Below, piece by piece: positions 1-64,000 of a DNA stretch of 64,000 nucleotides. Source of the DNA: Erysipelotrichales bacterium. GTDB lineage: Bacteria > Bacillota_I > Bacilli_A > RF39 > UBA660. The notes below the pieces were generated by a model. The model was not told where the DNA came from. It was given only the letters and a program-made list of their open reading frames with translations, and ran no database searches. The stretch is taken from positions 186,001 through 250,000 of the forward strand of contig JAFLUY010000001.1 of the NCBI GenBank assembly GCA_022508565.1, read 5' to 3'. Every line of letters starts with the position of its first letter. Position 1 is the first letter of the stretch. Made by a program: the position numbers and the translations under genes.

Positions 1-677
1 TTTATATTTTACTTATTCTTTCTGGTTACATTAACTATTTATTTATATTTTTAATTATAATTGTTACACATGAACTTGGACATATATTTACTATTTACTT
101 ATGTAAATTAAGAATCAATGAAATAATTATATACCCTTTTGGTGGTGTCATAAAAACTAATATTAATTATAATATTAATTCCAATAAATTATTATTTATA
201 AGTATTTCCGGTGTATTATTTCAAACTCTTTTATTTTTGATAATTAAAGATAATTCTAGTTATACATATCAGATATTTGAATCATTAAATTTAAGTATTA
301 TTATCTTTAATTTAATACCAATATATCCAAGCGATGGTAATAAAATACTAGTCTCAATATTAGAAAGAATACAAAGATATAAAAACACTTTATATATTAC
401 TAATATAATAAGTTTTATTTTTTTATTTATAGTTTTTATATTAAGAAAAAATATTTTTATCTTTATTGTTTTATATTACTTAAATATTAATTATTTTTCT
501 CTAACTAAGTACATATTTAATAAATTTTTACTAGAAAGATACCTTTACGATAAAAAATATAAAAAGAATAAATATATAAATACAGTAAATCATATATATA
601 AATGTAGAAATAACTGTATAAAATGTGATAATATATATATCGAAGAAAAGAAATATTTTCAAAATAAATTCGAGTGA
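1..677 (+). CDS. SpoIVFB-like M50 site-2 metalloprotease, 5' end missing
   Basis: The reading frame is open at the left edge (first full codon at base 3), so the N-terminus is outside the window. The visible part starts with hydrophobic segments and contains the zinc motif HELGH and, further on, the M50 signature region NLIPIYPSDGNK, where the family normally has an L-D-G third metal ligand. Several membrane spans follow, then a basic, Cys-containing tail. In Bacillus spoIVFB lies directly upstream of rplU, and the same order is seen here. SpoIVFB cleaves pro-sigma-K in the mother cell during sporulation; that role here is inferred from family and position. Confidence 0.8.
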   Translation, partial: YILLILSGYINYLFIFLIIIVTHELGHIFTIYLCKLRINEIIIYPFGGVIKTNINYNINSNKLLFISISGVLFQTLLFLIIKDNSSYTYQIFESLNLSIIIFNLIPIYPSDGNKILVSILERIQRYKNTLYITNIISFIFLFIVFILRKNIFIFIVLYYLNINYFSLTKYIFNKFLLERYLYDKKYKKNKYINTVNHIYKCRNNCIKCDNIYIEEKKYFQNKFE

Positions 678-682
678 ATATA

Positions 683-711
683 TTGACAAAATAGCCACTT
701 TTTGATAATAT
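683..711 (+). promoter_or_regulatory. Promoter of rplU-prp-rpmA
   Basis: TTGACA at 683-688 and TAATAT at 706-711 are separated by 17 bases. The predicted start near 718 gives a leader of about 100 bases, long for this genome and consistent with a regulated ribosomal-protein leader. Confidence 0.7.
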
Positions 712-717
712 TTATCA

Positions 718-812
718 TGTTTGTAAGTCTTTCTTACGAACCGCACTAAAAAGGTTAAAAAGTTGGTTTACCACACCTTCAAGGCGAGTCTTCAAAAAAA
801 TTATAAGGAGGT
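718..812 (+). ncRNA. Ribosomal protein L21 leader (cis-regulatory RNA)
   Basis: The leader contains a hairpin GTAAG/CTTAC (723-737), then the segment ACCGCACT and a second stem AAGGT/ACCTT (751-779) with an inner TGG/CCA hairpin, followed by AAGGCGAGTC. This order of elements resembles the L21 leader found upstream of rplU in Firmicutes, which is thought to mediate autoregulation by L21. I recognise it from sequence and position; no covariance search was possible. Confidence 0.7.
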
Positions 813-817
813 TAAGT

Positions 818-1117
818 ATGAAAGCAATATTCGTAACTGGCGGGAAACAATATTATGTTGCTGAAGGTGATGAAATTTTCGTTGAAAAATTAGATGCTGA
901 AGTAGGATCTACTGTTGATTTTACTGAAGTATTCCAAGTTGGAGACAAAATTGGTACACCTTATGTTAAAGGTGCTAAAGTAACATGTGAAGTTGTTAAA
1001 CAAGGAAAAGCAAAAAAGGTTATAGTATTTAAATATAGACCTAAAAAGAAATATCGTAATACAAAAGGTCATAGACAACCATATACTAAGCTTGTTGTTA
1101 AAAAGATTGTAGGTTAA
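818..1117 (+). CDS. rplU: 50S ribosomal protein L21
   Basis: 99 residues, close to the usual size of bL21. It starts with the typical pattern [18 protein letters not shown] and ends with the basic [16 protein letters not shown] region that contacts 23S rRNA. The start has a strong Shine-Dalgarno AAGGAGG at 803-809. It is the first gene of the L21-Prp-L27 operon and is preceded by its own leader RNA. Confidence 0.97.
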
Positions 1118-1118
1118 T

Positions 1119-1412
1119 ATGATTACTATAAAACGTGAAGGTAATTTAATTACAATTGAAGGACATGCAGACTATAAGAATAAAGACGATATAGTATGCG
1201 CAAGTGTATCATCGATAATGTACACAACTGTAAATGCATGTTTAAAACTAAAATCTACTTCAATTGATTATAAAGATGATGGTGAAATTGTAACGATAAA
1301 CATCTTAAGCGATGATAAATATACAAAAGCACTAATTAATAATATGTTATCTTTATATATGGAATTAACTTCAAAATATCCAAATAATATAAAAGTTGAA
1401 AGCGAGGAATAA
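1119..1412 (+). CDS. prp: Ribosomal processing cysteine protease Prp
   Basis: 97 residues, start codon two bases after the rplU stop. It carries the family motif GHA (His16) and DIVCAS (Cys27), the predicted catalytic His/Cys pair. In Firmicutes Prp removes the N-terminal extension of L27, and the neighbouring rpmA product here does have such an extension. Its place between rplU and rpmA matches Bacillus ysxB. Confidence 0.93.
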
Positions 1413-1414
1413 TT

Positions 1415-1714
1415 ATGTTTGATTTTAATAATATAATTTCAATAGATATTCAACGTTTTGCTCACGTTAAAGCTCAAGGTTCAACTCATAATGGACGTGA
1501 TAGTGAAGGTCGTAGATTAGGAGCTAAGGCAGCTGATGGACAAGTTATTAATGCTGGTTCAATCATCTATAGACAAAGAGGAACTAAGATTTACCCAGGC
1601 AAAAACGTTGGTATGGGAAAAGACCACACTTTATTTGCTCTAGTAAAAGGAACAGTTAAATTCGAAAGATGTGGAAAAAATAAGAAAAAAGTTAGTGTAT
1701 ACGAAACTATATAA
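1415..1714 (+). CDS. rpmA: 50S ribosomal protein L27 with Prp-cleavable N-terminal extension
   Basis: 99 residues. The body ([20 protein letters not shown] and the following GAKAADGQ) is typical bL27. Ahead of it lies a 15-residue extension ending IDIQRF, so the predicted cleavage is between Phe15 and Ala16. In characterised Firmicutes the site reads about LQFF|A; here Arg replaces the penultimate Phe. It is the last gene of the operon and is followed by a terminator. The obg gene that follows rpmA in Bacillus is not here. Confidence 0.96.
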
Positions 1715-1719
1715 TAATT

Positions 1720-1745
1720 AATATCATCAATAGATGATATTTTTT
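1720..1745 (+). terminator. Terminator after rpmA
   Basis: AATATCATC and GATGATATT form a 9-bp stem with loop AATA, followed by a T run. Confidence 0.85.
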
Positions 1746-1793
1746 AATGTAATTTAACATTTTTCATGATAAACTTAAGAAGAGGTGTTGTTT

Positions 1794-2432
1794 ATGCGTT
1801 ACAATGTTGTAAAAGATGCAAATAAAATTATTAATAATAGTCCTTATCTAGTAAAAAATCCAACTAATTATAAAAATAAATGGGCTAGTGTTTTTGGAAA
1901 TAACAATCCAATTTGTCTTGAACTTGGAATGGGGAGAGGTTCATTTATAATTGATATGGCAAAAACTCATCCAAATACTAATTATATTGGTTTAGAATTA
2001 GATATTAATCAAACGGCAACAGCCATAAATAACATAGGTAACCAATATATAAGTAATTTAAAAATGATTTGTATTGACGCATTAGAAATTATTAATATTT
2101 TTGGTAAAGAAATAGATACAATTTATTTAACTTTTTCTGAACCTTGGCCAAAAAAAGGTGATGAAAAGAAAAGATTTACTGCAACTAATTATTTAAAATT
2201 ATATGATCGCATATTTAAAAAACACAAACATATTATATTGAAAACTGATAATAAAATTCTATTTGCTTCGGCATTAGAGAGTTTAAGTGGCTATTGGTAT
2301 ACTTTTGATAAAGTGAGTTTAGACCTACATAATGACGAAAGAAAAATTGAAAATATAATGACAGACTTTGAGCGTCAATATTTTAAAGAGCATAGACAAA
2401 TCTATTATGTAGATGCATCATTTAAAGAATAA
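1794..2432 (+). CDS. trmB: tRNA (guanosine(46)-N7)-methyltransferase
   Basis: SAM-dependent methyltransferase making m7G46 in the tRNA variable loop. The SAM-binding glycine-rich motif LELGMGRGSF lies near residues 42-51 and the family signature SEPWPKKGDEKKRF near 120-135 (usually DPWPKK..H.KRR). I chose the ATG at 1794 (212 residues) because the Shine-Dalgarno AGAGGTG at 1781-1787 is well spaced from it; the upstream GTG at 1785 is part of that site. It is flanked by terminators and appears to be a single-gene unit. Confidence 0.92.
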   Translation: MRYNVVKDANKIINNSPYLVKNPTNYKNKWASVFGNNNPICLELGMGRGSFIIDMAKTHPNTNYIGLELDINQTATAINNIGNQYISNLKMICIDALEIINIFGKEIDTIYLTFSEPWPKKGDEKKRFTATNYLKLYDRIFKKHKHIILKTDNKILFASALESLSGYWYTFDKVSLDLHNDERKIENIMTDFERQYFKEHRQIYYVDASFKE

Positions 2433-2456
2433 ATACCTTTGTAGGTATTTTTCTTT
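2431..2456 (+). terminator. Terminator after trmB
   Basis: AAATACCT and AGGTATTT form an 8-bp stem with a T-rich tail. The left arm begins on the trmB stop codon. Confidence 0.85.
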
Positions 2457-2499
2457 TTGTAAAATAAGTGTTAAGAATAAATACAAGAGTTTTATTTTA

Positions 2500-2520
2500 T
2501 GTTATAATTGATTAGGTGAT
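2500..2520 (+). promoter_or_regulatory. Extended -10 promoter fused to the parC ribosome-binding site
   Basis: TGtTATAAT at 2500-2508 is followed five bases later by AGGTGAT (2514-2520). The expected start point (about 2515) falls on the Shine-Dalgarno, so the leader would be about 10 bases. No good -35 box is visible. Confidence 0.7.
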
Positions 2521-2523
2521 AAT

Positions 2524-5031
2524 ATGAACGACACACAAGAAGCATTAAGCAAAATCCATAATTATGCCCTAGAAGAAATAATGGGCCAATGTTTTGGAAG
2601 ATACTCAAAATATATTATTCAAGATCGTGCTATACCAGATGTAAGAGACGGTTTAAAACCAGTACAAAGAAGAATTATCTATGCTATGTATATTGACCAT
2701 AATACAAGTGATAAAGCATTCAAAAAATGTGCCAACGCAGTAGGTAATGTTTTAGGTAAATTCCACCCACATGGAGATACATCTGTATACGATGCTCTTG
2801 TTCGTATGAGTCAAGATTGGAAGCAAAGTCATATTTTAGTTGAGGTTGATGGAAATAATGGATCTATCGATGGAGACCCAGCAGCAGCAATGCGATATAC
2901 TGAAACCAGGCTTGCCAAAATTTCTGATGAATTATTAAAAGATATTGAAAAAAATACTATTCCAATGGTATTGAACTATTCAGATACAATACTAGAGCCA
3001 ACTGTTTTACCAGCAAAATTTCCAAACTTACTAGTTAATGGATCAACTGGTATTTCTGCTGGATATGCAACAAATATTCCTCCACATAACTTAGGAGAAA
3101 TAATAGACGCAACAATTAAAAGAATAGATTCACCTAATTGCCGTTTAGATACAATTTTAGATATTGTAAAAGGACCAGACTTTCCAACCGGTGGTATAAT
3201 TGAAGGTTTAGATGGTATAAGACAAGCTTTTGAAACAGGTAAAGGTAAAGTTGTAGTTAGTTGTAAATATACTTTTGAAAAGACTAAAGGAAAAGAACAA
3301 ATTATCATAAGTGAAATACCTTATGAAGTAAATAAACAACAATTAGTTAAGAAAATCGATGATATTAGACTTGAAAATAAAATTGCTGGTATTGCTGAAG
3401 TTCGTGATGAATCTGATAAAGATGCTAGCGTTAGAATTGTAATTGATTTAAAAGCTGGCGCAGATAAAAACTTAGTAATGAATTATTTACTTAAAAATAC
3501 TGATTGTCAATGCAATTATAACTACAATATGGTAGCTATAGTTAATAGACGTCCGAAGCTTTTAGGTATTATATCTTTAATTGATGCTTATATAGTTCAT
3601 ATAAAAGAAGTAATCAAAAAAAGAAGCGAATATGATTTAGCCGTTGCTAAAAAAGAAGTTCATTTAACGGAAGGTTTAGTTAAAGCGATAAGTATTTTAG
3701 ATGAAGTTATCGCTGTAATTCGTGCAAGTAGTAACAAAAAAGACGCTAAAGAAAACTTAATTGCTAAATTTGAATTCACTCCAGAACAGGCTGAAGTAAT
3801 TCTTACATTACAATTATATAAATTGACAAATACAGATATTTTAGAACTAGAAAAGAAATTAGAAAATTTAAGAAAAATTATTGCTGGATTAGAAGCTATA
3901 CTTGCTGATGAAACAAAACTTGCTGCAGTTGTTAAAGATGAACTTAAACGTATTAAGAAAGAATACGCAATTCCAAGAAAAACTGAAATATCAGAGATTG
4001 TCAAAGATATATCTATTTCTGCAGAAGATTTAATTATTAAGGAAAATGTAATGATTGTTTTAACTAGTGAAGGATATATTAAAAAAGTGCCAATGAAATC
4101 TTATTCCTCTGCTAATGGTGAAGAAACAGCAGTAAAACCAGGTGATTATCCAATAAGTATATATGAAACAAATACTTTAAATAAAATTGTAATATTTACT
4201 AAACTCGGTAATTATATCTTTATTCCAGTTAATGATATTCCTTGGTCAAAATGGAAAGATTTAGGAAAACATGTAAGTAATTTAGTAACAATTCATCCGG
4301 AAGATTCTGTGGTTGCATCATTTATTGTTAATGAGTCGACTCAAAGTGACACAATTGTCATGTTTACAAAACAAGGAATGGTAAAAAGATGTCGACTTGA
4401 AGATTTCATTGTTTCACGTTATACAAAATTATATACATCAATGAAACTAAAAGATGGTGACGAAGTTGTAAATATTGCAAGAGAAAAAGAAAATACAATG
4501 ATCGTTACAAAAACTGGATACTATATTTCATATAAAACTAACGAAATACCATATTCATCTAGTAAGTCTAGTGGTGTTAAAGGAATAAATCTTAAAGATG
4601 ATGAAGTATCATCTGGTCTAACATATGGATTAGAAGATGAATATTTAAATATATTTACTAATCAAAAGACTGCTAAAAGAGTCAAATTAACTGATCTAAC
4701 TCAATTATCACGTGCTAAGCGTGGTAGCATGGTTTTAAAGAAAGTTAAAACTACTAACTATGAAGTAGTATCATCAATAATTACAAATACTAAAGACACA
4801 ATTGGTCTTGCAATGCTTGAAGATATTGGAATACTTAAAAATACAGATATTCCTATCATGGATTTAGCTTCAACTGGAAGTGCAATTGCTAAAAAGAAAT
4901 ATAATTATGCATTTAAATTTACAGAGATAGAAAAAATCGAAGAAGTTGCAGCAAAACCAAAAAAACAAAAAAAGAATGAAGAAGAAGCTAAACAAGAAGA
5001 AATGGAATTCATTGAGGATTTTAAATTATAG
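2524..5031 (+). CDS. parC: DNA topoisomerase IV subunit A
   Basis: 835 residues, the usual ParC length. The N-terminal winged-helix/tower region contains RDGLKPVQRR, the HPHGD motif (81-85) and the catalytic tyrosine Tyr125 in AAAMRYTE. GRYSKYIIQDRA and DGNNGSIDGDPAAAMRY fit ParC better than GyrA. The C-terminal beta-pinwheel is followed by a Lys/Glu-rich tail. At the quinolone positions (Ser79/Asp83 in pneumococcal ParC) it has Thr86 and Asp90. The parE partner that normally sits upstream is not in the window. Confidence 0.93.
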   Translation: MNDTQEALSKIHNYALEEIMGQCFGRYSKYIIQDRAIPDVRDGLKPVQRRIIYAMYIDHNTSDKAFKKCANAVGNVLGKFHPHGDTSVYDALVRMSQDWKQSHILVEVDGNNGSIDGDPAAAMRYTETRLAKISDELLKDIEKNTIPMVLNYSDTILEPTVLPAKFPNLLVNGSTGISAGYATNIPPHNLGEIIDATIKRIDSPNCRLDTILDIVKGPDFPTGGIIEGLDGIRQAFETGKGKVVVSCKYTFEKTKGKEQIIISEIPYEVNKQQLVKKIDDIRLENKIAGIAEVRDESDKDASVRIVIDLKAGADKNLVMNYLLKNTDCQCNYNYNMVAIVNRRPKLLGIISLIDAYIVHIKEVIKKRSEYDLAVAKKEVHLTEGLVKAISILDEVIAVIRASSNKKDAKENLIAKFEFTPEQAEVILTLQLYKLTNTDILELEKKLENLRKIIAGLEAILADETKLAAVVKDELKRIKKEYAIPRKTEISEIVKDISISAEDLIIKENVMIVLTSEGYIKKVPMKSYSSANGEETAVKPGDYPISIYETNTLNKIVIFTKLGNYIFIPVNDIPWSKWKDLGKHVSNLVTIHPEDSVVASFIVNESTQSDTIVMFTKQGMVKRCRLEDFIVSRYTKLYTSMKLKDGDEVVNIAREKENTMIVTKTGYYISYKTNEIPYSSSKSSGVKGINLKDDEVSSGLTYGLEDEYLNIFTNQKTAKRVKLTDLTQLSRAKRGSMVLKKVKTTNYEVVSSIITNTKDTIGLAMLEDIGILKNTDIPIMDLASTGSAIAKKKYNYAFKFTEIEKIEEVAAKPKKQKKNEEEAKQEEMEFIEDFKL

Positions 5032-5039
5032 AATAAATA

Positions 5040-5076
5040 AATCACTTAATAAATATATATTATTAGGTGATTTTTT
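5040..5076 (+). terminator. Hairpin combining parC terminator and ylbD ribosome-binding site
   Basis: AATCACTTAATA (5040-5051) pairs with TATTAGGTGATT (5061-5072) over 12 positions with one G-U. Six T residues follow and run straight into the ATG at 5077. The right arm contains AGGTGA, the Shine-Dalgarno of the next gene. One element would thus end most parC transcripts and hide the ribosome site in read-through RNA. Confidence 0.7.
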
Positions 5077-5412
5077 ATGGATAAAAAAGAAAACTTTAAA
5101 GAATTTATTAGCAATCATCCAGAACTTTTAAATTATATAAAAAATAAAGAAATGACTTTTCAAGATTTCTTTGAAATTTATGATATATACGGAGAAGACG
5201 AAGCAACTTGGAGTAAATATTTTAAAGAACAAGGAGATGACCTAAGAATTAAAGAATTAAGCAAAGTTTTAAAAAATATTAATATGGATAGTATTGAACA
5301 TCATGTTAATAATGCACAAAAAGTTATTGGTATAATTCAAGAATTAACGAAAAAAAGCCCAGATGTAGTTAGTACAATAGATAATCCAATAACAAAAATA
5401 TATGGTGATTAA
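5077..5412 (+). CDS. ylbD: YlbD-like putative coat protein
   Basis: 111 residues. The N-terminus (FKEFISNHPELL, then FQDFFEIYDIYGEDEATW) matches the pattern of Bacillus YlbD, annotated as a putative spore-coat protein family. It is followed without a gap by a YlbE-like gene, as in Bacillus, which supports both calls. Function is not established. The ribosome site lies in the preceding hairpin. Confidence 0.7.
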   Translation: MDKKENFKEFISNHPELLNYIKNKEMTFQDFFEIYDIYGEDEATWSKYFKEQGDDLRIKELSKVLKNINMDSIEHHVNNAQKVIGIIQELTKKSPDVVSTIDNPITKIYGD

Positions 5413-5634
5413 ATGGAAGTCAGCTTAGCTTTAAAAATAAAAGAAGATAAAAAATTACATGAGTTTTTAATGAAAAATTCTTACTTTTATATTTTACTAA
5501 ATAGAAATTCCAAATATTATGACGAACTATTAAAAGAATATAAAAAATTTAACCGTAATAATAATATGGAAAAAATTAATGACGCTATTGATAATGCTGA
5601 ATTAATATCCAATATTATAAAAATTATGGAATAA
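5413..5634 (+). CDS. ylbE: YlbE-like protein
   Basis: 73 residues starting directly after the ylbD stop, with GGTGAT in the end of ylbD as ribosome site. The segment LHEFLMKNSYFYILLNRN resembles the YlbE family pattern (short helix, FIR..P.WYR.LSRNP). No transmembrane segment. Function unknown. The YlbD-YlbE pairing is the main support. Confidence 0.65.
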   Translation: MEVSLALKIKEDKKLHEFLMKNSYFYILLNRNSKYYDELLKEYKKFNRNNNMEKINDAIDNAELISNIIKIME

Positions 5635-5657
5635 TAAGACAAATTATAATGTTATTA

Positions 5658-5715
5658 TTGAAAAAAACAGTCCAATAATCTATAATAATTATAGAATAGA
5701 GAGGACTGTTTTTAT
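5658..5715 (+). promoter_or_regulatory. Promoter nested inside a terminator-like hairpin
   Basis: TTGAAA (5658-5663) and TATAAT (5681-5686) have a 17-base spacer. That spacer contains AAAACAGTCC (5664-5673), the exact reverse complement of GGACTGTTTT (5703-5712). The second arm follows the predicted start (about 5693), carries the ribosome site AGAGGA and ends in T residues just before the ATG at 5716. Read-through RNA would contain both arms; RNA from this promoter only the right one. Confidence 0.75.
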
Positions 5716-7851
5716 ATGCAAAGAAAGAAAAATGGGTTTACATTAATCGAATTACTTGCAGTAATTGTGGTATTAGCATTAATAATGATAATTGTAATTC
5801 CAAATGTTTTAGATACAACAAATAAAGCTAAGAAAGAATCTTTTTATTTATATGCTCAAAGTATTCAAAGTAAAGCTTTAGCGCAATATACACAAGATAT
5901 GGACGATGAAACCATTAATGAATCTTGTTTAGTTTATGATATTGGAAAAGATCTAGGCTTAAAAAATACAGGAGATTATGAGGGTTGGATTAAAGTAAAC
6001 AGAATCGCAGTAAATGATAGTGAAAAAAAATCAGCATCTATCCCTATTAACTCAACCGGAATAATTGCATATGTTAATTATTGTACCGAAAAAGGCACAA
6101 GTTGTGAACCAAACAAATCTTATAATATTGATGAAGGTGAAAAAACAGTAACAGTTACTCAAACCTTAAGAAAAGACCAAGTTTTATGTGTTAATTATCA
6201 ATATGAATCAATTGATGTTTCAGGTAGTACCTCACTACAAAGATCTAATAATCTATGTGTTACATATGTTGAAGCTGACAGTGTTGTTTCAAGCTATGAC
6301 TATGACATCGTCTTAACAATGAAGAGTAGAGATTATGGTGTTCAAGGTTTTAATTTTACTGGAACACTTGAAGGAGATTCATTTAAAACAAAATTCTATA
6401 ATGCAATGAATGATTATGCAGCACAAGTTAAAAAGAATAATAAAGATAAAGTCGAAAACCCTGCAAAAATAACATTTAATTCATGTAGTGGAGAACCATT
6501 ACCTGATAAAGGTACAACCGGCGTTGTTTCAACTGAAAAATCGAAAGTAAATGAAAATACTACTAAAAACCAAAATTGTCCTGCACTAGAAGAGAATAAT
6601 AGATACTTTAATATTATTTTAAATGCTAATGGAGGAACAATGCCAGAGGGGATGGCATCAACAATTCGCCAATGCGGAGACTGTGAGACATCTACTGAGA
6701 TTGCTAAACCAACAAGAGAAGGATATATCTTTGAAGGTTGGTATTATGATAAATCATTCAGTGAAAATAAAAAAATACCATCAGGATATCAAACAGGTAG
6801 AATAAATAAAATTGAGAAGAAAAGTGCCACTGGTTGTCTACAAGGATATGAAGATGTTTACCTATATGCTAAATGGAGTACAGATCCATCTATGACTACA
6901 ACAACTGGTGTTGGCACTGTTACTCAATCAACAACTGAAGAGGGAGAAGAAATTACTTCTCAAGTAGTTACAACTGAAGAAGGAGAAGTGAGTACAACTT
7001 ACTTTACTACTACAACTAGAATTACTGATGTTACAGATACAACACTTTTACTAGATACCTTAAATGTATCCGGATACAGTATCGATTTCTCACCAATTAG
7101 ATTTGATTATGAAGTAATAGTACCTTACAGTGAAACAAGTGTTGGAGTATCAGCAACAGCTCATTCTCCGGAAACTTCATCAGTATCTATTACAGGAAAT
7201 AATAATTTAAGCGTTGGAAATAATACAGTTGCAGTAACTGTTACAAACAATGAAACTTTAAAAAGCAATCTTTACATTATAATTGTGGCTAGATTAGATC
7301 AGGGCGGAAATAGAATTACTCAACAAACTGGGCCAATTCAACAAGAATGGGATCCAGAATCAGGTATGCCAGATCCATCGCTTGATGAATCTAATGCATC
7401 ACTAAAATATTTATTAATTGCTGGTAGTGATATACAATTCGATCCAAATATCTATGAATACGATGTTGTAGTAGAAACATTAGATGATCTAAAGCTTTCA
7501 TATGAAACAATGGTTAAGGGTGCTCATGCATCAGTTGATGGTAATAGCAATTTACAAGATGAAAGCGTTGTTCAAATCTTAGTTAGAAGTGTTAATGGTT
7601 ATTATACAAAAACATATAAACTAAAAATTAGATATAACAAAATATTATCAGAAAACACAAAGTACTTAAGAACACTAACAATTATATTAGTAGTCATACT
7701 AGGCTCAATACTTATAATTACAAGAACAAATAAAAAACATGGAGGAAGTATATTTAAAAAGAAATCTAAAAATACTGAAAACAATAGTTCTCAAACAAAC
7801 ACTCCAGAAGGGCCTTCAGATACTAATAATAACGAAAATACAATGCCATAA
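5716..7851 (+). CDS. Giant prepilin-like surface protein (pilin leader, InlB repeat, two cadherin-like domains, C-terminal TM)
   Basis: 711 residues. It opens with a class III/type IV prepilin leader: cleavage expected after Gly7 in KKNG|FTLIE with Glu12, then a hydrophobic helix to about residue 29. Residues 296-388 form a Listeria-Bacteroides (InlB B) repeat (LNANGGTMP ... EGYIFEGWYYD ... VYLYAKW). A Thr/Glu-rich linker (392-443) leads to two cadherin-like beta-sandwich domains (about 445-526 and 561-640). A second membrane helix (651-669) is followed by a Lys- then Asn-rich tail. There are ten cysteines, an even number that could form disulfides. No pilus ATPase or prepilin peptidase is in the window. 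Domain calls are by eye. Confidence 0.75.
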   Translation: MQRKKNGFTLIELLAVIVVLALIMIIVIPNVLDTTNKAKKESFYLYAQSIQSKALAQYTQDMDDETINESCLVYDIGKDLGLKNTGDYEGWIKVNRIAVNDSEKKSASIPINSTGIIAYVNYCTEKGTSCEPNKSYNIDEGEKTVTVTQTLRKDQVLCVNYQYESIDVSGSTSLQRSNNLCVTYVEADSVVSSYDYDIVLTMKSRDYGVQGFNFTGTLEGDSFKTKFYNAMNDYAAQVKKNNKDKVENPAKITFNSCSGEPLPDKGTTGVVSTEKSKVNENTTKNQNCPALEENNRYFNIILNANGGTMPEGMASTIRQCGDCETSTEIAKPTREGYIFEGWYYDKSFSENKKIPSGYQTGRINKIEKKSATGCLQGYEDVYLYAKWSTDPSMTTTTGVGTVTQSTTEEGEEITSQVVTTEEGEVSTTYFTTTTRITDVTDTTLLLDTLNVSGYSIDFSPIRFDYEVIVPYSETSVGVSATAHSPETSSVSITGNNNLSVGNNTVAVTVTNNETLKSNLYIIIVARLDQGGNRITQQTGPIQQEWDPESGMPDPSLDESNASLKYLLIAGSDIQFDPNIYEYDVVVETLDDLKLSYETMVKGAHASVDGNSNLQDESVVQILVRSVNGYYTKTYKLKIRYNKILSENTKYLRTLTIILVVILGSILIITRTNKKHGGSIFKKKSKNTENNSSQTNTPEGPSDTNNNENTMP

Positions 7852-7879
7852 TATTAACGTAAATACAATTTAAATTATA

Positions 7880-7908
7880 TTGACTATTAAAATAATCAAA
7901 TATATAAT
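7880..7908 (+). promoter_or_regulatory. Promoter of the second prepilin gene
   Basis: TTGACT (7880-7885), 17-base spacer, TATAAT (7903-7908). A second TATAAT lies at 7914-7919. This is one of the best -35/-10 pairs in the window, suggesting strong expression. Confidence 0.75.
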
Positions 7909-7936
7909 TAAATTATAATAGAAAGAGGAATAAAAT

Positions 7937-8458
7937 ATGAAAAAGAAGAACGGTTTTACTTTAGTTGAATTATTAGCTGTTATCGTCGTATTAGCAATTA
8001 TCATGATTATTGCAATACCAAACGTATTAGAGACAATGAATACAGCGAGAAAGAGATCTTTTGCTCTATATATCGACAAGATAGTAACAAATACTCAAAC
8101 ACAATATGTATACGATGCAAACGGAGGCGCAATTCAAGGAGCTGGTTGGTATGTTTATGATATCAAAACAGACTTAGGATTAACTGGTACAGGATCATAT
8201 CAAGGATATGTTACTGTAAATGCTGAAGATGTCGATAATCCACATTATATTGTTGATCTATTTGATAATAACTATATGATTGTATCTCATGACGTTTCAG
8301 CATTAGGAATGCCAGATGCTAATGATAGAGTTATTGAATCATTAGATAAATCTCAAATAAATAATTCTAATTTAAAGGCTTGTGAATCAGCACAATCTAG
8401 ATTTGGTGCTACTGGTGCATCTTGCTATACAAGACAAGGATATAAAATTACTAACTAA
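7937..8458 (+). CDS. Type IV prepilin-like protein
   Basis: 173 residues. The leader KKKNG|FTLVELLAVIVVLA gives cleavage after Gly6, Phe7 as the mature N-terminus and Glu11 as the conserved acidic residue. The hydrophobic helix is nearly identical to that of the preceding 711-residue protein. The rest (WYVYDIKTDLGLTGTGSYQG and on) is a short globular pilin-like domain with two cysteines near the C-terminus. It has its own strong promoter and terminator. Likely a major or minor pilin/pseudopilin; assembly genes are not seen here. Confidence 0.8.
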   Translation: MKKKNGFTLVELLAVIVVLAIIMIIAIPNVLETMNTARKRSFALYIDKIVTNTQTQYVYDANGGAIQGAGWYVYDIKTDLGLTGTGSYQGYVTVNAEDVDNPHYIVDLFDNNYMIVSHDVSALGMPDANDRVIESLDKSQINNSNLKACESAQSRFGATGASCYTRQGYKITN

Positions 8459-8464
8459 AAATTT

Positions 8465-8493
8465 AAAACAACTATATATTAGTTGTTTTTTTT
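8465..8493 (+). terminator. Terminator after the second prepilin gene
   Basis: AAAACAACTA and TAGTTGTTTT form a 10-bp stem with loop TATAT, then a T run. The next promoter's -10 box begins about five bases further on. Confidence 0.9.
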
Positions 8494-8494
8494 G

Positions 8495-8517
8495 TGTTAT
8501 AATTTTTAATAGGTGAT
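8495..8517 (+). promoter_or_regulatory. Extended -10 promoter fused to the nfo ribosome-binding site
   Basis: TGtTATAAT ends at 8503 and AGGTGAT occupies 8511-8517. The predicted start, about 8510, leaves a leader of about 14 bases. Confidence 0.7.
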
Positions 8518-8523
8518 TATAGT

Positions 8524-9417
8524 ATGTTAGTAATAGGAAGTCATGTATCTTTCAAAAACGATTCTCAGTTAGTCGGAAGTGTTGAAGAAGCACTAAGTTA
8601 TGGTGCTAATGCTTTTATGTTTTATACTGGCGCTCCCCAAAACACAATTAGAGGTACAATAAATGATTCAATAACTTATAATGCGCTTTCATTAATGAAA
8701 GAAAATAATATAGATTTAAATCATGTAATATGCCACGCTCCATATATAGTAAATTTAGCAAACGATCAAGATCTGGAAAAATATGTGTTTGCTCAGGATT
8801 TTTTAAGAAAAGAAATAGATAGATGTCAAACTTTAGGAGTTAAATATATTGTATTACATCCAGGAAGTGCTACAAAACTAGATAGAGATTATGCAATTAA
8901 TAATATAGTTAAAGCGCTAAATAATATTTTATTACCAGAAGATAATATTGTAATATTACTAGAAACTATGGCCGGAAAAGGAACTGAATTAGGTATTAAT
9001 ATTGAAGAATTAAAATACATCATTGATAATGTTAAATTACAAGATAAAATAGGAGTTTGTTTGGATACATGTCATTTGAATGATTCAGGCATAGATATTA
9101 GTAATTTTAATGAATATTTAAATACATTTGATAAAAATATAGGAATTAATAAAATCGGGTGCGTTCATGTAAATGATTCAAAAAATCCATTTAATTCTCA
9201 TAAAGATCGCCATGAAAACATTGGTTTTGGAACAATAGGTTTTGATAATTTAATCAATGTAATTTATAATCCTTTACTTGAGAGAGTCCCAAAAATTTTA
9301 GAAACACCATATGTAAATAAAGACTTTCCACCATATAAACAAGAAATAGAAATGATAAAGAATAAAACATTTAATCCAAATCTTTATGAGGATATATTAA
9401 ATTATTACCAAAAGTAA
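8524..9417 (+). CDS. nfo: Endonuclease IV (AP endonuclease)
   Basis: 297 residues, standard length. TIM-barrel enzyme cleaving 5' of abasic sites in base-excision repair. The zinc ligands expected from the E. coli enzyme can be placed: His71, His112, Glu147, Asp181, His184, His215, Asp228, His230 and Glu260. The start follows AGGTGAT. The RnfC-like gene begins ten bases after the stop and may be cotranscribed. Confidence 0.95.
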   Translation: MLVIGSHVSFKNDSQLVGSVEEALSYGANAFMFYTGAPQNTIRGTINDSITYNALSLMKENNIDLNHVICHAPYIVNLANDQDLEKYVFAQDFLRKEIDRCQTLGVKYIVLHPGSATKLDRDYAINNIVKALNNILLPEDNIVILLETMAGKGTELGINIEELKYIIDNVKLQDKIGVCLDTCHLNDSGIDISNFNEYLNTFDKNIGINKIGCVHVNDSKNPFNSHKDRHENIGFGTIGFDNLINVIYNPLLERVPKILETPYVNKDFPPYKQEIEMIKNKTFNPNLYEDILNYYQK

Positions 9418-9426
9418 GAGGATAGT

Positions 9427-10587
9427 ATGAATAAAACAATAAGTATTAAAAATAATATAGAATTTGTCCCTGAGATTGAAGAATTTTTAAATCCTGATTA
9501 TGTTTATTATCCCTATAATAGAGGAGATAAACTTCTTGCTAAAGTTGGTGATAATTTATATAAAGAGCAACCTTTATTAGAACAAAATGGTGAAATTATT
9601 TATAGTTCTATATCAGGTACTTTAATTGGCACAACAGGTTCTATGTTATTAAAAAATGAAGAAGTTAATTGTTTAGTAATTGAAAATAATTATAAAGAAA
9701 CAGTAAAAAATAAAAAAGGCGCAGTTAAATATATAAATGAATATACTAAAAGAACTTTATTGTCAACACTAAGAAAGTTTAGTTCCTTTGAAAAATTAAT
9801 TAATATTGATTCAAAAATACTAATAATTAATGGAATTGATAAAGATCCATATGAAAAAACATACTCATCGATAATTAATAATAATTGCACTAAAATACTT
9901 GAAACTATTGATGCTATTTCTAGTATTTTAGAAATTGAAAATGCAATATTTGTTGCTAATAATCACGACAACAATAATGTTATTAATTTAACAAATCATA
10001 TTGGAACTTATCCAAATATAAGATTAAAACTACTAACTGATTTGTATCCAAACGGTTTTAAAGAATTAGTAGTCAATAATGTTTTAACTAAAAAACAGCA
10101 AAACGATGGCTATATGTATTTTACTGTTGAAGATATATATAACATATACACTATTTTAAAAAGAGTTAAACCAGTAACAGAAAAACTAATTACTATTTCA
10201 GGTAATTGTATAGAAAAAAGTAAAGTTGTAAGCGTAAAAATAGGTTCAAATATATCGGAAATAATAAATAATTGCTGTGAATTTATAGAAGAAGAATATA
10301 ATGTGGTTACAAATGGGTTAATTGCCGGTGATTCATTAACCAACATTAATCAAATCTTAACTAATGATATTAGATCAATATTCTTAAATACAATTGATAG
10401 TGAAAAATCACGAAAATGTATCAATTGTGGTTTATGTAATTCTAAATGTCCTGTAAATTTAAATCCTAAATATTTACTTGAACATAAAAAAGCTGATCAT
10501 TCAAAATGTATTAATTGTGGTTTATGTACATATATTTGTCCTGCAAAGATCAACTTTAAACCACATTTAGGAGGTAAAAATGAATAG
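9427..10587 (+). CDS. RnfC-like iron-sulfur electron-transport protein
   Basis: 386 residues, shorter than most RnfC. The N-terminal RnfC/barrel-sandwich region is recognisable (GDKLLAKVGDNLYKEQPLL). The usual NAD/FMN-site motif (NG.ECEPY) is degenerate (INGIDKDPYEKT). The C-terminus has two canonical 4Fe-4S motifs, CINCGLCNSKCP and CINCGLCTYICP. In Rnf/Nqr complexes this subunit passes electrons between NADH or ferredoxin and the membrane core. Here it overlaps an RnfD-like gene but no RnfA, B, E or G is present. Start supported by AGAGGAT. Confidence 0.75.
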   Translation: MNKTISIKNNIEFVPEIEEFLNPDYVYYPYNRGDKLLAKVGDNLYKEQPLLEQNGEIIYSSISGTLIGTTGSMLLKNEEVNCLVIENNYKETVKNKKGAVKYINEYTKRTLLSTLRKFSSFEKLINIDSKILIINGIDKDPYEKTYSSIINNNCTKILETIDAISSILEIENAIFVANNHDNNNVINLTNHIGTYPNIRLKLLTDLYPNGFKELVVNNVLTKKQQNDGYMYFTVEDIYNIYTILKRVKPVTEKLITISGNCIEKSKVVSVKIGSNISEIINNCCEFIEEEYNVVTNGLIAGDSLTNINQILTNDIRSIFLNTIDSEKSRKCINCGLCNSKCPVNLNPKYLLEHKKADHSKCINCGLCTYICPAKINFKPHLGGKNE

Positions 10588-11491
10588 TAATGTTTATGTG
10601 AGAAGTAAAACTTCAATAAGAAGCATATCCTTAACAAGAATTATATTTCTATTGCCTCTAATTATCTATGGATTTTATAAAAATGGTATATATTTATACA
10701 TTCATAATTATGTTAGCGTTATAAATATGTTTAGACCTTTATATTTAATAATAATCGGTGCTGCTATTGGCGGTTTGGTTAATATTATTTATGAAAAAAT
10801 AATTAAAAAGAATAAAGATAGTTTAGTTGATATTTTATTTTCATCATTTCACATTGAATATGGAATAATTTTAGGTAGCTTAGTAAGTATTAATACTAAT
10901 ATCATTATATTTACATTTGCTACACTAATAATATTTTTCATATCAAAACTATTTAAGAATCATATAAATATAATTTCCTTAACATTTATAGTTATATACA
11001 TATTTAGTATTTTTGAAAGCAATTATATATTTTCAAATGTTTATGAATTAAGTAAAAGTTTTCATTTAAATTTATTTGATTATTTAATTGGTAGAGGACC
11101 AGGTGGTGTTGCATCTACTCATATAATTTTACTAGGTATTGCCTTAACTGGATTATATATATCAAATAATAATAAGTTTGAAATAACATTAGATTCATGT
11201 TTAACTTATGGAATATTATCAGTTATATATTCAGTAGCAACAAATAGCAGTATTTTAGAAGGTTTATTCTTATATAATTATATTTATATTTTCAGCTTCG
11301 TAGCTACAGATATGGTAACAAGTTGTTATACAAATAGAGGTAAAAATTGTTTCGGAATATTAGTTGGCGTTTTGACATTTGCTTTTAGATTACTAAATCC
11401 AATTTTAGCACCATTTATTGCGGTTTCTATTACAAGTTTATTTAATAATTTTATAGATAGAAAGGTTAACAAGATGGAAAGACATGACTAA
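10580..11491 (+). CDS. RnfD-like membrane protein
   Basis: 303 residues, about eight to ten hydrophobic helices. It overlaps the RnfC-like gene by 8 bases. The N-terminus (VRSKTSIRSISLTRIIFLLP) and the late segment LIGRGPGGVASTHIILLG resemble the NqrB/RnfD family pattern (SPHIR... and G..PG..GE.S). I do not see the SGAT-type motif whose Thr carries covalent FMN, so the flavin may be missing. It probably anchors the RnfC-like protein to the membrane. Confidence 0.65.
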   Translation: MNSNVYVRSKTSIRSISLTRIIFLLPLIIYGFYKNGIYLYIHNYVSVINMFRPLYLIIIGAAIGGLVNIIYEKIIKKNKDSLVDILFSSFHIEYGIILGSLVSINTNIIIFTFATLIIFFISKLFKNHINIISLTFIVIYIFSIFESNYIFSNVYELSKSFHLNLFDYLIGRGPGGVASTHIILLGIALTGLYISNNNKFEITLDSCLTYGILSVIYSVATNSSILEGLFLYNYIYIFSFVATDMVTSCYTNRGKNCFGILVGVLTFAFRLLNPILAPFIAVSITSLFNNFIDRKVNKMERHD

Positions 11492-11894
11492 GTTTTGTAC
11501 TAATTGTGGGTCTAATATTGAAAATAACCAAGAAAAATGTTTAGTATGTGGCAAAGTGTTAAAGTATACCAATAGCCCAATTAACGAAACAAAAGATAAT
11601 AATGGCAATAATATTAGTAATGATAATTATAAAAGAACAGATAACAATCAAAGTGGATCAAAAAGTAAAATAATTGCAATAATCCTCGCCTTATTTCTAG
11701 GTACACTTGGAATGCACAACTTTTATCTTGATTACAAGACAAAAGGTATTGCTCAATTGCTAATAACAACAATTGGTTCACTAGCATGTGGAATTGGTAT
11801 TTTCATCTGTCAAATTTGGGTAATGATAGATTTTTTTATGTTATTGCTTGGTAAAACTGATAAAGACGCTAACGGCAACCTTTTAGTCAGTTAA
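11484..11894 (+). CDS. Zinc-ribbon and TM2-domain protein
   Basis: 136 residues. An N-terminal zinc ribbon (CTNCGS...CLVCGK) is joined by a polar Asn/Ser-rich linker to a TM2 domain of two helices with the short turn LGMHNFYLDYKTKG. The start overlaps the RnfD-like gene by 8 bases (ATGACTAA), so the three genes form an operon. Function unknown; TM2 proteins are common small membrane proteins in Firmicutes. Confidence 0.85.
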   Translation: MTKFCTNCGSNIENNQEKCLVCGKVLKYTNSPINETKDNNGNNISNDNYKRTDNNQSGSKSKIIAIILALFLGTLGMHNFYLDYKTKGIAQLLITTIGSLACGIGIFICQIWVMIDFFMLLLGKTDKDANGNLLVS

Positions 11895-11912
11895 CAGTAA
11901 CTTAACATATCT

Positions 11913-11944
11913 AAAAGAACATATTATTTTATATGTTCTTTTTT
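11913..11944 (+). terminator. Terminator after the rnfC-rnfD-TM2 operon
   Basis: AAAAGAACATAT (11913-11924) and ATATGTTCTTTT (11931-11942) form a 12-bp stem. The T tail runs to 11944, and the next -10 (TGcTAAAAT, 11946-11954) starts right after. Confidence 0.9.
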
Positions 11945-11970
11945 ATGCTAAAATAATTTTAGGTGGAAAT

Positions 11971-13104
11971 ATGAAAAACGCGTTTAAAAGATTAGATAAA
12001 ACTTTATTTTTTCTAACCATTATTTTATCCATTTTTGGGTTAATAATGATTTTTTCATCTTCGTCTATATCTGCTGTTTTGCAATATAAAGTTTCCGAAT
12101 ATTACTTTTTTTATAAACAAGCTTTATTTCTGATTTTTAGTTTAATACTTAGCTTTATTATATTCGTTATTCCAACAAAATGGTACCGTAAAATATCCGT
12201 TGTAGGAATACTTGGAATAATATTGGTATTAGTTGCTTTAAAAACATATGGTCATGTTACAAATAGTGCTAGATCTTGGTTTAAAATATTTGGTTTTTCA
12301 CTTCAACCAAGCGAATTTGCGAAAACATTTATAATAATTTATTTAGCTTTTTGGTATGGAAAAAAGAAAAAATTCGCATCAATTTATGATACATTTATCC
12401 CTTTAATTCCATGCGTAGTTATATTTTTTCTTGTTGCGTCAGAGCCAGATTTAGGAACTGCTGCGATAATCGCATCAATTTGTATGTTTATTTTCTTTAC
12501 CCTCCCATTTAATAAAAATGGTTGGATGATGCTTTTAAAATTTGGTACAATAACATCAATTATAGGCGTATTAGTATTTTTAAATGGAAATACCGAGATT
12601 CTTACATCAACTCAAGCATCAAGATTTAATTTTAAAAACCCATGCTCCAGATATTTAGAAGAAACAGGATATCAAGTATGTAATGGTTATATTGCTATTA
12701 ATAATGGTGGTTTATTTGGTGTTGGTTTAGGAAAATCTACTCAAAAATATTTATATTTACCAGAATCACATACAGACTTTATATTTCCAATAATAGTTGA
12801 AGAATTGGGTCTAGTAGCAGGTGGCGTAGTATTACTTGCATACATTATTATTTTATATCGAACACTAGTAATAGCAAGAAATGCAAAAACTTTATCCGGA
12901 AGTATTATTGCTTTTGGAACATTTGCTTATATTCTAACACATATTATTATTAATATAGGAGGATTACTTGCCTTAATACCTCTAACTGGAGTACCATTAC
13001 CATTCTTAAGTTATGGTGGTAGTTTTATTATTAATCTTTTAATCTTGATCGCAATGACTCAGAGGGTAGCAATTGAAACAAAACTTCGAAAACAAGGGTC
13101 GTAA
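11971..13104 (+). CDS. ftsW: FtsW/RodA family peptidoglycan glycosyltransferase
   Basis: 377 residues, about ten membrane spans. SEDS-family motifs are clear: SWFKIFGFSLQPSEFAK, ASEPDLGTA (with the conserved Asp) and GVPLPFLSYGGS near the C-terminus. SEDS proteins polymerise lipid II with a class B PBP; one such PBP lies at 54.3-56.2 kb. The PFLSYGGS ending fits FtsW slightly better than RodA, but the two are hard to separate by eye. The promoter TGcTAAAAT with AGGTGG gives a leader of about ten bases. Confidence 0.88.
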   Translation: MKNAFKRLDKTLFFLTIILSIFGLIMIFSSSSISAVLQYKVSEYYFFYKQALFLIFSLILSFIIFVIPTKWYRKISVVGILGIILVLVALKTYGHVTNSARSWFKIFGFSLQPSEFAKTFIIIYLAFWYGKKKKFASIYDTFIPLIPCVVIFFLVASEPDLGTAAIIASICMFIFFTLPFNKNGWMMLLKFGTITSIIGVLVFLNGNTEILTSTQASRFNFKNPCSRYLEETGYQVCNGYIAINNGGLFGVGLGKSTQKYLYLPESHTDFIFPIIVEELGLVAGGVVLLAYIIILYRTLVIARNAKTLSGSIIAFGTFAYILTHIIINIGGLLALIPLTGVPLPFLSYGGSFIINLLILIAMTQRVAIETKLRKQGS

Positions 13105-13184
13105 TTATATAAACAATAAAATAACTAATATTCTTGATATCTTGGTATTTTTTAATTATAATTAATTTTAAGGAGAGATAAATT

Positions 13185-13727
13185 ATGAATTATATTGATG
13201 AAGCCGAAATGGAAATGATGAAGTCAATTGAAAATCTTGAAGAAAGACTTGTTACTGTAAGAGCAGGAAGAGCCAACCCAAGTATGTTAAATGGAATAAT
13301 GGTTGATTATTATGGTGTTCCATCTGCAATCAACGCAGTTGCTAATATAACTGTTCCAGAAGCAAGACAATTATTTATAAAACCATTCGATAAATCAATT
13401 ATCAAAGAAATTGAAAGAGCAATTAATGAAGCTAATATTGGTATTACACCAACTAATAATGGCGAAATGGTAATTCTTACAATTCCTCAACTAACTGAAG
13501 AAACAAGAAGAAATTATGTTAAACAAGTTAGTGAAATGGGTGAACAAACTAAAATCGCCTTACGTAATGCAAGACAAGATGCTAATAACGCAATAAAAAA
13601 AGATGAAACACTAACTGAAGATGATCAAAAGAGAATGACTGATGATGTTCAAGAATTAATTAATAAATATAACAAAATCGTTGATGAAAGAATCAAAGAA
13701 AAAGAAACAGAATTAATGAGTGTATAA
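13185..13727 (+). CDS. frr: Ribosome recycling factor
   Basis: 180 residues, typical length. The N-terminal helix carries VRAGRANPSML, and the two long helices and hinge (VNITVPEARQL-like, EETRRNYVKQV) are intact. RRF splits post-termination ribosomes together with EF-G. Shine-Dalgarno AAGGAGAG precedes the start. The usual partner pyrH is not adjacent. Confidence 0.97.
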   Translation: MNYIDEAEMEMMKSIENLEERLVTVRAGRANPSMLNGIMVDYYGVPSAINAVANITVPEARQLFIKPFDKSIIKEIERAINEANIGITPTNNGEMVILTIPQLTEETRRNYVKQVSEMGEQTKIALRNARQDANNAIKKDETLTEDDQKRMTDDVQELINKYNKIVDERIKEKETELMSV

Positions 13728-13742
13728 AAACACTCATTTTTC
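13715..13742 (+). terminator. Terminator overlapping the end of frr
   Basis: AATGAGTGT (13715-13723) and ACACTCATT (13730-13738) form a 9-bp stem. The frr stop codon is in the loop and T residues follow. Confidence 0.9.
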
Positions 13743-13755
13743 TATAAAAAAATAA

Positions 13756-13956
13756 TTAGCTTCCGCTAATTACTGAAATTAAATAATAAATTAATGGAAC
13801 AATGAATGATGCAAACATTGCAACAAACATAAACCAGACAAATATTTTTGTTATAAGTGATGTATCACTAGCGTTTTTCTTCTTCTTTGCTTTTTTATTT
13901 TTAGGTTGTTTTATTCTTATATTTCCAACAACTTCATAATCTTTTTCGTTCTTCAT
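13756..13956 (-). CDS. Small single-pass membrane protein, unknown function
   Basis: 66 residues from the ATG at 13956; a GTG three codons upstream is part of the Shine-Dalgarno AGGTGAA. A very basic stretch (KQPKNKKAKKKKN) precedes one hydrophobic helix (IFVWFMFVAMFASFIVPLIY). A -10 box TATAAT sits just upstream on this strand, again giving a minimal leader. Family not recognised; size and layout resemble small DUF4044-type proteins, but I would not assign one. Confidence 0.6.
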   Translation of the reverse strand: MKNEKDYEVVGNIRIKQPKNKKAKKKKNASDTSLITKIFVWFMFVAMFASFIVPLIYYLISVISGS

Positions 13957-14031
13957 AATATTCACCTAGATAAATTATATAATATTTAGAATAAATTTTA
14001 AAGAGTTTAATAGAATTTACTAGGTGAAAAA

Positions 14032-14577
14032 ATGAAAAATAACAAAAATATAGCAATATACATAGTAGCAATAGTTGTAATTTCCGTAATAAGTGGTTTT
14101 ATTTATGGCTATAATAAAGATTTTGATATTAGTAGTTATTTAGCTACATTAACAACTAAAAATAATCTTTATTTAATGCATACTTTAGGAATAATACTAA
14201 TATTTATTGGAACACTGTCTTTAATAAACGTTTTAACAGAATCCATCATATTTAGTATTGAAGGTATTAGTATTGGTTTTATATTAGCAATTTTCTTTAA
14301 AAACTACAGAATTAAAGGTATTTTCTATGCACTTGCAATTATTTTAGTAAATAAACTAATTTATATATTATTAATAAGCTATTTATTTATAGTTGGCTTT
14401 AAATATGGTAGTAAAATAATAAAAAATATAATTGGAATTAATAATGATTATGTGAAACACCTACATAAACCTTTAATTCAAAAATTTGCTCTTATTTTAA
14501 TTATTAGTATAATTAATGATACAATTATTTATTTTTTTGGTAATATCTTTTTAAATTATTTAACTTTTATGTTATAA
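14032..14577 (+). CDS. SpoIIM-like membrane protein
   Basis: 181 residues with about five hydrophobic helices. The segment following HTLGIILIFIG, with GISIGFILAIFFKNYRIKG and a later helix containing VNKLIYILL, has the spacing of the stage II sporulation protein M family, which works with SpoIID and SpoIIP in forespore engulfment. The match is moderate and the function inferred. It is divergent from the preceding small gene. Its stop codon lies inside the -10 box of mnmA. Confidence 0.5.
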   Translation: MKNNKNIAIYIVAIVVISVISGFIYGYNKDFDISSYLATLTTKNNLYLMHTLGIILIFIGTLSLINVLTESIIFSIEGISIGFILAIFFKNYRIKGIFYALAIILVNKLIYILLISYLFIVGFKYGSKIIKNIIGINNDYVKHLHKPLIQKFALILIISIINDTIIYFFGNIFLNYLTFML

Positions 14578-14603
14578 TACCCATAGAAATTGGGTGTTTT
14601 TTT
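14573..14603 (+). promoter_or_regulatory. mnmA promoter overlapping a terminator-like hairpin
   Basis: TGtTATAAT (14570-14578) is followed at once by a hairpin ACCCA (14579-14583)/TGGGT (14591-14595), extendable to 8 bp with a G-U pair, then seven T residues up to the ATG at 14604. RNA started at about 14585 would lack the left arm and expose GGGTG as ribosome site; RNA from the upstream gene would form the full hairpin. Confidence 0.7.
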
Positions 14604-15713
14604 ATGAAAAAAAGGGTAGTTGTAGGAATGAGTGGTGGTGTAGATTCATCAGTAGCTGCTTATTTATTACAGAAACAAGGATATGAAGTAATTGGTTTAT
14701 TCATGCGTAATTGGGACTCTATGATTAATAATGATGTAGAAGGCAATCCAAATATTGGAAATGATATTTGTCCTCAAGAACAAGATTATAATGATGCTGT
14801 TTCTGTATGTAATCATTTAGGAATTGAATTACATAGAATTGATTTCATAAAAGAATATTGGGATAACGTATTCACATACTTTTTAGAAGAATTAAAACTT
14901 GGAAGAACACCTAATCCAGATCTTATGTGTAATAAATATATAAAATTCGATGTATTTATTAAAGAAGCAAGACGCCTGGGTGCAGATTATATTGCCACAG
15001 GACACTATGCAAGGGTTGAAGGCGCAAAATTATACCGCGCAAAAGATTTAAATAAAGATCAATCATACTTTTTAGGCCAAGTATCGGCTGAACAATTAAA
15101 AGATGTTTTATTTCCTTTAGGTGATTTAACTAAGCCTGAAGTAAGAAAAATTGCTGAGGATATTGAGTTACCAACAGCAACAAAAAAAGATTCAACAGGC
15201 ATTTGTTTTATTGGCGAAAGAAATTATCAAAAATTTATTCAAAATTATTTAAAACCAAATCCCGGAAATATTGTTAATGTCGATACTTTAGAAGTGATTG
15301 GCAGACATAATGGTTTGATGAATTATACGATTGGTCAAAGAAGAAATGTTGGTATTTCTGGTTTTGCAGATAAACATTTTGTTGTTGGAAAAAATGTCGA
15401 AAAAAATGAATTATATGTAGCTTTTGGTGATGATCCAGAGACACTGTATTCAGATGAATGCATAATTGATAACGTTAACTTAATTTCTCCAAATCACCCA
15501 GCATTTTGTACAGCTAAATTCCGTTATAGAGGACCAGACTATGAAGTTATGCTTGAATATCTTGGCAATAACGAAATAAGAGTGAGATACCCAGGCAAGG
15601 TTGCAGCAGTTACTCCAGGGCAAGCATGTGTTTTATATTTAGGTGAACAATGCTTAGGCAGTGGAATAATAAAAGAAGTCAAAAAAAACAACGAAAAGTT
15701 ATGGTATTTATAG
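14604..15713 (+). CDS. mnmA: tRNA-specific 2-thiouridylase MnmA
   Basis: 369 residues. It makes 2-thiouridine at wobble position 34 of tRNA Lys, Glu and Gln. The PP-loop GMSGGVDSSV is at 8-17 and the two catalytic cysteines are Cys109 (LMCNKY) and Cys201 (GICFIGERNY). The C-terminal barrel (GQRRNVGISG, TPGQACVLY) is complete. Expression is probably set by the compact promoter/hairpin upstream. Confidence 0.97.
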   Translation: MKKRVVVGMSGGVDSSVAAYLLQKQGYEVIGLFMRNWDSMINNDVEGNPNIGNDICPQEQDYNDAVSVCNHLGIELHRIDFIKEYWDNVFTYFLEELKLGRTPNPDLMCNKYIKFDVFIKEARRLGADYIATGHYARVEGAKLYRAKDLNKDQSYFLGQVSAEQLKDVLFPLGDLTKPEVRKIAEDIELPTATKKDSTGICFIGERNYQKFIQNYLKPNPGNIVNVDTLEVIGRHNGLMNYTIGQRRNVGISGFADKHFVVGKNVEKNELYVAFGDDPETLYSDECIIDNVNLISPNHPAFCTAKFRYRGPDYEVMLEYLGNNEIRVRYPGKVAAVTPGQACVLYLGEQCLGSGIIKEVKKNNEKLWYL

Positions 15714-15769
15714 TTTACAATTATTATTAATTTATTTATAATAAACTCTTATAGAAATGAGGTATATAA

Positions 15770-16234
15770 ATGAAAATTAGTGACAGCATTATATTTACAA
15801 CAGCTGAGTTAAATAAGATTTTAGAACTTCTTAATTTTGATGAATTGAGAAGAGATGGTAGAATTGAACTTACACAAAAAAGCGATGATACATTAAAAAA
15901 AGAAAATGCACAAATATCTTATTGTTGGCACTACGATGATACTACTGATGTAATACCTTTTTGTGCTGTTATACACATAGAAGAAAGATACAAAGGTTTA
16001 TCAGAACCAGTTGTTATTAAAATAGAATTGACACCAGCAGAATTAATAGATGTAATTACTGAATATTATTCGTGGATGTCAATTCCTTACAAAGCAATTG
16101 CAATAACTAATTGTACAAAACAAGATGATAAGGGTAGAGTTTCAGGTGTAGAAGATTTTGGAGAAATAACAGTTTCTATACAAAAATTACAAGAAAAGAA
16201 AAAGAAAAAAGTTTTAGTAAGTGAAAAAAATTAA
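15770..16234 (+). CDS. Conserved-looking cytoplasmic protein, unknown function
   Basis: 154 residues with no signal peptide or membrane helix. It is Glu/Lys-rich, with a mixed alpha/beta pattern (ICYCWHYDD-like strand region, TPAELIDVITEYYSWM helix) and a Lys-rich C-terminus. A ribosome site (GAGGT) precedes the start. I do not recognise the family. It lies between mnmA and dnaG as its own unit. Confidence 0.6.
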   Translation: MKISDSIIFTTAELNKILELLNFDELRRDGRIELTQKSDDTLKKENAQISYCWHYDDTTDVIPFCAVIHIEERYKGLSEPVVIKIELTPAELIDVITEYYSWMSIPYKAIAITNCTKQDDKGRVSGVEDFGEITVSIQKLQEKKKKKVLVSEKN

Positions 16235-16302
16235 AAAAATTGTAAAAATTTTAAAGTAAAATAGCGCATTATCGGTAATAAGTATAATTAGAGGGTGATT
16301 TT

Positions 16303-18039
16303 GTGGCCGGATTAGCAAATGAGGAAATAAATAGAATCCAACAAGCAGCAAATATAGTCGAAATAATTGGTTCTTATGTTAATCTTGAAAAACAAGGGAA
16401 GAATTATTTCTGCATTTGCCCATTTCACGATGACCATAATCCTTCTATGAGTGTTAGCGAAGAAAAAGGTTTATACACTTGTTTTGTATGTCATAAAACT
16501 GGTAATGTGTTTTCATTTGTGCGTGATTTTGAAAACGTTTCATTTATAGAAGCTGTAAAAATTGTTGCCAGCAAAGTTGGAATAGAATTTGAAACCGGCT
16601 ATAAAGAAACAAATAAATATGATAAACATTACGAAGCTATTGAATTAGCATTAAAGTTTTATCAAAACAATCTAAAAAGTGAAGATGGGAAAAAAGCTCG
16701 CGAGTATTTAAAAAGACGTGGAATAACTGATGAGATTATTGAAGAATTTAATATCGGTTTTGCACCAAATAGTTATGATACTATTACTAAACTTTTAATA
16801 AATAAAGGTTTTGATGAAGAATTATTAATTTCAACTGGCCTTGCAGCAAGAAATAATACAGTTTATGACTTGTTTAGAAACAGAATTACATTTCCAATTC
16901 ACAATCCACAAGGAAAGCCAGTAGGTTTTTCATCACGTATTTATGAAGATGTAAATGAAGCAAAATACATAAATACGAAAGAAACAGCAATTTTTAAAAA
17001 AGGTAAAATCTTATTTAATTATCACAGAGCTCAAAATGAAGCAAGAAGATTAAAATATTTGCTTGTAGTTGAAGGACAAATGGATGCCATTAGAGTTTAT
17101 TCAAGTGGTATAAAAAACGTTGTTGCAACAATGGGTACCGCACTCACCGAAGATCATATAAAATTATTAAAGAAATTGAATGTAAAAATAGTTTTATGTA
17201 TGGACAACGATGAAGCCGGAGAAAAGGCAACAATTCAAAACGGTGAGGCTTTAAGTCAAGCCGGAGTTGATTTAGCAGTATTAAGAATAAGTGACGCAAA
17301 AGACCCAGATGAATATATTTTAAAACACTCAAAAGACGAATTTGTCGATGCTATAAATAATGCTGTTACTTATTTTGATTTTAAATTAAATTATTTCAAA
17401 AAAGATAAAAACTTAAATAAAGTTGAAGATGTATCAAAATATATTAATCAGATTGTTAAAGAATTAAATAAAAGCAATGATGAGGTACTAATTGATTTAA
17501 CAGTAAATGAATTATCTAGTCAGTATGGAATAGATAAAAACGTACTATTAAATCAAATAATAAAAGTAGAAGCACCTAAAATTACTAAAATTGAACAAAA
17601 AAAAGAAAAAAAGTTATCTAAAAATCAACGTCTTGCAAGTATATTACTATACTATATGATGAACGATACAAAATATATTAAGTTATATGAGCAGGAATTA
17701 GGATATATACCAGATGATAATTATGGAGAAATTGCTAATGATATACTTGCATTTTTTCTAAAATATAATTATATTAATATAGCAGATTTTATAACTTACG
17801 AAATCAGCAAAGAATATTATGAGAATGTTTTAGATATTATAGATACAAACATTAAAGTTGAATTAAACGATGCTGAATACGTAGGTATAATTAATAAAAT
17901 CAAAATATGGATAGATGAAAACAAAATAAATGAGTTAAAAGAGAAAGTAAAATCTATTTCTGACATCAATGAACAACTTAAAATAGCAGATGAAATAGCA
18001 AAAATAAAAAAGAGGATGTGTCAAAATGAAGAAAGTTAA
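16303..18039 (+). CDS. dnaG: DNA primase
   Basis: 578 residues. The N-terminal zinc finger uses Cys39, His42, Cys60 and Cys63 (CPFHDD ... [11 protein letters not shown]). The catalytic TOPRIM core contains VVEGQMDAI and the acidic CMDNDEAG. The C-terminal helicase-interaction region is present. The start is GTG, supported by AGGGTGA (16292-16298) and a TATAAT just upstream; no nearby ATG fits. It overlaps rpoD by 14 bases, as in the classic macromolecular-synthesis operon, but rpsU is elsewhere (28.2 kb). Confidence 0.96.
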
Positions 18040-19120
18040 TGAAATCAAGACATTTGATGAAAGAAAACAAGAATTATTAGAAGAAGGACAAAAGAAAGGC
18101 TATATAACATTTGAGCAACTTGCAAACAGTTTAAAAGGATTAGATATTGATGCTGATTCTCTTGATCAATTGTATAATGCCTTTGTTGAAGCAGGAATCA
18201 GTGTTATTACTGAAGAAGATGAAGCATCTGGTGGAGAAAAAAAAGATGAGGTAATCGTACTAGATGATGAAGATCTAACTAAAGATGTAAATATTAATGA
18301 TCCAGTTCGTATGTATTTAAAAGAAATTGGTCGTATCTCATTGCTTACAACTGAAGAAGAAATGAATTTATCTATAAGAGTTGCTGAAGGGGATGAAGAA
18401 GCCAGAAATATTTTAGCTGAATCTAACTTACGTCTCGTTGTATCTATTGCTAAAAGATACGTGGGTCGTGGTTTATTATTCCTTGATTTAATCCAAGAAG
18501 GAAATATTGGGTTAATGAAAGCTGTAGAAAAATTCGACTTTGGTAAAGGTTATAAATTCTCAACATATGCAACATGGTGGATTCGTCAAGCAATTACACG
18601 CGCATTAGCAGACCAAGCAAGAACAATTCGTGTACCAGTTCATATGGTTGAAACAATAAATAAAATGGCTCGTATTCAAAGACAAATGACGCTTGAATTA
18701 AATCGTGAACCAAGCGAAGAAGAATTAGCTAAGAAAATGGGTATATCAGTAGAAAAAGTTAGAGAAGTAATAAAAATCAGTCAAGACCCAGTTTCGCTTG
18801 AAACACCTATTGGCGAAGAAGATGATTCGCATTTAGGAGATTTCATAAAAGATGAATCGTCACTTTCTCCAGAAGAATATGCAACAAACGAAATATTAAA
18901 AGAAGAAATCAAATCAGTTTTATCTACTTTACAACCAAGAGAACAACAAGTATTAGAATTAAGATTTGGACTTATTGACGGTACAAGTTATACTTTAGAG
19001 GAAGTTGGTAAACGTTTCAATGTTACACGTGAAAGAATTAGACAAATAGAAGCAAAAGCTTTAAGAAAATTGAGACATCCATCTCGTGCTAAAAAATTAA
19101 AAGATTTTATGTCAGAATAA
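18026..19120 (+). CDS. rpoD: Primary sigma factor SigA/RpoD
   Basis: 364 residues. An acidic region 1.1 is followed by region 1.2 ([11 protein letters not shown]), region 2 ([20 protein letters not shown] for 2.3-2.4), region 3 and region 4.2 ([20 protein letters not shown]). Region 2.4 and 4.2 residues that read TATAAT and TTGACA are standard, which fits the promoters seen here. The ribosome site AGAGGA lies inside dnaG. Confidence 0.97.
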
Positions 19121-19141
19121 ACAAGGTATACCTTGTTTTTT
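19120..19141 (+). terminator. Terminator after dnaG-rpoD
   Basis: AACAAGG and CCTTGTT form a 7-bp stem with loop TATA, followed by seven or more T residues. Confidence 0.9.
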
Positions 19142-19183
19142 TCTCCTCTTATGTTATAATTAATCTATAATAGAGGTGTGGCT

Positions 19184-20005
19184 ATGGAAAGAATTTTAAA
19201 GAAAATATTATATGTTTTACTAACTATAACAATGTTATTTATTACTAACTATTTTATTATAAAAGATATCATGAATAATTATAACGATGAAGATATAATT
19301 ATTCCTAATAATAGTACAAGTAAAAAACTTGATACTATTTTAACTAATGAATATGGTTTATATAATAAATATGAATTAGTTAATAATGTTTCAGAAAAAG
19401 AAACAAATATAATGCACCGAGTTTTATTAAGATCTGATTGTGTAGTAGAATTACAATATTATAATAATCGCAATAATGAAACATTAAAGATGGTTCTTAA
19501 TGTTAATGATAAAAGAATAGAAAACGAAGAAGAATTCCTTAAAGAAGAACTTTATAATATTAATTTCCATTTATACGAAGATATTTTAGTAATTGAACAT
19601 TTAAAATCATACAATCGTATTCCATTTGTAAAAATTATTAATTTAACAACTGGAGAAACCAGAAATTTAGCAAGTGACATAGATTTTTATATTAATAATG
19701 TAAAAATTGATGAGACTGGTATATCTGTTTCATATTCTCGCCAAATTATGAGTCCTCAATATTACATTGATTTAAATATCAATGAAGTACCATTTACAGT
19801 TGATGAAAAAGAAATAATTATTGATGTTTGTAAGAAAAATTCATGGACTGATGAATTATATACTTTAGATTATGTATCATTTGATATGACCTATACTTAT
19901 ACAAATAATATACTTAATATAAATACTCCAGTAATTAATAATTTAAAATCTTTTAAAGATTTTATGAAAAATTACACACAAAACAATAGTACAATATGTA
20001 AATAA
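19184..20005 (+). CDS. Membrane-anchored extracytoplasmic protein, unknown function
   Basis: 273 residues from the ATG at 19184 (the GTG at 19178 is within the Shine-Dalgarno AGAGGTG). One N-terminal hydrophobic helix (ILYVLLTITMLFITNYFII) should anchor a large outside domain rich in Asn, Asp and Ile. No motif recognised. Two TATAAT boxes (19155-19160 and 19166-19171) lie directly upstream. Confidence 0.65.
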   Translation: MERILKKILYVLLTITMLFITNYFIIKDIMNNYNDEDIIIPNNSTSKKLDTILTNEYGLYNKYELVNNVSEKETNIMHRVLLRSDCVVELQYYNNRNNETLKMVLNVNDKRIENEEEFLKEELYNINFHLYEDILVIEHLKSYNRIPFVKIINLTTGETRNLASDIDFYINNVKIDETGISVSYSRQIMSPQYYIDLNINEVPFTVDEKEIIIDVCKKNSWTDELYTLDYVSFDMTYTYTNNILNINTPVINNLKSFKDFMKNYTQNNSTICK

Positions 20006-20007
20006 AT

Positions 20008-20037
20008 AAAGATAAGTTAAATGAAACTTATCTTTTT
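20008..20037 (+). terminator. Terminator upstream of trmK
   Basis: AGATAAGTT (20010-20018) pairs with AACTTATCT (20025-20033), followed by TTTT. The next -10 box starts about five bases later. Confidence 0.9.
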
Positions 20038-20064
20038 CTATGTTATAATTAATTCGGTGATCTT

Positions 20065-20721
20065 ATGATTAGTGCACGTTTAAAATCTTTAGCTAAATAT
20101 ATAGAAAATGATGATAATATTATCGATATTGGATGTGATCATGCCTTACTTGATATTTATTTAATAAAAAACAAACTAATAGATAATATTATTGTTTCAG
20201 ATATACATGAAAACGCTTTAAAAGTCGGTATTGATAATATCAGTAAAAATAAATTATCTAATAGTATTGACGCAAGATTAGGCAACGGTTTAGAAGTATT
20301 AAATAATGAAGATAAGATTGACACTATACTTATTTCTGGTATGGGGACATCTACTATATTAAATATTTTAGATAATAACCATCTAAGCAAGATTAATAAA
20401 TTAATATTACAATCAAATAATAATCATGAGGAATTAAGAAAAGGTGTAATTAATCTAGGATTTTATATTGAGGCAGAAGAATATCTTGTAGATAATAAGA
20501 AAAATTATATTAATATTATCTTTAAAAGAGGCAAAAAAAAATATAGCAAAAAAGAACTAAAATATGGTCCATTCTTGCTTAAAGATACTAGTTATTTAAA
20601 ATTTGAAATAGAGAATTGTAAAAAGATTAAAAATCTGATACCAAATATGAAAATAAAAAATAGATTATCTTTAAATCGAGAAATAATGCTATTGAATAAA
20701 TATTTGAAAAGAGGGGAATAA
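20065..20721 (+). CDS. trmK: tRNA (adenine(22)-N1)-methyltransferase
   Basis: 218 residues. SAM-binding motif IIDIGCDHALLDIYL near the N-terminus and the DTILISGMGTSTI motif match the TrmK family, which makes m1A22 in tRNA. In Bacillus trmK sits just downstream of the dnaG-sigA operon, as here. The promoter TGtTATAAT (20041-20049) and GGTGAT (20056-20061) imply a 9-10-base leader. Confidence 0.9.
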   Translation: MISARLKSLAKYIENDDNIIDIGCDHALLDIYLIKNKLIDNIIVSDIHENALKVGIDNISKNKLSNSIDARLGNGLEVLNNEDKIDTILISGMGTSTILNILDNNHLSKINKLILQSNNNHEELRKGVINLGFYIEAEEYLVDNKKNYINIIFKRGKKKYSKKELKYGPFLLKDTSYLKFEIENCKKIKNLIPNMKIKNRLSLNREIMLLNKYLKRGE

Positions 20722-21921
20722 ATGAGCAAGGTAGTAGTTATTGGAGCAGGTCCTTCTGGAATTATGGCAGCACTACAAGCAAGTAAAAATAATAAAGTAA
20801 TTATTATTGAAGGAAATGATAAAATAGGTAAAAAAATACTTGTTACTGGAAACGGAAAGTGTAATTTTTGGAACGAAGTAATAGATATTTCCAAATATAA
20901 TACAGATAATAAAGAAAAACTAAATGAATTTCTATCATATAAAGACAAAGTATATGAATACTTAACTACTTCATTAGGAATATATCCGTTTAATAAAAAT
21001 GGATACATATATCCTTATTCTAATACTGCAGTAAGTATTAATGAAACATTTAAAAATGCTTTAGAGAAAGAAAATATTAATATTATATATAATTTAAAAG
21101 TTATTGATATAGAAGTAAATAATGATAATGTTGAATTAGTATTAAATGATAATACAAAAATAATTGCGGATAAGGTTATAATCGCTACCGGAAGTAAAGC
21201 ATCTCCTAAAACTGGAAGCGATGGTTCAGGATATGAACTATTAAATAAATTAAAATTAAATATTAATCCTGTAACACCAGCATTAGTTCCGTTAACTAGT
21301 AATGAATCGTTCATATCTGATTGGGCAAATATTCGTGCCTCTGTTAAATTAAGTGTTTTTGATGAGAATCTGTTAATTAAAGAGGAATATGGCGAAATTC
21401 AATTAACTGATTATGGAATCAGTGGAATTGTTACATTCAATGTTAGTTCTCAAGTTCAAAATTTATTAAGTAAATACAATAACGTTAATCTATATATAGA
21501 TTTTTTACCAAATGAAAATAATTTACTAGAATTTTTAGAGAGTAGATTTAATAATATGAACAATCCTACAATTGAGGAAATGTTAGAAACAATATTTAAT
21601 TATAAATTAATGCATGTTTTATTAAGCGTTGCTAATATAAATAAAAAATTAAAATGGAATGAAATTAATAATAAGAATGAATTAATTAATACAATTAAGA
21701 ATTTTAAAATTATTATTAATGGTTCTGAAGATTACGAAAAGGCTCAAGTTTGTCACGGCGGTTTATCATTAAACGATATTGATGAGACATTTAAATTAAA
21801 AAAATATAATAATATTTCAGTTGTTGGCGAATTATTAGATGTCGATGGTATTTGTGGTGGATATAATTTAGCATTTGCTTTTATTTCTGGATATATAGCA
21901 GGAGAACATATAAATGATTAG
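20722..21921 (+). CDS. BaiN/HI0933-like FAD-dependent oxidoreductase
   Basis: 399 residues. Rossmann FAD motif VVVIGAGPSGIMAAL at the start, then KKILVTGNGKCNFWN, a diagnostic segment of the HI0933/YhiN/BaiN family, and IIATGS. The C-terminus has GELLDVDGICGGYNLAFAF. Substrate unknown. The ATG follows the trmK stop at once and the 3' end overlaps the next flavoprotein gene by 8 bases, so the three genes form an operon. Confidence 0.88.
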   Translation: MSKVVVIGAGPSGIMAALQASKNNKVIIIEGNDKIGKKILVTGNGKCNFWNEVIDISKYNTDNKEKLNEFLSYKDKVYEYLTTSLGIYPFNKNGYIYPYSNTAVSINETFKNALEKENINIIYNLKVIDIEVNNDNVELVLNDNTKIIADKVIIATGSKASPKTGSDGSGYELLNKLKLNINPVTPALVPLTSNESFISDWANIRASVKLSVFDENLLIKEEYGEIQLTDYGISGIVTFNVSSQVQNLLSKYNNVNLYIDFLPNENNLLEFLESRFNNMNNPTIEEMLETIFNYKLMHVLLSVANINKKLKWNEINNKNELINTIKNFKIIINGSEDYEKAQVCHGGLSLNDIDETFKLKKYNNISVVGELLDVDGICGGYNLAFAFISGYIAGEHIND

Positions 21922-23488
21922 AGTTAGACAAATAAAAGTAGATATTTTAAATAATGACGAATCTCATATTTTAAATAAACTAGCAAAAGCTTTAGAAATA
22001 AATAAATATGACATAATATCTTATAAGATAAAGAGACAATCATTAGACGCTAGAAATAAAGATAGGATATTATATGTATATGAAATAGATGTTGAAGTTA
22101 GCAACGAAGAAAAAGTTCTAAAAAATAAATTATCAAATGATATATTTATATCGCCAAACGAAGAATATGCTTTTAAAAAAGCTAAGAATTATAATAACAA
22201 AACCATTATTGTTGGCTCAGGTCCAGCAGGTCTTTTTGCCGCTTTTATACTTGTTGAAGGAGGAATTAAACCAATCATTATTGAACGTGGTGAGTGTGTT
22301 GAAGATAGAATTAAATCGGTTCAAAATTTCTGGGAACAAAATATTTTAAATATTAATTCCAATGTTCAATTTGGTGAAGGGGGAGCAGGAACATTTTCCG
22401 ATGGAAAATTAAATACATTGGTAAAAGATAAAGAAAATTATAGTTTATGTGTGCTAGAGACTTTTGTGCGCTTTGGTGCACCAAAAGAAATCCTTTATAG
22501 CTATAAACCACATATTGGTACAGATATCTTAGTAAAAGTAATTAAAAATATGCGTGAATATATATTAAGTAAAGGCGCACAGATTCACTACAACACATTA
22601 ATGACAGACATTATAATTGATAATAATAAAATAAAAGGAATAGAAGTAAATAATAAAGATATTATAGAATGTGATAATTTAATATTGGCCATTGGTCATA
22701 GCGCTAGAGATACATTTAAAATGTTAAATGAAAAGGGATTATCAATGCAATCTAAACCATTTGCTGTTGGTTTAAGAATTGAACATCCGCAAGATTTAAT
22801 AAATAGAAGTCAATATGGAGATAAATACAAAGACTTTTTAGGTGCAGCTAGTTATAAATTGACTCATCAAAGTTCTAATGGACATGGCGTATATTCATTT
22901 TGTATGTGTCCAGGAGGTTATGTTGTAAATGCTTCAAGCGAAGAAAAAAGATTAGCTGTTAATGGTATGAGTTACTATAAAAGAGATTCAAAAAATGCCA
23001 ATAGCGCACTAGTTATAACTATTAATTCAAATGATTATGGAGAATCTCTATTTGCGGGAATGGAATTCCAGCAAAACCTAGAAAAGAAAGCTTATAAATT
23101 AGGTAATGGATTAATACCAATTCAATTACTAAGAGATTATATAGAAAATAAAGAAACAATATCCTTAGGTAAAGTCACACCATGTACAAAAGGAAAATAC
23201 AAGTTCGCTAACTTAAACAATCTATTTAATGATGAATTAAATAGCGCTTTAAAAGAAGCATTAGTAGCTTTTGATAAAAAAATAAAGAATTTTATGATGA
23301 GTGATGCAATTCTTTTAGGAATTGAATCAAGAACCTCATCAGCAATAAAAATCTTAAGAAATGAATTATTTGAGAGCAATATCGAAGGTATATATCCATG
23401 TGGCGAAGGCAGTGGTTATGCCGGAGGTATTACGACTTCTGCAATTGATGGAATAAAAATTGCTGAATGTATAATAAATAAAGATTAA
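21914..23488 (+). CDS. FAD-dependent dehydrogenase (COG2509-like)
   Basis: 524 residues. An N-terminal region of about 90 residues precedes the FAD motif IIVGSGPAGLFAAFIL. Further landmarks are FGEGGAGTFSDGKLNT, FCMCPGGYVVNASSE and a C-terminal PCGEGSGYAGGITTSAIDG flavin-binding segment, the pattern of the large COG2509 flavoproteins. Substrate unknown. Overlaps the preceding flavoprotein gene. Confidence 0.85.
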   Translation: MIRVRQIKVDILNNDESHILNKLAKALEINKYDIISYKIKRQSLDARNKDRILYVYEIDVEVSNEEKVLKNKLSNDIFISPNEEYAFKKAKNYNNKTIIVGSGPAGLFAAFILVEGGIKPIIIERGECVEDRIKSVQNFWEQNILNINSNVQFGEGGAGTFSDGKLNTLVKDKENYSLCVLETFVRFGAPKEILYSYKPHIGTDILVKVIKNMREYILSKGAQIHYNTLMTDIIIDNNKIKGIEVNNKDIIECDNLILAIGHSARDTFKMLNEKGLSMQSKPFAVGLRIEHPQDLINRSQYGDKYKDFLGAASYKLTHQSSNGHGVYSFCMCPGGYVVNASSEEKRLAVNGMSYYKRDSKNANSALVITINSNDYGESLFAGMEFQQNLEKKAYKLGNGLIPIQLLRDYIENKETISLGKVTPCTKGKYKFANLNNLFNDELNSALKEALVAFDKKIKNFMMSDAILLGIESRTSSAIKILRNELFESNIEGIYPCGEGSGYAGGITTSAIDGIKIAECIINKD

Positions 23489-23530
23489 TAAATAAAAGAA
23501 TATATGATAAAATAAACGAAGGTGATTTAT

Positions 23531-25327
23531 ATGGATTTAAGCCATATTCGAAATTTTAGTATTATAGCACATATTGATCATGGCAAATCGACTCTAGCTG
23601 ATCGTATCCTAGAACTAACTGGTGCTGTTGACAAACACGACATGAAAAATCAATTACTTGATAGTATGGACCTTGAAAGAGAACGCGGTATTACTATTAA
23701 GTTAAATGCTGTTGAGTTAAATTATAAATATAAAAATGAGGATTATATTCTTCATTTAATAGATACCCCAGGTCATGTCGACTTTTCCTACGAGGTATCA
23801 AGAAGTTTAGCTGCGTGTGAAGGCGCAATTCTTATTGTTGATGCAGCACAAGGAATTGAAGCTCAAACTCTAGCAAATCTTTATTTAGCAATGAGCAATG
23901 ACTTAACAATCATTCCTGTAATTAATAAAATAGATTTACCTAATGCTGATGTTCCTAAAATTAAAAATGAATTAGTAAGTGTTTTAGGTTTTAATGAAGA
24001 AGATATATTATTATGTTCTGGAAAAACAGGTGAAGGAGTCAAAGAATTAATAGATGCTATTATTGAAAGAATACCAGCACCTAATCCACCAGAAAATAAT
24101 GAAACAAAGGCGATGATATTTGATTCATACTTTGATCCATATCGTGGTGTTATTGCATCAGTACGTGTATTTAGTGGGGAAATTACAAAAAAAGATATAA
24201 TAAAGATGCTTGCAACTAAAGCTGAATATGAAGTAGTTGAATTAGGAGTAAATACACCAAAACCCAAGCAAATCGATAAATTAGTTCCTGGTCAAGTTGG
24301 TTGGATAAACGCATCAATTAAAACAATTGATACAGTTTCAGTAGGAGATACAATAACAACTAAATCACATGAAGCAAATGAACCACTTCCGGGATATCAA
24401 CCAATGAAACCAATGGTTTATTCTGGATTATTTCCAATTGAACCAAATAAATTTGAAATGTTAAAAGAGGCGCTTGAAAAATTAAAACTTAATGATGCTT
24501 CATTAACATTTGAACCTGAGACATCTGAAGCTTTAGGGTTTGGATTTAGATGTGGTTTCTTAGGACTTTTACATATGGAAATAATTGAAGAAAGAATTAC
24601 TCGTGAATTCGGTATTGATATTATTGCGACTTCGCCATCAGTAATATATGAAATTGAACTTACTAATGGAGAAACAATGTATTTAGATAGTCCAACTAAG
24701 ATGCCAGATCGAGCAAAAATAAAAGAAATAAGAGAGCCTTTTATAACTACTAACATATTTGTCCCAAGCGAATATATTGGTCCAATAATGGAACTATGCC
24801 AAGATAAAAGAGGAATTTATAAATCCCTCGATTATATAAATGATACAAGAGTAAATATTCACTATGATTTACCATTATCGGAAATAGTTTATGATTTCTT
24901 TGACAGATTAAAATCTAGTACTAAAGGTTATGCTTCATTTGACTATGAACTATGTGGGTACAAAGCACAGGATTTAGTAAAAATGGATATTTTAATAAAC
25001 GGAGATCCAGTTGATGCATTATCTTTAATAGTACATAAGGACTTTGCATATCAAAGGGGAAAAAAGATAGTTGAGAATCTAAAAGAAATTATTCCGCGTC
25101 AATTATTTCAAGTGCCACTACAAGCTAGTATTGGTTCAAAAGTAATTGCTAGAGAGACTATATCTCAAATGCGTAAAAACGTACTTGCAAAGTGTTATGG
25201 CGGAGATATATCAAGAAAAAGAAAACTACTAGAAGCTCAAAAAGAAGGTAAAAAGAGAATGAAAATGGTTGGTTCTGTAGAAATACCGCCAGAAGCATTC
25301 CTAAGTGTTTTAAAAACCGAAAAATAA
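23531..25327 (+). CDS. lepA: Elongation factor 4 (LepA) GTPase
   Basis: 598 residues from the ATG at 23531; the GTG at 23522 is part of the Shine-Dalgarno AAGGTGAT. G1 motif AHIDHGKS (13-20), DTPGHVDF and NKIDLPNAD are intact, and the C-terminal LepA domain ([39 protein letters not shown]) is complete. It acts on ribosomes in elongation or biogenesis. lepA followed by hemW is the standard Firmicute order. Confidence 0.97.
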
Positions 25328-25332
25328 ATATT

Positions 25333-25356
25333 AGCAATTCGTCAAGAATTGCTTTT
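25333..25356 (+). terminator. Terminator after lepA
   Basis: AGCAATTC and GAATTGCT form an 8-bp stem with loop GTCAA, followed by TTT. Confidence 0.8.
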
Positions 25357-25428
25357 ATTATTGCTTATTAATAAAATTATTGAGTTTTTACTTTATTTAT
25401 TATAAAATTTTATTGTAAGGTGATTAAA

Positions 25429-26511
25429 ATGGAAGCAGTATATATTCATATTCCTTTTTGTAAACATATATGTTCTTACTGTGATTTTCCTAAAGTATTA
25501 CATATCGATTCTTTTGTCGAAGATTATTTAGAAAGTCTTCAAAGAGAAATTGAGAATAATTACGATGGAGAACGTATAAAATCCATTTATATTGGTGGTG
25601 GTACACCATCATGTCTTACAAAAAAAGAAAGAATTAAATTATTTAGAATTTTAGAAATATTTAATCGTACGCCTGATTGCGAATATACTTTTGAAATTAA
25701 TCCAAGTGATATTGATGAAGATTTATTAGATGATATTGTTGATGGAGGAATAAATCGCGTAAGTATTGGGATTGAGTCTTTTGATTTTGAAAATCTAAAA
25801 ATACTTGAAAGGGAAACAGATTATAAAGATATCGAAAATAAACTTAATTTAATTAAAAAAAGGGGAATTATTAATATTAATTTGGATTTAATGTATGCAA
25901 TTCCAGGAGAAAAATTGAGTGTTTTAAAACAAGACTTAAAGAAATTAATTAAGTTAGACCCAACTCATATATCTACTTATTCCTTAATTATTGAAAATAA
26001 TACAAAATTAAATAATGACAATGCTCAATATATTGATGAAGAATTAGATTTAAAAATGTATAATGAAATTCGTAAAATATTAAAAAAAGCTGGTTACAAA
26101 CATTATGAAGTGAGTAATTTTGCAAAAGAAGGATACGAATCACGTCACAATCTAAATTATTGGAACAACGCAGAATACTACGGTTTTGGGTTAGGAGCTG
26201 CCGGTTATAAAGCAGGTTTTAGATATACAAACACCAAAAATTTACATGAATATATAGATGGAAATCACCAAGCTGAATCTTTGCTTATGACTTATAAAGA
26301 ACAAATGGATAACGAATTAATGCTTGGCTTAAGAAAGATTGAAGGCGTAGATGTTAATGAATTTTATGATAAATATGGAGAAAACATTCAAGATGTGTAT
26401 CCAATAAAAGAATTACTTGAATCTAAAGAACTTATTTATAAGAGCGGACATATCTTTATTCCAGAGGATAAAATTTATATTATGAATGAGATACTTATAA
26501 AACTAATATAA
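25429..26511 (+). CDS. hemW: Radical SAM heme chaperone HemW (HemN-like)
   Basis: 360 residues from the ATG at 25429, with AAGGTGATT as ribosome site. The radical SAM triad is Cys11, Cys15, Cys18 (HIPFCKHICSYCDF). IGGGTPSCL, IGIESF and the HNLNYWNN segment are typical of HemW. Known HemW proteins bind heme and insert it into respiratory enzymes rather than oxidising coproporphyrinogen. No heme-biosynthesis gene is seen in the window. Confidence 0.92.
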   Translation: MEAVYIHIPFCKHICSYCDFPKVLHIDSFVEDYLESLQREIENNYDGERIKSIYIGGGTPSCLTKKERIKLFRILEIFNRTPDCEYTFEINPSDIDEDLLDDIVDGGINRVSIGIESFDFENLKILERETDYKDIENKLNLIKKRGIININLDLMYAIPGEKLSVLKQDLKKLIKLDPTHISTYSLIIENNTKLNNDNAQYIDEELDLKMYNEIRKILKKAGYKHYEVSNFAKEGYESRHNLNYWNNAEYYGFGLGAAGYKAGFRYTNTKNLHEYIDGNHQAESLLMTYKEQMDNELMLGLRKIEGVDVNEFYDKYGENIQDVYPIKELLESKELIYKSGHIFIPEDKIYIMNEILIKLI

Positions 26512-26571
26512 TCATATTGAAAATATTAATATTTTTTGTTAGAATTTATATTAAGATAGAAGGGTGTTAAA

Positions 26572-28077
26572 ATGAAAAGAATTAATAAATTAATTATTTT
26601 AGGGGTTAGTGTTTTGATATGTAGTTTAGTATCTGTTAATGTTAATGCAGCAGAACTAACTTATAGTAATAGTAATAAAATTAATGAGAATGGTGTTTTA
26701 AAATTACCATTAATTGCAAAAATCGGGGAAAATGAAACAATTAGTGAGATAAATTTAACTTGTAAAGTTGATGATACAGATGTTTCATGTACATTTCAAA
26801 ATGCAGATTCAAATATTACATCATCTGGATCAGATACTAATAGAATTTTCAAATATGTAGGAGAGGAATCAGGTAATTTTCCTAGCAATACCGATACAAC
26901 AATTGGTTATCTTGTATTAACTAATTCTACAGAAACTCAAAAACAAGTAAGATTTACTATAACTAGTACTGATAACAGATTCAATATTGACTCAACTAGT
27001 ACAACCGTTTCGGGAATCAAAATTAAAAGTAATGATGCTTCATTAAAGAGAGTAACTGTTTCTCAAGGAACAATGACACCCGCCTTTTCTACAGATATAA
27101 CTGAATACACTATTTATAATATTCCAGACACTGTTAAATCAGTGAATATAGATACAGAATGTACTACCTCAGGTTGCAGTGTAAATATTGATTCACCTGC
27201 AGGTAAAAACGGATCAAGAGTTAACTTAAATCAAGGTTCAAATAGAATTGAAGTAAGAGTAACTAGTGAAGATGGAACAACGACCAGAGTTTATGCATTA
27301 AATATTTTAAGAGGTGATACAGGTTATAATTCATCTAAACTTACATCATTATCATTTGGTGATAATACTATGTCACCAGAGTTTAAAAGCGATGTTTTAG
27401 AATACACTGTAACAATACCTAACAACATTACATCATTAGTTACTATAATGAGTTATGAAAAAACAGACCCAAATGCTGCTGAATCACTTGAAGGTTTTGA
27501 TAACCTAGTAGTTGGAGAAAACAAAGCAACAATTACTCTTGACAGTGTCAATGGCGATCAAACTACAACATATATTATTACAATTGTTAGAATGAATGAA
27601 CAAGATATTGAAGTCTTAAAATATAAAAATAACCAAATAACTTTTCGTGATTCTGACGGCATTCAAACAACTTTAAGTGAAAATGAATTTAAAGAATTAT
27701 ATCCGGAAGAATGGAAGAAAATAGAAAACAAAGAATATAAATTTGATAAAGATGGTAATTTGATTACTAACGAAGAAGAAAAAGAAGAAGAGCCTAAGAA
27801 AAAGAGTAATCTTTGGTTAATTATCTTAATTATCGTTATAGGTTTAATTATAATTGGCGTATCTGGGTTCTTTATCTTTAAACGCAAAAAAAATCCAGAG
27901 GAAAATATTGATGAAGAAAATAAAGATAGTGAAGAAGAAATTAACGAAGAGGGAATTGAAGAAAACGTAATTAAGGAAGAAGAAAAAGATTTTGAAACCG
28001 AGACAATGAATATTGATGAAGCTCTAGTAGATCTAATGAGTACTAAACAATATGAATTTAAGGATGAGGATGAGTAA
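26572..28077 (+). CDS. Secreted cadherin-like beta-sandwich protein with C-terminal membrane anchor
   Basis: 501 residues. A signal peptide (about 1-26, ending near NVNAAE) is followed by a cohesin-like beta domain (about 27-150), two cadherin-like beta-sandwich domains (about 153-245 and 258-343; LKRVTVSQGTMTPAFSTD..EYT), an acidic segment, a membrane helix (LWLIILIIVIGLIIIGVSGF) and a very acidic cytoplasmic tail. The domains resemble those at the C-terminus of the 711-residue prepilin. No LPXTG sorting signal. Probably a surface adhesion or sensing protein. Confidence 0.75.
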   Translation: MKRINKLIILGVSVLICSLVSVNVNAAELTYSNSNKINENGVLKLPLIAKIGENETISEINLTCKVDDTDVSCTFQNADSNITSSGSDTNRIFKYVGEESGNFPSNTDTTIGYLVLTNSTETQKQVRFTITSTDNRFNIDSTSTTVSGIKIKSNDASLKRVTVSQGTMTPAFSTDITEYTIYNIPDTVKSVNIDTECTTSGCSVNIDSPAGKNGSRVNLNQGSNRIEVRVTSEDGTTTRVYALNILRGDTGYNSSKLTSLSFGDNTMSPEFKSDVLEYTVTIPNNITSLVTIMSYEKTDPNAAESLEGFDNLVVGENKATITLDSVNGDQTTTYIITIVRMNEQDIEVLKYKNNQITFRDSDGIQTTLSENEFKELYPEEWKKIENKEYKFDKDGNLITNEEEKEEEPKKKSNLWLIILIIVIGLIIIGVSGFFIFKRKKNPEENIDEENKDSEEEINEEGIEENVIKEEEKDFETETMNIDEALVDLMSTKQYEFKDEDE

Positions 28078-28090
28078 ACTCATCTTTTTT
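28069..28090 (+). terminator. Terminator overlapping the stop of the cadherin-like gene
   Basis: GATGAG and CTCATC pair across the TAA stop codon, followed by six T residues. Confidence 0.85.
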
Positions 28091-28115
28091 CTTGTATTAT
28101 TTTTTAGAAAAAACC

Positions 28116-28144
28116 TTGCACAACCTACGATTGTGTATTATAAT
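28116..28144 (+). promoter_or_regulatory. Promoter of rpsU
   Basis: TTGCAC (28116-28121), a 17-base spacer and TATAAT (28139-28144). Confidence 0.75.
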
Positions 28145-28171
28145 ACTAGTGAATTGAGAGGAGGGAAGCAA

Positions 28172-28363
28172 ATGACAAAAGTTGAAGTTAAAAACGGAGA
28201 TATAAATGGTGCTTTAAAAAGATTTAAGATGAAAGTCGCAAAATCCGGTGTCCCTTCTGAATTAAAAAAACATAAAGAATATAAAAAACCAGGCGTTAAA
28301 AGAAGAGAAGCTAAAAAAGAAATGATTAAGAATTCTCGTAAGAGAAACAAAAAAAGAGGGTAG
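28172..28363 (+). CDS. rpsU: 30S ribosomal protein S21
   Basis: 63 residues, slightly longer than Bacillus S21 (57). Start at 28172 follows the strong Shine-Dalgarno GAGGAGGG; the frame is open upstream, but the longer version would run back through the promoter. The sequence is typical: short N-terminal strand, GALKRFKMKVAKSG and a very basic C-terminal helix (KKPGVKRREAKKE). Heads the yqeY-yqfC-yqfD-ybeY-era region as in Bacillus. Confidence 0.95.
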   Translation: MTKVEVKNGDINGALKRFKMKVAKSGVPSELKKHKEYKKPGVKRREAKKEMIKNSRKRNKKRG

Positions 28364-28397
28364 TTAATACTTTCTTTTATTTTAAAGGAGAATATAT

Positions 28398-28835
28398 ATG
28401 TTTGAAACCATTAAAAAAGATTTAACTACAGCAATGAAAGAGCAAGATAAATTTAAATTAGATGTAATAAGAATGCTTAAAAGTGCATTACAACTTGAAA
28501 GCATCGCAAAAAAACATGATTTGTCTGATGAAGAAGTTATAGCTGTAATTAAAAGAGAGACAAAGAAGCGCGCTTCATCAATTGAGGAATACAAAAAATA
28601 TGGTAAAACTGATACAGTTGAATCTTTAAAAAAAGAAATTGAGATTTTATCAGTATATTTACCAGAAGAATTAAGTGATGATGAACTTAATAGAATCATC
28701 GAAGAAACAATTAAAGAATTGAATGCTGAATCAATTAAAGATATGGGTAATGTTATTAAAACAGTTGGTTCTAAAGTTGGATCTTCTGCTGATATGGGAA
28801 AAGTATCTAAAATCGTTAAAGAAAAATTATCATAA
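28398..28835 (+). CDS. yqeY: GatB/YqeY domain protein
   Basis: 145 residues, all helical. The YqeY pattern is clear: KKDLTTAMKEQDKFKLDVIRM, IKRETKKRASSIEEYKKYGKT, and the C-terminal DMGNVIKTVGSKVGSSADMG. The domain is related to the tRNA-binding tail of GatB; its role in Firmicutes is not settled. Position right after rpsU is conserved. Confidence 0.93.
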   Translation: MFETIKKDLTTAMKEQDKFKLDVIRMLKSALQLESIAKKHDLSDEEVIAVIKRETKKRASSIEEYKKYGKTDTVESLKKEIEILSVYLPEELSDDELNRIIEETIKELNAESIKDMGNVIKTVGSKVGSSADMGKVSKIVKEKLS

Positions 28836-28858
28836 AGCACAATATGTGCTTTTTTTCT
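28834..28858 (+). terminator. Terminator after yqeY
   Basis: AAAGCACA and TGTGCTTT form an 8-bp stem with a T run. Confidence 0.88.
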
Positions 28859-28889
28859 TTTTCTCTCATATATATTAGTGGTGATAACA

Positions 28890-29123
28890 ATGTTAGATAT
28901 CATTAAATCTTATTTTAATAAAGAAGACTTTTATTTAATAATAACTAACAGTAATCTTTATATAAAAAATTATAATAAAATTATTAATATTGAACCAACT
29001 GAAATTATCATAAACATTAACGAACAATTATTAAAAATTAATGGTCAAAATTTAACATTAAAAAGAATAGTTAGTAAAGATTTAGTAGTTAATGGAACTA
29101 TAGAAAGTGTTAAATATATATGA
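28890..29123 (+). CDS. yqfC: YqfC sporulation protein (YabP/YqfC family)
   Basis: 77 residues from the ATG at 28890 (ribosome site GTGGTGAT). The pattern LYIKNYNKIINIEPTEIIIN ... INGQNLTLKRIVSKDLVVNG fits the YabP/YqfC family of small beta-rich sporulation proteins. It overlaps yqfD by 4 bases (ATGA), and the yqfC-yqfD pair is conserved in spore formers. Confidence 0.75.
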   Translation: MLDIIKSYFNKEDFYLIITNSNLYIKNYNKIINIEPTEIIININEQLLKINGQNLTLKRIVSKDLVVNGTIESVKYI

Positions 29124-30244
29124 TAATTATAATTGTAAAAAATAATGTAGATAGATTTATTAAAAAATGTATTGAAAACAATATAGATTTATATAACATA
29201 GATTATAAAGATGATATTTTATTTGTTACCATAAATGAAAAAGATTATAAAAATGTAAAAAAATTGAATTATTATTCAAAGATAAAAATAAAAGAATATT
29301 TAGGTAAAAAGAAAATAAGATTACTATTAAAAAATAATTTATATAATTTTATGCTTTTATTTATTTTGATTTTACTTATATTTATATATTCAAATATTAT
29401 TGTTTCAATTAAAATTAATCACGAAAATAAAGAAATAATAAATAAAGTAGACGAACTTTTAAAAGAGAAAAAAATAAAAGTATTATCTATCAAAAAAGAT
29501 AATGATACACTAAATAGAATAAGTGATGAGATTTTAGAAAATAACCGAGATTTTCTTGATTTTATTTCTATTAAAAGTGAAGGTATGAAATATATAGTTA
29601 ATGTAGAAGAAAGAATATTAATCGAAGAAGCTAAAGAAAAAGAAAGATGCCATATAATTGCGAAGAAATCTGGTGTAATAACAAGTATTATACCTAAAAA
29701 AGGGGTACCCTTAATTGAAAAAGGTAATCTTGTTAATGCTGGTGATATTTTAATTAGTGGAGAAATAATCTTAAACGAAGAAATAAAAGATAATGTATGT
29801 TCCGAAGGTATAGTAATGGCCAACACTTGGTATAAAATAAATATAAAGTATCCATTAATTGAAACAAAAAAAGAATATACAAAAAGGGAAAAAATTAATA
29901 TAAAAATATATAATAATTATTTAAAAAAGAGATTATATACATTTTTTGATGAAGAAACGTTGTTAAAGTTAGGAAATATCAAAATAGTCAAACAAAAAGA
30001 AACTAAAGAAATAGATTATAATATAAGCGCTGAAGTTGCTAAAAATAAAGCAATTAAAGAAGCTGAAAAGAAACTTTTAGAAAAATTATCTAATGATAGT
30101 GCAATAATTGATAAAAAAGTTTTGAAAGAAACAACAAATAATAGTACAATAGAATTAGAGTTATTCATAAGCGTAAATGAATCTATTGGAGAACTTGTAG
30201 AATACGAAGGTCGTGATAAAATTGATACCAATGAAGGTGTATAA
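29120..30244 (+). CDS. yqfD: YqfD sporulation membrane protein
   Basis: 374 residues. N-terminal cytoplasmic region, one membrane helix at about 75-95 (LYNFMLLFILILLIFIYSNI), then an extracytoplasmic part with the HIIAKKSGVITSIIPKKGVP and VNAGDILISGEI motifs typical of YqfD. YqfD is expressed in the mother cell in spore formers. In Bacillus phoH and pgpH follow; neither is here. Confidence 0.85.
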   Translation: MIIIIVKNNVDRFIKKCIENNIDLYNIDYKDDILFVTINEKDYKNVKKLNYYSKIKIKEYLGKKKIRLLLKNNLYNFMLLFILILLIFIYSNIIVSIKINHENKEIINKVDELLKEKKIKVLSIKKDNDTLNRISDEILENNRDFLDFISIKSEGMKYIVNVEERILIEEAKEKERCHIIAKKSGVITSIIPKKGVPLIEKGNLVNAGDILISGEIILNEEIKDNVCSEGIVMANTWYKINIKYPLIETKKEYTKREKINIKIYNNYLKKRLYTFFDEETLLKLGNIKIVKQKETKEIDYNISAEVAKNKAIKEAEKKLLEKLSNDSAIIDKKVLKETTNNSTIELELFISVNESIGELVEYEGRDKIDTNEGV

Positions 30245-30845
30245 CATTTTAATTAATCTTTTACCAATGATTATACTATTTACTGTTGTTATGGCTACAG
30301 TTAGGATTGTGACTACTATATATTGCAAAGAGAAAATAGTTTTATATAAAGAATTTAAAAATCTTTTATATATTGTATATTGTTTTGCTTTATTCCAACT
30401 TGTTACAACTTCTGACTTTGAAAGTTTTTCAAACAACTTTATTCCTTTTAAAGAAATACTTCGTTATTCGACAACGAGCCCATTATTTTATCGTAATGTT
30501 TTGGGTAATATAGCAATATTTATTCCATTTGGATATCTAATTACCGATATGATTAAAGAAAAAGCTAATAAATGCAATATAATTGTTACATGTATAATTA
30601 TACTTTTAACTTCTTTAACTATTGAAGTTATTCAAATGTTTATTGGAAGAAGTTTTGATGTTGATGATATACTTCTAAACTTACTAGGAGGTATTTTAGG
30701 TTATATTGTATATATAATTAGTCATCAAATATATAAAGTTATCCCGGAAAAATTTAAAAAAGATAGTATAAAGTTAGTATTTTTTCTAACAATGACTTTA
30801 ATATTTATTTTAGTATTTGTAATAGCGTACGGAGTGATAAAATGA
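30231..30845 (+). CDS. VanZ-family membrane protein
   Basis: 204 residues from the ATG at 30231; an in-frame GTG at 30213 would add six residues and cannot be excluded because neither start has a good ribosome site. Overlap with yqfD suggests translational coupling. It has five membrane helices and the VanZ signature FIPFGYLI followed by EVIQMFIGRSFDVDDILLN. VanZ-like proteins are linked to glycopeptide tolerance in some bacteria; here only the family can be stated. It takes the place of phoH and pgpH. Confidence 0.8.
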   Translation: MKVYNILINLLPMIILFTVVMATVRIVTTIYCKEKIVLYKEFKNLLYIVYCFALFQLVTTSDFESFSNNFIPFKEILRYSTTSPLFYRNVLGNIAIFIPFGYLITDMIKEKANKCNIIVTCIIILLTSLTIEVIQMFIGRSFDVDDILLNLLGGILGYIVYIISHQIYKVIPEKFKKDSIKLVFFLTMTLIFILVFVIAYGVIK

Positions 30846-31285
30846 GAGAATATGAAATAATCAACGAATATAATTATAAAAGCGATTATAGCTATTTAAA
30901 TGAAGTAATAGAACACACATTAGATAAATTAAATATAAATAATGTTATTTTCAGTGTTGTATTTATTGATGATGATGAAATGCATAAAATGAACAAAGAG
31001 TATCGCAATGTAGATAGAACAACTGATGTATTAAGTTTTGCATTAGAAGATAACAATAGAATATCTGCAGAAGTTAGAAATCTAGGTGATGTTTTTATCT
31101 CTATTCCTAAGATGATTGAACAAGCAAGTGAATATAAACATTCAGAAAAAAGGGAATTATCTTTTCTTACATGTCACGGCTTATTACACTTACTCGGATA
31201 CGATCACACAAAAAGTAAAGAGGAAGAAGAAAAACAATTTAAGCTACAAGACGAAATTTTAAATGATTTAAACATAATTTTGTGA
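30842..31285 (+). CDS. ybeY: Endoribonuclease YbeY
   Basis: 147 residues. The zinc motif is intact: His112, His116 and His122 in CHGLLHLLGYDH. NVDRTTDVLSFAL is also conserved. YbeY acts in 16S rRNA maturation and ribosome quality control and in many bacteria works with Era, which is the next gene. The start overlaps the VanZ gene by ATGA. Confidence 0.95.
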   Translation: MREYEIINEYNYKSDYSYLNEVIEHTLDKLNINNVIFSVVFIDDDEMHKMNKEYRNVDRTTDVLSFALEDNNRISAEVRNLGDVFISIPKMIEQASEYKHSEKRELSFLTCHGLLHLLGYDHTKSKEEEEKQFKLQDEILNDLNIIL

Positions 31286-31315
31286 TATAATTATATAAGG
31301 TAGGGAAGTGAGTTT

Positions 31316-32197
31316 ATGAAAAGCGGATTTGTAAGTATCATTGGACGACCAAATACAGGCAAAAGCACATTGATAAACACAATTATAAATGAGCACATCG
31401 CAATTGTCTCAAATGTTGCTGGAACTACTAGAAATACTATTCAAGGTGTATATCATGATAAAGATACTCAAATCGTTTTTGTAGATACTCCTGGTATCCA
31501 AAGAATTGTTGACCGTTTAGGAAAACATTTAAATAAGCAAAGTTACGAGTCATTAGAAGATATTGATGCTATCCTTTTTGTAGTAGATGCAGCTGCTGGC
31601 TTAGGTTCTGGTGATAAATTCATAATCGAAGCCTTAAGACACACAACTGTACCAGTAATTTTGGTTTTAAATAAAATTGATAAACTAACAAAGGATGGTA
31701 TATTAAATGCAATCAATAATTATAAAGATTTGTTTGATTTTGCAGATATTATACCTATAAGTGCTTTAAAAAGAGATAATATTGAAAGATTAATTGAAAT
31801 AACTAAAAAATATTTGAAAGATTCAATAAAGTATTATGAAGATGATGTAATAACTAACAACGATCCATACTTTATGATTGCAGAATTAGTTAGAGAAAAG
31901 CTTCTTAATTTAACTACTGAAGAAGTCCCTCATGCAATTACATGTCTTCTAACAAATTATAATGAAAAATCTAATATAGTTGAAATAGCTGTAGATATAA
32001 TTGTTTCTAGAGATTCCTTAAAGAAGATTATAATTGGAAAAAAAGGAACAATGCTAAAAACAGTTGGAACTGAAGCAAGAAAAGATATAGAACGTATGCT
32101 AAATAAACCTGTATATTTAGAGTTATACGTAAAAACTATAAAGAATTGGAGAAATAAAGAAAAGTATTTAATCGAACTTGGATTTAACGAAAAATAA
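31316..32197 (+). CDS. era: GTPase Era
   Basis: 293 residues. G1 GRPNTGKS (10-17), VAGTTRNT (G2), DTPGI (G3) and NKID (G4), then the C-terminal KH domain (IIVSRDSLKKIIIGKKGTML). Era assists 16S rRNA 3' end maturation and 30S assembly. dgkA and cdd, which lie between ybeY and era in Bacillus, are absent. A TGaTATAAT box just upstream suggests an internal promoter. Confidence 0.97.
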   Translation: MKSGFVSIIGRPNTGKSTLINTIINEHIAIVSNVAGTTRNTIQGVYHDKDTQIVFVDTPGIQRIVDRLGKHLNKQSYESLEDIDAILFVVDAAAGLGSGDKFIIEALRHTTVPVILVLNKIDKLTKDGILNAINNYKDLFDFADIIPISALKRDNIERLIEITKKYLKDSIKYYEDDVITNNDPYFMIAELVREKLLNLTTEEVPHAITCLLTNYNEKSNIVEIAVDIIVSRDSLKKIIIGKKGTMLKTVGTEARKDIERMLNKPVYLELYVKTIKNWRNKEKYLIELGFNEK

Positions 32198-32213
32198 AAG
32201 GAGGGAAAATTTT

Positions 32214-33530
32214 ATGGCAGTAAAAACAGTTGCTCTTGATGAATATATTAAAAGACAACATGATGTATTTAATGCTTATATAAGTTCAAACGGAAAAGAA
32301 AGTTCCGTACTTCCTTTCGTTTCAGAATATAGCAAGTCTGATGAAATAGAATATACTCCTGAAAATATAATAAATTATTTGAATTCTTATATAAAAAGTA
32401 AACAAATATCTAACCAAGAAGTAAAACAATATAATCAAACGAGATTAATACCTAATGACATTATTTTTAAAAGAGGCAGAATTATTACAGAAATGCTTAT
32501 TGAAAATCAAGGTTCTAAAGAAATACTACCTAGATATCAAGCATATTTTGCCAAAAAAGATGGAAAGTTACAACCTTACAGCGAATCTTACATTTTAAAA
32601 TGTCGTGATTATTACCTAGAACACACAAAAAATCAAGCTATTCTTTTTGCTTACCAAAATGTTGAAGAATTAGCTACTCGTGGTAAATACGATATCGAGC
32701 TAATAACTAAAGTATTAGCAATAAAAGATAATACTCAAGCTCTTGATTTCTTAAATAGAATTAATATTTCAAAAGTTAGCTTTGGTAATCTAGTAACTGA
32801 GTACCAAACGCTATATCCAGCCGATTTAGGAAATCTTGCAAGATTAAGATTTTTATATGATAATCTTCATAACCAAATTAGTAAAGTAGTTAAATTTGTA
32901 AATGTAAAAGAACACAAAGAAACATTAGAATATAGATTATTATCACTAAGAAGAATATTAGAAGAATATTTAATGTCTGACATAGAAAATATTAGTGAAT
33001 TATTTACTAAACACAATTTTAATGAATATAAATTTAATGAATTATTAAAAGATGCTGAATTAAGCAAAGATAGAATATTACATGGATTAATAAATAAATA
33101 TAATGCTAAAAAAGCATCAGTTAATAATAGTTATAAATCAATTCTTGATTTAATTATTAAAGCTAAAAGAAATGGAATTAATTATGGGTATGGCTATCGT
33201 GAACTTAACATTTATGATTACTATACCATCAAAAACGGTATATCTTCTAAAACATTATTAGATTACGCTAAAAACGTGTATGATGTTGATACATATAATG
33301 AAGTAAAAGATATAATTGATAACTTTAATCAAGATGACATAAGTAATACTAAAGAAGAATTATTAAATAGTATAAGCAATAAAAATAATAAAACAACACT
33401 AATTATCGATTATTTAGAGTTTGCTTCATTGCCGTTAACTATCGAAATGTATGAGGGAGTTTTAGAAAGAAACCAAAACAAAGATATTTCCTTTGAAATT
33501 GAAGTAAAATCAAAAGCAGTGAATATTTAA
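32214..33530 (+). CDS. Unknown soluble protein, mostly helical
   Basis: 438 residues from the ATG at 32214, which follows a very strong Shine-Dalgarno (AAGGAGGG). The frame also extends back into era but without a ribosome site. Predicted to be almost entirely alpha-helical and charged, without signal peptide or membrane segment. Family not recognised. It is inserted between era and yqzL-recO, which are adjacent in Bacillus. The strong ribosome site suggests good expression. Confidence 0.65.
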   Translation: MAVKTVALDEYIKRQHDVFNAYISSNGKESSVLPFVSEYSKSDEIEYTPENIINYLNSYIKSKQISNQEVKQYNQTRLIPNDIIFKRGRIITEMLIENQGSKEILPRYQAYFAKKDGKLQPYSESYILKCRDYYLEHTKNQAILFAYQNVEELATRGKYDIELITKVLAIKDNTQALDFLNRINISKVSFGNLVTEYQTLYPADLGNLARLRFLYDNLHNQISKVVKFVNVKEHKETLEYRLLSLRRILEEYLMSDIENISELFTKHNFNEYKFNELLKDAELSKDRILHGLINKYNAKKASVNNSYKSILDLIIKAKRNGINYGYGYRELNIYDYYTIKNGISSKTLLDYAKNVYDVDTYNEVKDIIDNFNQDDISNTKEELLNSISNKNNKTTLIIDYLEFASLPLTIEMYEGVLERNQNKDISFEIEVKSKAVNI

Positions 33531-33534
33531 TCTA

Positions 33535-33570
33535 AATAACACCCATTATATAAATAGAAAGGGTGTTATT
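33535..33570 (+). promoter_or_regulatory. Hairpin with internal -10 box upstream of yqzL
   Basis: AATAACACCC (33535-33544) and GGGTGTTATT (33561-33570) are perfect 10-base complements. The 16-base loop contains TATAAA (33549-33554). A start about seven bases on falls at the right arm, which supplies GGGTG as ribosome site for the ATG at 33573. Confidence 0.6.
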
Positions 33571-33572
33571 TT

Positions 33573-33650
33573 ATGACAAAAAAAGAATTATGGGAGTTAT
33601 TTAAGAAAACAGGTAAAATAGAATATTATTTAGAATATAAAAAGAAGTGA
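33573..33650 (+). CDS. yqzL: YqzL-like mini-protein
   Basis: 25 residues: MTKKELWELFKKTG then KIEYYLEYKKK. Bacillus YqzL (about 47 residues) has the same core, W..FE.TG.I..YL.YK, and lies between era and recO, matching this position. The stop is TGA and overlaps the recO ribosome site (GAAGTGA). Expression is likely from the preceding hairpin/promoter. The function of YqzL is unknown. Confidence 0.75.
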   Translation: MTKKELWELFKKTGKIEYYLEYKKK

Positions 33651-33655
33651 TTTAA

Positions 33656-34390
33656 ATGATGAAAACAATAGAAGGTGTTGTTGTAAATGAAACACCTTTT
33701 AGGGAAAACTCAAAAATTTTAAATATATTAACTAAAGAAGGTATTATTGGTGTTATATCTAAAGGATGTAAAAACATTAAAAGTCCACTAAGATTAATAT
33801 CATCTAAGCTAACATATGCTGAATTTACCATAATATATAATGAATCAGGTTTATCGACTTTAAAAGAAGGAACTATTCTTAATAATTTTACTCATATTCG
33901 TACAGAACCTTCATTAATTCCATACTCAACATTTGTCTATATCACAGATTTAGTTAAACAAGTAATAAAACAATGCAGTAATGAAACTATTTATAACATA
34001 TATATCAGTACGGTAAAAAAGATTGAAGAAGGACTAAATCCTATTGTCTTAATGAATATTTTAGAAATAAAAATGTTAGATTATTTAGGTTGTCCAATCG
34101 AATTAAATGCTTGCGTTAAATGTGGAAGCACTAAAAACATTATAACTATTAATCCTGATATTGGCGGATATATATGTTCATCATGCCACACTAATGAAAT
34201 AATTTATGATGAAAAAACAAGAAAAATGTTAAGGATGTATTATTTAGTTGATATTGATTCTATCAAAGAATTAAAAATAAATGATTACGTAATTGACAAT
34301 ATAAATAATTTCTTAACAACTTACTACGATAGATATACCGGTATCTATATTCATACAAAGAAATTTTTAGAGAGCACACTAGACTATTAA
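33656..34390 (+). CDS. recO: DNA repair protein RecO
   Basis: 244 residues. N-terminal OB fold (EGVVVNETPFRENSKILNILTKEGI), then a helical domain with a four-cysteine zinc site at Cys153, Cys156, Cys174 and Cys177 (CVKCG ... YICSSC). RecO loads RecA onto SSB-coated DNA with RecR. ATG at 33656 or the adjacent ATG at 33659 may be used. Confidence 0.93.
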   Translation: MMKTIEGVVVNETPFRENSKILNILTKEGIIGVISKGCKNIKSPLRLISSKLTYAEFTIIYNESGLSTLKEGTILNNFTHIRTEPSLIPYSTFVYITDLVKQVIKQCSNETIYNIYISTVKKIEEGLNPIVLMNILEIKMLDYLGCPIELNACVKCGSTKNIITINPDIGGYICSSCHTNEIIYDEKTRKMLRMYYLVDIDSIKELKINDYVIDNINNFLTTYYDRYTGIYIHTKKFLESTLDY

Positions 34391-34411
34391 CTTTTAATAG
34401 TCTTTCTTTTT
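34381..34411 (+). terminator. Terminator overlapping the recO stop
   Basis: AGACTATTAA (34381-34390) and TTAATAGTCT (34394-34403) form a 10-bp stem containing the stop codon, followed by a T-rich tail. Confidence 0.9.
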
Positions 34412-34412
34412 A

Positions 34413-34510
34413 TGCTATAATTTATAATAGGTAAAAAAATAGATAAAAAGTAAGTAAACATTGGTTTAAAAACCACTAAAGAAAAAATAAAAAATTAATT
34501 TTTTTTGCAA
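34413..34510 (+). other. Possible small RNA upstream of alaS
   Basis: An extended -10 TGcTATAAT (34413-34421) predicts a start near 34428. The following ~80 bases have no ORF but contain a hairpin TGGTTT/AAACCA (34462-34475) and end at AAAAAATTAATTTTTT, a self-complementary stretch with further T residues. This could be a short RNA or just an AT-rich leader. The second promoter for alaS follows it. Confidence 0.35.
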
Positions 34511-34538
34511 TTTTGGAATATGTTAAATAATAATAATA

Positions 34539-34547
34539 TGCTATAAT
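34539..34547 (+). promoter_or_regulatory. Extended -10 promoter of alaS
   Basis: TGcTATAAT; predicted start near 34554 gives a leader of about 40 bases with a small hairpin (GTTAA/TTAAC). No T-box motif is present. Confidence 0.6.
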
Positions 34548-34592
34548 ATAGTAGTTATAAGTTAATTTTTAACAACTTAAGGAAGTGAAAAA

Positions 34593-36335
34593 ATGAATTT
34601 AAAAGATCTATACATTAATTTTTTTGTTGATCATGGACACAAACAAATACCAAGTGCGCCAGTTGTTCCTGAAAATGACCCATCTGTATTATTTAATACA
34701 GCTGGAATGCAACCATTAATACCTTATTTGATGGGGCAACCTCATCCTTATGGAAAAAGATTATGTGATTATCAAAAATGTATTAGAACAAATGATATTG
34801 ATGAAGTAGGAGATACATATCATCATACATTCTTTGAAATGTTAGGTAATTGGAGTCTTGGAGACTATTTTAAAAAAGATGCAATTACCTGGAGTTATGA
34901 ATTTTTAACTAAACATTTAAACATACCTGTAGAAAGATTGGCAGTATCAGTATTTGCAGGTAATGAATATATTCCGTTTGATGAAGAATCTTATAATATT
35001 TGGAAAAGTTTAGGAATTAAAGAAGAAAGAATCGCTAAATTAAAAGAAAATTTCTGGATTGCTGGAGAAACTGGACCATGTGGTGGAGACTCTGAAATGT
35101 TTTACTGGAGAAGTAATGATCCAGTACCTGAAGTATTCAATCCAGATGATGAAAGATGGGTCGAAATTTGGAATGATGTCTTCATGCAATATGTGAAAAA
35201 TGAAGATGGGTCAATTGAAGAACTTCCAAATAAAAATGTCGATACCGGTATGGGAGTTGAAAGAACTGTTGCTATTTTAGAGGGAGTTAATGATAATTAT
35301 GCATCATCTATCTGGTCTGATGTAATTGAATTAATTTCTAAAATTTCAAATACTCCATACAAAAACAATGAAAAAAGTATGCGAATAATTGCAGATCATT
35401 TAAGAACAGCTGTTTTCATCAGTGCAGACAACGCGGGAATTAAACCAAGTAATACAGATCAAGGTTATATCTTAAGAAGACTTATTAGAAGGGCTATCAG
35501 ACATGCTAAGAGTTTAGGCATAGATATAAATTCTAACTGGGAACAAGAAATTGCTATATTATTAATAAATAAATATAAAGCCTATTATATGGAATTAGAA
35601 GAAAATAAAGATATTATTTTAGAAGTACTTGCAAATGAGAAAACAAAATTTAATAGGACATTAGAAAAGGGGCTTAAGGAATTTATGAGAGTAACCCAAG
35701 AAAGACGCGACATAGATGGTACAACAGCATTCCATTTATTTGATACCTATGGCTTCCCATTAGAATTAACTATCGAACTTGCAAATGAAATGAATTTAAA
35801 TGTAGATATTGAAGGGTATAAAGAAAAATTCAAACAACATCAAGAATTATCAAGATCAGGAAGTGCCGAAAAATTCAAAGGTGGGTTAGCAGGAAATTCA
35901 GAAGTAGAAACAAGATATCATACTGCAACCCATTTACTTAATGCAGCGCTTAAACAAGTTATTGGCCCTGATGTACACCAAAGAGGCTCTAATATAACAG
36001 TAGAAAGAATGCGTTTTGACTTTAACTGTGACCATAAATTAACAGAAGAAGAAAAAGAACAAGTAGAAGCTTTAGTTAATACATGGATCGATGCAAAACT
36101 AGATGTAACAGTAAAAGAAATGACTAAAGAAGAAGCTATTGCATCAGGTGCAGAATGTATGTTTATTGAAAAATATCCTGACATTGTAACAGTATATACA
36201 ATTGGAGATAATATATCTAAAGAACTATGTGGTGGACCACATGTTAAAAACACTGGTGAACTAGGGCATTTCAAAATAAAAAAAGAAGAAGCATCATCAG
36301 CTGGTGTTAGAAGAATTAAAGCAGTATTGGAGTAA
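34593..36335 (+). CDS. alaS: Short alanyl-tRNA synthetase lacking C-Ala
   Basis: 580 residues against about 875 for typical bacterial AlaRS. The catalytic core is complete (VLFNTAGMQPLIPYL, CIRTNDIDEVGD, HHTFFEMLGNWSLGDYF, VDTGMGVERT). The editing domain keeps its zinc residues His443, His447 (HTATHLLN), Cys546 and His550 (CGGPH). Only about 50 residues separate the aminoacylation region from HTATHLLN, so the usual beta-barrel of roughly 110 residues is missing, and the protein stops right after the editing domain (SSAGVRRIKAVLE). The wording of the core resembles forms in reduced-genome lineages such as Patescibacteria, so transfer is possible. Confidence 0.93.
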   Translation: MNLKDLYINFFVDHGHKQIPSAPVVPENDPSVLFNTAGMQPLIPYLMGQPHPYGKRLCDYQKCIRTNDIDEVGDTYHHTFFEMLGNWSLGDYFKKDAITWSYEFLTKHLNIPVERLAVSVFAGNEYIPFDEESYNIWKSLGIKEERIAKLKENFWIAGETGPCGGDSEMFYWRSNDPVPEVFNPDDERWVEIWNDVFMQYVKNEDGSIEELPNKNVDTGMGVERTVAILEGVNDNYASSIWSDVIELISKISNTPYKNNEKSMRIIADHLRTAVFISADNAGIKPSNTDQGYILRRLIRRAIRHAKSLGIDINSNWEQEIAILLINKYKAYYMELEENKDIILEVLANEKTKFNRTLEKGLKEFMRVTQERRDIDGTTAFHLFDTYGFPLELTIELANEMNLNVDIEGYKEKFKQHQELSRSGSAEKFKGGLAGNSEVETRYHTATHLLNAALKQVIGPDVHQRGSNITVERMRFDFNCDHKLTEEEKEQVEALVNTWIDAKLDVTVKEMTKEEAIASGAECMFIEKYPDIVTVYTIGDNISKELCGGPHVKNTGELGHFKIKKEEASSAGVRRIKAVLE

Positions 36336-36339
36336 CGAT

Positions 36340-36759
36340 ATGAAGAAAGTCAAAATAAAAAAAGGATCTAAATTTGTTGAAGAATTCAAAACATTTATCT
36401 TAAGAGGCAATGTTATGGATTTAGCTGTCGGTGTTTTAATTGGAGCCGCATTCCAAGAATTAGTTACAAGTTTAACAGATAATATAATTTCACCTATATT
36501 AGGATGTTTTAGTGAAGTTGATTTTAATCAATTTAGCTTAAATATTGGGAAGTTACATCTTACATATGGTGCATTTATTACTGATGTAATTAATTTTATA
36601 ATAATGGCATTCGTAATTTTCATGATTGTAAAATTTATGAATTTTATTGAAAGTTTAGGGCATAAAAAAGAAGAAGAGAAAAAAGAAGTTCCATCTAAAT
36701 CAGAAGAAACAAAATTACTAGAGGAAATTAGAGATTTACTTAAGAAACAAAACAAATAG
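36340..36759 (+). CDS. mscL: Large-conductance mechanosensitive channel MscL
   Basis: 139 residues from the ATG at 36340, with GGAG in the alaS stop region as ribosome site. First membrane helix with the pore motif RGNVMDLAVGVLIGAAF, second helix FITDVINFIIMAFVIFMIVKFMN region, and a charged C-terminal helix. Releases solutes on hypo-osmotic shock. Starts five bases after alaS and is probably cotranscribed. Confidence 0.95.
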   Translation: MKKVKIKKGSKFVEEFKTFILRGNVMDLAVGVLIGAAFQELVTSLTDNIISPILGCFSEVDFNQFSLNIGKLHLTYGAFITDVINFIIMAFVIFMIVKFMNFIESLGHKKEEEKKEVPSKSEETKLLEEIRDLLKKQNK

Positions 36760-36784
36760 AAGGAGTGTATCCTTCTATTTTATT
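36755..36784 (+). terminator. Terminator overlapping the mscL stop
   Basis: AATAGAAGGA (36755-36764) and TCCTTCTATT (36770-36779) form a 10-bp stem followed by a weak T tail. Confidence 0.8.
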
Positions 36785-36811
36785 GACTTAAAAACGGAAT
36801 TAAATTAAAAT
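36783..36811 (+). promoter_or_regulatory. Promoter of the gene at 36836
   Basis: TTGACT (36783-36788), 17-base spacer, TAAAAT (36806-36811). Confidence 0.7.
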
Positions 36812-36835
36812 ATAGTTTGAATGGAGATAAAATAT

Positions 36836-37846
36836 ATGAGGTATACAGATAAAAATACATATAATTCAATTAACAAAAAAATAAATAGAGACACTAGATG
36901 TGTACCATTTTTTGCAGGAATGCTTACATCAGGATTATATTTACATGTTCCGTTTAGTGAAGTTGTCGGTACAATTGGAATACTTAGTAGTTATTCTTTT
37001 AAAAATTATCATAAAAGTTTAATAAAAAATTGTGATGAATTTGAACAATTAAGAGATTATTATGATTGTATTACAGAACTTATTTCTTCAAGTATTAAAT
37101 CATTAAATTTGGAAAGCGTTACAGAAGTATTTACATATATGTCATATTTATACGAAAATGGTTACTTATCGTATAATAGAAGTAAAGATGGTTTTGTATC
37201 TAATAGAATTCTTAGTAGAGATACAATATTAAAGGAATTAGCTCTAAATAATCACGGCGGTAGTAAAAGTGCAGCATTACTTGTTTCTGATATTATTAAT
37301 TATACAGTAAAAGACACATCTACATCAATCTTAGATGGAGTCTTACATGATGAATATGAAATGGCAGCCAAGATTGAAGAAAGTAATATTGAAGAATATA
37401 TAAATGATTTTATAGAGACATTAAAAAGAAAACAAACTAAGGTATTAACATATAATAGACAAGAACTAATCGAATATTTAATAAGCAATGGAATAATTAA
37501 AGTAAATGATAAAGTAAAAAAGAAAGAAATAGATTACACAATAAGTACTGCTTTACATAATGATCAGCAATATTATTTAGATATTCAAAATAGTCAAATA
37601 TTATATCCCGTAGAAAATAATAGTAATATATTAGTTGGAAATAATATAGCATTCACAATAGCTGGAAATTCATTAAAGAATCAAGAAACTAGTAGGATTG
37701 ATATAAATAAATCCGAAAAAGAGTTAAATAAAGCAAAAGAAATAATTCAAGCAAACGAACAAGCAATAGAAGAATTATATAATTTAATTCAACCGAAACT
37801 AGAAAGCGCTGAAAATACACACGAAAAAATATTAAGAAGCTGTTAA
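36836..37846 (+). CDS. Unknown protein with N-terminal hydrophobic segment
   Basis: 336 residues from the ATG at 36836 (GGAGA eight bases upstream); the ATG at 36821 has no ribosome site and sits on the predicted transcript start. A short hydrophobic stretch near residues 23-55 (FFAGMLTSGLYL ... EVVGTIGILSS) may be membrane-associated. The rest is helical and ends in a coiled-coil-like Glu/Lys region. Family not recognised. Confidence 0.6.
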   Translation: MRYTDKNTYNSINKKINRDTRCVPFFAGMLTSGLYLHVPFSEVVGTIGILSSYSFKNYHKSLIKNCDEFEQLRDYYDCITELISSSIKSLNLESVTEVFTYMSYLYENGYLSYNRSKDGFVSNRILSRDTILKELALNNHGGSKSAALLVSDIINYTVKDTSTSILDGVLHDEYEMAAKIEESNIEEYINDFIETLKRKQTKVLTYNRQELIEYLISNGIIKVNDKVKKKEIDYTISTALHNDQQYYLDIQNSQILYPVENNSNILVGNNIAFTIAGNSLKNQETSRIDINKSEKELNKAKEIIQANEQAIEELYNLIQPKLESAENTHEKILRSC

Positions 37847-37857
37847 TCAGCTTTTTA
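37837..37857 (+). terminator. Terminator overlapping the stop of the preceding gene
   Basis: AAGCTG and CAGCTT pair around the TAA stop in the loop, followed by T residues. Confidence 0.85.
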
Positions 37858-37877
37858 TTTTTTTTATATTCTTTATG

Positions 37878-37886
37878 TGCTATAAT
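37878..37886 (+). promoter_or_regulatory. Extended -10 promoter of the nucleoside phosphorylase gene
   Basis: TGcTATAAT directly downstream of the terminator; predicted start near 37893. Confidence 0.6.
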
Positions 37887-37916
37887 TATAGATAGTAGAA
37901 TAGAGTTGGTGATGAT

Positions 37917-39143
37917 ATGAATATCTTAGATATTATTACAAAAAAGAAAAACGGCAAAACGCTTTCGTACGATGAATTAAAATACGCTTTTAATGCTTAT
38001 TTAAATAAGGATATACCGGATTATCAAATGAGCGCATTACTTATGGCAATTACTATAAACGGTATGACTTTATCTGAGACACTATCACTAACAGATATAT
38101 TTATTCGTAGTGGTGAAGCTTACGATTTAACAAAAACAATGAAATACGTTGTAGACAAACATTCAACTGGTGGAGTAGGAGATTCTACGACTTTAGTAAT
38201 TGGACCTATGTGCGCAGCTCTTGGTCTACATATGGCTAAAATGAGTGGTAGAGGTCTTGGATTAACCGGTGGAACAATTGATAAAGTTGAATCAATTCCA
38301 GGATTTAATATAAATTTAACAGAAGAAGAATTTTATAAACAAGTTGAAGAAATTGGTTTTGCATTATCAAGTCAAACTGCAGATTTGGTACCTTTAGATA
38401 AAGTAATATATGCCCTTAGAGATGTCACAGGAACAACAGAATCAATTCCTTTAATTGCATCATCAATAATGTCAAAAAAGATTGCTGCTGGTGCTAATAA
38501 TATCTTAATTGATATAAAAGTTGGAAGTGGAGCTTTAATCAAAAATGAAAGTGATGCAAGAGTATTAAGTGATTGGCTAATTCAAATTGGTGAAGCTTAT
38601 AAAAGAAAAGTAAAAACAATAATTTCTGATATGAATGCTCCATTATCATACGCAATTGGTAACTCACTAGAGGTATGCGAAGCTATCAATGTACTGCGTG
38701 GTAAAAAATGTCCATTATATAATGCTTGTGTAGAAATAGTAGCAAATCTTTTATCAATGGCCAAAAATATGGATTATGAAGAAGCAGAAATTAGAGCAGA
38801 AGAAACATTAAAAAACGGCTCAGCTTTAAAGAAATTTTATCAATTTGTAACTACTCAAGGTGGTAGATTAAGAGAAGTAAGTGTAGCTGATAAAGTAATT
38901 CAAGTAAAATCTAAAAAAGAAGGCGAAGTCACTAAAATTGATGCATTGGGAGCAGCTAAGCTTGCATCAAAACTAGGAGCATCAAGACTTTCTTTAAATG
39001 ATAACATTGATTATACAGTTGGAATTATACTAAATGTTAAAATTGGTGATAAAGTAAAAATAGGCGACACACTATTAAATATTTACATGAACAAAAAGAT
39101 TGAATTTAACGAAAACGATTTTGAATTTATTGAAGTAGAATAA
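37917..39143 (+). CDS. pdp: Pyrimidine-nucleoside phosphorylase
   Basis: 408 residues, about 25 fewer than typical. Phosphorolysis of uridine/thymidine/deoxyuridine to base and (deoxy)ribose-1-phosphate. The phosphate-binding VDKHSTGGVGDSTTL, the MSGRGLGLTGGTIDKVES signature and DIKVGSGA are intact, and the C-terminal barrel is present but short. Could be DeoA (thymidine-specific) or Pdp; residues by eye do not settle it. Monocistronic. Confidence 0.93.
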   Translation: MNILDIITKKKNGKTLSYDELKYAFNAYLNKDIPDYQMSALLMAITINGMTLSETLSLTDIFIRSGEAYDLTKTMKYVVDKHSTGGVGDSTTLVIGPMCAALGLHMAKMSGRGLGLTGGTIDKVESIPGFNINLTEEEFYKQVEEIGFALSSQTADLVPLDKVIYALRDVTGTTESIPLIASSIMSKKIAAGANNILIDIKVGSGALIKNESDARVLSDWLIQIGEAYKRKVKTIISDMNAPLSYAIGNSLEVCEAINVLRGKKCPLYNACVEIVANLLSMAKNMDYEEAEIRAEETLKNGSALKKFYQFVTTQGGRLREVSVADKVIQVKSKKEGEVTKIDALGAAKLASKLGASRLSLNDNIDYTVGIILNVKIGDKVKIGDTLLNIYMNKKIEFNENDFEFIEVE

Positions 39144-39184
39144 ATTTATATGTTATAATTATACAAGAATAAGAGGTTGGTAAT

Positions 39185-40939
39185 ATGTTTGGAAAGATTA
39201 AATATATTGATGATATTACAGTAGTAGCTGAAATCCATAAAGAAAATATGGTTGTTCCAAATCTAATGAACTTACATGTCGTTTTTGAAACTAAAGATCA
39301 AAAGTTACTCGGAGAAGTAAAAAAAGCTGATGAAGAAACAGTACATATTGATTTAATGGGTCAATTTATTGGTGACAGATTTATTGCAGGTACAATCAAA
39401 AAACCAACACTAGACAGTTCTATTAGAATCATTAATGATGAAGAGTTAGGAATTATTCTAGGAACTAATAAACCAGGAAACTTATATTTAGGAAAATCAG
39501 CGATATATACTGGTAAAGATGTATTTGTCGATATAAATGATATGTTTTCGAACCACTTATCAATATTTGGCAATACTGGATCTGGTAAATCATGTTCAGT
39601 TGCTAGAATCGTGCAAAACATATTCTTAAACAAGAACTTCTTAACTTTTAATGCTAATTTATTTATATTTGATGCTTATGGTGAATATAAGACTGCATTT
39701 AAAGTGTTAAATCAATTTAATCCAAACTACCAATATAAATTTATAACAAGTAATCCAGTAGATGATACTGATGTATTATTAAAAATCCCAGTATTCTTAC
39801 TTACAATTGATGATATTTGTCTATTATTACAGGCAGATAATCACCATCAATATACAATCATTGAAAGAATGCTAAAACTAGCTAAATTGTTTTCAAAAGA
39901 TGATGAAGAAACAAAGAGGTTAAAAAATCATTTAATAGCAAAAGCTATTATGACAGTTTTATTCTCAAATCAAAATGCATCAGCTAAGAAAAATGATATA
40001 TTTACAATTATTTCTGATTGTTCGACTCCTGAATTTAACGTAGATACTGATATTCAAGGAATTGGATATACAAGAAAATTCTCTGAATGCTTCGGAATTG
40101 ATAGAAACGGAGAATTTGGTGAGTCAGTTCTAATCAATGAATATCTACTAAAATTTATTGATGATGAATTAGAACAAAGAATGGAAGTACCAAAAGATGC
40201 TTATTATACTCTTGATGATTTAGAAAAAGCCATGAGTTTCACACTTATTGGTGATGGTTTTTTAAATAACAGGATAATGCAAGATAACGCCGTAATAATG
40301 CAAGTTAGACTTCATAGTATAAATAACTCCGCTAATAGGAAATATTTTGATATTCCAAATTACATAACACTTGAAAATTATATTTCAAGTCTAATAGTAT
40401 TTAATAATAGACGTAGTCAAATAGTTAATATAAATCTTGAAGATGTTGATGATAACCTAGCAAAAACAATGGTTAAGATATTCTCAAAAATGATTTTCGA
40501 TTTTGCAAAGAGTAGAAGAGAAAGAGCAGCAATACCATTCCATTTATTCATAGAAGAAGCACACAGATACGTTGTATCAGACAACGATCACTTCTTATTA
40601 GGATATAATATCTTCGAACGTATCGCTAAAGAAGGTCGTAAGTACGGAGTTATGTTAGACCTAGTTAGTCAAAGACCTGTAGAAATTTCAGAAACAGTTA
40701 TAGCCCAAATGTCTAACTTCTGTATTTTGAAAATGACACACCCAAGAGATCTTGATTATATTAATAAAATGTTACCTAATATTTCTGGTGACATAATTGA
40801 AAAATTAACAAGTTTACAAAGTGGTACTATGGTTGCCTTTGGTAATGCCTTTAAAATACCAGTAATAGTAAAAATGGACATGCCAAATCCTGCACCATAT
40901 TCATCAAATTGTAACGTTGTTGATAGATGGAAAGCATAA
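39185..40939 (+). CDS. HerA-like ATPase (DUF87/HAS-barrel)
   Basis: 584 residues. N-terminal HAS-barrel-like beta domain (about 1-90), Walker A GNTGSGKS at 129-136, Walker B HLFIEEAHRY, and the late segment KEGRKYGVMLDLVSQRP with a sensor-like SQRP, all typical of HerA/FtsK-superfamily DNA-translocating ATPases. HerA often pairs with NurA nuclease or with Sir2 in defence; neither is adjacent, so a housekeeping DNA role is as likely. Promoter TGtTATAAT lies just upstream. Confidence 0.85.
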   Translation: MFGKIKYIDDITVVAEIHKENMVVPNLMNLHVVFETKDQKLLGEVKKADEETVHIDLMGQFIGDRFIAGTIKKPTLDSSIRIINDEELGIILGTNKPGNLYLGKSAIYTGKDVFVDINDMFSNHLSIFGNTGSGKSCSVARIVQNIFLNKNFLTFNANLFIFDAYGEYKTAFKVLNQFNPNYQYKFITSNPVDDTDVLLKIPVFLLTIDDICLLLQADNHHQYTIIERMLKLAKLFSKDDEETKRLKNHLIAKAIMTVLFSNQNASAKKNDIFTIISDCSTPEFNVDTDIQGIGYTRKFSECFGIDRNGEFGESVLINEYLLKFIDDELEQRMEVPKDAYYTLDDLEKAMSFTLIGDGFLNNRIMQDNAVIMQVRLHSINNSANRKYFDIPNYITLENYISSLIVFNNRRSQIVNINLEDVDDNLAKTMVKIFSKMIFDFAKSRRERAAIPFHLFIEEAHRYVVSDNDHFLLGYNIFERIAKEGRKYGVMLDLVSQRPVEISETVIAQMSNFCILKMTHPRDLDYINKMLPNISGDIIEKLTSLQSGTMVAFGNAFKIPVIVKMDMPNPAPYSSNCNVVDRWKA

Positions 40940-40961
40940 AACACCACATATGGTGTTTTTT
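40938..40961 (+). terminator. Terminator after the HerA-like gene
   Basis: AAAACACCA and TGGTGTTTT form a 9-bp stem with loop CATA and a T run. Confidence 0.9.
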
Positions 40962-41004
40962 CTTGTAAAAATATAAGTATTATTAGCAAATTAACAAATA
41001 CCTA

Positions 41005-41034
41005 TTTACAGAATCTTAAAATCTATGTTATAGT
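41005..41034 (+). promoter_or_regulatory. Promoter of 6S RNA
   Basis: TTTACA (41005-41010) and TATAGT (41029-41034) have an 18-base spacer, and TG precedes the -10. The predicted start at 41041 coincides with the first base before the closing stem. Confidence 0.7.
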
Positions 41035-41040
41035 TAAATT

Positions 41041-41207
41041 ACCTAAGAGAGGTTCAAACTATATAACCGACTATTTTGTGATAATTGGGAATCTAATTGG
41101 TCTGTGGTGTTGAAAACCTAGTCTTACTAGGGATCCTAAAACAGATCATGTGATGCCCACCTCGTGCGAGCGGGCTTATATCACGCGAACTTCTCCTAGG
41201 CTTTTTT
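41041..41207 (+). ncRNA. ssrS: 6S RNA
   Basis: About 165 bases with nested stems. Closing stem 41042-41055 with 41187-41200 (13 of 14 pairs), then GTGATA (41078-41083) with TATCAC (41179-41184), GGTCTGT (41099-41105) with ACAGATC (41141-41147), and apical CCTAG/CTAGG (41117-41131). A small hairpin (GCCC..CTCG/CGAG.GGGC) sits on the 3' side of the bubble, as in known 6S RNAs. A T run ends the transcript. In Bacillus 6S-1 RNA (bsrA) lies next to tcdA and rarA, both nearby here. 6S RNA binds the SigA holoenzyme and mimics open promoter DNA. Confidence 0.85.
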
Positions 41208-41260
41208 ATTGCAAGAAAATATAAAAAATGTTAAGATAATCACTAATGAAAGGTGATATT

Positions 41261-42379
41261 ATGAAATTAATAGATATAAATGAATTAAACAAATATACCA
41301 ATAATGTAAGTATACTAAAATTATTATTAAATCTTGATGACGAAGCAGTTAACGATATAATTTCCTTATATAAAAGTTTTGAAGCCTATAATGTAGCTCA
41401 AGATAAAAAGGATGCCATTATAGAAAATTATGTAAAAAATGGTTTATATGAATACAAAATTGAAATAAAGAAAATCCTAACTAAGAATAACTTTTTATCA
41501 TCCGTTGCTTCAATGAGCATCAAACAAATTAAAGAATTCATGAAATATTGTAATGAACCAGAGTTAAGAGAGACTATATTAACTGACGAATCACTTGAAA
41601 ATGGGAAAATCGAAAATAATTTAACAATGTTAAGACGTGAGCTTGAAAAAAAGAAACAAATTGACAAAATTAGAAAGTGTTTAGAAGAAATTGGCATTAA
41701 CCAAAACTATATAGCTAAAATAATTGATGCATTTTCAAATATAAAATATTATGAAATAAGAAATAAGCTTGTTAAACTTTTAACTAATAAGCAATTCTAT
41801 AGTGCTAAATCAGAATTTGATATATTAGTAGTAATTAAATATTTTTCAAACATTGAAAGTGTAGAACACTTAAATTGTACAGTTAAAATAATTAATTTCA
41901 TGAACGAAAGAGATGGATACTTTATTAGTGACTTACTCTATGTAGTTAACGTCATTATGGCTAACAGTAATAAATTAGATTTTTTAGTAAATAAATACGT
42001 ATTTAGAAATAATACTTTAGAAAATATTATCGCTATGATTAATGCTTATCTTGCATATCCTACATTAAAACTACTTATAAACGAAAAAACAGTATCTAGA
42101 ATAACTTGGTTAGAGTTTACTCATTTAACTATAGTAGGTGATTTATTAATAGATGAAAATATGGTTGCAATTAATAAAGAGTTAAATAGACTGCTTGCTA
42201 ATGATAATAAAGATAATTTATATACATCTTTATTAGAATTTATAAATAGAAATGAATATAATCAAACTGTGGCAGCCTATTTAAATGGATGCAATACAAT
42301 AGAAGAATTTATAAATTCGGTAAAAAATACAATTGATAAAGAGAAAAACCTAAGGTTAGGAACAGTAGTAGAGGAATAA
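41261..42379 (+). CDS. Unknown helical protein
   Basis: 372 residues from the ATG at 41261 (ribosome site AAAGGTGAT). No signal peptide or membrane helix; long runs of amphipathic helices rich in Leu, Ile, Asn and Lys suggest an alpha-solenoid. Family not recognised. It is inserted between 6S RNA and tcdA, which are adjacent in Bacillus. Followed by its own terminator. Confidence 0.6.
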   Translation: MKLIDINELNKYTNNVSILKLLLNLDDEAVNDIISLYKSFEAYNVAQDKKDAIIENYVKNGLYEYKIEIKKILTKNNFLSSVASMSIKQIKEFMKYCNEPELRETILTDESLENGKIENNLTMLRRELEKKKQIDKIRKCLEEIGINQNYIAKIIDAFSNIKYYEIRNKLVKLLTNKQFYSAKSEFDILVVIKYFSNIESVEHLNCTVKIINFMNERDGYFISDLLYVVNVIMANSNKLDFLVNKYVFRNNTLENIIAMINAYLAYPTLKLLINEKTVSRITWLEFTHLTIVGDLLIDENMVAINKELNRLLANDNKDNLYTSLLEFINRNEYNQTVAAYLNGCNTIEEFINSVKNTIDKEKNLRLGTVVEE

Positions 42380-42401
42380 GAGCAATAATTGCTCTTTTTT
42401 T
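42378..42401 (+). terminator. Terminator upstream of tcdA
   Basis: AAGAGCAA and TTGCTCTT form an 8-bp stem followed by T residues. The tcdA -10 follows within 20 bases. Confidence 0.88.
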
Positions 42402-42441
42402 GTATGTAATAGTTATGATAAAATATAGCCAGGTGATACCT

Positions 42442-43116
42442 ATGTTTGAAAGATTAATAAAACTAATTGGAGAAGAAAAATTTAAATTAATACAAAGTAA
42501 AAAAATTCTTCTAGTTGGAGTAGGTGGAGTAGGCTCTTACGCTTTAGAAGCTTTAATTAGAAATGGATTTACAAATATAACAGTAGTAGACTATGACATC
42601 ATCGAATTATCGAACTTAAATCGTCAATTAATTACCACAAACAATAATGTTGGTCATTCAAAGGTAATAGAGGCTATTTTTAGAGCAAAAACTATTAATC
42701 CTGATATTTTAATTGATGGAATGGATTCAAGGCTTACAAGCGATAAAATTGATGATGTATTAAAATTGAATTACGATTACATAATAGACGCGTGTGATGA
42801 TATACCTCTAAAGTTTTCACTTATTGAAAAAAGTCTACATTATAATTATAAACTTATAAGTTCAATGGGCACCGCTAAAAAGATTGATCCAACTAAACTA
42901 AGTATTACAACGCTTGATAAGACATTAAACGATCCAATAGCTAAAATATTAAGAAAAAAAGTAAAAGACGCAAAGATAAATAAGAAAATAATGGTTGTTT
43001 CTAGTTCTGAAGTACCACTTGATATAGAAGGGTTAGGTACGGCGAATTTAGTTCCAAGTGTGGCAGGACTTCTATGTGTTTCATTTATATTTAATGACAT
43101 AATAAAAGAGAGATAA
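42442..43116 (+). CDS. tcdA: tRNA threonylcarbamoyladenosine dehydratase
   Basis: 224 residues from the ATG at 42442. AGGTGAT at 42431-42437 and TGaTAAAAT at 42416-42424 fix this start; earlier in-frame starts lie upstream of the predicted transcript. ThiF/E1-like ATP-binding motif LLVGVGGVGSYALEAL, DYDIIELSNLNRQ and DACDD identify TcdA, which cyclises t6A to ct6A at tRNA position 37. Shorter than Bacillus YrvM. Confidence 0.9.
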   Translation: MFERLIKLIGEEKFKLIQSKKILLVGVGGVGSYALEALIRNGFTNITVVDYDIIELSNLNRQLITTNNNVGHSKVIEAIFRAKTINPDILIDGMDSRLTSDKIDDVLKLNYDYIIDACDDIPLKFSLIEKSLHYNYKLISSMGTAKKIDPTKLSITTLDKTLNDPIAKILRKKVKDAKINKKIMVVSSSEVPLDIEGLGTANLVPSVAGLLCVSFIFNDIIKER

Positions 43117-43126
43117 CTCTCTTTTT
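43104..43126. terminator. Bidirectional terminator between tcdA and gpsA
   Basis: AAAAGAGAG (43104-43112) and CTCTCTTTT (43117-43125) form a stem across the tcdA stop region, with T residues on the plus strand and a matching tract on the minus strand. Confidence 0.85.
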
Positions 43127-43137
43127 ATTATAATAGA

Positions 43138-44115
43138 TTATTTTTTAATTTGAAGAAATTGTGATAACTTATTTGGATCATCATTATTCATAACAATCTT
43201 ATAGATTAAATCAATAACAGGCATTTTAATCTTTTTTCTTCTTAAAAGAGTATAAATGCTCTTTAATGTATAATAACCTTCAACTGTTGTATTTTTTAAA
43301 TAATTATTAGCCTCGTCAAATAAGCCTTTACCTAATAAAATACCATAAGAATAATTTCTAGATTTTACACTTGTAGAAGTTAAAAGCAAATCTCCAACTC
43401 CAGCAAAAGAAAGAATAGTTTTTTTGCTTCCACCTAATCCTTTAATAAGTTCCTTAATATCATGCATAGATTCAGTTATTAAAAAGCTTCTAGTTGATTC
43501 GGAATAACCTAAACCATCTAATATACCGGCAGCAACAGCTATTACGTTTTTAATAGATCCACATAATTCAACACCAACTAAATCTCGTGTACTTCTTAAT
43601 TTAATATTAGTATTTTTATATATTTTTAAAGCTATATTCAAAGTTGCATTAGATCTTGTTGCAATTGAAAGACCAATTGGCTCAAGATTTGCAATATCAA
43701 TAGCAAATGATGGACCAGATATAACAGCAAGTTTTCTCGTATTAATAAAATTCAAAAATACTTCATGAATAAAGCGACATGTTTCTTGTTCTATTCCCTT
43801 AGAGCCAATGATAAAATGCATTTTATTATTTATGTAAGGAAGCATATGCTTACAAACACTAGAAACAAATTTTGCTGCACACATAACAAATACAACTTGA
43901 GCATCTTTTAATACTTCTTCATAACTTGTACTGAATTTAATTTTATCATCTAAATGTATATTTCCAAGTTGAGTAAGTTTCTTTCTATTTTTTTCTAAAT
44001 CGTTTTTGGCTTCTTCCGATTCACTCCACATAATAATTTTATTTTTACTATTTTGTGATAGTGAATGTGCCATTGATAACGCATAAACGCCAGAACCTAT
44101 AATAGCTATATTCAT
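43138..44115 (-). CDS. gpsA: NAD(P)H-dependent glycerol-3-phosphate dehydrogenase
   Basis: 325 residues. It makes sn-glycerol-3-phosphate for phospholipids. N-terminal Rossmann motif IAIIGSGVYALSMAH (normally GxGxxGTA, here slightly divergent), IIGSKGIE, SGPSFAIDI, CGSIKNVIAVAAGILDGLGY and AGVGDLLLTSTSVKSRNYSYG follow the family order. Starts in an ATGA overlap with the rarA stop, so translation is coupled. The rarA-gpsA arrangement is unusual. Confidence 0.9.
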   Translation of the reverse strand: MNIAIIGSGVYALSMAHSLSQNSKNKIIMWSESEEAKNDLEKNRKKLTQLGNIHLDDKIKFSTSYEEVLKDAQVVFVMCAAKFVSSVCKHMLPYINNKMHFIIGSKGIEQETCRFIHEVFLNFINTRKLAVISGPSFAIDIANLEPIGLSIATRSNATLNIALKIYKNTNIKLRSTRDLVGVELCGSIKNVIAVAAGILDGLGYSESTRSFLITESMHDIKELIKGLGGSKKTILSFAGVGDLLLTSTSVKSRNYSYGILLGKGLFDEANNYLKNTTVEGYYTLKSIYTLLRRKKIKMPVIDLIYKIVMNNDDPNKLSQFLQIKK

Positions 44116-45308
44116 TCTTCCTTCATCTCCTTATTTATTTTAACCAAATTACTTTCATATTTATTTTCACATGGAACAAAGTAAACTTTATTTTTAATAT
44201 TATCTGGTAAATATTGTTGACTCACCCAATGTTTTTTATAACTATGAGGATATTTATAAAGTGGGGAAGAGGTTTTAATCCAATGTGGAACATCACCAGT
44301 AGACCCATTTTCAATATCTTCCAATACTTTATCTATCGCCATAATGCAAGAATTAGACTTAGGTGATAATGCAAGTTCCGTTACAACTACTGATAAAGGT
44401 ATACGAGCTTCTGGCATACCAAGCATTTCTGATGCTTCAATAGCTGCACGAACTTTCGGCCCCATACCTGGGTTAGCAAGTCCAATATCTTCATAGGCAA
44501 TAACATTCATTCTTCTGTATATAATATCTAAATCACCAATTACAAGTAATCTTCCTAAATAATATAAAGCAGCATCAACATCTGATCCGCGAATACTTTT
44601 TTGAAAAGCACTAATAAGATCATAATGGCCAGATTCATTCATATCACCAGCAAGCACAGGTTTTGAATTAATAGATTTAACAACATCTACGGTTATATGG
44701 CGTTTAGAAGCAGAGTAGTAAGACATTTCTAGTAAATTCAAGGCGTTTCTAAAATCTCCTGAAGAAAGTCTTGCAATTGTCTCTTTAGCATCTTTATCTA
44801 GTTCACATTTAGGTAATGATTTAACTGCATTTTCAAGACCTTTAATAATATCACTAATATCTAAATTGAATAATTCAAATATCTGACATCTACTTCTGAT
44901 TGCTGGATTAATTTTATAATATGGATTTGATGTTGTAAGTCCAATTAATATAATTGTGCCGTTTTCGATATATGGTAGTAGTATATCTTGTTTGTCTTTA
45001 TTCATTCTGTGAATTTCATCTACAATTAATACAAGTTCACCATACATCTTTGATTCTTCAATAACAACATCAAAATCTGCTTTATTATTTACTACAGCAT
45101 TTAAAACTCGAAACTTACATCCTATTTCATTAACCAAGGCATAGGCAATACTAGTTTTACCAATACCTGGATTACCAAACAAAATCATACTAAATAATTT
45201 TTTATTTTTTACTAAATTATATAAGACCTTATCCTTAGCAACTAAATGTTTTTGTCCAACTACATCACTTAGTTTTTGTGGTCTTAATTTATCTGCAAGT
45301 AATTCCAT
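44112..45308 (-). CDS. rarA: Replication-associated recombination protein RarA (MgsA)
   Basis: 398 residues from the ATG at 45308; a GTG four codons upstream lies in the Shine-Dalgarno. AAA+ ATPase with Walker A GNPGIGKT, Walker B LIVDEIHR, sensor LTTSNPYY and the MgsA C-terminal domain (AYEDIGLANP, GMPEARIPLSVVVTELALSPKSN). Acts at stalled replication forks. The promoter (TATAAT complement at 45325-45330) sits right after the upstream terminator. Confidence 0.95.
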   Translation of the reverse strand: MELLADKLRPQKLSDVVGQKHLVAKDKVLYNLVKNKKLFSMILFGNPGIGKTSIAYALVNEIGCKFRVLNAVVNNKADFDVVIEESKMYGELVLIVDEIHRMNKDKQDILLPYIENGTIILIGLTTSNPYYKINPAIRSRCQIFELFNLDISDIIKGLENAVKSLPKCELDKDAKETIARLSSGDFRNALNLLEMSYYSASKRHITVDVVKSINSKPVLAGDMNESGHYDLISAFQKSIRGSDVDAALYYLGRLLVIGDLDIIYRRMNVIAYEDIGLANPGMGPKVRAAIEASEMLGMPEARIPLSVVVTELALSPKSNSCIMAIDKVLEDIENGSTGDVPHWIKTSSPLYKYPHSYKKHWVSQQYLPDNIKNKVYFVPCENKYESNLVKINKEMKEE

Positions 45309-45333
45309 TGTTACCACCATAATAATTATATCA

Positions 45334-45363
45334 CAAAAAATAGATTACTTTAAGTAATCTATT
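45334..45363 (-). terminator. Terminator of the kinase-like gene
   Basis: On the minus strand AATAGATTAC pairs with GTAATCTATT, followed by T residues. The stop codon of the kinase-like gene lies in the stem. Confidence 0.88.
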
Positions 45364-46115
45364 AGGAATGTATTAGGTTTTAATTCCTTAATTGCACTAT
45401 GGTCGCCAAGTATAGCATTTTTTACTATACTTGTTACCTCATTATCAAACATTCCTGAATCTTTATCCAAAACACTTCTTAAATCATCAAGAAAAAATTC
45501 AATATTATAAATGACATCTTTTCTCGTATCCTGGACAGAATTATTTAATAAAATATATGTCCATAAATTAAATGCTAAAACATCAAGCATTTTTACTGAT
45601 CCATCCACAATATACCAATTTTGAAATAATGGAACAAACGAATAAGGAAGAGGTATATCTCCATTAAATAAAATACCATTTACATCAGTTAATCGTACAT
45701 GGCCATTTTTATATAAAATATTTGATAAACGTACATCCGCGTGAACTAAAGAATTATCGCTTAAATAAATAATAATGTCTTTTAATTGATTAAGGATGTT
45801 GATTGTTTCATCAAATGAAACAGAATATTTAAATAAATAACTTTTTAAAGATTCACCACCATTAAACATTTCAAAACCAGAATATACATCATCAATATAT
45901 AATTTACTTATTGGTATAGTTAAAAATTTCTCATCTAAAAGAGCAATATCTTCAACTCTAAATTCTCTTTTATTTTTCGGAGGCATATATTGATCATATA
46001 TTTTATATGCAACATCAGCACCTACGTAAACATCACCATCTCGAGAAGGATAATGTGAAAAACCAGAAGTAACGATATTTCTAAAATCTGTATAACTATA
46101 ATTTTTTACTTGCAT
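45345..46115 (-). CDS. Protein-kinase-like protein
   Basis: 256 residues. Kinase-fold landmarks are present: Lys38 in VAYKIYD (beta-3 lysine), HADVRLSN (His125, Asp127, Asn132) for the catalytic loop, and TDVNG (Asp144) in place of DFG. There is no clear glycine-rich loop and no PASTA or membrane domain. It could phosphorylate a small molecule or protein, or be a pseudokinase. Substrate unknown; single-gene unit with ribosome site GAAGTGAT. Confidence 0.65.
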   Translation of the reverse strand: MQVKNYSYTDFRNIVTSGFSHYPSRDGDVYVGADVAYKIYDQYMPPKNKREFRVEDIALLDEKFLTIPISKLYIDDVYSGFEMFNGGESLKSYLFKYSVSFDETINILNQLKDIIIYLSDNSLVHADVRLSNILYKNGHVRLTDVNGILFNGDIPLPYSFVPLFQNWYIVDGSVKMLDVLAFNLWTYILLNNSVQDTRKDVIYNIEFFLDDLRSVLDKDSGMFDNEVTSIVKNAILGDHSAIKELKPNTFLIDYLK

Positions 46116-46199
46116 AATAAATCACTTCAATTCGGATGTATTATACTAAAGTATGTAATATAAAGCAAATCGTGATATAATTAATTTAAGGTGATAGTC

Positions 46200-47072
46200 A
46201 TGAATAATAAGTACATATCAGATTTTTTATTATATTTAGAATTAGATCTTAATTATTCTGATAACACAATAAAATCATACGATAATGACATATCAAAATT
46301 CACAAAATTCTATGAAAACAAAGACTTATTAAAATTAGGAGTAAAAGATATTGAAAAATATATTAATACTTTAAATGAATTATCAGCTTCATCTGTAAGT
46401 CACAATATATCAAGTTTAAGAACCTTTTACAATTATTACATGAAATTAGATAAAATTAGCTATAATCCTTGCGATTCTATAAAACAACCAAGGTTAGGGA
46501 CTCATTTACCAACATTTTTAACAGTTGATGAAATAAATACTTTATTAGATATAAAAATCGATACTCCATTTGATGCACGTAATAAAGCTATCCTTGAGAT
46601 AATGTATGCTACTGGGTTACGTATTAGTGAAACAATTACTCTAGAATTTAAAAATATTGATACCGAAGAATGTATTGTCAGAGTAATGGGGAAGGGAAGC
46701 AAAGAAAGAATCGTTCCAATAAATGACTATGCATTAGATGCTTTAAATGATTATTTAACTAACTATCGTCCATTACTTATAAAAAACGATTATAATAATT
46801 ATATTTTTTTAAATAATCACGGCGGAATGTTAACACGACAAGGGGTATTTAAAATGATAAAACAAGAATGTCTAAAAAAAGGAATTAACAAGACGATTTC
46901 ACCACACACAATTAGACATACATTTGCAACTCATTTATTAGAAAATGGTGCAGACTTACGAGTTATCCAAGAGCTTCTTGGTCATTCTGACATTGGAACA
47001 ACACAAATATATACTCACATAACAAACGAAACACTTCATAAAGAATATCTAGAATATTTTCCAAGAAAATAA
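46200..47072 (+). CDS. xerD: Tyrosine recombinase XerC/XerD
   Basis: 290 residues from the ATG at 46200; AAGGTGAT (46188-46195) lies on the predicted transcript start after TGaTATAAT (46173-46181). N-terminal SAM-like domain, then catalytic Arg141, Lys165, His236, Arg239, His262 and Tyr271. Size and lack of flanking mobile-element signs point to chromosome dimer resolution rather than an integrase. XerC versus XerD is not certain. Confidence 0.9.
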   Translation: MNNKYISDFLLYLELDLNYSDNTIKSYDNDISKFTKFYENKDLLKLGVKDIEKYINTLNELSASSVSHNISSLRTFYNYYMKLDKISYNPCDSIKQPRLGTHLPTFLTVDEINTLLDIKIDTPFDARNKAILEIMYATGLRISETITLEFKNIDTEECIVRVMGKGSKERIVPINDYALDALNDYLTNYRPLLIKNDYNNYIFLNNHGGMLTRQGVFKMIKQECLKKGINKTISPHTIRHTFATHLLENGADLRVIQELLGHSDIGTTQIYTHITNETLHKEYLEYFPRK

Positions 47073-47093
47073 AAAGAGGACTATTCCTCTTTG
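47073..47093. terminator. Bidirectional terminator between xerD and the small minus-strand gene
   Basis: AAAGAGGA and TCCTCTTT form an 8-bp stem with loop CTAT. The T tail is better on the minus strand. Confidence 0.8.
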
Positions 47094-47097
47094 TAAA

Positions 47098-47208
47098 TTA
47101 TTCATTATTAGCTTTTAATGAATTATGGCAGCTTGTAGATTTATTTGTTTTATTTGATCTATTAGCTTTGTTTGTTTTACTAGTTTTACTAGATCTTTGA
47201 TTTTTCAT
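47098..47208 (-). CDS. 36-residue Lys/Asn/Ser/Thr-rich small protein
   Basis: ATG at 47208 preceded by a near-perfect Shine-Dalgarno (AGGAGGT) and followed by 36 codons to TAA, with a terminator immediately after. The peptide (MKNQRSSKTSKTNKANRSNK then TNKSTSCHNSLKANNE) is basic, hydrophilic and low-complexity, with one Cys. The upstream element CATAATA resembles the -10 of forespore sigma factors, but no matching -35 is seen. Composition recalls small spore proteins; no family is recognised. The signals around it make it a real gene in my view. Confidence 0.65.
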   Translation of the reverse strand: MKNQRSSKTSKTNKANRSNKTNKSTSCHNSLKANNE

Positions 47209-47294
47209 AAAATTACCTCCTAATCCTATTATGTCCAATTATTGAATTAATATAATAAGTATGTTAAAATTATTTCTAAAGTAGGGTGATGAAG

Positions 47295-48899
47295 ATGAAA
47301 AGAAATATCTTCTATTGTATATTTATAATAACTATTACTGTATTTTCAATCATGATTGTAAATAATAAAAGTTATTCCTACGGAATCACAAAAAGTATAA
47401 GTGGTTCTTCTGGCAATAAAGTTATTAATTATATCGACTCAGAAACAGATAGTTTAATTTCCTGGAATGATGCAAATAAATATTTTGGAGTATCAATATA
47501 TGAAGAAGTATATGATGAAGGTAAAACCATTTATTTTTATAAAGGTAAAGAAACATCCTATAGCGAATATATAAAAGGTTCATCTATTGAAGAAGCTGAT
47601 AATAAAGCAGCTCTTTACGGAAAAAATGCTTACCGCGTAAGAACAACGAGCGAATTTAAACATGCATTAGATGATATTTATAACAATCTTCGATTCGGAG
47701 AATTTCATATAATATTTTCCAAATATGAAAGCATTGATATAAATGAAGTATATGCTTATTTTAATACCTTGTATGGTGTAAGTTATGTTCGCCAAAATTA
47801 TTATCCATATGCTCAAAAAGGGATGTGGGAACCAAATAGATTTTCTCTAGATATCAATAGTATTTTTAATTCAGGAGAAATGATTCTAGATACAACAAGT
47901 AGAATTAGAATTTCTGGAAATGAAAGAGAAGTAGTAGAAAGTTTTGTAAATAATTTGTTACCTTATCTTTATAAATCCGGAGGTGATTATGAAAAAATAC
48001 TTGCAGCTTACACTTATATTACACAAACAACATCATATCTTTCAGATGACGGATTTATCAATAATCTACTTTCATCAAATACATCACTATATGATGCATT
48101 AATATCAAGAAAAACGACATGCATTGGTTATTCAATTGCTTTCTCATATATAATGGATAAAATGGGAATCGAATCATATATAGTCGATAATATCACTGAG
48201 GCAAATGAAGCAACTGGCACATTTTCATCTGTACACACATATAACATAGTTAAATTAAATGGCAAATTCTATAAAGCTGATTTAACCGGAAATATATTTC
48301 TTGGAGCAATAAATCCAAGTGAATTATATGATTCAAGATTAAATATTTCAACCACAGCTTATAATGGAAACAAAAATATATCTATAAATTATGATGAGAT
48401 TAATGCATTATTAAATAATTCTAAGAATATTAAAACAACAACCACAGCAAGAGTCGTAGCAAGTACTACTACTAAGACATTCCCATATACATTACCAAAT
48501 GGATATGTAACTACTAAAAAACAAGAAAATATAAATACTAATACTACTCAAGGGTTTGTAAAAAAAACCACAATTATTACAACCATGGATGCAAGTGGAA
48601 ATATTATTGAAGTTCCTACAGAAGTTGATGAATATGAAGAAATAATAACTACAGAAGCTAATGATGAAGAAACAACTAGTAGTATTGAACATACAAAAAC
48701 TATAAATACAAAAAATGATAACAATAAAAATAAAAAAGGATTTAATTACAATTATATTTTATTTCCATTATTAATTATTATGATATTATCCCTTATAGTT
48801 CTAAGAATAAAGAATGGTAAAAAAGTAAAGATTGAGCTGAATACTTTACCGGAATCTAAAGAAATAGCAACTCAAGATTATAATAAAGAAGATGAATAA
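47295..48899 (+). CDS. Surface transglutaminase-like protein with C-terminal TM anchor
   Basis: 534 residues from the ATG at 47295 (AGGGTGA upstream). An N-terminal signal/anchor helix (FYCIFIITITVFSIMIV) precedes an outer region and a transglutaminase-like core with Cys276 (KTTCIGYS), His314 (SVHTYNIVKLNG) and Asp329. A long Thr/Glu-rich linker (TTTTARVV, TTIITTMDASGN) leads to a C-terminal membrane helix (ILFPLLIIMILSLIVL) and a charged tail. Such enzymes can be cross-linkers or proteases; the substrate is unknown. The anchoring plan matches the two other surface proteins here. Confidence 0.8.
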   Translation: MKRNIFYCIFIITITVFSIMIVNNKSYSYGITKSISGSSGNKVINYIDSETDSLISWNDANKYFGVSIYEEVYDEGKTIYFYKGKETSYSEYIKGSSIEEADNKAALYGKNAYRVRTTSEFKHALDDIYNNLRFGEFHIIFSKYESIDINEVYAYFNTLYGVSYVRQNYYPYAQKGMWEPNRFSLDINSIFNSGEMILDTTSRIRISGNEREVVESFVNNLLPYLYKSGGDYEKILAAYTYITQTTSYLSDDGFINNLLSSNTSLYDALISRKTTCIGYSIAFSYIMDKMGIESYIVDNITEANEATGTFSSVHTYNIVKLNGKFYKADLTGNIFLGAINPSELYDSRLNISTTAYNGNKNISINYDEINALLNNSKNIKTTTTARVVASTTTKTFPYTLPNGYVTTKKQENINTNTTQGFVKKTTIITTMDASGNIIEVPTEVDEYEEIITTEANDEETTSSIEHTKTINTKNDNNKNKKGFNYNYILFPLLIIMILSLIVLRIKNGKKVKIELNTLPESKEIATQDYNKEDE

Positions 48900-48914
48900 T
48901 ATCTTCTTTTTTTC
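48885..48914 (+). terminator. Terminator overlapping the transglutaminase stop
   Basis: AAAGAAGAT (48885-48893) and ATCTTCTTT (48901-48909) form a 9-bp stem with the stop codon in the loop and a T run. Confidence 0.9.
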
Positions 48915-48926
48915 ATATTTAATAAT

Positions 48927-49655
48927 ATGAATATTCAAATATCTCTTATTTTATCATTTTTAGCTGGTTTAGGGACCCTTTTAGGTTCATTTCTAATATT
49001 TGTACCAAAACTAAATAAAACCACTTATATACCTTTATTTTTATCTATATCTGCAACAATTATGTTTTCGTTTTCATTTTTAGACCTAATACCAGAAAGC
49101 ATTATATATATATTTAGTAATATTAATACACCAAAGAGTTTTTTTCTCATAATAATTCCATTTTTATTTGGCGTTCTTGTAATCGAAGTCTTAGATAAAA
49201 TATATAATGAAGAAAATGGATTAAAAAAAATAGGTATATTATCTTTTATCAGTTTGGCAATTCATAATTTTCCTGAAGGTATAGCAACATTTATCAGTTC
49301 AATTGTAAATATTAAACTTGGAATTAGTTTATCAATTGGAATAATGTTACATAATATACCAGAAGGAATTTGTATAGCTATGCCATTATATCATTCAACA
49401 AAAAATAAAAGAAAAGTATTATCAATAGCGTTAATTGCATCATTAGCAGAACCATTAGGTGCCATAATAGCTTATGCATTCTTAAAAGATAATATAAATA
49501 ATCTGACGATAAGTATAATATTATTATTTGTTGCCGGGCTAATGATTAATTTAAGTATTAATAATATCTATAAAAAAGTACTAAACGATAAGAAAAACAT
49601 GATAAAAGGAATAATTATAGGTATATTAATAAGTATAATAGCCATATTGATATAA
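48927..49655 (+). CDS. ZIP-family zinc/metal transporter
   Basis: 242 residues with about eight membrane helices. The metal-site motifs HNFPEG and HNIPEG, typical of ZupT-like ZIP proteins, are both present. Imports Zn2+ or related divalent metals. There is no Shine-Dalgarno upstream of the ATG and the preceding terminator ends 13 bases before it, so the message may be leaderless. Confidence 0.9.
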   Translation: MNIQISLILSFLAGLGTLLGSFLIFVPKLNKTTYIPLFLSISATIMFSFSFLDLIPESIIYIFSNINTPKSFFLIIIPFLFGVLVIEVLDKIYNEENGLKKIGILSFISLAIHNFPEGIATFISSIVNIKLGISLSIGIMLHNIPEGICIAMPLYHSTKNKRKVLSIALIASLAEPLGAIIAYAFLKDNINNLTISIILLFVAGLMINLSINNIYKKVLNDKKNMIKGIIIGILISIIAILI

Positions 49656-49698
49656 AAATGTATTTATGTTATTCTAATAATAGAAAGTAGTGAAGTAT

Positions 49699-50133
49699 AT
49701 GAATAACAAAAAAACAAATACATTAAGTATAATTGGATTTGTTGTTTCAATATTTAGTGTGATTTTTGGAATATTATTATGTGTTATTTCTTTAAACCAA
49801 ATAAAAGAGACAAAAGAGAAGGGGAAAGGTCTTGCAATAAGTGGCATAGCAATTAATATTCTCAAAATAATCTCTATTATACTATTATTTGTTTTATATA
49901 TATTTAGTCCAACAACAGTAGATGAGAATGACTATAAATGTAAACATGCAATAAATTGCGATTATCATAGTGAAAGTCAAACATACACTTGTACATACAA
50001 TGAAGATGGAGTAGAGGAGTATATTACTTGTGAATCAAGCGACATAAAAGAAGAATCAAACAGTTATAATAACGACGGTACTCAAGATGATCCTGATAAC
50101 GACGATACATTTGATTATGATGCCGAATACTAA
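49699..50133 (+). CDS. Membrane protein with DUF4190-like hairpin and Asp/Asn-rich tail
   Basis: 144 residues from the ATG at 49699. Two membrane helices (LSIIGFVVSIFSVIFGILLC and IISIILLFVLYIF) flank KETKEKGKGLAISGIAI, the DUF4190 pattern. The outside tail has four cysteines (CKHAINCDYH, YTCTYN, ITCESS) and ends very acidic. Function unknown. The ribosome site is weak. Confidence 0.65.
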   Translation: MNNKKTNTLSIIGFVVSIFSVIFGILLCVISLNQIKETKEKGKGLAISGIAINILKIISIILLFVLYIFSPTTVDENDYKCKHAINCDYHSESQTYTCTYNEDGVEEYITCESSDIKEESNSYNNDGTQDDPDNDDTFDYDAEY

Positions 50134-50143
50134 ATAAATAATT

Positions 50144-50169
50144 AAGAGAACTTTATAGTTCTTTTTTTA
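50144..50169 (+). terminator. Terminator after the DUF4190-like gene
   Basis: AAGAGAACT (50144-50152) pairs with AGTTCTTTT (50157-50165), one G-U, followed by T residues. Confidence 0.85.
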
Positions 50170-50176
50170 TTCACTC

Positions 50177-50290
50177 CCCCTACTTCTAATTAAAAGAGTA
50201 GAATAGAAGCAAATATATTAATAAAAATAATAAGAGATATATAATAAAAATTAATAACCCCTACTTATAACTATTAATTAAATAGAGTAG
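50177..50290 (+). repeat. Two-copy CCCCTACTT/AGAGTAG repeat
   Basis: Copy 1 (50177-50202) and copy 2 (50258-50291) share CCCCTACTT, TAA, TTAAA and AGAGTAGA; copy 2 has about eight extra bases between the arms. Each can form a CTACTT/GAGTAG stem. Confidence 0.55.
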
Positions 50291-50392
50291 ATAAATAACA
50301 TTTATTTACATAGAAAATAAAGTAGTTCAAATATATAAATATAAATTTAAATAAAATATATTATGATTAATATAAAAGTAATTTAATAATAT

Positions 50393-50502
50393 AAAAAGAT
50401 GGATAATTAGCCATATTATTTATCAAAACACCAAACTTCATATAATATATATTATGTTAACTTCTATATTTTAAATAAAAAGATGAATAACTAATCATCT
50501 TA
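50393..50502 (-). repeat. Two-copy hairpin repeat with terminator-like tails on the minus strand
   Basis: 50393-50418 and 50477-50502 agree at 21 of 26 positions. The stem is AAGATGA/TCATCTT in the second copy; in the first the inner pair is G-C instead of A-T, a compensatory change, and one pair is lost. On the minus strand each stem is followed by TTTTT. Confidence 0.55.
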
Positions 50503-50650
50503 TATTCACTATAAAAATATATATACTAATTTAATTTTATAATCAATAAATTTTTTATTAAAGGCTATAATATTTATATGAATTTCTATATTTATTTATC
50601 TTTATATATCTCGTATTGTTCATATTTATTATAAACTACATATCTAATAA

Positions 50651-50727
50651 TATAATTATCCTACCCTAAATTTAAAATAAATAATAGAAGAGGGGTGTTT
50701 GAGAAAATCACTCCACTTCTCTTTTTT
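50651..50727 (+). ncRNA. Candidate small RNA ending at a strong terminator
   Basis: TATAAT at 50651-50656 predicts a start near 50663. AGAAGAGGGGTG (50686-50697) pairs with CACTCCACTTCT (50709-50720) at 11 of 12 positions, followed by CTTTTTT. No protein gene lies upstream for this terminator to serve. No -35 box is evident. Confidence 0.4.
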
Positions 50728-50912
50728 AATAATATAAAAGGGGAGTTATTAATTTTTTTATGATAATTAAAATATTAAATATATAAATCGCCCTTTTTTT
50801 ATTAATATAACAAATATAAGAGTGAATAATATATCCGCTTATAGTAAGTAATAATTATTATTTTTTTAAATTTATATATATTTGAGAAGGGCACTTCCCC
50901 TTCTCCACCCTA

Positions 50913-50941
50913 TAAAAAAAGAAAAGTATTAAACTTTTCTT
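50913..50941 (-). terminator. Terminator of the XRE-type gene
   Basis: On the minus strand AAGAAAAGT pairs with ACTTTTCTT (9 bp) followed by seven T residues; the stop codon is in the loop. Confidence 0.9.
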
Positions 50942-51702
50942 GACTCTATCTCAGCTATTTTTTCAAAAACTTCAGCAGCATTATCGTTATTAAGTTGACT
51001 ATAACCCAATTCTCTTAAAGCTTGGACCTTAACAGTAAATAATTGTTGTGTTCTAGATAATTTTTCTTCGTTTTTAGATTCTATTTCTTTAACAAATCTC
51101 TCACGGCATATAGTAGCTTTGTTTCTACTAGCTCCTCCATTATTATATAAATTAAATGCAGAATAAATTATTCCTTCGAAAATGAATTGTTTATCTTCAT
51201 TAAATTTAAATACATTTGGTTGAGTAAACCCCATAGATTTAGATAAATAAGCTAATAAATATTTTATTTCTGGAGCGTTATCCATACTTTGTAACATATG
51301 ATATACATATTGTAATGCATAAAAATTTTCTTCGTGATTAGAAGATTCAACAAGTTTTTCTTTAATTAAGAAAGTAATATCGCTTATAAGAGTATGTTCC
51401 TCTTTTTTTAATCCCTTTAAATCTAAATAATCATTTTCTGAAGCTTCTTTAACACCTTCAGTTAATCTATTTTCTACAGCTAGTAAATAATCAGTATTAA
51501 CTTTAATATTGCTAATAGTGCCATTTTCGCCATCTTCAATATCCAACAATTTTAATAATAAAATTTTCTTTTCTTTTGGCCATTTATTAATACTCTCTAA
51601 TTCTAAATAGTTATATACCATTTGTCTAGATACACCTAAATATTTAGCTAATCTAACTTTTGATATTCCTAGTTCTTGTAGTAATTTATTTAATTGTTCC
51701 AT
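50929..51702 (-). CDS. XRE-type HTH protein of unknown role
   Basis: 257 residues from the ATG at 51702, which follows GAAGGGAAG. An N-terminal helix-turn-helix (SKVRLAKYLGVSRQMVYNYL) is followed by about 200 helical residues that I do not recognise. It has a consensus promoter and its own terminator, and the non-coding region with hairpins lies directly downstream. Probably a DNA-binding regulator; target unknown. Confidence 0.75.
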   Translation of the reverse strand: MEQLNKLLQELGISKVRLAKYLGVSRQMVYNYLELESINKWPKEKKILLLKLLDIEDGENGTISNIKVNTDYLLAVENRLTEGVKEASENDYLDLKGLKKEEHTLISDITFLIKEKLVESSNHEENFYALQYVYHMLQSMDNAPEIKYLLAYLSKSMGFTQPNVFKFNEDKQFIFEGIIYSAFNLYNNGGASRNKATICRERFVKEIESKNEEKLSRTQQLFTVKVQALRELGYSQLNNDNAAEVFEKIAEIESRKV

Positions 51703-51734
51703 TGTCGAACTTCCCTTCTCTATTTTACATAACA

Positions 51735-51763
51735 ATAATATCAAGTTATCAAACAAATGTCAA
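51735..51763 (-). promoter_or_regulatory. Promoter of the XRE-type gene
   Basis: On the minus strand TTGACA (51763-51758), 17-base spacer, TATTAT (51740-51735); predicted start near 51728, about 26 bases before the ATG. Confidence 0.75.
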
Positions 51764-51815
51764 TAGTTTACAGTAGCAATACAAATAATAGTTGCTAAAA
51801 TATTAAAAAAGTGCA

Positions 51816-51843
51816 TATAAAAAAACAACATTAATTGTTGTTT
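51816..51843 (-). terminator. Terminator of the gene at 51831
   Basis: On the minus strand AACAACA pairs with TGTTGTT, followed by T residues; the stop codon is in the loop. Confidence 0.85.
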
Positions 51844-53195
51844 TCTTTTTTAAAAGATAATTCTTTAATAGTTTTTCTTATTGGTACTTGTTCTAATAGA
51901 GATTCACTCATATTATATATTCTCATATAAAGATTTTGTCGAGCATTTTGTAATTCTTGAATTTCTCTTTCTTTTTGTATTCTGGCTTGTCTTTTTTCTT
52001 CATCTTTTTTCTTTTTATCAAGACTATAATCTGACTCAGTTTCAAATAATTCAATAAATTCACAATATAATTTGTATTGTTTTCTGTTCTTTGCATTTAC
52101 TCTCATTTTATTAATTAAAACTTGCATTATTTCATCAATTAAATCTTGTTTAATCTCATTTGAATAATCTTGTAAATCATAAACTCTTTTAGCAATAATT
52201 TTAATATCATCAAGGTTAGGCTGATAATTTGGTAAGTCTATAAATTTTGAGATTTCATGAATTTCAATAGTTGTTAAAATATAAGAACTATCATTAAAGC
52301 GAATATCTTCTGATATATTAGCATATTCTTCTAATTCATAAAACTCTCTAAAATTATTTAATAGATATGGACATAAATCTGAACAAATAGATGTTGATTT
52401 TCTTTCGTTATCAATATATCTACTTCTTCTTACGTTCATAAAATCAACTAAACCTTTTTGTTGTAAATAACTTAACCAACTTGAAGCATACTGAGCAGAG
52501 CCATCTTTTTTGATTATTACTTTAATTAAGCTCTCTTTCATCTTTGGATTCTTATCAAGATTTTCTTTTAAAGCATTAAATAATTCTTTCATTTTTACTT
52601 CTTTATCAGTAAATAGAGTTCTCGACAAATCAAATCCGGCACCTCTTGGATTTACAATATGATCAAAGCCATTCATATTTTGAGTTCTAATATAAAAATT
52701 TAAAAGTCTTTCTATTATTTCTATTTTTCTAGGCATAGGAATATTAGAACATAATAACTCACTTACAAAAGCACTAGACCTTTGACATAAACGTCCAACA
52801 AGATCAAAAGGTTTATCTTTTTGATCATAATCAAGAGAATTTTTAAAATATTCTTCTATTCTATGAGTACGATAGTCTTGTCTTAACTTATTAAATAGTT
52901 CATCACTGAAATCACTTTCTCTAATTTCAGCAGATATTTTCAAATAATTGTTTCTATCTATTTCAAATAATTCTGAAATACTATTTGCATAGAAAGGAAC
53001 AGTAACACATTTATCTTCTAAATCATTAATTACTGTATCAAGCACAAGAGGTGTTTCTAAATCAAATTTTTTTCCATTAACAACACAGTAACTATAAAGA
53101 GTCATAATATCACACAATGCTTTGCTATTCTTAATATAAACTTGTATAAGTCTTACTAGTTCTTCTTTTGTCTTTTTTGAATTTACACTTTCCAT
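51831..53195 (-). CDS. Unknown helical protein with C-terminal coiled coil
   Basis: 454 residues, charged and mainly helical, without signal peptide or membrane segment. Residues about 390-425 (KKKKDEEKRQARIQKEREIQ) look like a coiled coil. The central part contains SAQYASSWLSYLQQKGLVDF, which has the look of a winged-helix segment. Family not recognised. It lies upstream of the XRE gene on the same strand but with a separate terminator. Ribosome site GGGTGG. Confidence 0.6.
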   Translation of the reverse strand: MESVNSKKTKEELVRLIQVYIKNSKALCDIMTLYSYCVVNGKKFDLETPLVLDTVINDLEDKCVTVPFYANSISELFEIDRNNYLKISAEIRESDFSDELFNKLRQDYRTHRIEEYFKNSLDYDQKDKPFDLVGRLCQRSSAFVSELLCSNIPMPRKIEIIERLLNFYIRTQNMNGFDHIVNPRGAGFDLSRTLFTDKEVKMKELFNALKENLDKNPKMKESLIKVIIKKDGSAQYASSWLSYLQQKGLVDFMNVRRSRYIDNERKSTSICSDLCPYLLNNFREFYELEEYANISEDIRFNDSSYILTTIEIHEISKFIDLPNYQPNLDDIKIIAKRVYDLQDYSNEIKQDLIDEIMQVLINKMRVNAKNRKQYKLYCEFIELFETESDYSLDKKKKDEEKRQARIQKEREIQELQNARQNLYMRIYNMSESLLEQVPIRKTIKELSFKKENNN

Positions 53196-53249
53196 AAAAC
53201 CACCCGTTTCTGACTATTATTGTAACAAATAATAGAAAATATTTGCAAG

Positions 53250-53270
53250 AAAAAAAGAGCCTAAGCTCTT
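53250..53270 (-). terminator. Terminator overlapping the efp stop
   Basis: On the minus strand AAGAGC pairs with GCTCTT, followed by seven T residues; the TAG stop is in the loop. Confidence 0.88.
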
Positions 53271-53821
53271 CCTGCATATTTACCATCAGCAGTAGATATA
53301 ACAATTTTTTCTCCTTGATTAATAAATAAAGGAACTTTTACAACATAACCTGTTTCGATTGTTGCATCTTTTTGAGCATTGTTAGTTGTATTACCTTTAA
53401 CAGCTTCAGAAGTTTCAACAACTTCATATTCAATTTTTTCAGGTAATTGAACCCCAAGCATTTCGCCTTCATACATAGTAATTGTAATATCTAATCCTTC
53501 TTTTAAAAACTTAACTTGATCTTTAATTTTTTCTTCTGGAAGTTCGATTTGCTCATATGTTTCATTATTCATGAATACATAAGAATCTCCCATAGAATAT
53601 AAATATTGCATTGGTAGTCTATCTACTCTTGCTCTTTCTATTTTTATATTAGTATTATAAGTATCCTCTACTAATGCACCAGTTCTTAAATTTCTTAATT
53701 TCATTTTCATAAATGCTGAACCTTTACCAGGTTTAACATGTTGGAATTCTTCAATTAAACAAAGTTTTCCATCAATGATAATAGTCATACCATTTTTAAT
53801 ATCATTAATATTAATATTCAT
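53261..53821 (-). CDS. efp: Translation elongation factor P
   Basis: 186 residues from the ATG at 53821. Three beta-barrel domains as usual. The modified-residue loop reads KPGKGSAF with Lys33 at the tip, so it is of the lysine type (in Bacillus this residue carries 5-aminopentanol). EF-P relieves ribosome stalling at polyproline. Ribosome site AGGAAGTGA. Confidence 0.96.
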   Translation of the reverse strand: MNININDIKNGMTIIIDGKLCLIEEFQHVKPGKGSAFMKMKLRNLRTGALVEDTYNTNIKIERARVDRLPMQYLYSMGDSYVFMNNETYEQIELPEEKIKDQVKFLKEGLDITITMYEGEMLGVQLPEKIEYEVVETSEAVKGNTTNNAQKDATIETGYVVKVPLFINQGEKIVISTADGKYAGRA

Positions 53822-53833
53822 TATATTCACTTC

Positions 53834-53977
53834 CTACCATTTTAATATTTTTTTAGGATAATATTTTTTACTAGTTTTTCTTATATTATATTTTTTAGAT
53901 TTTCTAGATTTCTTAACTCGTAATGGCCCACGTTTACTTTGTGGGGTACTATTGCTTATGAATGTATATTGATTAGC
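53834..53977 (-). pseudogene. Basic frame downstream of an in-frame TAA (second half of a split small ORF)
   Basis: Directly after the TAA that ends the 24-codon ORF, the same frame stays open for 47 codons (ANQYTFISNSTPQSKRGPLR then a Lys-rich stretch ending KKILKW). It has no ATG, GTG or TTG in frame before the basic part and no ribosome site. The composition looks coding. It may be the back half of a gene broken by a recent nonsense mutation, or be reached by stop-codon readthrough. Confidence 0.5.
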
Positions 53978-54052
53978 TTAATTATTAATAAGCGTTTTAT
54001 AATCAATTAAGTCTTGGTACATTCCGTGTATTACAAAAGATGTCGAATGCAT
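53978..54052 (-). CDS. 24-residue ORF with strong ribosome site between rpmG and efp
   Basis: ATG at 54052, five bases after GGAGGT (54063-54058), and 24 codons (MHSTSFVIHGMYQDLIDYKT then LINN) to TAA. The ribosome site is among the best in the window, so translation is likely. It continues in frame past the stop (see neighbouring entry). In the rpmG-efp transcription direction. Family not recognised. Confidence 0.55.
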   Translation of the reverse strand: MHSTSFVIHGMYQDLIDYKTLINN

Positions 54053-54068
54053 AATATACCTCCATTAA

Positions 54069-54251
54069 CTATTTTCCAATTTTTGTTTCTTTGAAAACTT
54101 GTACTGATTTACAATTTGGACAATATTTATTCATTTCCAATTTATCAGTAGTATTTTTTGTATTTTTTTGAGTATGTCTTCTAGTCATTTTTCCACATTT
54201 TGAACATTTTAGTCCAATTGGTGTTCTAGCAGCTTGTGCTCCTTTAGCCAT
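54069..54251 (-). CDS. rpmG: 50S ribosomal protein L33
   Basis: 60 residues. Zinc-binding (C+) form with CSKC and CPNC. The core KNTKNTTDKLEMNKYCPNCK fits bL33. An N-terminal extension of about 12 residues (MAKGAQAARTPIG) is unusual. Strong AGGAGG ribosome site; promoter TGtTAAAAT on this strand about 30 bases upstream. Confidence 0.9.
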   Translation of the reverse strand: MAKGAQAARTPIGLKCSKCGKMTRRHTQKNTKNTTDKLEMNKYCPNCKSVQVFKETKIGK

Positions 54252-54301
54252 ATTATTGCCTCCTCACTAGTCAAACTAAAAGTATTTTAACATACATTAG
54301 C

Positions 54302-56212
54302 CTAATTTTCAAACAAAATATTGCTTATTTTATTGCTTAATCGGCTATTTATTGGATATTTATAGCTATTTGGTGAATTTGCATAACCAATATTAGGTGA
54401 AATTATAACTAAACTGTATTTTGGATCATTAAATGGTGCATACATAATAAAAGATTTTGTTGTTGTGCTTATTCCATTATAGAAGGTTTCACTAGTACCA
54501 GTTTTGCCTGCTGCATTATATTTAGAATTAACATAACCAGCAGCAGTACCACGAGCTATAACACTTCTTAAACCTTCTTGTACTCTTTTTAAGTGTTCTT
54601 CTTGAATTCCAACATTACTAACAATTGATTCATTATTTAAATCTACTCTATTTCCATCTTGATCAATACCATAATCAACTAGTCTCAATTTATATCTAGT
54701 ACCATTACTCGCAATAGTGTTAATATAACTTGCTATCATCAACGGAGTATATGTATCATATTGCCCAATTGTAAAGTTTAAAAGCAAATCTCCACTAACT
54801 GTAGAACCTGTGATACCTAGTTTTTCTTCAAATAAATCAATTTCCGATAAAGTTCCTAATCCATAATCTTTAAAAACATCACGATACTTATTAAAATCAT
54901 CAATTGTTGGATTAAATTCCATATTATAAGTATAATTATAGCCACTTACCTTTATTGCATTAATAAACTGATAGTAATTCGACGATTGTGTTAAGGCATC
55001 AATATCATTAATCATCCCTAATCTCGCCCACGAGCATTTATATGGTAAATTCTTTAGCTTAATACAAGAATCATTTATTCTTTTATTTACATCAATTACA
55101 TTATTGATATAAGCAACGCTTTGGCTTGCTCCCTTAACAATTGATCCAACTGTATATGAATTAGTTAGTATGCCAATAATATCATTTGTAAAACCATCTT
55201 GATAATTAAAACCGGCTATGGTTTTTATTGCACCACTATTTGGTTCAGATACTACTACATATGAGCCTTTATAATATTTACTGCTTGGGAACATTTTAGC
55301 AGTTTTAATTTCCTCTTTTAAAACTCTTTCAATTTCTAATTGTTTTTCAATATCGATAGATAGCACAAGATCAGTCCCTCTTTTTTCTTCAATAATTAAT
55401 TCCAATTCGTTATCTTTGTTTAGTTTATATTCAGCCTTTTCTCCTTTTAAATAATCTTCATAGTAAGCTTCTAAAAAGGTTGTTCCAACTATATCGTTCA
55501 AGTTATATCCATTTTCTAAATAATAATTGACATTTTCTTTAGCGATTGGTCCAATTGTCCCGAATAAATCATTTAAAACTGTATCATAATTATATACTCT
55601 AACCCATCTTAATTTTATTTCTAAACCACTAATATTTAATTCATTAATTTTGATTAATTCTTCTTCAGTAATATCATTTTTTATTATCTTTTCATCAAAA
55701 CTGTAACCTGAGTTTATTATCTTATAAATATATACTTCAGTTTCATTAATACTATTTAGTTCACTATCTCTAATAAAACTATATTTATATTCTTCAAATT
55801 CATTCTTCGAAATAAGTTTAGAATTATATTTTTCAATCATTTTTTTATCTAGCAAACTATCTATTTTATCTTTATTTATATAGTAATAATAACTTTTTAA
55901 ATCGAACTCTGATACATTAACATTTGCTATATCTAAAATACTAGCAAGACTTTCGCACATGTGCTTTATATCTGTGCTAGCATTCTTTTTATATATAAGG
56001 CTTTTTATTCCTTTATTATCAACTAAAATATTACCATTTGCATCCATTATACGACCTCTTGGTGCAGAAGATGAGTAGTAGGTATTCTGAGTTAAATCAT
56101 TATATTCCTGCTTATAAAAGTTATGATTAATTATTCCAATATTAAAAAGTCTTATTATGACAATAAGATTAATCGAAACTACTAACATTTTTAAGATTTT
56201 TTCTTTATTCAT
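54302..56212 (-). CDS. Class B penicillin-binding protein (PBP2/FtsI type)
   Basis: 636 residues. One N-terminal membrane helix, a dimerisation domain with APRGRIMDANG, then the transpeptidase with Ser357-x-x-Lys360 (GSIVK), SSN (410-412) and KTG (570-572). The usual G.YEPGSTFK around the serine reads SYTVGSIVKG, so it is divergent. It would cross-link peptidoglycan together with the SEDS protein at 12 kb. Assignment to PBP2, FtsI or SpoVD is not possible by eye. Confidence 0.88.
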   Translation of the reverse strand: MNKEKILKMLVVSINLIVIIRLFNIGIINHNFYKQEYNDLTQNTYYSSSAPRGRIMDANGNILVDNKGIKSLIYKKNASTDIKHMCESLASILDIANVNVSEFDLKSYYYYINKDKIDSLLDKKMIEKYNSKLISKNEFEEYKYSFIRDSELNSINETEVYIYKIINSGYSFDEKIIKNDITEEELIKINELNISGLEIKLRWVRVYNYDTVLNDLFGTIGPIAKENVNYYLENGYNLNDIVGTTFLEAYYEDYLKGEKAEYKLNKDNELELIIEEKRGTDLVLSIDIEKQLEIERVLKEEIKTAKMFPSSKYYKGSYVVVSEPNSGAIKTIAGFNYQDGFTNDIIGILTNSYTVGSIVKGASQSVAYINNVIDVNKRINDSCIKLKNLPYKCSWARLGMINDIDALTQSSNYYQFINAIKVSGYNYTYNMEFNPTIDDFNKYRDVFKDYGLGTLSEIDLFEEKLGITGSTVSGDLLLNFTIGQYDTYTPLMIASYINTIASNGTRYKLRLVDYGIDQDGNRVDLNNESIVSNVGIQEEHLKRVQEGLRSVIARGTAAGYVNSKYNAAGKTGTSETFYNGISTTTKSFIMYAPFNDPKYSLVIISPNIGYANSPNSYKYPINSRLSNKISNILFEN

Positions 56213-56257
56213 ATTAATATTATTTGCTATTAGTCATAAAATATAACGGAGGTTAAT

Positions 56258-56509
56258 ATGAATAATATTATTACTAAATATGTTAGTATTATGAAAAAAG
56301 AAGATATTATAAACTTTGCTAACAAGAATAATTTAAAAGTAACAAATTCAGAAGTTGATTTTATATACACATTTATAAAAAATAATTTTGAACACTATTT
56401 AAAGAATCCAGAATCTTTTGATATAACCCAATATAAAAATAGATTTAGTCCCGAAAATTATGAGTTTCTTGTTAATTTAGTTAATAAATATAAAAGGATG
56501 ATTTTCTAA
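56258..56509 (+). CDS. Small helical protein, possibly DUF2624 (YqfT-like)
   Basis: 83 residues with ribosome site GGAGG. Helical; the pattern KKEDIINFANKNNLKVTNSE faintly recalls the YqfT/DUF2624 family (LL.LAKQYNI.LT...A). I am not confident of that link. Divergent from the PBP gene and convergent with the next one. Confidence 0.6.
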   Translation: MNNIITKYVSIMKKEDIINFANKNNLKVTNSEVDFIYTFIKNNFEHYLKNPESFDITQYKNRFSPENYEFLVNLVNKYKRMIF

Positions 56510-56516
56510 TCATCCT
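56495..56516. terminator. Bidirectional terminator
   Basis: AGGATGATT (56495-56503) and AATCATCCT (56508-56516) form a 9-bp stem containing the end of both flanking genes; the T tail is better on the minus strand. Confidence 0.85.
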
Positions 56517-56992
56517 ATTTGTATTTCTTCCTCGTATTCTCCATAATCTTCTTCAAAATCTGTTTCAATATATTTTTCAGCAACAGCTTCTTTATATTCG
56601 TTATAGTATCCTACATAACTTGATCTAACCATTATTTCTCTATTTTTAAATAAACCAAATGATAATTCACCAATAATACTTGTGTACCTATCATATATAG
56701 TTAAATAATACATATCTTCATCTTTTGTAAATGACGCTTCCTCTGGATCATATTCTTTATCTTTAACAACTCTTAAAGCATATTCCTTATATTCTTCTGG
56801 AGTTTCTAAACCATCACGATTTAAGACTTGCAAAAGAATTTCTTCAGTAGCTTTATTTAAGGTATATTGCTTATAAGTATTCATAAAAAGATCGTATAAA
56901 AAGAATATTGCAATCATACCAAATGGAATTATTAAAATTAAAAATCCACCACCAGTATACATATTTCTTCTACCATAAACATCATTTGCCAT
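56510..56992 (-). CDS. Single-pass membrane protein, possibly TadE-like
   Basis: 160 residues. A short Arg-containing N-terminus, one membrane helix (GGGFLILIIPFGMIAIFFLY), then a mostly charged outside domain ending very acidic. The layout and the segment IMVRSSYVGYYNEYKE faintly suggest a TadE-type minor pilin, but no motif proves it. Lies just downstream of uvrC on the same strand. Confidence 0.5.
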   Translation of the reverse strand: MANDVYGRRNMYTGGGFLILIIPFGMIAIFFLYDLFMNTYKQYTLNKATEEILLQVLNRDGLETPEEYKEYALRVVKDKEYDPEEASFTKDEDMYYLTIYDRYTSIIGELSFGLFKNREIMVRSSYVGYYNEYKEAVAEKYIETDFEEDYGEYEEEIQIG

Positions 56993-57035
56993 AAATAATC
57001 ACTATCCTAATGATATTTTATAATAAAGATAATCT

Positions 57036-58817
57036 CTAATCAACGTTTTTATTCAAATAATCAGTCAAGTATTTGCAAATATTAATAGCAACATTTTCTG
57101 GTACTATTTCTGATAACTCTTCAACGCTTGCTTCACTCATTTTTTTAACGCTACCGAACTTTTTAATAAGTTCTTTTTTTCTTACATTACCTATTCCCTC
57201 AATATTATCTAAAATTGATGAGATAGAACCTTTACTTCTTAAAGTTCTGTGATAATTAATTGTGTATCTATGCACCTCATCTTGAATACGTGTTAAATAA
57301 TGAAATACATTACTAGTGTGATCAATTGGTATAGTTGTAAGTGTATCACCATCTAAAAGTTCATTAGTTCTATGTTTATCATTTTTTACCATACCACATA
57401 CTTTGATTTTTTTATCTAATCCTAAAGACTCTAAAGTCTCTTTAATCGCGTTAACTTGTGTTATGCCACCGTCTGCAAGTATTAAATCAGGAAGTTCTGC
57501 ATCTTCAACTAAAGCTCTATAATAACGCCTATATGTAACTTCCTTCATTGTATGATAATCATCATTAATATCTACTGATACTTTATATTTTCGATAATCA
57601 TTTTTACTTGGTTGTCCATTTTTATAAACAACCATGCCAGATACTGCAAATGAGCCAAATAGATTTGAGTTATCGAATGAATCAATACGGTTAATTCTCA
57701 TATTTAATAAACTCTCTAATTCTTCATTAGCTCCACTTGTGCGCATTATTTCACGATTAATTGTTTCAAAATTATTTTCTAAAGATATTTTGGCATTAGT
57801 TCGTGCTAATTCTAGCAGTTTCTTTTTATCACCCTTAGTAACATTAATTACCTTAGTATTTAGTAAATCTGATAACACATTTAAATTCAGTTCATCAGGA
57901 ACAATAATTTCCTTAGGTATTTCTGCCTTTGTATAAAATAAACCTATAAATGTTTCAATATCATCAATGTATTCATCATTCACCGGCATTATCGAGTTCT
58001 TTTGACCAACTAACTTACCATTTCTAATAAAGAATAACTGAATAGATATAAAACCATTTTCAAAGTAATAATTAATAATATCGCGATTAACATAATCATG
58101 AAGTTCAACTTTTTGTTTTTCCATAATGATTTTTATATAATCAAGTTCTTGTTTTAATTCTAATGCCACTTCATAATTCATCATTTCTGATTGTTTATCA
58201 ATCATTTCCATAAGTTTACTTACTAAAATATCATCATTACCATTCAATATTGATAATATCTCTTTTTCCATATCATCAATTATTTGTTTATCAATTGTTT
58301 TAACACAGTAACCCAAACATTCATGAATATGGTAATAAAGACATACTTCTTTTGGTTTACCATCACATTTTTTTAAAGGATATAATCTATTTATTAGATT
58401 AACCATTCTTCTGGCAGCATAAGCATTAACATAGGGACCAAATAGATGTTTACCATTACTTTTTTTGACATTTAAATATCTAACAACTTTTAATGTAGGA
58501 TAAGGATCCCTCTTATATTGAATATAAGGATAACTCTTATCGTCTCTAAGTAATATATTATATTTTGGGTCATATTTTTTAATTAAATTTATTTCTAAAA
58601 TAAAAGATTCTAATTCCGATGATGTAACAATGTATTCAAAATCAGCAATCTCTGATACAAGTTTTTTTGTTTTACCAGTGACTTTACCGGTAAAATAAGA
58701 AGATAACCTATTTTTTAAGTCTTTTGCTTTACCTACATATATAATAATCCCGTTTTTATCTTTCATTTGATAACTTCCAGGTAAATGAGGGACTAAATCA
58801 AGTTTTTCTTTAAACAT
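57036..58817 (-). CDS. uvrC: Excinuclease ABC subunit C
   Basis: 593 residues from the ATG at 58817. N-terminal GIY-YIG nuclease (GIIIYVGKAKDLKNRLSSYF), Cys-rich and UvrB-binding (UVR) middle region, RNase H-like endonuclease (LPDLILADGGITQVNA) and C-terminal helix-hairpin-helix (IEGIGNVRKKELIKKFGS). Makes both incisions in nucleotide-excision repair. TATAAT on this strand ends seven bases before GGTGG, another minimal leader. Confidence 0.96.
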   Translation of the reverse strand: MFKEKLDLVPHLPGSYQMKDKNGIIIYVGKAKDLKNRLSSYFTGKVTGKTKKLVSEIADFEYIVTSSELESFILEINLIKKYDPKYNILLRDDKSYPYIQYKRDPYPTLKVVRYLNVKKSNGKHLFGPYVNAYAARRMVNLINRLYPLKKCDGKPKEVCLYYHIHECLGYCVKTIDKQIIDDMEKEILSILNGNDDILVSKLMEMIDKQSEMMNYEVALELKQELDYIKIIMEKQKVELHDYVNRDIINYYFENGFISIQLFFIRNGKLVGQKNSIMPVNDEYIDDIETFIGLFYTKAEIPKEIIVPDELNLNVLSDLLNTKVINVTKGDKKKLLELARTNAKISLENNFETINREIMRTSGANEELESLLNMRINRIDSFDNSNLFGSFAVSGMVVYKNGQPSKNDYRKYKVSVDINDDYHTMKEVTYRRYYRALVEDAELPDLILADGGITQVNAIKETLESLGLDKKIKVCGMVKNDKHRTNELLDGDTLTTIPIDHTSNVFHYLTRIQDEVHRYTINYHRTLRSKGSISSILDNIEGIGNVRKKELIKKFGSVKKMSEASVEELSEIVPENVAINICKYLTDYLNKNVD

Positions 58818-58926
58818 ATGCGCCACCAACCATATTATACTATAATATTATCTCATTTAAAATTACAAATATTCGAAATTTAATTGATAAATATATTTTA
58901 CTTGATATAATTTAAGTGGTGATGTT

Positions 58927-59286
58927 ATGCAACTTATTAGTGAATATACATACGAGATAAAAAAATCTAAATTTATTGGTAAATACTATGAAGTTAACAC
59001 AAAAGAAGAAGTAGATGAAATATTAGCAAATTTGAAAATAGAACATAAGAAAGCTAGACATATTCCCTACTCTTATAAAATTGGACCGCTTGCTAAAAAG
59101 AGCGATGATAAGGAACCTGCAAACACGGCCGGAAGTCCAATATATAATCTAATTGAACAAAAGGGTTTAGATAACTGCTTAATAGTTGTAATAAGATATT
59201 TTGGAGGCATAAAATTAGGAGTAGGACCATTAACTCGTGCATATAAAACGGCCGCTTTAGAAGCAATTAATAATAAATTATCATAA
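58927..59286 (+). CDS. Truncated YigZ/IMPACT-family protein
   Basis: 119 residues, about half of a normal YigZ (about 205-215). The N-terminal UPF0029 domain is complete: SKFIGKYYEV, ARHIPYSYKIG, EPANTAGSP and RYFGGIKLGVGPLTRAY. The C-terminal DUF1949 domain is absent, and the frame closes cleanly with a stop, so this may be a natural short form. Function not established. Promoter and GGTGAT directly adjoin. Confidence 0.85.
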   Translation: MQLISEYTYEIKKSKFIGKYYEVNTKEEVDEILANLKIEHKKARHIPYSYKIGPLAKKSDDKEPANTAGSPIYNLIEQKGLDNCLIVVIRYFGGIKLGVGPLTRAYKTAALEAINNKLS

Positions 59287-59294
59287 AACAAATT

Positions 59295-59325
59295 TCACTT
59301 AATATATATTATTAGGTGATTTTTT
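59295..59325 (+). terminator. Hairpin combining terminator and yrzE ribosome-binding site
   Basis: TCACTTAATA (59295-59304) pairs with TATTAGGTGA (59310-59319), one G-U, then TTTTTT and the ATG at 59326. Almost the same sequence as the element at 5040-5076. Confidence 0.7.
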
Positions 59326-59667
59326 ATGAAAAAATATTTATCTATCTTTATTTTTCCAATTGCATCAATTCTTATACTCCCTATTCCAATGAGTATCTTG
59401 AATATATTTAATATAAGTTTAAACAAAATAGTAGTCACTATAATTATGATTCTTATCATGTTAATATCTGGTTTTATATTAGGTCAAAATATTCATGAAA
59501 AAGGTTATTTAAAAGGACTTTTATATGGCTTATCAATATCCTTAATTATGTTTATCTTAAGTGTAATTTTATTAAGTGAACACTCTTTATATAATATAAT
59601 TTATTATCTAATCATAACTGCTTCTACAACATTAGGAACAATGATTGGAATAAACAAAAAAGGATAA
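59326..59667 (+). CDS. yrzE: TIGR04086-type membrane protein (YrzE-like)
   Basis: 113 residues, four membrane helices. The turn FILGQNIHEKGYLKGLLYGL matches the TIGR04086/YrzE family (G...A.KG..HG). In Bacillus yrzE lies close to spoVB, comN and relA, all of which are nearby here. Function unknown. Confidence 0.7.
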   Translation: MKKYLSIFIFPIASILILPIPMSILNIFNISLNKIVVTIIMILIMLISGFILGQNIHEKGYLKGLLYGLSISLIMFILSVILLSEHSLYNIIYYLIITASTTLGTMIGINKKG

Positions 59668-59680
59668 TTACTTATCCTTT
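59659..59680. terminator. Shared terminator with both stop codons inside
   Basis: AAAGGATAA (59659-59667) and TTATCCTTT (59672-59680) pair. The yrzE stop (plus) and the dtd stop (minus) are adjacent inside this hairpin; T residues follow on the minus strand. Confidence 0.85.
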
Positions 59681-60111
59681 GAATCTATTACGATGGTTAT
59701 TGGACCATCGTTTTCTATGCTTATTAGCATATCTGCACCAAATACACCCGGATATGTTGGTACAAACTTATTTAACTCTATATTAAACTCTTCATATAGT
59801 TTAAAAGCATCTTCGCCGCGCATTGCATGAATATAGCTAGGTCTATTACCTTTTTTAGTATCAGCTTGCAAAGTGAACTGAGAAATAGATAAAATACTAC
59901 CACCTACATCTAAAATTGATTTATTCATAACATCATTTTCATCATCGAAAATACGTAAATTAACTATTTTATTTACTAAATATATCAAATCTTCATGAGT
60001 ATCTTCGACATTAATGCCAACAAGGACATTTAGCCCGTTATCTATTTTATGTATCAGTTTTCCTGCAACAGAAACACTACTGCTTTTAACTCTTTGAATT
60101 ACTACTTTCAT
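59668..60111 (-). CDS. dtd: D-aminoacyl-tRNA deacylase
   Basis: 147 residues, the standard size. SISQFTLQADTKKGNRPSY and NDGPITIVID (the Gly-cisPro region) are intact. Removes D-amino acids, and Gly mischarged on tRNA Ala. Its ribosome site AGGAGG lies in the last codons of rel, so the genes are coupled. dtd next to rel is conserved in Bacillus. Confidence 0.96.
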   Translation of the reverse strand: MKVVIQRVKSSSVSVAGKLIHKIDNGLNVLVGINVEDTHEDLIYLVNKIVNLRIFDDENDVMNKSILDVGGSILSISQFTLQADTKKGNRPSYIHAMRGEDAFKLYEEFNIELNKFVPTYPGVFGADMLISIENDGPITIVIDSKDK

Positions 60112-60112
60112 A

Positions 60113-62263
60113 TTACCTCCTAACAGCTACTATAAATGGAAGAGTAAGAAGTTCGTCAACAAATAAATCTAGATCTCTTCTATTCTGAACTTTAACTAAT
60201 AAATTAAAATTAATTACACCATTATGATTAAGTTCATTCATACTACTCACCGTAATATTTCTTAATGTAGCTTTAGTTACAATATCTAAGACTTTAGGTT
60301 CATGCGTATTAGTCTCAATTACTAATTTAGAAACATATCTCTTATCATCTACCTCATTATTTTCATTCCAGATAACTTGAACAAGTCTCTCAGTTATACC
60401 TTTCATGTTTTGACAATCACTCCTGTGAACAGTAACACCATGTCCTTTAGTAATATAACCAATAATATCGTCCCCCATGACAGGTTTACAGCAACTTGCT
60501 AAATTAACTAAGATATTATCACATCCTGAGACAATAACATCGTTTTTATAATTAATTTTAGGAACAGAACTTGTATTCATTATCTTATCAACTAATAAAT
60601 CTTGAACATTTTTCTTATCTTCAAATAACAAATTAACTATATAAACTGGTGTATATCGTAGTGAACCAATATTTAATAAAACCTCTTCAAAATTGTTTAA
60701 TTTTAAGTCTTTAATTAATTTTTCTTGATGTTCATCAGTTAAAGCATTAGTAATGCTAATTTTTTGTCTTCTAAGTTCACGTTCTAAAAGTTCTTTACCA
60801 CGAGCAACATATTCTTCCTTATCTTGCTTAGAAAAGAAAGATTTAATTTTAGCTTTTGCAGCACTAGTTTTAACAAAATTAAGCCAATCTTTATTAGGAC
60901 TAGAATTTTTGTCTGTCATTATTTTGATAATATCATTATCATTTAATGCATAATCAAGTGGTACCATTTGATCGTTAACTAAAGCACCAACTGTTGTATC
61001 TCCTACTCTTGAGTGAATTCGATATGCAAAATCTATTGGTGTAGATCCTTGCGGTAACTCTACAACATCACCTTTAGGTGTAAAGACATAAATAGAAGAC
61101 GATAATAATTCTTCTTCTATATTATTGGCAAATGTTTGATCATCTGATACTTCATCAGAATTTGCTTCAATAGTGTTTCTAAACATTTGAAGTTTTTGCT
61201 CCATAACACTTTGAATGTTTTTAGAATTTTTTTCTTTATACGACCAGTGTGATGCAACACCATGTTCAGCAATTTCATTCATTTCTTTAGTACGAACTTG
61301 TACTTCAACTGGATAACCATTAGACCCAAATACGCCTGTGTGTAAAGACTGATATGAGTTTCCTTTAGGCATCGCAATATAATCTTTAAATCTTCTTGGA
61401 ATTGGACGATATAAAGAATGAATTATACCAATAATTAAATAACAATCACTTTCTTCCTCACAAATTATTCTAATACCAAGAATATCGTAGATATCACTCC
61501 ATTTTTTACCATTAGATAATTTATTATGTAAAGACGAAACTGATTTTACTCTGCCTTTAATTTCAAATTTTAAATTATGATCTCTTAAAACATCAGTAAT
61601 TTCTTCCATCATCAGATTTAAATCTTCTTCTAATTCTTCTCTTGGAGCCGGAAGTTCGTTTTCTATATCAACATAAATTTCTGGTTTTAAAAATTTAAAA
61701 CTTAAATCTTCTAATTCACTTTTTAATTGATTAATACCAAGTCTGTGTGCAATTGGTATTAAAACATTCCATGTTTCTAAAGCTTTTTGCTTTTGTTTTT
61801 CCTTACTTAATCCCTCGGCAGTACGTAAATTATGAACACGACCTGCTAGTTTTAAGATGATTACTCTAACATCTTCAGATAAAGCTACAAGAACTTTTCT
61901 TAAATAAAGAGCAGACGACTCTGAATCGTCAGTTAAATGTAGATGATTAACTTTTGCTAAAGAAACAACAATATTCTTTACATCTTCGCCAAATAATTCT
62001 TCAATCGTCTCATAATTTGAAGAACCATGATCTATTGTTTCATGTACTAAAGCAGCAACCACTGTTGCAGCATCAGTATTAAGATTAGCAACAATTATAG
62101 CAACTTCTAAAGGATGTGTAATATAAGGATCTTTATTTTTCCTTAACATCCCTTCATGCTCAAGAGATGCAAATTTATATGCTTTTTTAATTAATTCAAT
62201 TTCTTTACTTGTATATCGGTTATCTTCACATATTTGTAATAACTCATTAAATCTTTCATTCAT
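60113..62263 (-). CDS. rel: Rel/SpoT-type (p)ppGpp synthetase with altered hydrolase site
   Basis: 716 residues. All domains of long RelA/SpoT homologues are present: HD hydrolase (about 25-180), synthetase (YDILGIRIICE, RRFKDYIAMPKGNSYQSLH, PVEVQVRT), TGS (VYVFTPKGDVVELPQGSTPI), helical and ACT. The synthetase has the RFKD motif of bifunctional Rel. In the hydrolase domain His50 and His74 are kept, but the HD Asp is Glu75, the following ED becomes DH, and the later metal Asp (KLADR) is Gly141 (KLAGR). The hydrolase is therefore probably inactive. Confidence 0.95.
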   Translation of the reverse strand: MNERFNELLQICEDNRYTSKEIELIKKAYKFASLEHEGMLRKNKDPYITHPLEVAIIVANLNTDAATVVAALVHETIDHGSSNYETIEELFGEDVKNIVVSLAKVNHLHLTDDSESSALYLRKVLVALSEDVRVIILKLAGRVHNLRTAEGLSKEKQKQKALETWNVLIPIAHRLGINQLKSELEDLSFKFLKPEIYVDIENELPAPREELEEDLNLMMEEITDVLRDHNLKFEIKGRVKSVSSLHNKLSNGKKWSDIYDILGIRIICEEESDCYLIIGIIHSLYRPIPRRFKDYIAMPKGNSYQSLHTGVFGSNGYPVEVQVRTKEMNEIAEHGVASHWSYKEKNSKNIQSVMEQKLQMFRNTIEANSDEVSDDQTFANNIEEELLSSSIYVFTPKGDVVELPQGSTPIDFAYRIHSRVGDTTVGALVNDQMVPLDYALNDNDIIKIMTDKNSSPNKDWLNFVKTSAAKAKIKSFFSKQDKEEYVARGKELLERELRRQKISITNALTDEHQEKLIKDLKLNNFEEVLLNIGSLRYTPVYIVNLLFEDKKNVQDLLVDKIMNTSSVPKINYKNDVIVSGCDNILVNLASCCKPVMGDDIIGYITKGHGVTVHRSDCQNMKGITERLVQVIWNENNEVDDKRYVSKLVIETNTHEPKVLDIVTKATLRNITVSSMNELNHNGVINFNLLVKVQNRRDLDLFVDELLTLPFIVAVRR

Positions 62264-62516
62264 TATCTTCACGTCTTTCGAATTTTTTTAAAACAAACTC
62301 CTCATATAATTTATCATCTGTATTTAAAATATCATTGACAATACTAGCTAAAGTTAGTCCTTTAGCCTTACGCCAATTATGTATTTTGTTATATTCCCAT
62401 ATATCTAATTCATTAACAAATTTAATACCATTTCTAACAAGTTCATTTTTTTTAGTTCTTAATGCTGGTTTTACTTTATTAAATAATTCATTTTGATTAT
62501 TAAATTTATTTTCCAT
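62256..62516 (-). CDS. comN: ComN-like post-transcriptional regulator
   Basis: 86 residues from the ATG at 62516 (AAGGTGATT upstream). FNKVKPALRTKKNELVRNGI, a WEYNKIHNWRK segment and SIVNDIL fit the small ComN/YrzD family, which in Bacillus controls comE mRNA placement. It overlaps rel by 8 bases and is divergent from spoVB, as part of the Bacillus relA-to-spoVB block. Confidence 0.65.
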   Translation of the reverse strand: MENKFNNQNELFNKVKPALRTKKNELVRNGIKFVNELDIWEYNKIHNWRKAKGLTLASIVNDILNTDDKLYEEFVLKKFERREDNE

Positions 62517-62593
62517 CTTAATCACCTTAATATTTTTTAAGTTTTATCATATATAATTATATAACAAATAAACTAAACTTTAAAGGAGAATTC

Positions 62594-63877
62594 ATGAAAA
62601 ATATATTCTTAAAGTCAACCTTGATATTGCTTCTCGGCATTAGCGCATCAAAAGTATTAGCTTTCTTAATAAAAATAATCTTAGTAAGAACAATTGGTGA
62701 TGGAATAAATATCTATTCACTAATAATGCCAACCTATTCTCTTTTAATTGCAATAACTCAACTGGGTTTACCATATGCCATATCATGTATTATGGCAAAA
62801 AATAATAATCGAGGAATACACATATTTGCAAGTATAATACCAATTGCTTTACTATTTAATATTGTTATTATTGCTCTTATATATGTCTTTGCACCAGTAC
62901 TTTCTAATAATTTACTAAAAAACCCAGATACTTATTACCCAATTATATCTATTTCATTTGTTTTACCGTTTACAAGTATATCAGGAATAATCAAAGGTTA
63001 TTACTTTGGAAAACAAAATATGTTACCAAACTCAATAAGTAATATAGTTGAACAATTAGCAAGATTAATATTATTAATAACTATTGTACCAATACTTTTA
63101 AAACATTCGGTTATTGCAGCGGTTTCAGGTTATGTAATAATATCTGCAGTATCAGAACTAGCCCAAATAATAATATACCTTTTCTTTGCTCCTAAAAACT
63201 TAAGTTTTACTTTATCCGATTTAAAGATACGTATTCCTTTAATGAACGAAATCTTATCTATTTCTATTCCTAGCTTATCTGGAAGATTAATTGGTAATAT
63301 ATGTTATTTTTTTGAACCAATAATACTAACTAACATCTTAGTATTTGTTGGATACTCAACAAATTTTATAGCAAGTGAATATGCAGTATATAACGCCTAT
63401 GTCATACCAATACTTACAATGCCAACATTCTTTTCTATGGCAATAAATACAACCTTAATACCAGAAGTGTCTAAAAACTATAAAAATAAAGAATATATTC
63501 GAAAATTATTAAAAAAATGTGTTAGTATTTCTTTATTAGTTGGAGTTATCTACTGTACTTTTCTATTCTTTAAAAGTGATCTTATATTAAATGTTTTATA
63601 TAACACGAATAAAGGAATAGATTATATTAAACTTCTTGCAATATTCTTCCCTTTATTTTATATTGAAGGCCCCTTAACAAGTGCCTTACAAGGTTTAAAT
63701 TTATCAAAATTTACAATGAAAACAACTTTAAAAGGTTGCATTATTAAGATTATTGTTCTATCAATACTATCTTTCTTTAGCATAGGAATATATGGTCTGA
63801 TAATTGCCGAAATAATAGATATCTTAATAGTAAATTATTTAAATACTAAAAAATTACATGAATTAAAATATATATAA
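62594..63877 (+). CDS. spoVB: SpoVB-like oligosaccharide flippase (MOP/MATE superfamily)
   Basis: 427 residues, about 90 shorter than typical SpoVB/MurJ-like flippases but with at least twelve hydrophobic helices. IIKGYYFGKQNMLPNSISNIVEQL and TALIPEVSKNY-like segments (TLIPEVSKNYKNKE) are typical of the SpoVB group. Probably flips a cell-wall or spore-cortex lipid precursor. Ribosome site AAAGGAG. Confidence 0.85.
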   Translation: MKNIFLKSTLILLLGISASKVLAFLIKIILVRTIGDGINIYSLIMPTYSLLIAITQLGLPYAISCIMAKNNNRGIHIFASIIPIALLFNIVIIALIYVFAPVLSNNLLKNPDTYYPIISISFVLPFTSISGIIKGYYFGKQNMLPNSISNIVEQLARLILLITIVPILLKHSVIAAVSGYVIISAVSELAQIIIYLFFAPKNLSFTLSDLKIRIPLMNEILSISIPSLSGRLIGNICYFFEPIILTNILVFVGYSTNFIASEYAVYNAYVIPILTMPTFFSMAINTTLIPEVSKNYKNKEYIRKLLKKCVSISLLVGVIYCTFLFFKSDLILNVLYNTNKGIDYIKLLAIFFPLFYIEGPLTSALQGLNLSKFTMKTTLKGCIIKIIVLSILSFFSIGIYGLIIAEIIDILIVNYLNTKKLHELKYI

Positions 63878-63879
63878 AA

Positions 63880-63905
63880 AGAAGTTCTTCACGAACTTCT
63901 AATTT
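63880..63905. terminator. Bidirectional terminator between spoVB and the trigger-factor-like gene
   Basis: AGAAGTTC (63880-63887) and GAACTTCT (63893-63900) form an 8-bp stem with loop TTCAC; five T residues follow on the minus strand. Confidence 0.85.
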
Positions 63906-64000
63906 TCTTTTAAGATGTCGATTGCTTTATTCATTTCAACATCGTACTTAATCATTTCTTCTCCACCAATAGCATTAACAAATTCTTCTTCACTCATGCC
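63899..64000 (-). CDS. tig: C-terminal end of a trigger-factor-like protein (partial)
   Basis: The last 33 codons of a minus-strand gene that enters from the right edge, ending with TAG at 63899-63901. The segment MSEEEFVNAIGGEEMIKYDV followed by EMNKAIDILKEN resembles the C-terminus of trigger factor (EE.L..LGG...VK.DL...KAI.FL.EN). The match is short, so the name is tentative. Confidence 0.5.
   Translation of the reverse strand, partial: GMSEEEFVNAIGGEEMIKYDVEMNKAIDILKEN

Follow-up and report, generated by a model that had tools for sequence, protein, structure and literature searches.

Does the hairpin that encloses the promoter of a giant prepilin-like gene in this Erysipelotrichales bacterium prevent the message of the upstream genes from being read as a pilin message, or is it a plain terminator, a protein-binding site or a chance repeat? 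The locus lies in a stretch of 64,000 nucleotides (the window, that is, the whole stretch of DNA that was analysed), and its features are as follows.

5413..5634, + strand: upstream ylbE-like gene, the source of read-through; its stop codon ends at 5634
5658..5663, + strand: -35 element TTGAAA, read directly
5663..5673, + strand: left arm AAAAACAGTCC, in the promoter spacer (arm search and fold)
5676..5692, + strand: inner palindrome TCTATAATAATTATAGA around the -10 element (RNA fold)
5681..5686, + strand: -10 element TATAAT, inside the hairpin loop, read directly
5698..5704, + strand: Shine-Dalgarno-like AGAGAGG, by eye
5703..5713, + strand: right arm GGACTGTTTTT, with the last two Shine-Dalgarno G, the space to the ATG and the T run
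5716..7851, + strand: giant prepilin-like gene, 711 aa, ATG at 5716 (ORF and Pfam)

The promoter, TTGAAA-17-TATAAT (5658-5686; spacer read as 5664-5680), matches the consensus at 11 of 12 positions. As the sequence-only reading had described it, the left arm lies in the spacer between -35 and -10, the -10 element stands in the loop, and the two arms are perfectly complementary. They form 11/11 base pairs (5663-5673 with 5703-5713) across a loop of 29 nt. That reading had also placed the ribosome site and a T tail in the right arm; the T run is indeed there, but only the last two G of AGAGAGG are paired, and the inner palindrome within the loop had been overlooked. The focal RNA fold (−18.1 kcal/mol; z −4.3 against shuffles) has the outer stem and, beyond a small internal loop, an AT stem formed by TCTATAATAATTATAGA, which partly closes the loop; this palindrome is either the inner hairpin stem or a part of a common pilin promoter module. 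The outer stem has the make-up of an intrinsic terminator, a GC-containing stem (ACAGTCC/GGACTGT) followed by TTTTTAT, with five U directly 3' of it. A terminator scan for loops of 3-8 nt gave no match there.

The 711-aa product has a prepilin leader (Pfam N_methyl, 1.4e-6), and also matches Flg_new and Cadherin-like domains. The name ylbE, taken over from the sequence-only reading, fits by position next to a clear YlbD, but the Pfam match is sub-threshold (E 0.075). Neither sequence reading nor the terminator scan revealed a second terminator-like site in the ylbE-to-prepilin interval, and in an Rfam scan of the window the focal element had no match above the gathering score. The only matches above the Rfam cut-off in the window were a 6S RNA (41037-41206) and a ribosomal protein L21 leader (728-801). 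Directly downstream of the giant gene, a second prepilin gene (173 aa) has a TTGACT-17-TATAAT promoter (7880-7937) and no such hairpin.

To weigh the possibility that the hairpin is a functionless inverted repeat that arose by chance in AT-rich DNA, we used a stem score, which rates the best Watson-Crick stem that the last 24 bases upstream of a start codon form with the 41 bases preceding them. The focal score of 15 is the top among 198 gene starts (∼305 kb of the own genome, comprising the window and further stretches). Chance would agree with the presence of the hairpin in only one of eight species and with its being a single pick from the whole window; however, shuffles of the left part give an expectation of 0.05 starts with a score of at least 14 among the 198, and the position, the T run and the loss of an older terminator (see below) fit a function. 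We therefore hold a chance origin improbable. A search of the whole own genome for the seven inner base pairs of the arms, spaced by a gap of 20-50 nt, gives a single occurrence. When perfect arms near start codons were counted over the ∼305 kb, they were ordinary terminators, chance matches, the focal site and one like-built site at 33534. The focal geometry is what the read-through idea needs, and it is beyond chance.

The action of the element was modelled with a long read-through RNA and a local RNA starting near 5693. Opening of the ribosome site (stretch −16 to +3) is predicted to cost 13.6 kcal/mol in the read-through RNA versus 3.4 kcal/mol in the local RNA, so that by these energies the site is paired in the long RNA only, where positions 5703-5711 have a predicted unpaired probability of ≤0.02. 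In the predicted fold, two Shine-Dalgarno G are the only paired ones and the AUG lies 2 nt outside the stem. The arms lie on either side of the putative start of the internal promoter, one upstream and one in the leader; because the promoter is conserved in 8/8 genus orthologues, the left arm is very probably upstream of the transcript start. Polymerase arriving from parC-ylbD-ylbE would copy both arms, and its RNA would fold into a hairpin ending in a U run. As this hairpin would pair the end of the Shine-Dalgarno sequence and the space to the AUG, read-through RNA would stop or be poorly translated. Polymerase at the internal sigma-A-type promoter would start near 5693, downstream of the left arm, and the locally started message would lack the hairpin and be translated.

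We compared the same gene in a genus set of nine genomes, eight of which have the prepilin orthologue. All eight have a promoter with a 17-nt spacer and TATAAT, the -35 element being TTGAAA in seven and TTGCTA in one (G007). The strong hairpin was not seen in the seven other orthologues; the species of the window alone has it. Likewise, the difference in opening cost between long and short RNA is 10.1 kcal/mol in this species versus −2.1 to 3.0 kcal/mol in the other seven. Short arm matches of the TATCTT/AAGATA type in G001, G003, G005 and G007 were considered as a conserved lock at the prepilin gene and rejected as too weak, their duplex energies being not clearly better than those of shuffles (the G005 spacer was one A short in this shuffle test; the swap test used genomic DNA). 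In the swap test, each left part is paired with its own right part versus the right parts of other genomes, and the orthologues without G000 showed no clear arm matching by it (p 0.07). Arms that change together between species, as in the forespore locks described below, are not found at the focal gene. A candidate widespread leader motif, ATAAT-N7-AGAATAGAAAGATAGG, was uninformative in a pattern search of the nine genomes: it returned the orthologue itself in two genomes and four matches with three mismatches, and the reversed control pattern returned three. Ten related loci from a contig search were repeat-domain or low-complexity matches only, not orthologues, and were left unused.

Between ylbE and the -35 element, five of the seven relatives (G001, G002, G003, G006 and G007) have, by eye, a plain hairpin with a T run. 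The energies of these pre-promoter hairpins are −2.7 to −6.8 kcal/mol; the species of the window shows nothing there beyond an AT stretch (−0.9 kcal/mol). A plain hairpin with a T run is also seen by eye in G005, after a different upstream gene. In G004 (L009), the sequence upstream of the orthologue is CTCCCTTTTTTTATTGAAAAAAAGGAG, where a T-run/A-run hairpin spans the -35 element and the T run of the terminator is able to pair with the A run of the promoter. The simplest history would be that the pre-promoter terminator was lost and the hairpin around the promoter took over its place, so that the lock in the species of the window would replace the ordinary terminator that most relatives keep before the same promoter. 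Because the hairpin is not kept in the seven other genus genomes, selection for the focal copy is not demonstrable. The insulator role proposed by the sequence-only reading thus agrees with the geometry, the promoter conservation and the predicted energies, but finds no agreement in the conservation of the hairpin. Its further claim, that the element would guarantee expression only from its own promoter, was too strong; at best the element would lower read-through expression.

The same comparison bears on another reading, namely that the hairpin is a plain intrinsic terminator of the ylbE operon that arose around the promoter, the hiding of the ribosome site being an unselected side effect. 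In its favour, the hairpin coincides with the loss of the usual terminator, its stem base has the A run and T run typical of terminators, and the other genus orthologues lack a lock; against it, a 29-nt loop is unusual for terminators. We regard this reading as unlikely, though far from negligible; further evidence against it comes from spoIIR (see below). That the focal element is a lock against read-through that contains its own promoter, apparently standing in for the usual terminator, has in our judgement a little better than an even chance.

A shared pilin promoter raises the possibility of a protein-binding site, in which the inner palindrome around the -10 element would serve a pilin regulator as operator, the outer arms being incidental. 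The string TCTATAATAATTATAGAATAG recurs once in the own-genome DNA compared (L086:16604-16624), before a three-gene operon 15 kb away of which at least one of the three products has a prepilin motif, and the corresponding operon in G006, G001 and G003 is preceded by a similar promoter with a similar string. The pilin module carries the palindrome TTCTATAATAATTATAGAA at the start region (L086:16583-16635; also in L245, L246 and L247), a possible operator of a pilin regulator. Against an operator at the focal site, most giant-prepilin orthologues have an imperfect palindrome or none, and an operator leaves the outer arms unexplained, as the second prepilin-type operons lack them; in these an ordinary terminator abuts the -35 element and there is no outer hairpin. 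Since TCTATAATAATTATAGAATAG recurs and the outer hairpin does not, the inner palindrome is part of the pilin promoter module, and what is new at the focal site is the outer arms. An operator with incidental arms appears very improbable to us; an operator as such and a lock may hold together.

The like-built site at 33534 consists of two features.

33520..33550, + strand: forespore-type promoter TGAATA-18-CATTATA, the only match in the window, where about one is expected by chance
33534..33571, + strand: arms AAATAACACCC / GGGTGTTATTT with a loop of 16 nt, directly before the ATG at 33573

TGAATA-18-CATTATA is, we presume, a promoter of the sigma-G/sigma-F type. Its -35 element is of the TGNATA type and the left arm lies in the spacer, which makes 33520-33575 a forespore-type lock; the focal pilin element does not have a TGNATA-type -35 element (0/1). 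A passage of PMC3789822 calls the C. difficile consensus very similar to that of B. subtilis. The second element (33520-33575) precedes a YqzL-like ORF of 25 aa and then recO; the RecO match is clear and the YqzL Pfam match sub-threshold (E 0.015). A comparable site is present in 8/8 genus genomes with a recO match (nine searched). In the alignment of these eight, 87.5% of the cells pair and five of the 11 pairs change on both sides; the covariation score was reached by 0/500 shuffles. The stem in G005 is degenerate.

A covariance model of 33520-33575 was run on 145 family genomes. It matched 75 of them at E ≤ 0.05, several on both strands, with sites before yqzL, before spoIIR and, in G130, before sigG. 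Some of its matches are plainly ordinary terminators (L107, L115 and L117), and the model was used only for finding candidates; the counts below come from gene-anchored sets.

The gene spoIIR is present in 9/9 genus genomes, and all nine leaders have the order TG(A/T)(A/T)TA, left arm, CAT, Shine-Dalgarno, right arm and ATG. The arms vary and yet match, being ATTACCC/GGGTAAT in most genus genomes and ACATTGCC/GGCAATGT in G002. Other families of the class (L160-L186) have quite different but matching arms, for example AAATTCACCTAC/GTAGGTGAATTT in L165 and AAAACATCACC/GGTGATGTTTT in L182. In the own genome (L252:1050-1103), spoIIR lies downstream of two ORFs that by eye are release-factor-like and PrmC-like; the stop codon of the PrmC-like one overlaps the -35 element (TGAATA) of spoIIR, and the arms are CTTTATCC/GGATAAAG. 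The right arm has no T run, which indicates from the sequence that the pairing outlived any terminator.

In the swap test, own pairs score higher than swapped ones at all three forespore genes, with the caveat that the genomes are related and the z values overstate independence. For spoIIR in the family, own pairs score 9.91 versus 6.88 for swapped pairs (n = 43 among the matches listed, z 13.2); z is 10.0 without the genus (n = 34 among the matches listed) and 5.3 in other class families (n = 21 among the matches listed). The values for yqzL (n = 21) and sigG (n = 32 among the matches listed) are z 7.5 and z 7.0; as a control, the sequence directly upstream of recO gave no signal (n = 36, z −0.5). 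The spoIIR family set combines the best 29-30 of 85 genomes with a match and 13 family genomes from the genus and class searches, and holds 43 of 44 loci: one had no usable 65 nt upstream, and L139 had been left out beforehand as its upstream DNA is missing. The yqzL set is 21 of 36 recO loci, the other 15 having no recognisable yqzL with a start. The sigG set comes from the best 29-30 of 79 genomes with a match and includes L218 and L228, which are apparently misplaced (their contigs end near the gene).

Strict locks, with a cut-off at a stem score of ≥10, are found at spoIIR in 8/9 genus genomes (0.3 expected), and, among the matches listed, in 16/34 of the family outside the genus (0.6 expected) and 6/21 of other class families (0.4 expected). 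At yqzL they are found in 7/8 within and 5/13 outside the genus (0.1 expected for each), at the prepilin gene in 1/8 (0.1 expected) and at recO in 0/36 (0.1 expected). A TGNATA-like -35 element stands just 5' of the left arm in 39 of 42 forespore-gene matches, and TTTT occurs within or behind the right arm in 35 of them. By sequence, the forespore lock is widespread without being universal, and its constant feature is the pairing, not the T run.

These loci also bear on the plain terminator. Own-genome spoIIR keeps its pairing although the T run is gone (GGATAAAGAATATG), and TTTT stands at the right arm in only 5/11 matches (3/6 outside the family and 2/5 at yqzL outside the genus). Ribosome-site pairing can thus persist without a terminator in this lineage. 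The lineage demonstrably keeps locks elsewhere, because matching arm changes hold the layout at spoIIR, sigG and yqzL, and returning to the focal hairpin, it is likely a species-private lock and terminator in one, as modelled above.

The search for the same layout in related genomes, which had been suggested with the original reading, thus ended away from its starting point: the layout was not clearly seen at the seven prepilin orthologues and is present at spoIIR, sigG and yqzL-recO. With their matching arm changes, these three make a better case in sequence than the focal site, and the result on the conserved forespore locks is both firmer and wider. At such sites the left arm sits in the spacer of the forespore promoter and the right arm in the leader; only transcripts initiated by a forespore sigma factor would therefore be translatable. 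Cell-type specificity would then hold at translation too, against housekeeping read-through (from prfA-prmC in the case of own-genome spoIIR). We consider it moderately probable that this spore-forming lineage and other families of the class use promoter-threaded read-through locks as a standing device, giving forespore-only translation at spoIIR, sigG and yqzL-recO, and that in the pilin element the device was recently copied onto a housekeeping promoter and gained a terminator. If true, a single element of ∼55 bases couples the start of a message to its readability, and a compact genome obtains tight insulation that takes up no additional space. The spoIIR lock makes a prediction: breaking the left arm, which is not in the gene's own message, should let vegetative read-through make SpoIIR. 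The swap test is a simple and general lock finder for any set of genomes.

Known systems share parts of this design. The transposase genes of IS10, IS50 and IS200 are insulated by an inverted repeat that hides the ribosome site only in RNA started outside; there the repeat lies at the end of a mobile element, whereas the focal one involves the spacer of a host gene's promoter. At the prepilin gene of the relatives, terminator and promoter are fused within about 60 bp, as at the focal site, but their hairpin stands before the -35 element and the focal hairpin encloses the promoter. In phage T4, the early or middle long RNAs of I-TevI, soc, e, 39, 25 and 26 hide the ribosome site, and the late promoter of I-TevI is placed such that late RNA lacks one arm and is hence translated, according to the sections of PMC2988022 on these genes. 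The T4 systems are a phage timing switch for which those sections of PMC2988022 state no terminator role, whereas the focal hairpin is a predicted terminator. For a read-through hairpin at spoIIR or yqzL-recO, as a class, we found no description among the open-access papers listed.

The closest relative is the hairpin at B. subtilis sigG, which reportedly goes back to Masuda and colleagues in 1988. In the account given in a passage of PMC5942855, the proposal is that a large hairpin keeps spoIIG read-through RNA from being translated; RNA from PsigG cannot form this hairpin. As at sigG, the focal left arm is upstream of the putative transcript start and the right arm is at the ribosome site; sigG differs in having 20 or more pairs and a forespore promoter, whereas the focal site, at a pilin gene, has 11 pairs, a promoter of the sigma-A type and a right arm with a T run. 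The principle is already established by sigG and T4, and the focal site adds a housekeeping promoter and a T run. If the forespore locks act as proposed, sigG, the single known cellular case found in the literature, becomes one of a class.

Follow-up and report, generated by a model that had tools for sequence, protein, structure and literature searches.

The rel locus and its features

The window that we analyzed is a 64,000-nucleotide stretch of contig JAFLUY010000001.1 from an Erysipelotrichales bacterium, the genome of which (GCA_022508565.1) amounts to 1.69 Mb in 37 contigs and is 95.4% complete, with 1.9% estimated contamination. On the reverse strand the window carries a gene for a long RSH protein of the Rel type, with the following features:

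60113..62272 (-), long Rel, a predicted (p)ppGpp synthetase with a very probably dead HD site; 719 aa from a GTG start at 62272, or 716 aa from an alternative in-frame ATG at 62263
61733..62182 (-), pseudo-HD (HD_4) domain, residues 31-180 (Pfam PF13328, 122.7 bits), catalytic acids lost
62039..62041 (-), codon for Glu78, aligned with Asp in bifunctional Rel (HD to HE)
62027..62032 (-), codons for Asp81-His82, aligned with Glu-Asp in bifunctional Rel
61841..61843 (-), codon for Gly144, aligned with the metal-binding Asp of KLADR in bifunctional Rel
61226..61555 (-), intact synthetase domain RelA_SpoT, residues 240-349 (Pfam PF04607, 132 bits)
61304..61306 (-), codon for the synthetase catalytic Glu (EVQVRT), located by residue comparison
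60914..61093 (-), TGS domain, residues 394-453 (Pfam), tRNA-sensing His420 kept
60116..60877 (-), helical, zinc-finger (RIS) and ACT region, residues 466-719 (Pfam)
59668..60111 (-), dtd (D-Tyr-tRNA deacylase, Pfam PF02580), adjoining the long rel gene downstream and marking the ancestral rel locus

Pfam recognizes HD_4, RelA_SpoT, TGS, and AH/RIS in order, the protein matches the Rel long RSH family TIGR00691 over its full length (649 bits, cut-off 499.2), and the HD-SYN-TGS-AH/RIS-ACT architecture by which long Rels are recognized is present. His420 of the TGS domain is invariant across all long sequences checked, as are Cys594/595, His616, and Cys620 of the zinc-finger region among the relatives of the protein. 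The predicted structure has low overall confidence (pTM 0.45), and the pseudo-HD domain within it is predicted to fold (pLDDT mostly 77-93, with one block at 65). A position beside dtd is the usual location of rel in Firmicutes, and dtd adjoins the long rel gene at 30 of the 42 loci fetched. Upstream, an 89-aa ORF (62256-62525, -) matches Post_transc_reg (PF13797, 34.4 bits); its stop codon overlaps the rel start (ATGAATGA), an arrangement that suggests translational coupling between the two.

A long Rel without its catalytic acids

As the residue reference we used B. subtilis Rel (6yxa), the closest solved relative by sequence (465.7 bits), with which the HD motifs align ungapped. H53 and H77 are kept, as are R44, N148, and T151, but D78 is replaced by Glu, the E81-D82 pair by Asp-His, and D144 by Gly, so that four catalytic acids are lost and the protein departs from Rel[HS], with its intact HD site, at D78E, E81D, D82H, and D144G. 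These are the same changes that the original prediction, numbering from the ATG, had read as Glu75, DH in place of ED, and Gly141. Its second reading, of an intact synthetase on the strength of RFKD and VEVQVRT, also bears up: all catalytic and binding residues are present (G240, R241, K243, S247, K251, D264, R269, R295, K297, K304, N306, Y308, H312, E324, Q326, and R328).

The closest clade comprises 14 long Rels, every one with HE at position 78, with either Gly or Ser at 144, and lacking the ED pair; since the changes are conserved in 14/14 close relatives, they are not sequencing errors. Eight relatives from rumen and gut MAGs (L036-L043, 63-74% identical), drawn from a public genome collection and in part identical with genomes counted elsewhere in this analysis, likewise have HE at 78 and KLA[GS]R and are devoid of the ED pair. 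Intact Rels hardly vary at 46 positions of the HD domain; of these, the clade has lost D78, E81, D82, and D144, along with L61V, L76V, G104S, V105L, and one position at the N-terminus, and has retained R44, H53, H77, K141, R145, N148, R150, and T151. Judged from these alignments, the loss is targeted at the catalytic acids. In A. baumannii SpoT, substituting E82 or D83 (the ED pair) or N147 abolishes hydrolase activity, and a Mn ion organizes the site (PMC9974481); because ED-pair substitutions inactivate that enzyme and Mn organizes its site, the hydrolase site of the window's long Rel is very probably dead.

A protein that still hydrolyzes (p)ppGpp and remains bifunctional, with Glu78 (and, in this clade, Asp81) as substitute metal ligands, would be one alternative. 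The retained H53, H77, R44, N148, T151, and basic residues would suit it, the change from Asp to Glu is conservative and shared by every member of the clade, and in some relatives with HE a partner hydrolase is not apparent. We nonetheless regard it as very improbable: D144, the fourth metal ligand, has become Gly or Ser, and the E81-D82 pair is no longer present, A. baumannii SpoT loses its activity when either residue of that pair is substituted (PMC9974481), HD identity to the outgroup, taken as a ratio to synthetase identity, falls from ~0.85 in intact longs to ~0.75 in dead ones, and in some longs of the order (G083, G210, G084, and G103) nearly the whole site has been lost.

A short paralog with the mirror-image pattern

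From the damaged site the original prediction concluded that another enzyme must degrade (p)ppGpp or that synthesis must be tightly limited, and a search of the genome for a second Rel or hydrolase did return a candidate, one further HD_4 protein with the layout HD-SYN-TGS:

G000:C12:133613-135064 (= L002:793-2244), short paralog, 483 aa, contig C12 of the window's genome (G000), adjoining lysS and outside the window; found by HD_4 search

Its HD site is complete (RHHDEDDNT) and it keeps 92% of the HD-invariant positions, whereas its synthetase carries R241K, S247G, R269T, R295K, E324Q, and R328N, of which E324 is the equivalent of catalytic E323 of RelSeq (PMC7983052). The protein ends after TGS, without zinc finger or ACT. 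It is predicted as a single compact HD-SYN-TGS fold (pLDDT 92.6, pTM 0.89) that matches solved Rel catalytic domains (7oiw, Z 38.8, 324 aligned, rmsd 1.5). By sequence it thus shares with SpoT[Hs] a complete HD site and a dead synthetase site, but not the full C-terminus with zinc finger and RRM/ACT, and the pseudo-SYN and TGS domains that it carries set it apart from the small alarmone hydrolases (SAH), which consist of HD only.

Truncations of A. baumannii SpoT indicate what such an enzyme might achieve: removing RRM and zinc finger costs ~5-fold in activity, and removing TGS-HEL as well costs ~42-fold (PMC9974481). An enzyme cut after TGS may therefore still hydrolyze, perhaps weakly, HD-SYN-TGS being nearly the minimal layout with which A. 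baumannii SpoT hydrolyzes. Of the 78 short sequences that we collected across the order, 36 no longer have His420, which would be consistent with release from tRNA sensing; the short protein of the window's genome keeps His420 and therefore may not be wholly free of it.

Since the two genes lie on different contigs of a 37-contig assembly with 1.9% estimated contamination, we also considered an artifact, be it sequencing error, misassembly, or a short-copy contig binned from another organism. The chance of this seems to us vanishingly small, as the same HD changes occur in 14 independent assemblies and both genes are found together again in the congeners G161 (short 57% identical, long 76%) and G521 (55% and 73%); the GC contents of the two contigs, 0.267 and 0.280, are compatible, though not decisive.

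The same genome also encodes, beside serS on contig C34 (L003:1384-1848, +), a divergent 154-aa single-domain RelA_SpoT protein. Some of its active-site positions differ from those of RelP/RelQ, and its activity is, on this sequence, uncertain.

Distribution and origin of the pair

The family to which the window's genome belongs spans >140 genera and is the sole family seen in its order. We collected 142 long and 78 short sequences; complete genes encode about 700-750 aa for longs and about 450-550 aa for shorts. Fourteen synthetase residues (R241, K243, K251, D264, R269, R295, K297, K304, N306, Y308, H312, E324, Q326, and R328) are kept in all 142 longs, whereas in the shorts the catalytic Glu has become Gln in 72 of 78 and is retained in none. 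This residue also served in telling longs from shorts, a division that length and an HD-only tree bear out. Nearly all shorts have a full set of hydrolase residues.

The HD site of the long copy is far more varied. Among 137 family longs, 59 are intact, 12 have changes in the ED pair only, 42 lack D78 while D144 is still there, and another metal ligand is missing in 24, so that the hydrolase appears to have been lost in about half, in at least six separate events. On a tree built without the HD columns the label 'dead' needs 13 changes, of which at least six are forced by well-supported branches. In the window's closest clade the short copy is present in 12 of 14 genomes, and one more, G021, has an HD-HD_4-AAA fusion.

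Outside the order the picture is uniform: both sites are intact in all 55 Rels examined, which come from 20 other families of the class, and each genome with a match (>200 genomes) has one long Rel. A synthetase-only long Rel is thus unusual for this branch of Firmicutes, as had been supposed from the window alone.

Three side observations concern reading frames and coverage. A short and a long Rel in G089 and G199 (L068:1336-2859, +, and L105:1415-3577, -) each contain one in-frame stop, for which pseudogene, recoding, and assembly error are all candidates. In the class search, Rels of the Mollicutes-like family f4 are read through in-frame TGA (code 4), and the listed genomes of f15, also Mollicutes-like, gave no match to the Rel query.

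For the origin of the pair we relied on a careful HD-only tree of intact longs, shorts, and a class outgroup (97 rows), in which the longs of the order, the shorts, and the outgroup form one clade each (99/94, 99/95, and 100/99). Because each is a single clade, both copies go back to one duplication at the base of the order, and longs and shorts are, on this phylogeny, sisters. In trees that cover the order and its class, the longs stay together as the sister group of the shorts inside the class; the split apparently arose independently of the RelA/SpoT split of E. coli. Probably the gene was first duplicated, the short copy became hydrolase-only early on, and the HD site of the long copy, by then redundant, decayed repeatedly; other lineages would instead have lost the short copy and kept the long one bifunctional. 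The pair would accordingly be read as an order-wide, mirror-image division of labor after one duplication, and not as a peculiarity of the window's genome, which goes beyond what the original prediction had anticipated.

A proposed division of labor and the genomes that do not fit it

We consider it highly likely that the window gene encodes a hydrolase-null, ribosome- and tRNA-responsive synthetase, and that its partner is the paralog in the same genome, with a complete Mn-dependent HD domain, a dead pseudo-synthetase, and a C-terminus cut after TGS. The proposal draws directly on residue states, architecture, one duplication, repeated HD loss in the longs, and uniform loss of the synthetase Glu in the shorts, all of them read from sequence. 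Given His420 and the intact C-terminus, the long protein would sense deacylated tRNA on starved ribosomes and make (p)ppGpp, and the short protein would remove it with little or no direct ribosome control; with making and removal on two proteins, their levels and regulation can differ.

Across the order, the association between HD loss and a short copy is weak. Among genomes that are at least 90% complete, the short copy is present in 32 of 50 with a dead HD and in 22 of 52 with an intact one (Fisher p 0.03), and in phylogenetically independent pairs, of which only six were usable, the association is not significant. An order-wide rule that a dead HD entails a partner was rejected for the same reason: an HD_4 partner accompanies 17 of 19 longs with a lost metal ligand and 29 of 52 intact ones (p 0.011), but independent pairs do not support it. 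No HD_4 partner was found in 11 HD-dead genomes at least 90% complete, among them the single-contig G219, which is more than incompleteness alone should give. Genomes in which an HD-dead long Rel with intact synthetase was found without any other HD_4 protein include G219, G037, G114, G144/G248, G012, G026, and G363. That the partnerless longs are less decayed and still active was rejected as a general explanation, the relative HD identity of dead longs being the same (~0.75) with or without a partner. Many genomes, moreover, keep an intact long alongside a short copy, and the short must therefore do more than stand in for a dead HD.

These genomes bear on a further alternative, in which the long protein is a synthetase only but the short one is not its counterpart, acting instead on other nucleotides such as (p)ppApp or as a regulator, with unrelated enzymes removing the alarmone or synthesis being kept low. 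In its favor are the HD-dead genomes that have no HD_4 partner, the frequent coexistence of intact longs with a short copy, and P. gingivalis, which survives when the one RSH predicted to be its hydrolase is deleted (PMC6994654), so that at least one organism copes with a low-output synthetase and no HD hydrolase. We judge it improbable all the same, because the short protein keeps the complete alarmone-hydrolase motif set as well as its HD-invariant positions, is the sister of Rel, and is maintained throughout most of the window clade, and because A. baumannii SpoT, a closely similar hydrolase-only long RSH, is a proven (p)ppGpp hydrolase (PMC9974481). What the partnerless relatives and P. 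gingivalis (PMC6994654) do correct is the word 'must': a hydrolase-intact, synthetase-dead paralog does exist in the same genome, but that word was too strong.

A more elaborate form of the long/short division would treat the two proteins as reciprocal pseudoenzymes, the dead sites serving as nucleotide sensors that tune the live ones (for alarmone on the synthetase protein, for GDP/GTP on the hydrolase protein), with some lineages having lost the hydrolase altogether and running a one-way alarmone system; we offer this as a tentative and rather unlikely possibility. Ligand-pocket residues are kept in both dead sites, R44, H53, H77, N148, and T151 in the long and K304, N306, Y308, and H312 in the short; across the 78 shorts, Tyr308 is present in all and K304, N306, and H312 in nearly all, and an almost fixed Gln stands in place of the catalytic Glu.

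Two further kinds of protein were noticed in the order. In several genera HD_4 is fused to a P-loop AAA_28 domain (L124:2206-4164, -; L127:1021-2985, +; L126:1777-3180, +; L232:1426-2814, +; L233:542-1891, -), in proteins of 450-468 aa or, with an extra N-terminal HD domain in some, 653-655 aa; as the HD..ED..ADK motifs of HD_4 are kept, the proteins are candidates for alarmone hydrolases that carry a kinase-like domain. L310, L311, and L313 (from G271, G177, and G523) are small alarmone synthetase-like proteins of 455-466 aa in which two RelA_SpoT domains, each with an EIQVRT/EIQVKT-type motif, stand in tandem; L313 is cut by a contig end.

Comparison with known systems

We compared the pair with the described long RSH proteins that it most resembles, and found no report of such a pair in this order in the open-licence literature.

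(i) RelA[hS] of Beta- and Gammaproteobacteria has, like the window's long Rel, the layout HD-SYN-TGS-helical-zinc finger-ACT, a dead HD, an intact synthetase and TGS His, and a hydrolase paralog alongside (PMC3153485, PMC9974481). The combination that characterizes RelA[hS], a dead HD with an intact synthetase and an intact ribosome-binding C-terminus, is present in the window protein as far as residues can tell. The origins are nevertheless separate, the window protein nesting with the Rels of its own order and scoring 427.2 bits against the RelA equivalog NF008124 (cut-off 728). The HD of RelA is also more broadly changed, whereas the window protein mainly loses the catalytic acids and keeps the nucleotide-contacting residues.

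(ii) SpoT[Hs] of Moraxellaceae, as in A. baumannii, is like the short protein in being hydrolase-only, retaining a pseudo-synthetase, and partnering a synthetase-only long RSH (PMC9974481). The short protein differs in ending after TGS, with no zinc finger or RRM/ACT, and in stemming from a different duplication; the guanosine-stacking Tyr308, which it always keeps (78/78), is replaced in A. baumannii SpoT (PMC9974481). A shorter alpha6-alpha7 loop in hydrolase-specialized copies, as in SpoT[Hs], was considered and rejected, the loop being ~20 in all groups.

(iii) Rel and RshB of Bacteroides and Porphyromonas arose, like the pair of this order, by a lineage-specific Rel duplication in which the hydrolase of one copy is without key residues (PMC3153485, PMC6994654). 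The second copy there, in a different phylum, is predicted to be bifunctional, whereas the short protein of this order is synthetase-dead by sequence, which would make the split complete. That Bacteroidetes have an HD-dead long RSH (PMC6994654) also shows that such proteins, rightly linked to Gammaproteobacteria by the original prediction, are not confined there.

(iv) RshC of some Bacillus strains is, like the short protein, a second long-RSH copy in Bacilli that is truncated after TGS (PMC3153485). It is filed as [HS], of unclear origin, and known from six strains (PMC3153485); the short protein, ancestral to a whole order, sister to its Rel, and synthetase-dead, is set apart by that description.

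(v) The bifunctional Rel of Bacillota (B. subtilis, S. aureus, and S. equisimilis) has the long-Rel architecture in common with the window protein but, unlike it, an active hydrolase, with both activities in one protein.

The long/short pair would thus work like RelA[hS] and SpoT[Hs] while belonging to neither, given the separate duplication, the RelA score below cut-off, and the truncated partner.

Concluding remarks

A complete split of Rel into one protein that only synthesizes and one that only hydrolyzes is known in Gammaproteobacteria, in RelA with SpoT[Hs] of Moraxellaceae (PMC9974481), and a partial one in Bacteroidetes (PMC3153485, PMC6994654). If our reading is true, an independent complete split in an order of Firmicutes type, made up of small-genome gut bacteria, would be a replicate of that evolutionary experiment. 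Since intact, half-decayed, and fully decayed HD sites stand side by side in related genera, the order in which the losses occur can be asked, and the same genera allow one to ask why a dead catalytic domain is kept and how cells cope without an HD hydrolase. For many of these gut bacteria, the automatic label 'bifunctional GTP diphosphokinase/hydrolase' would mislead.
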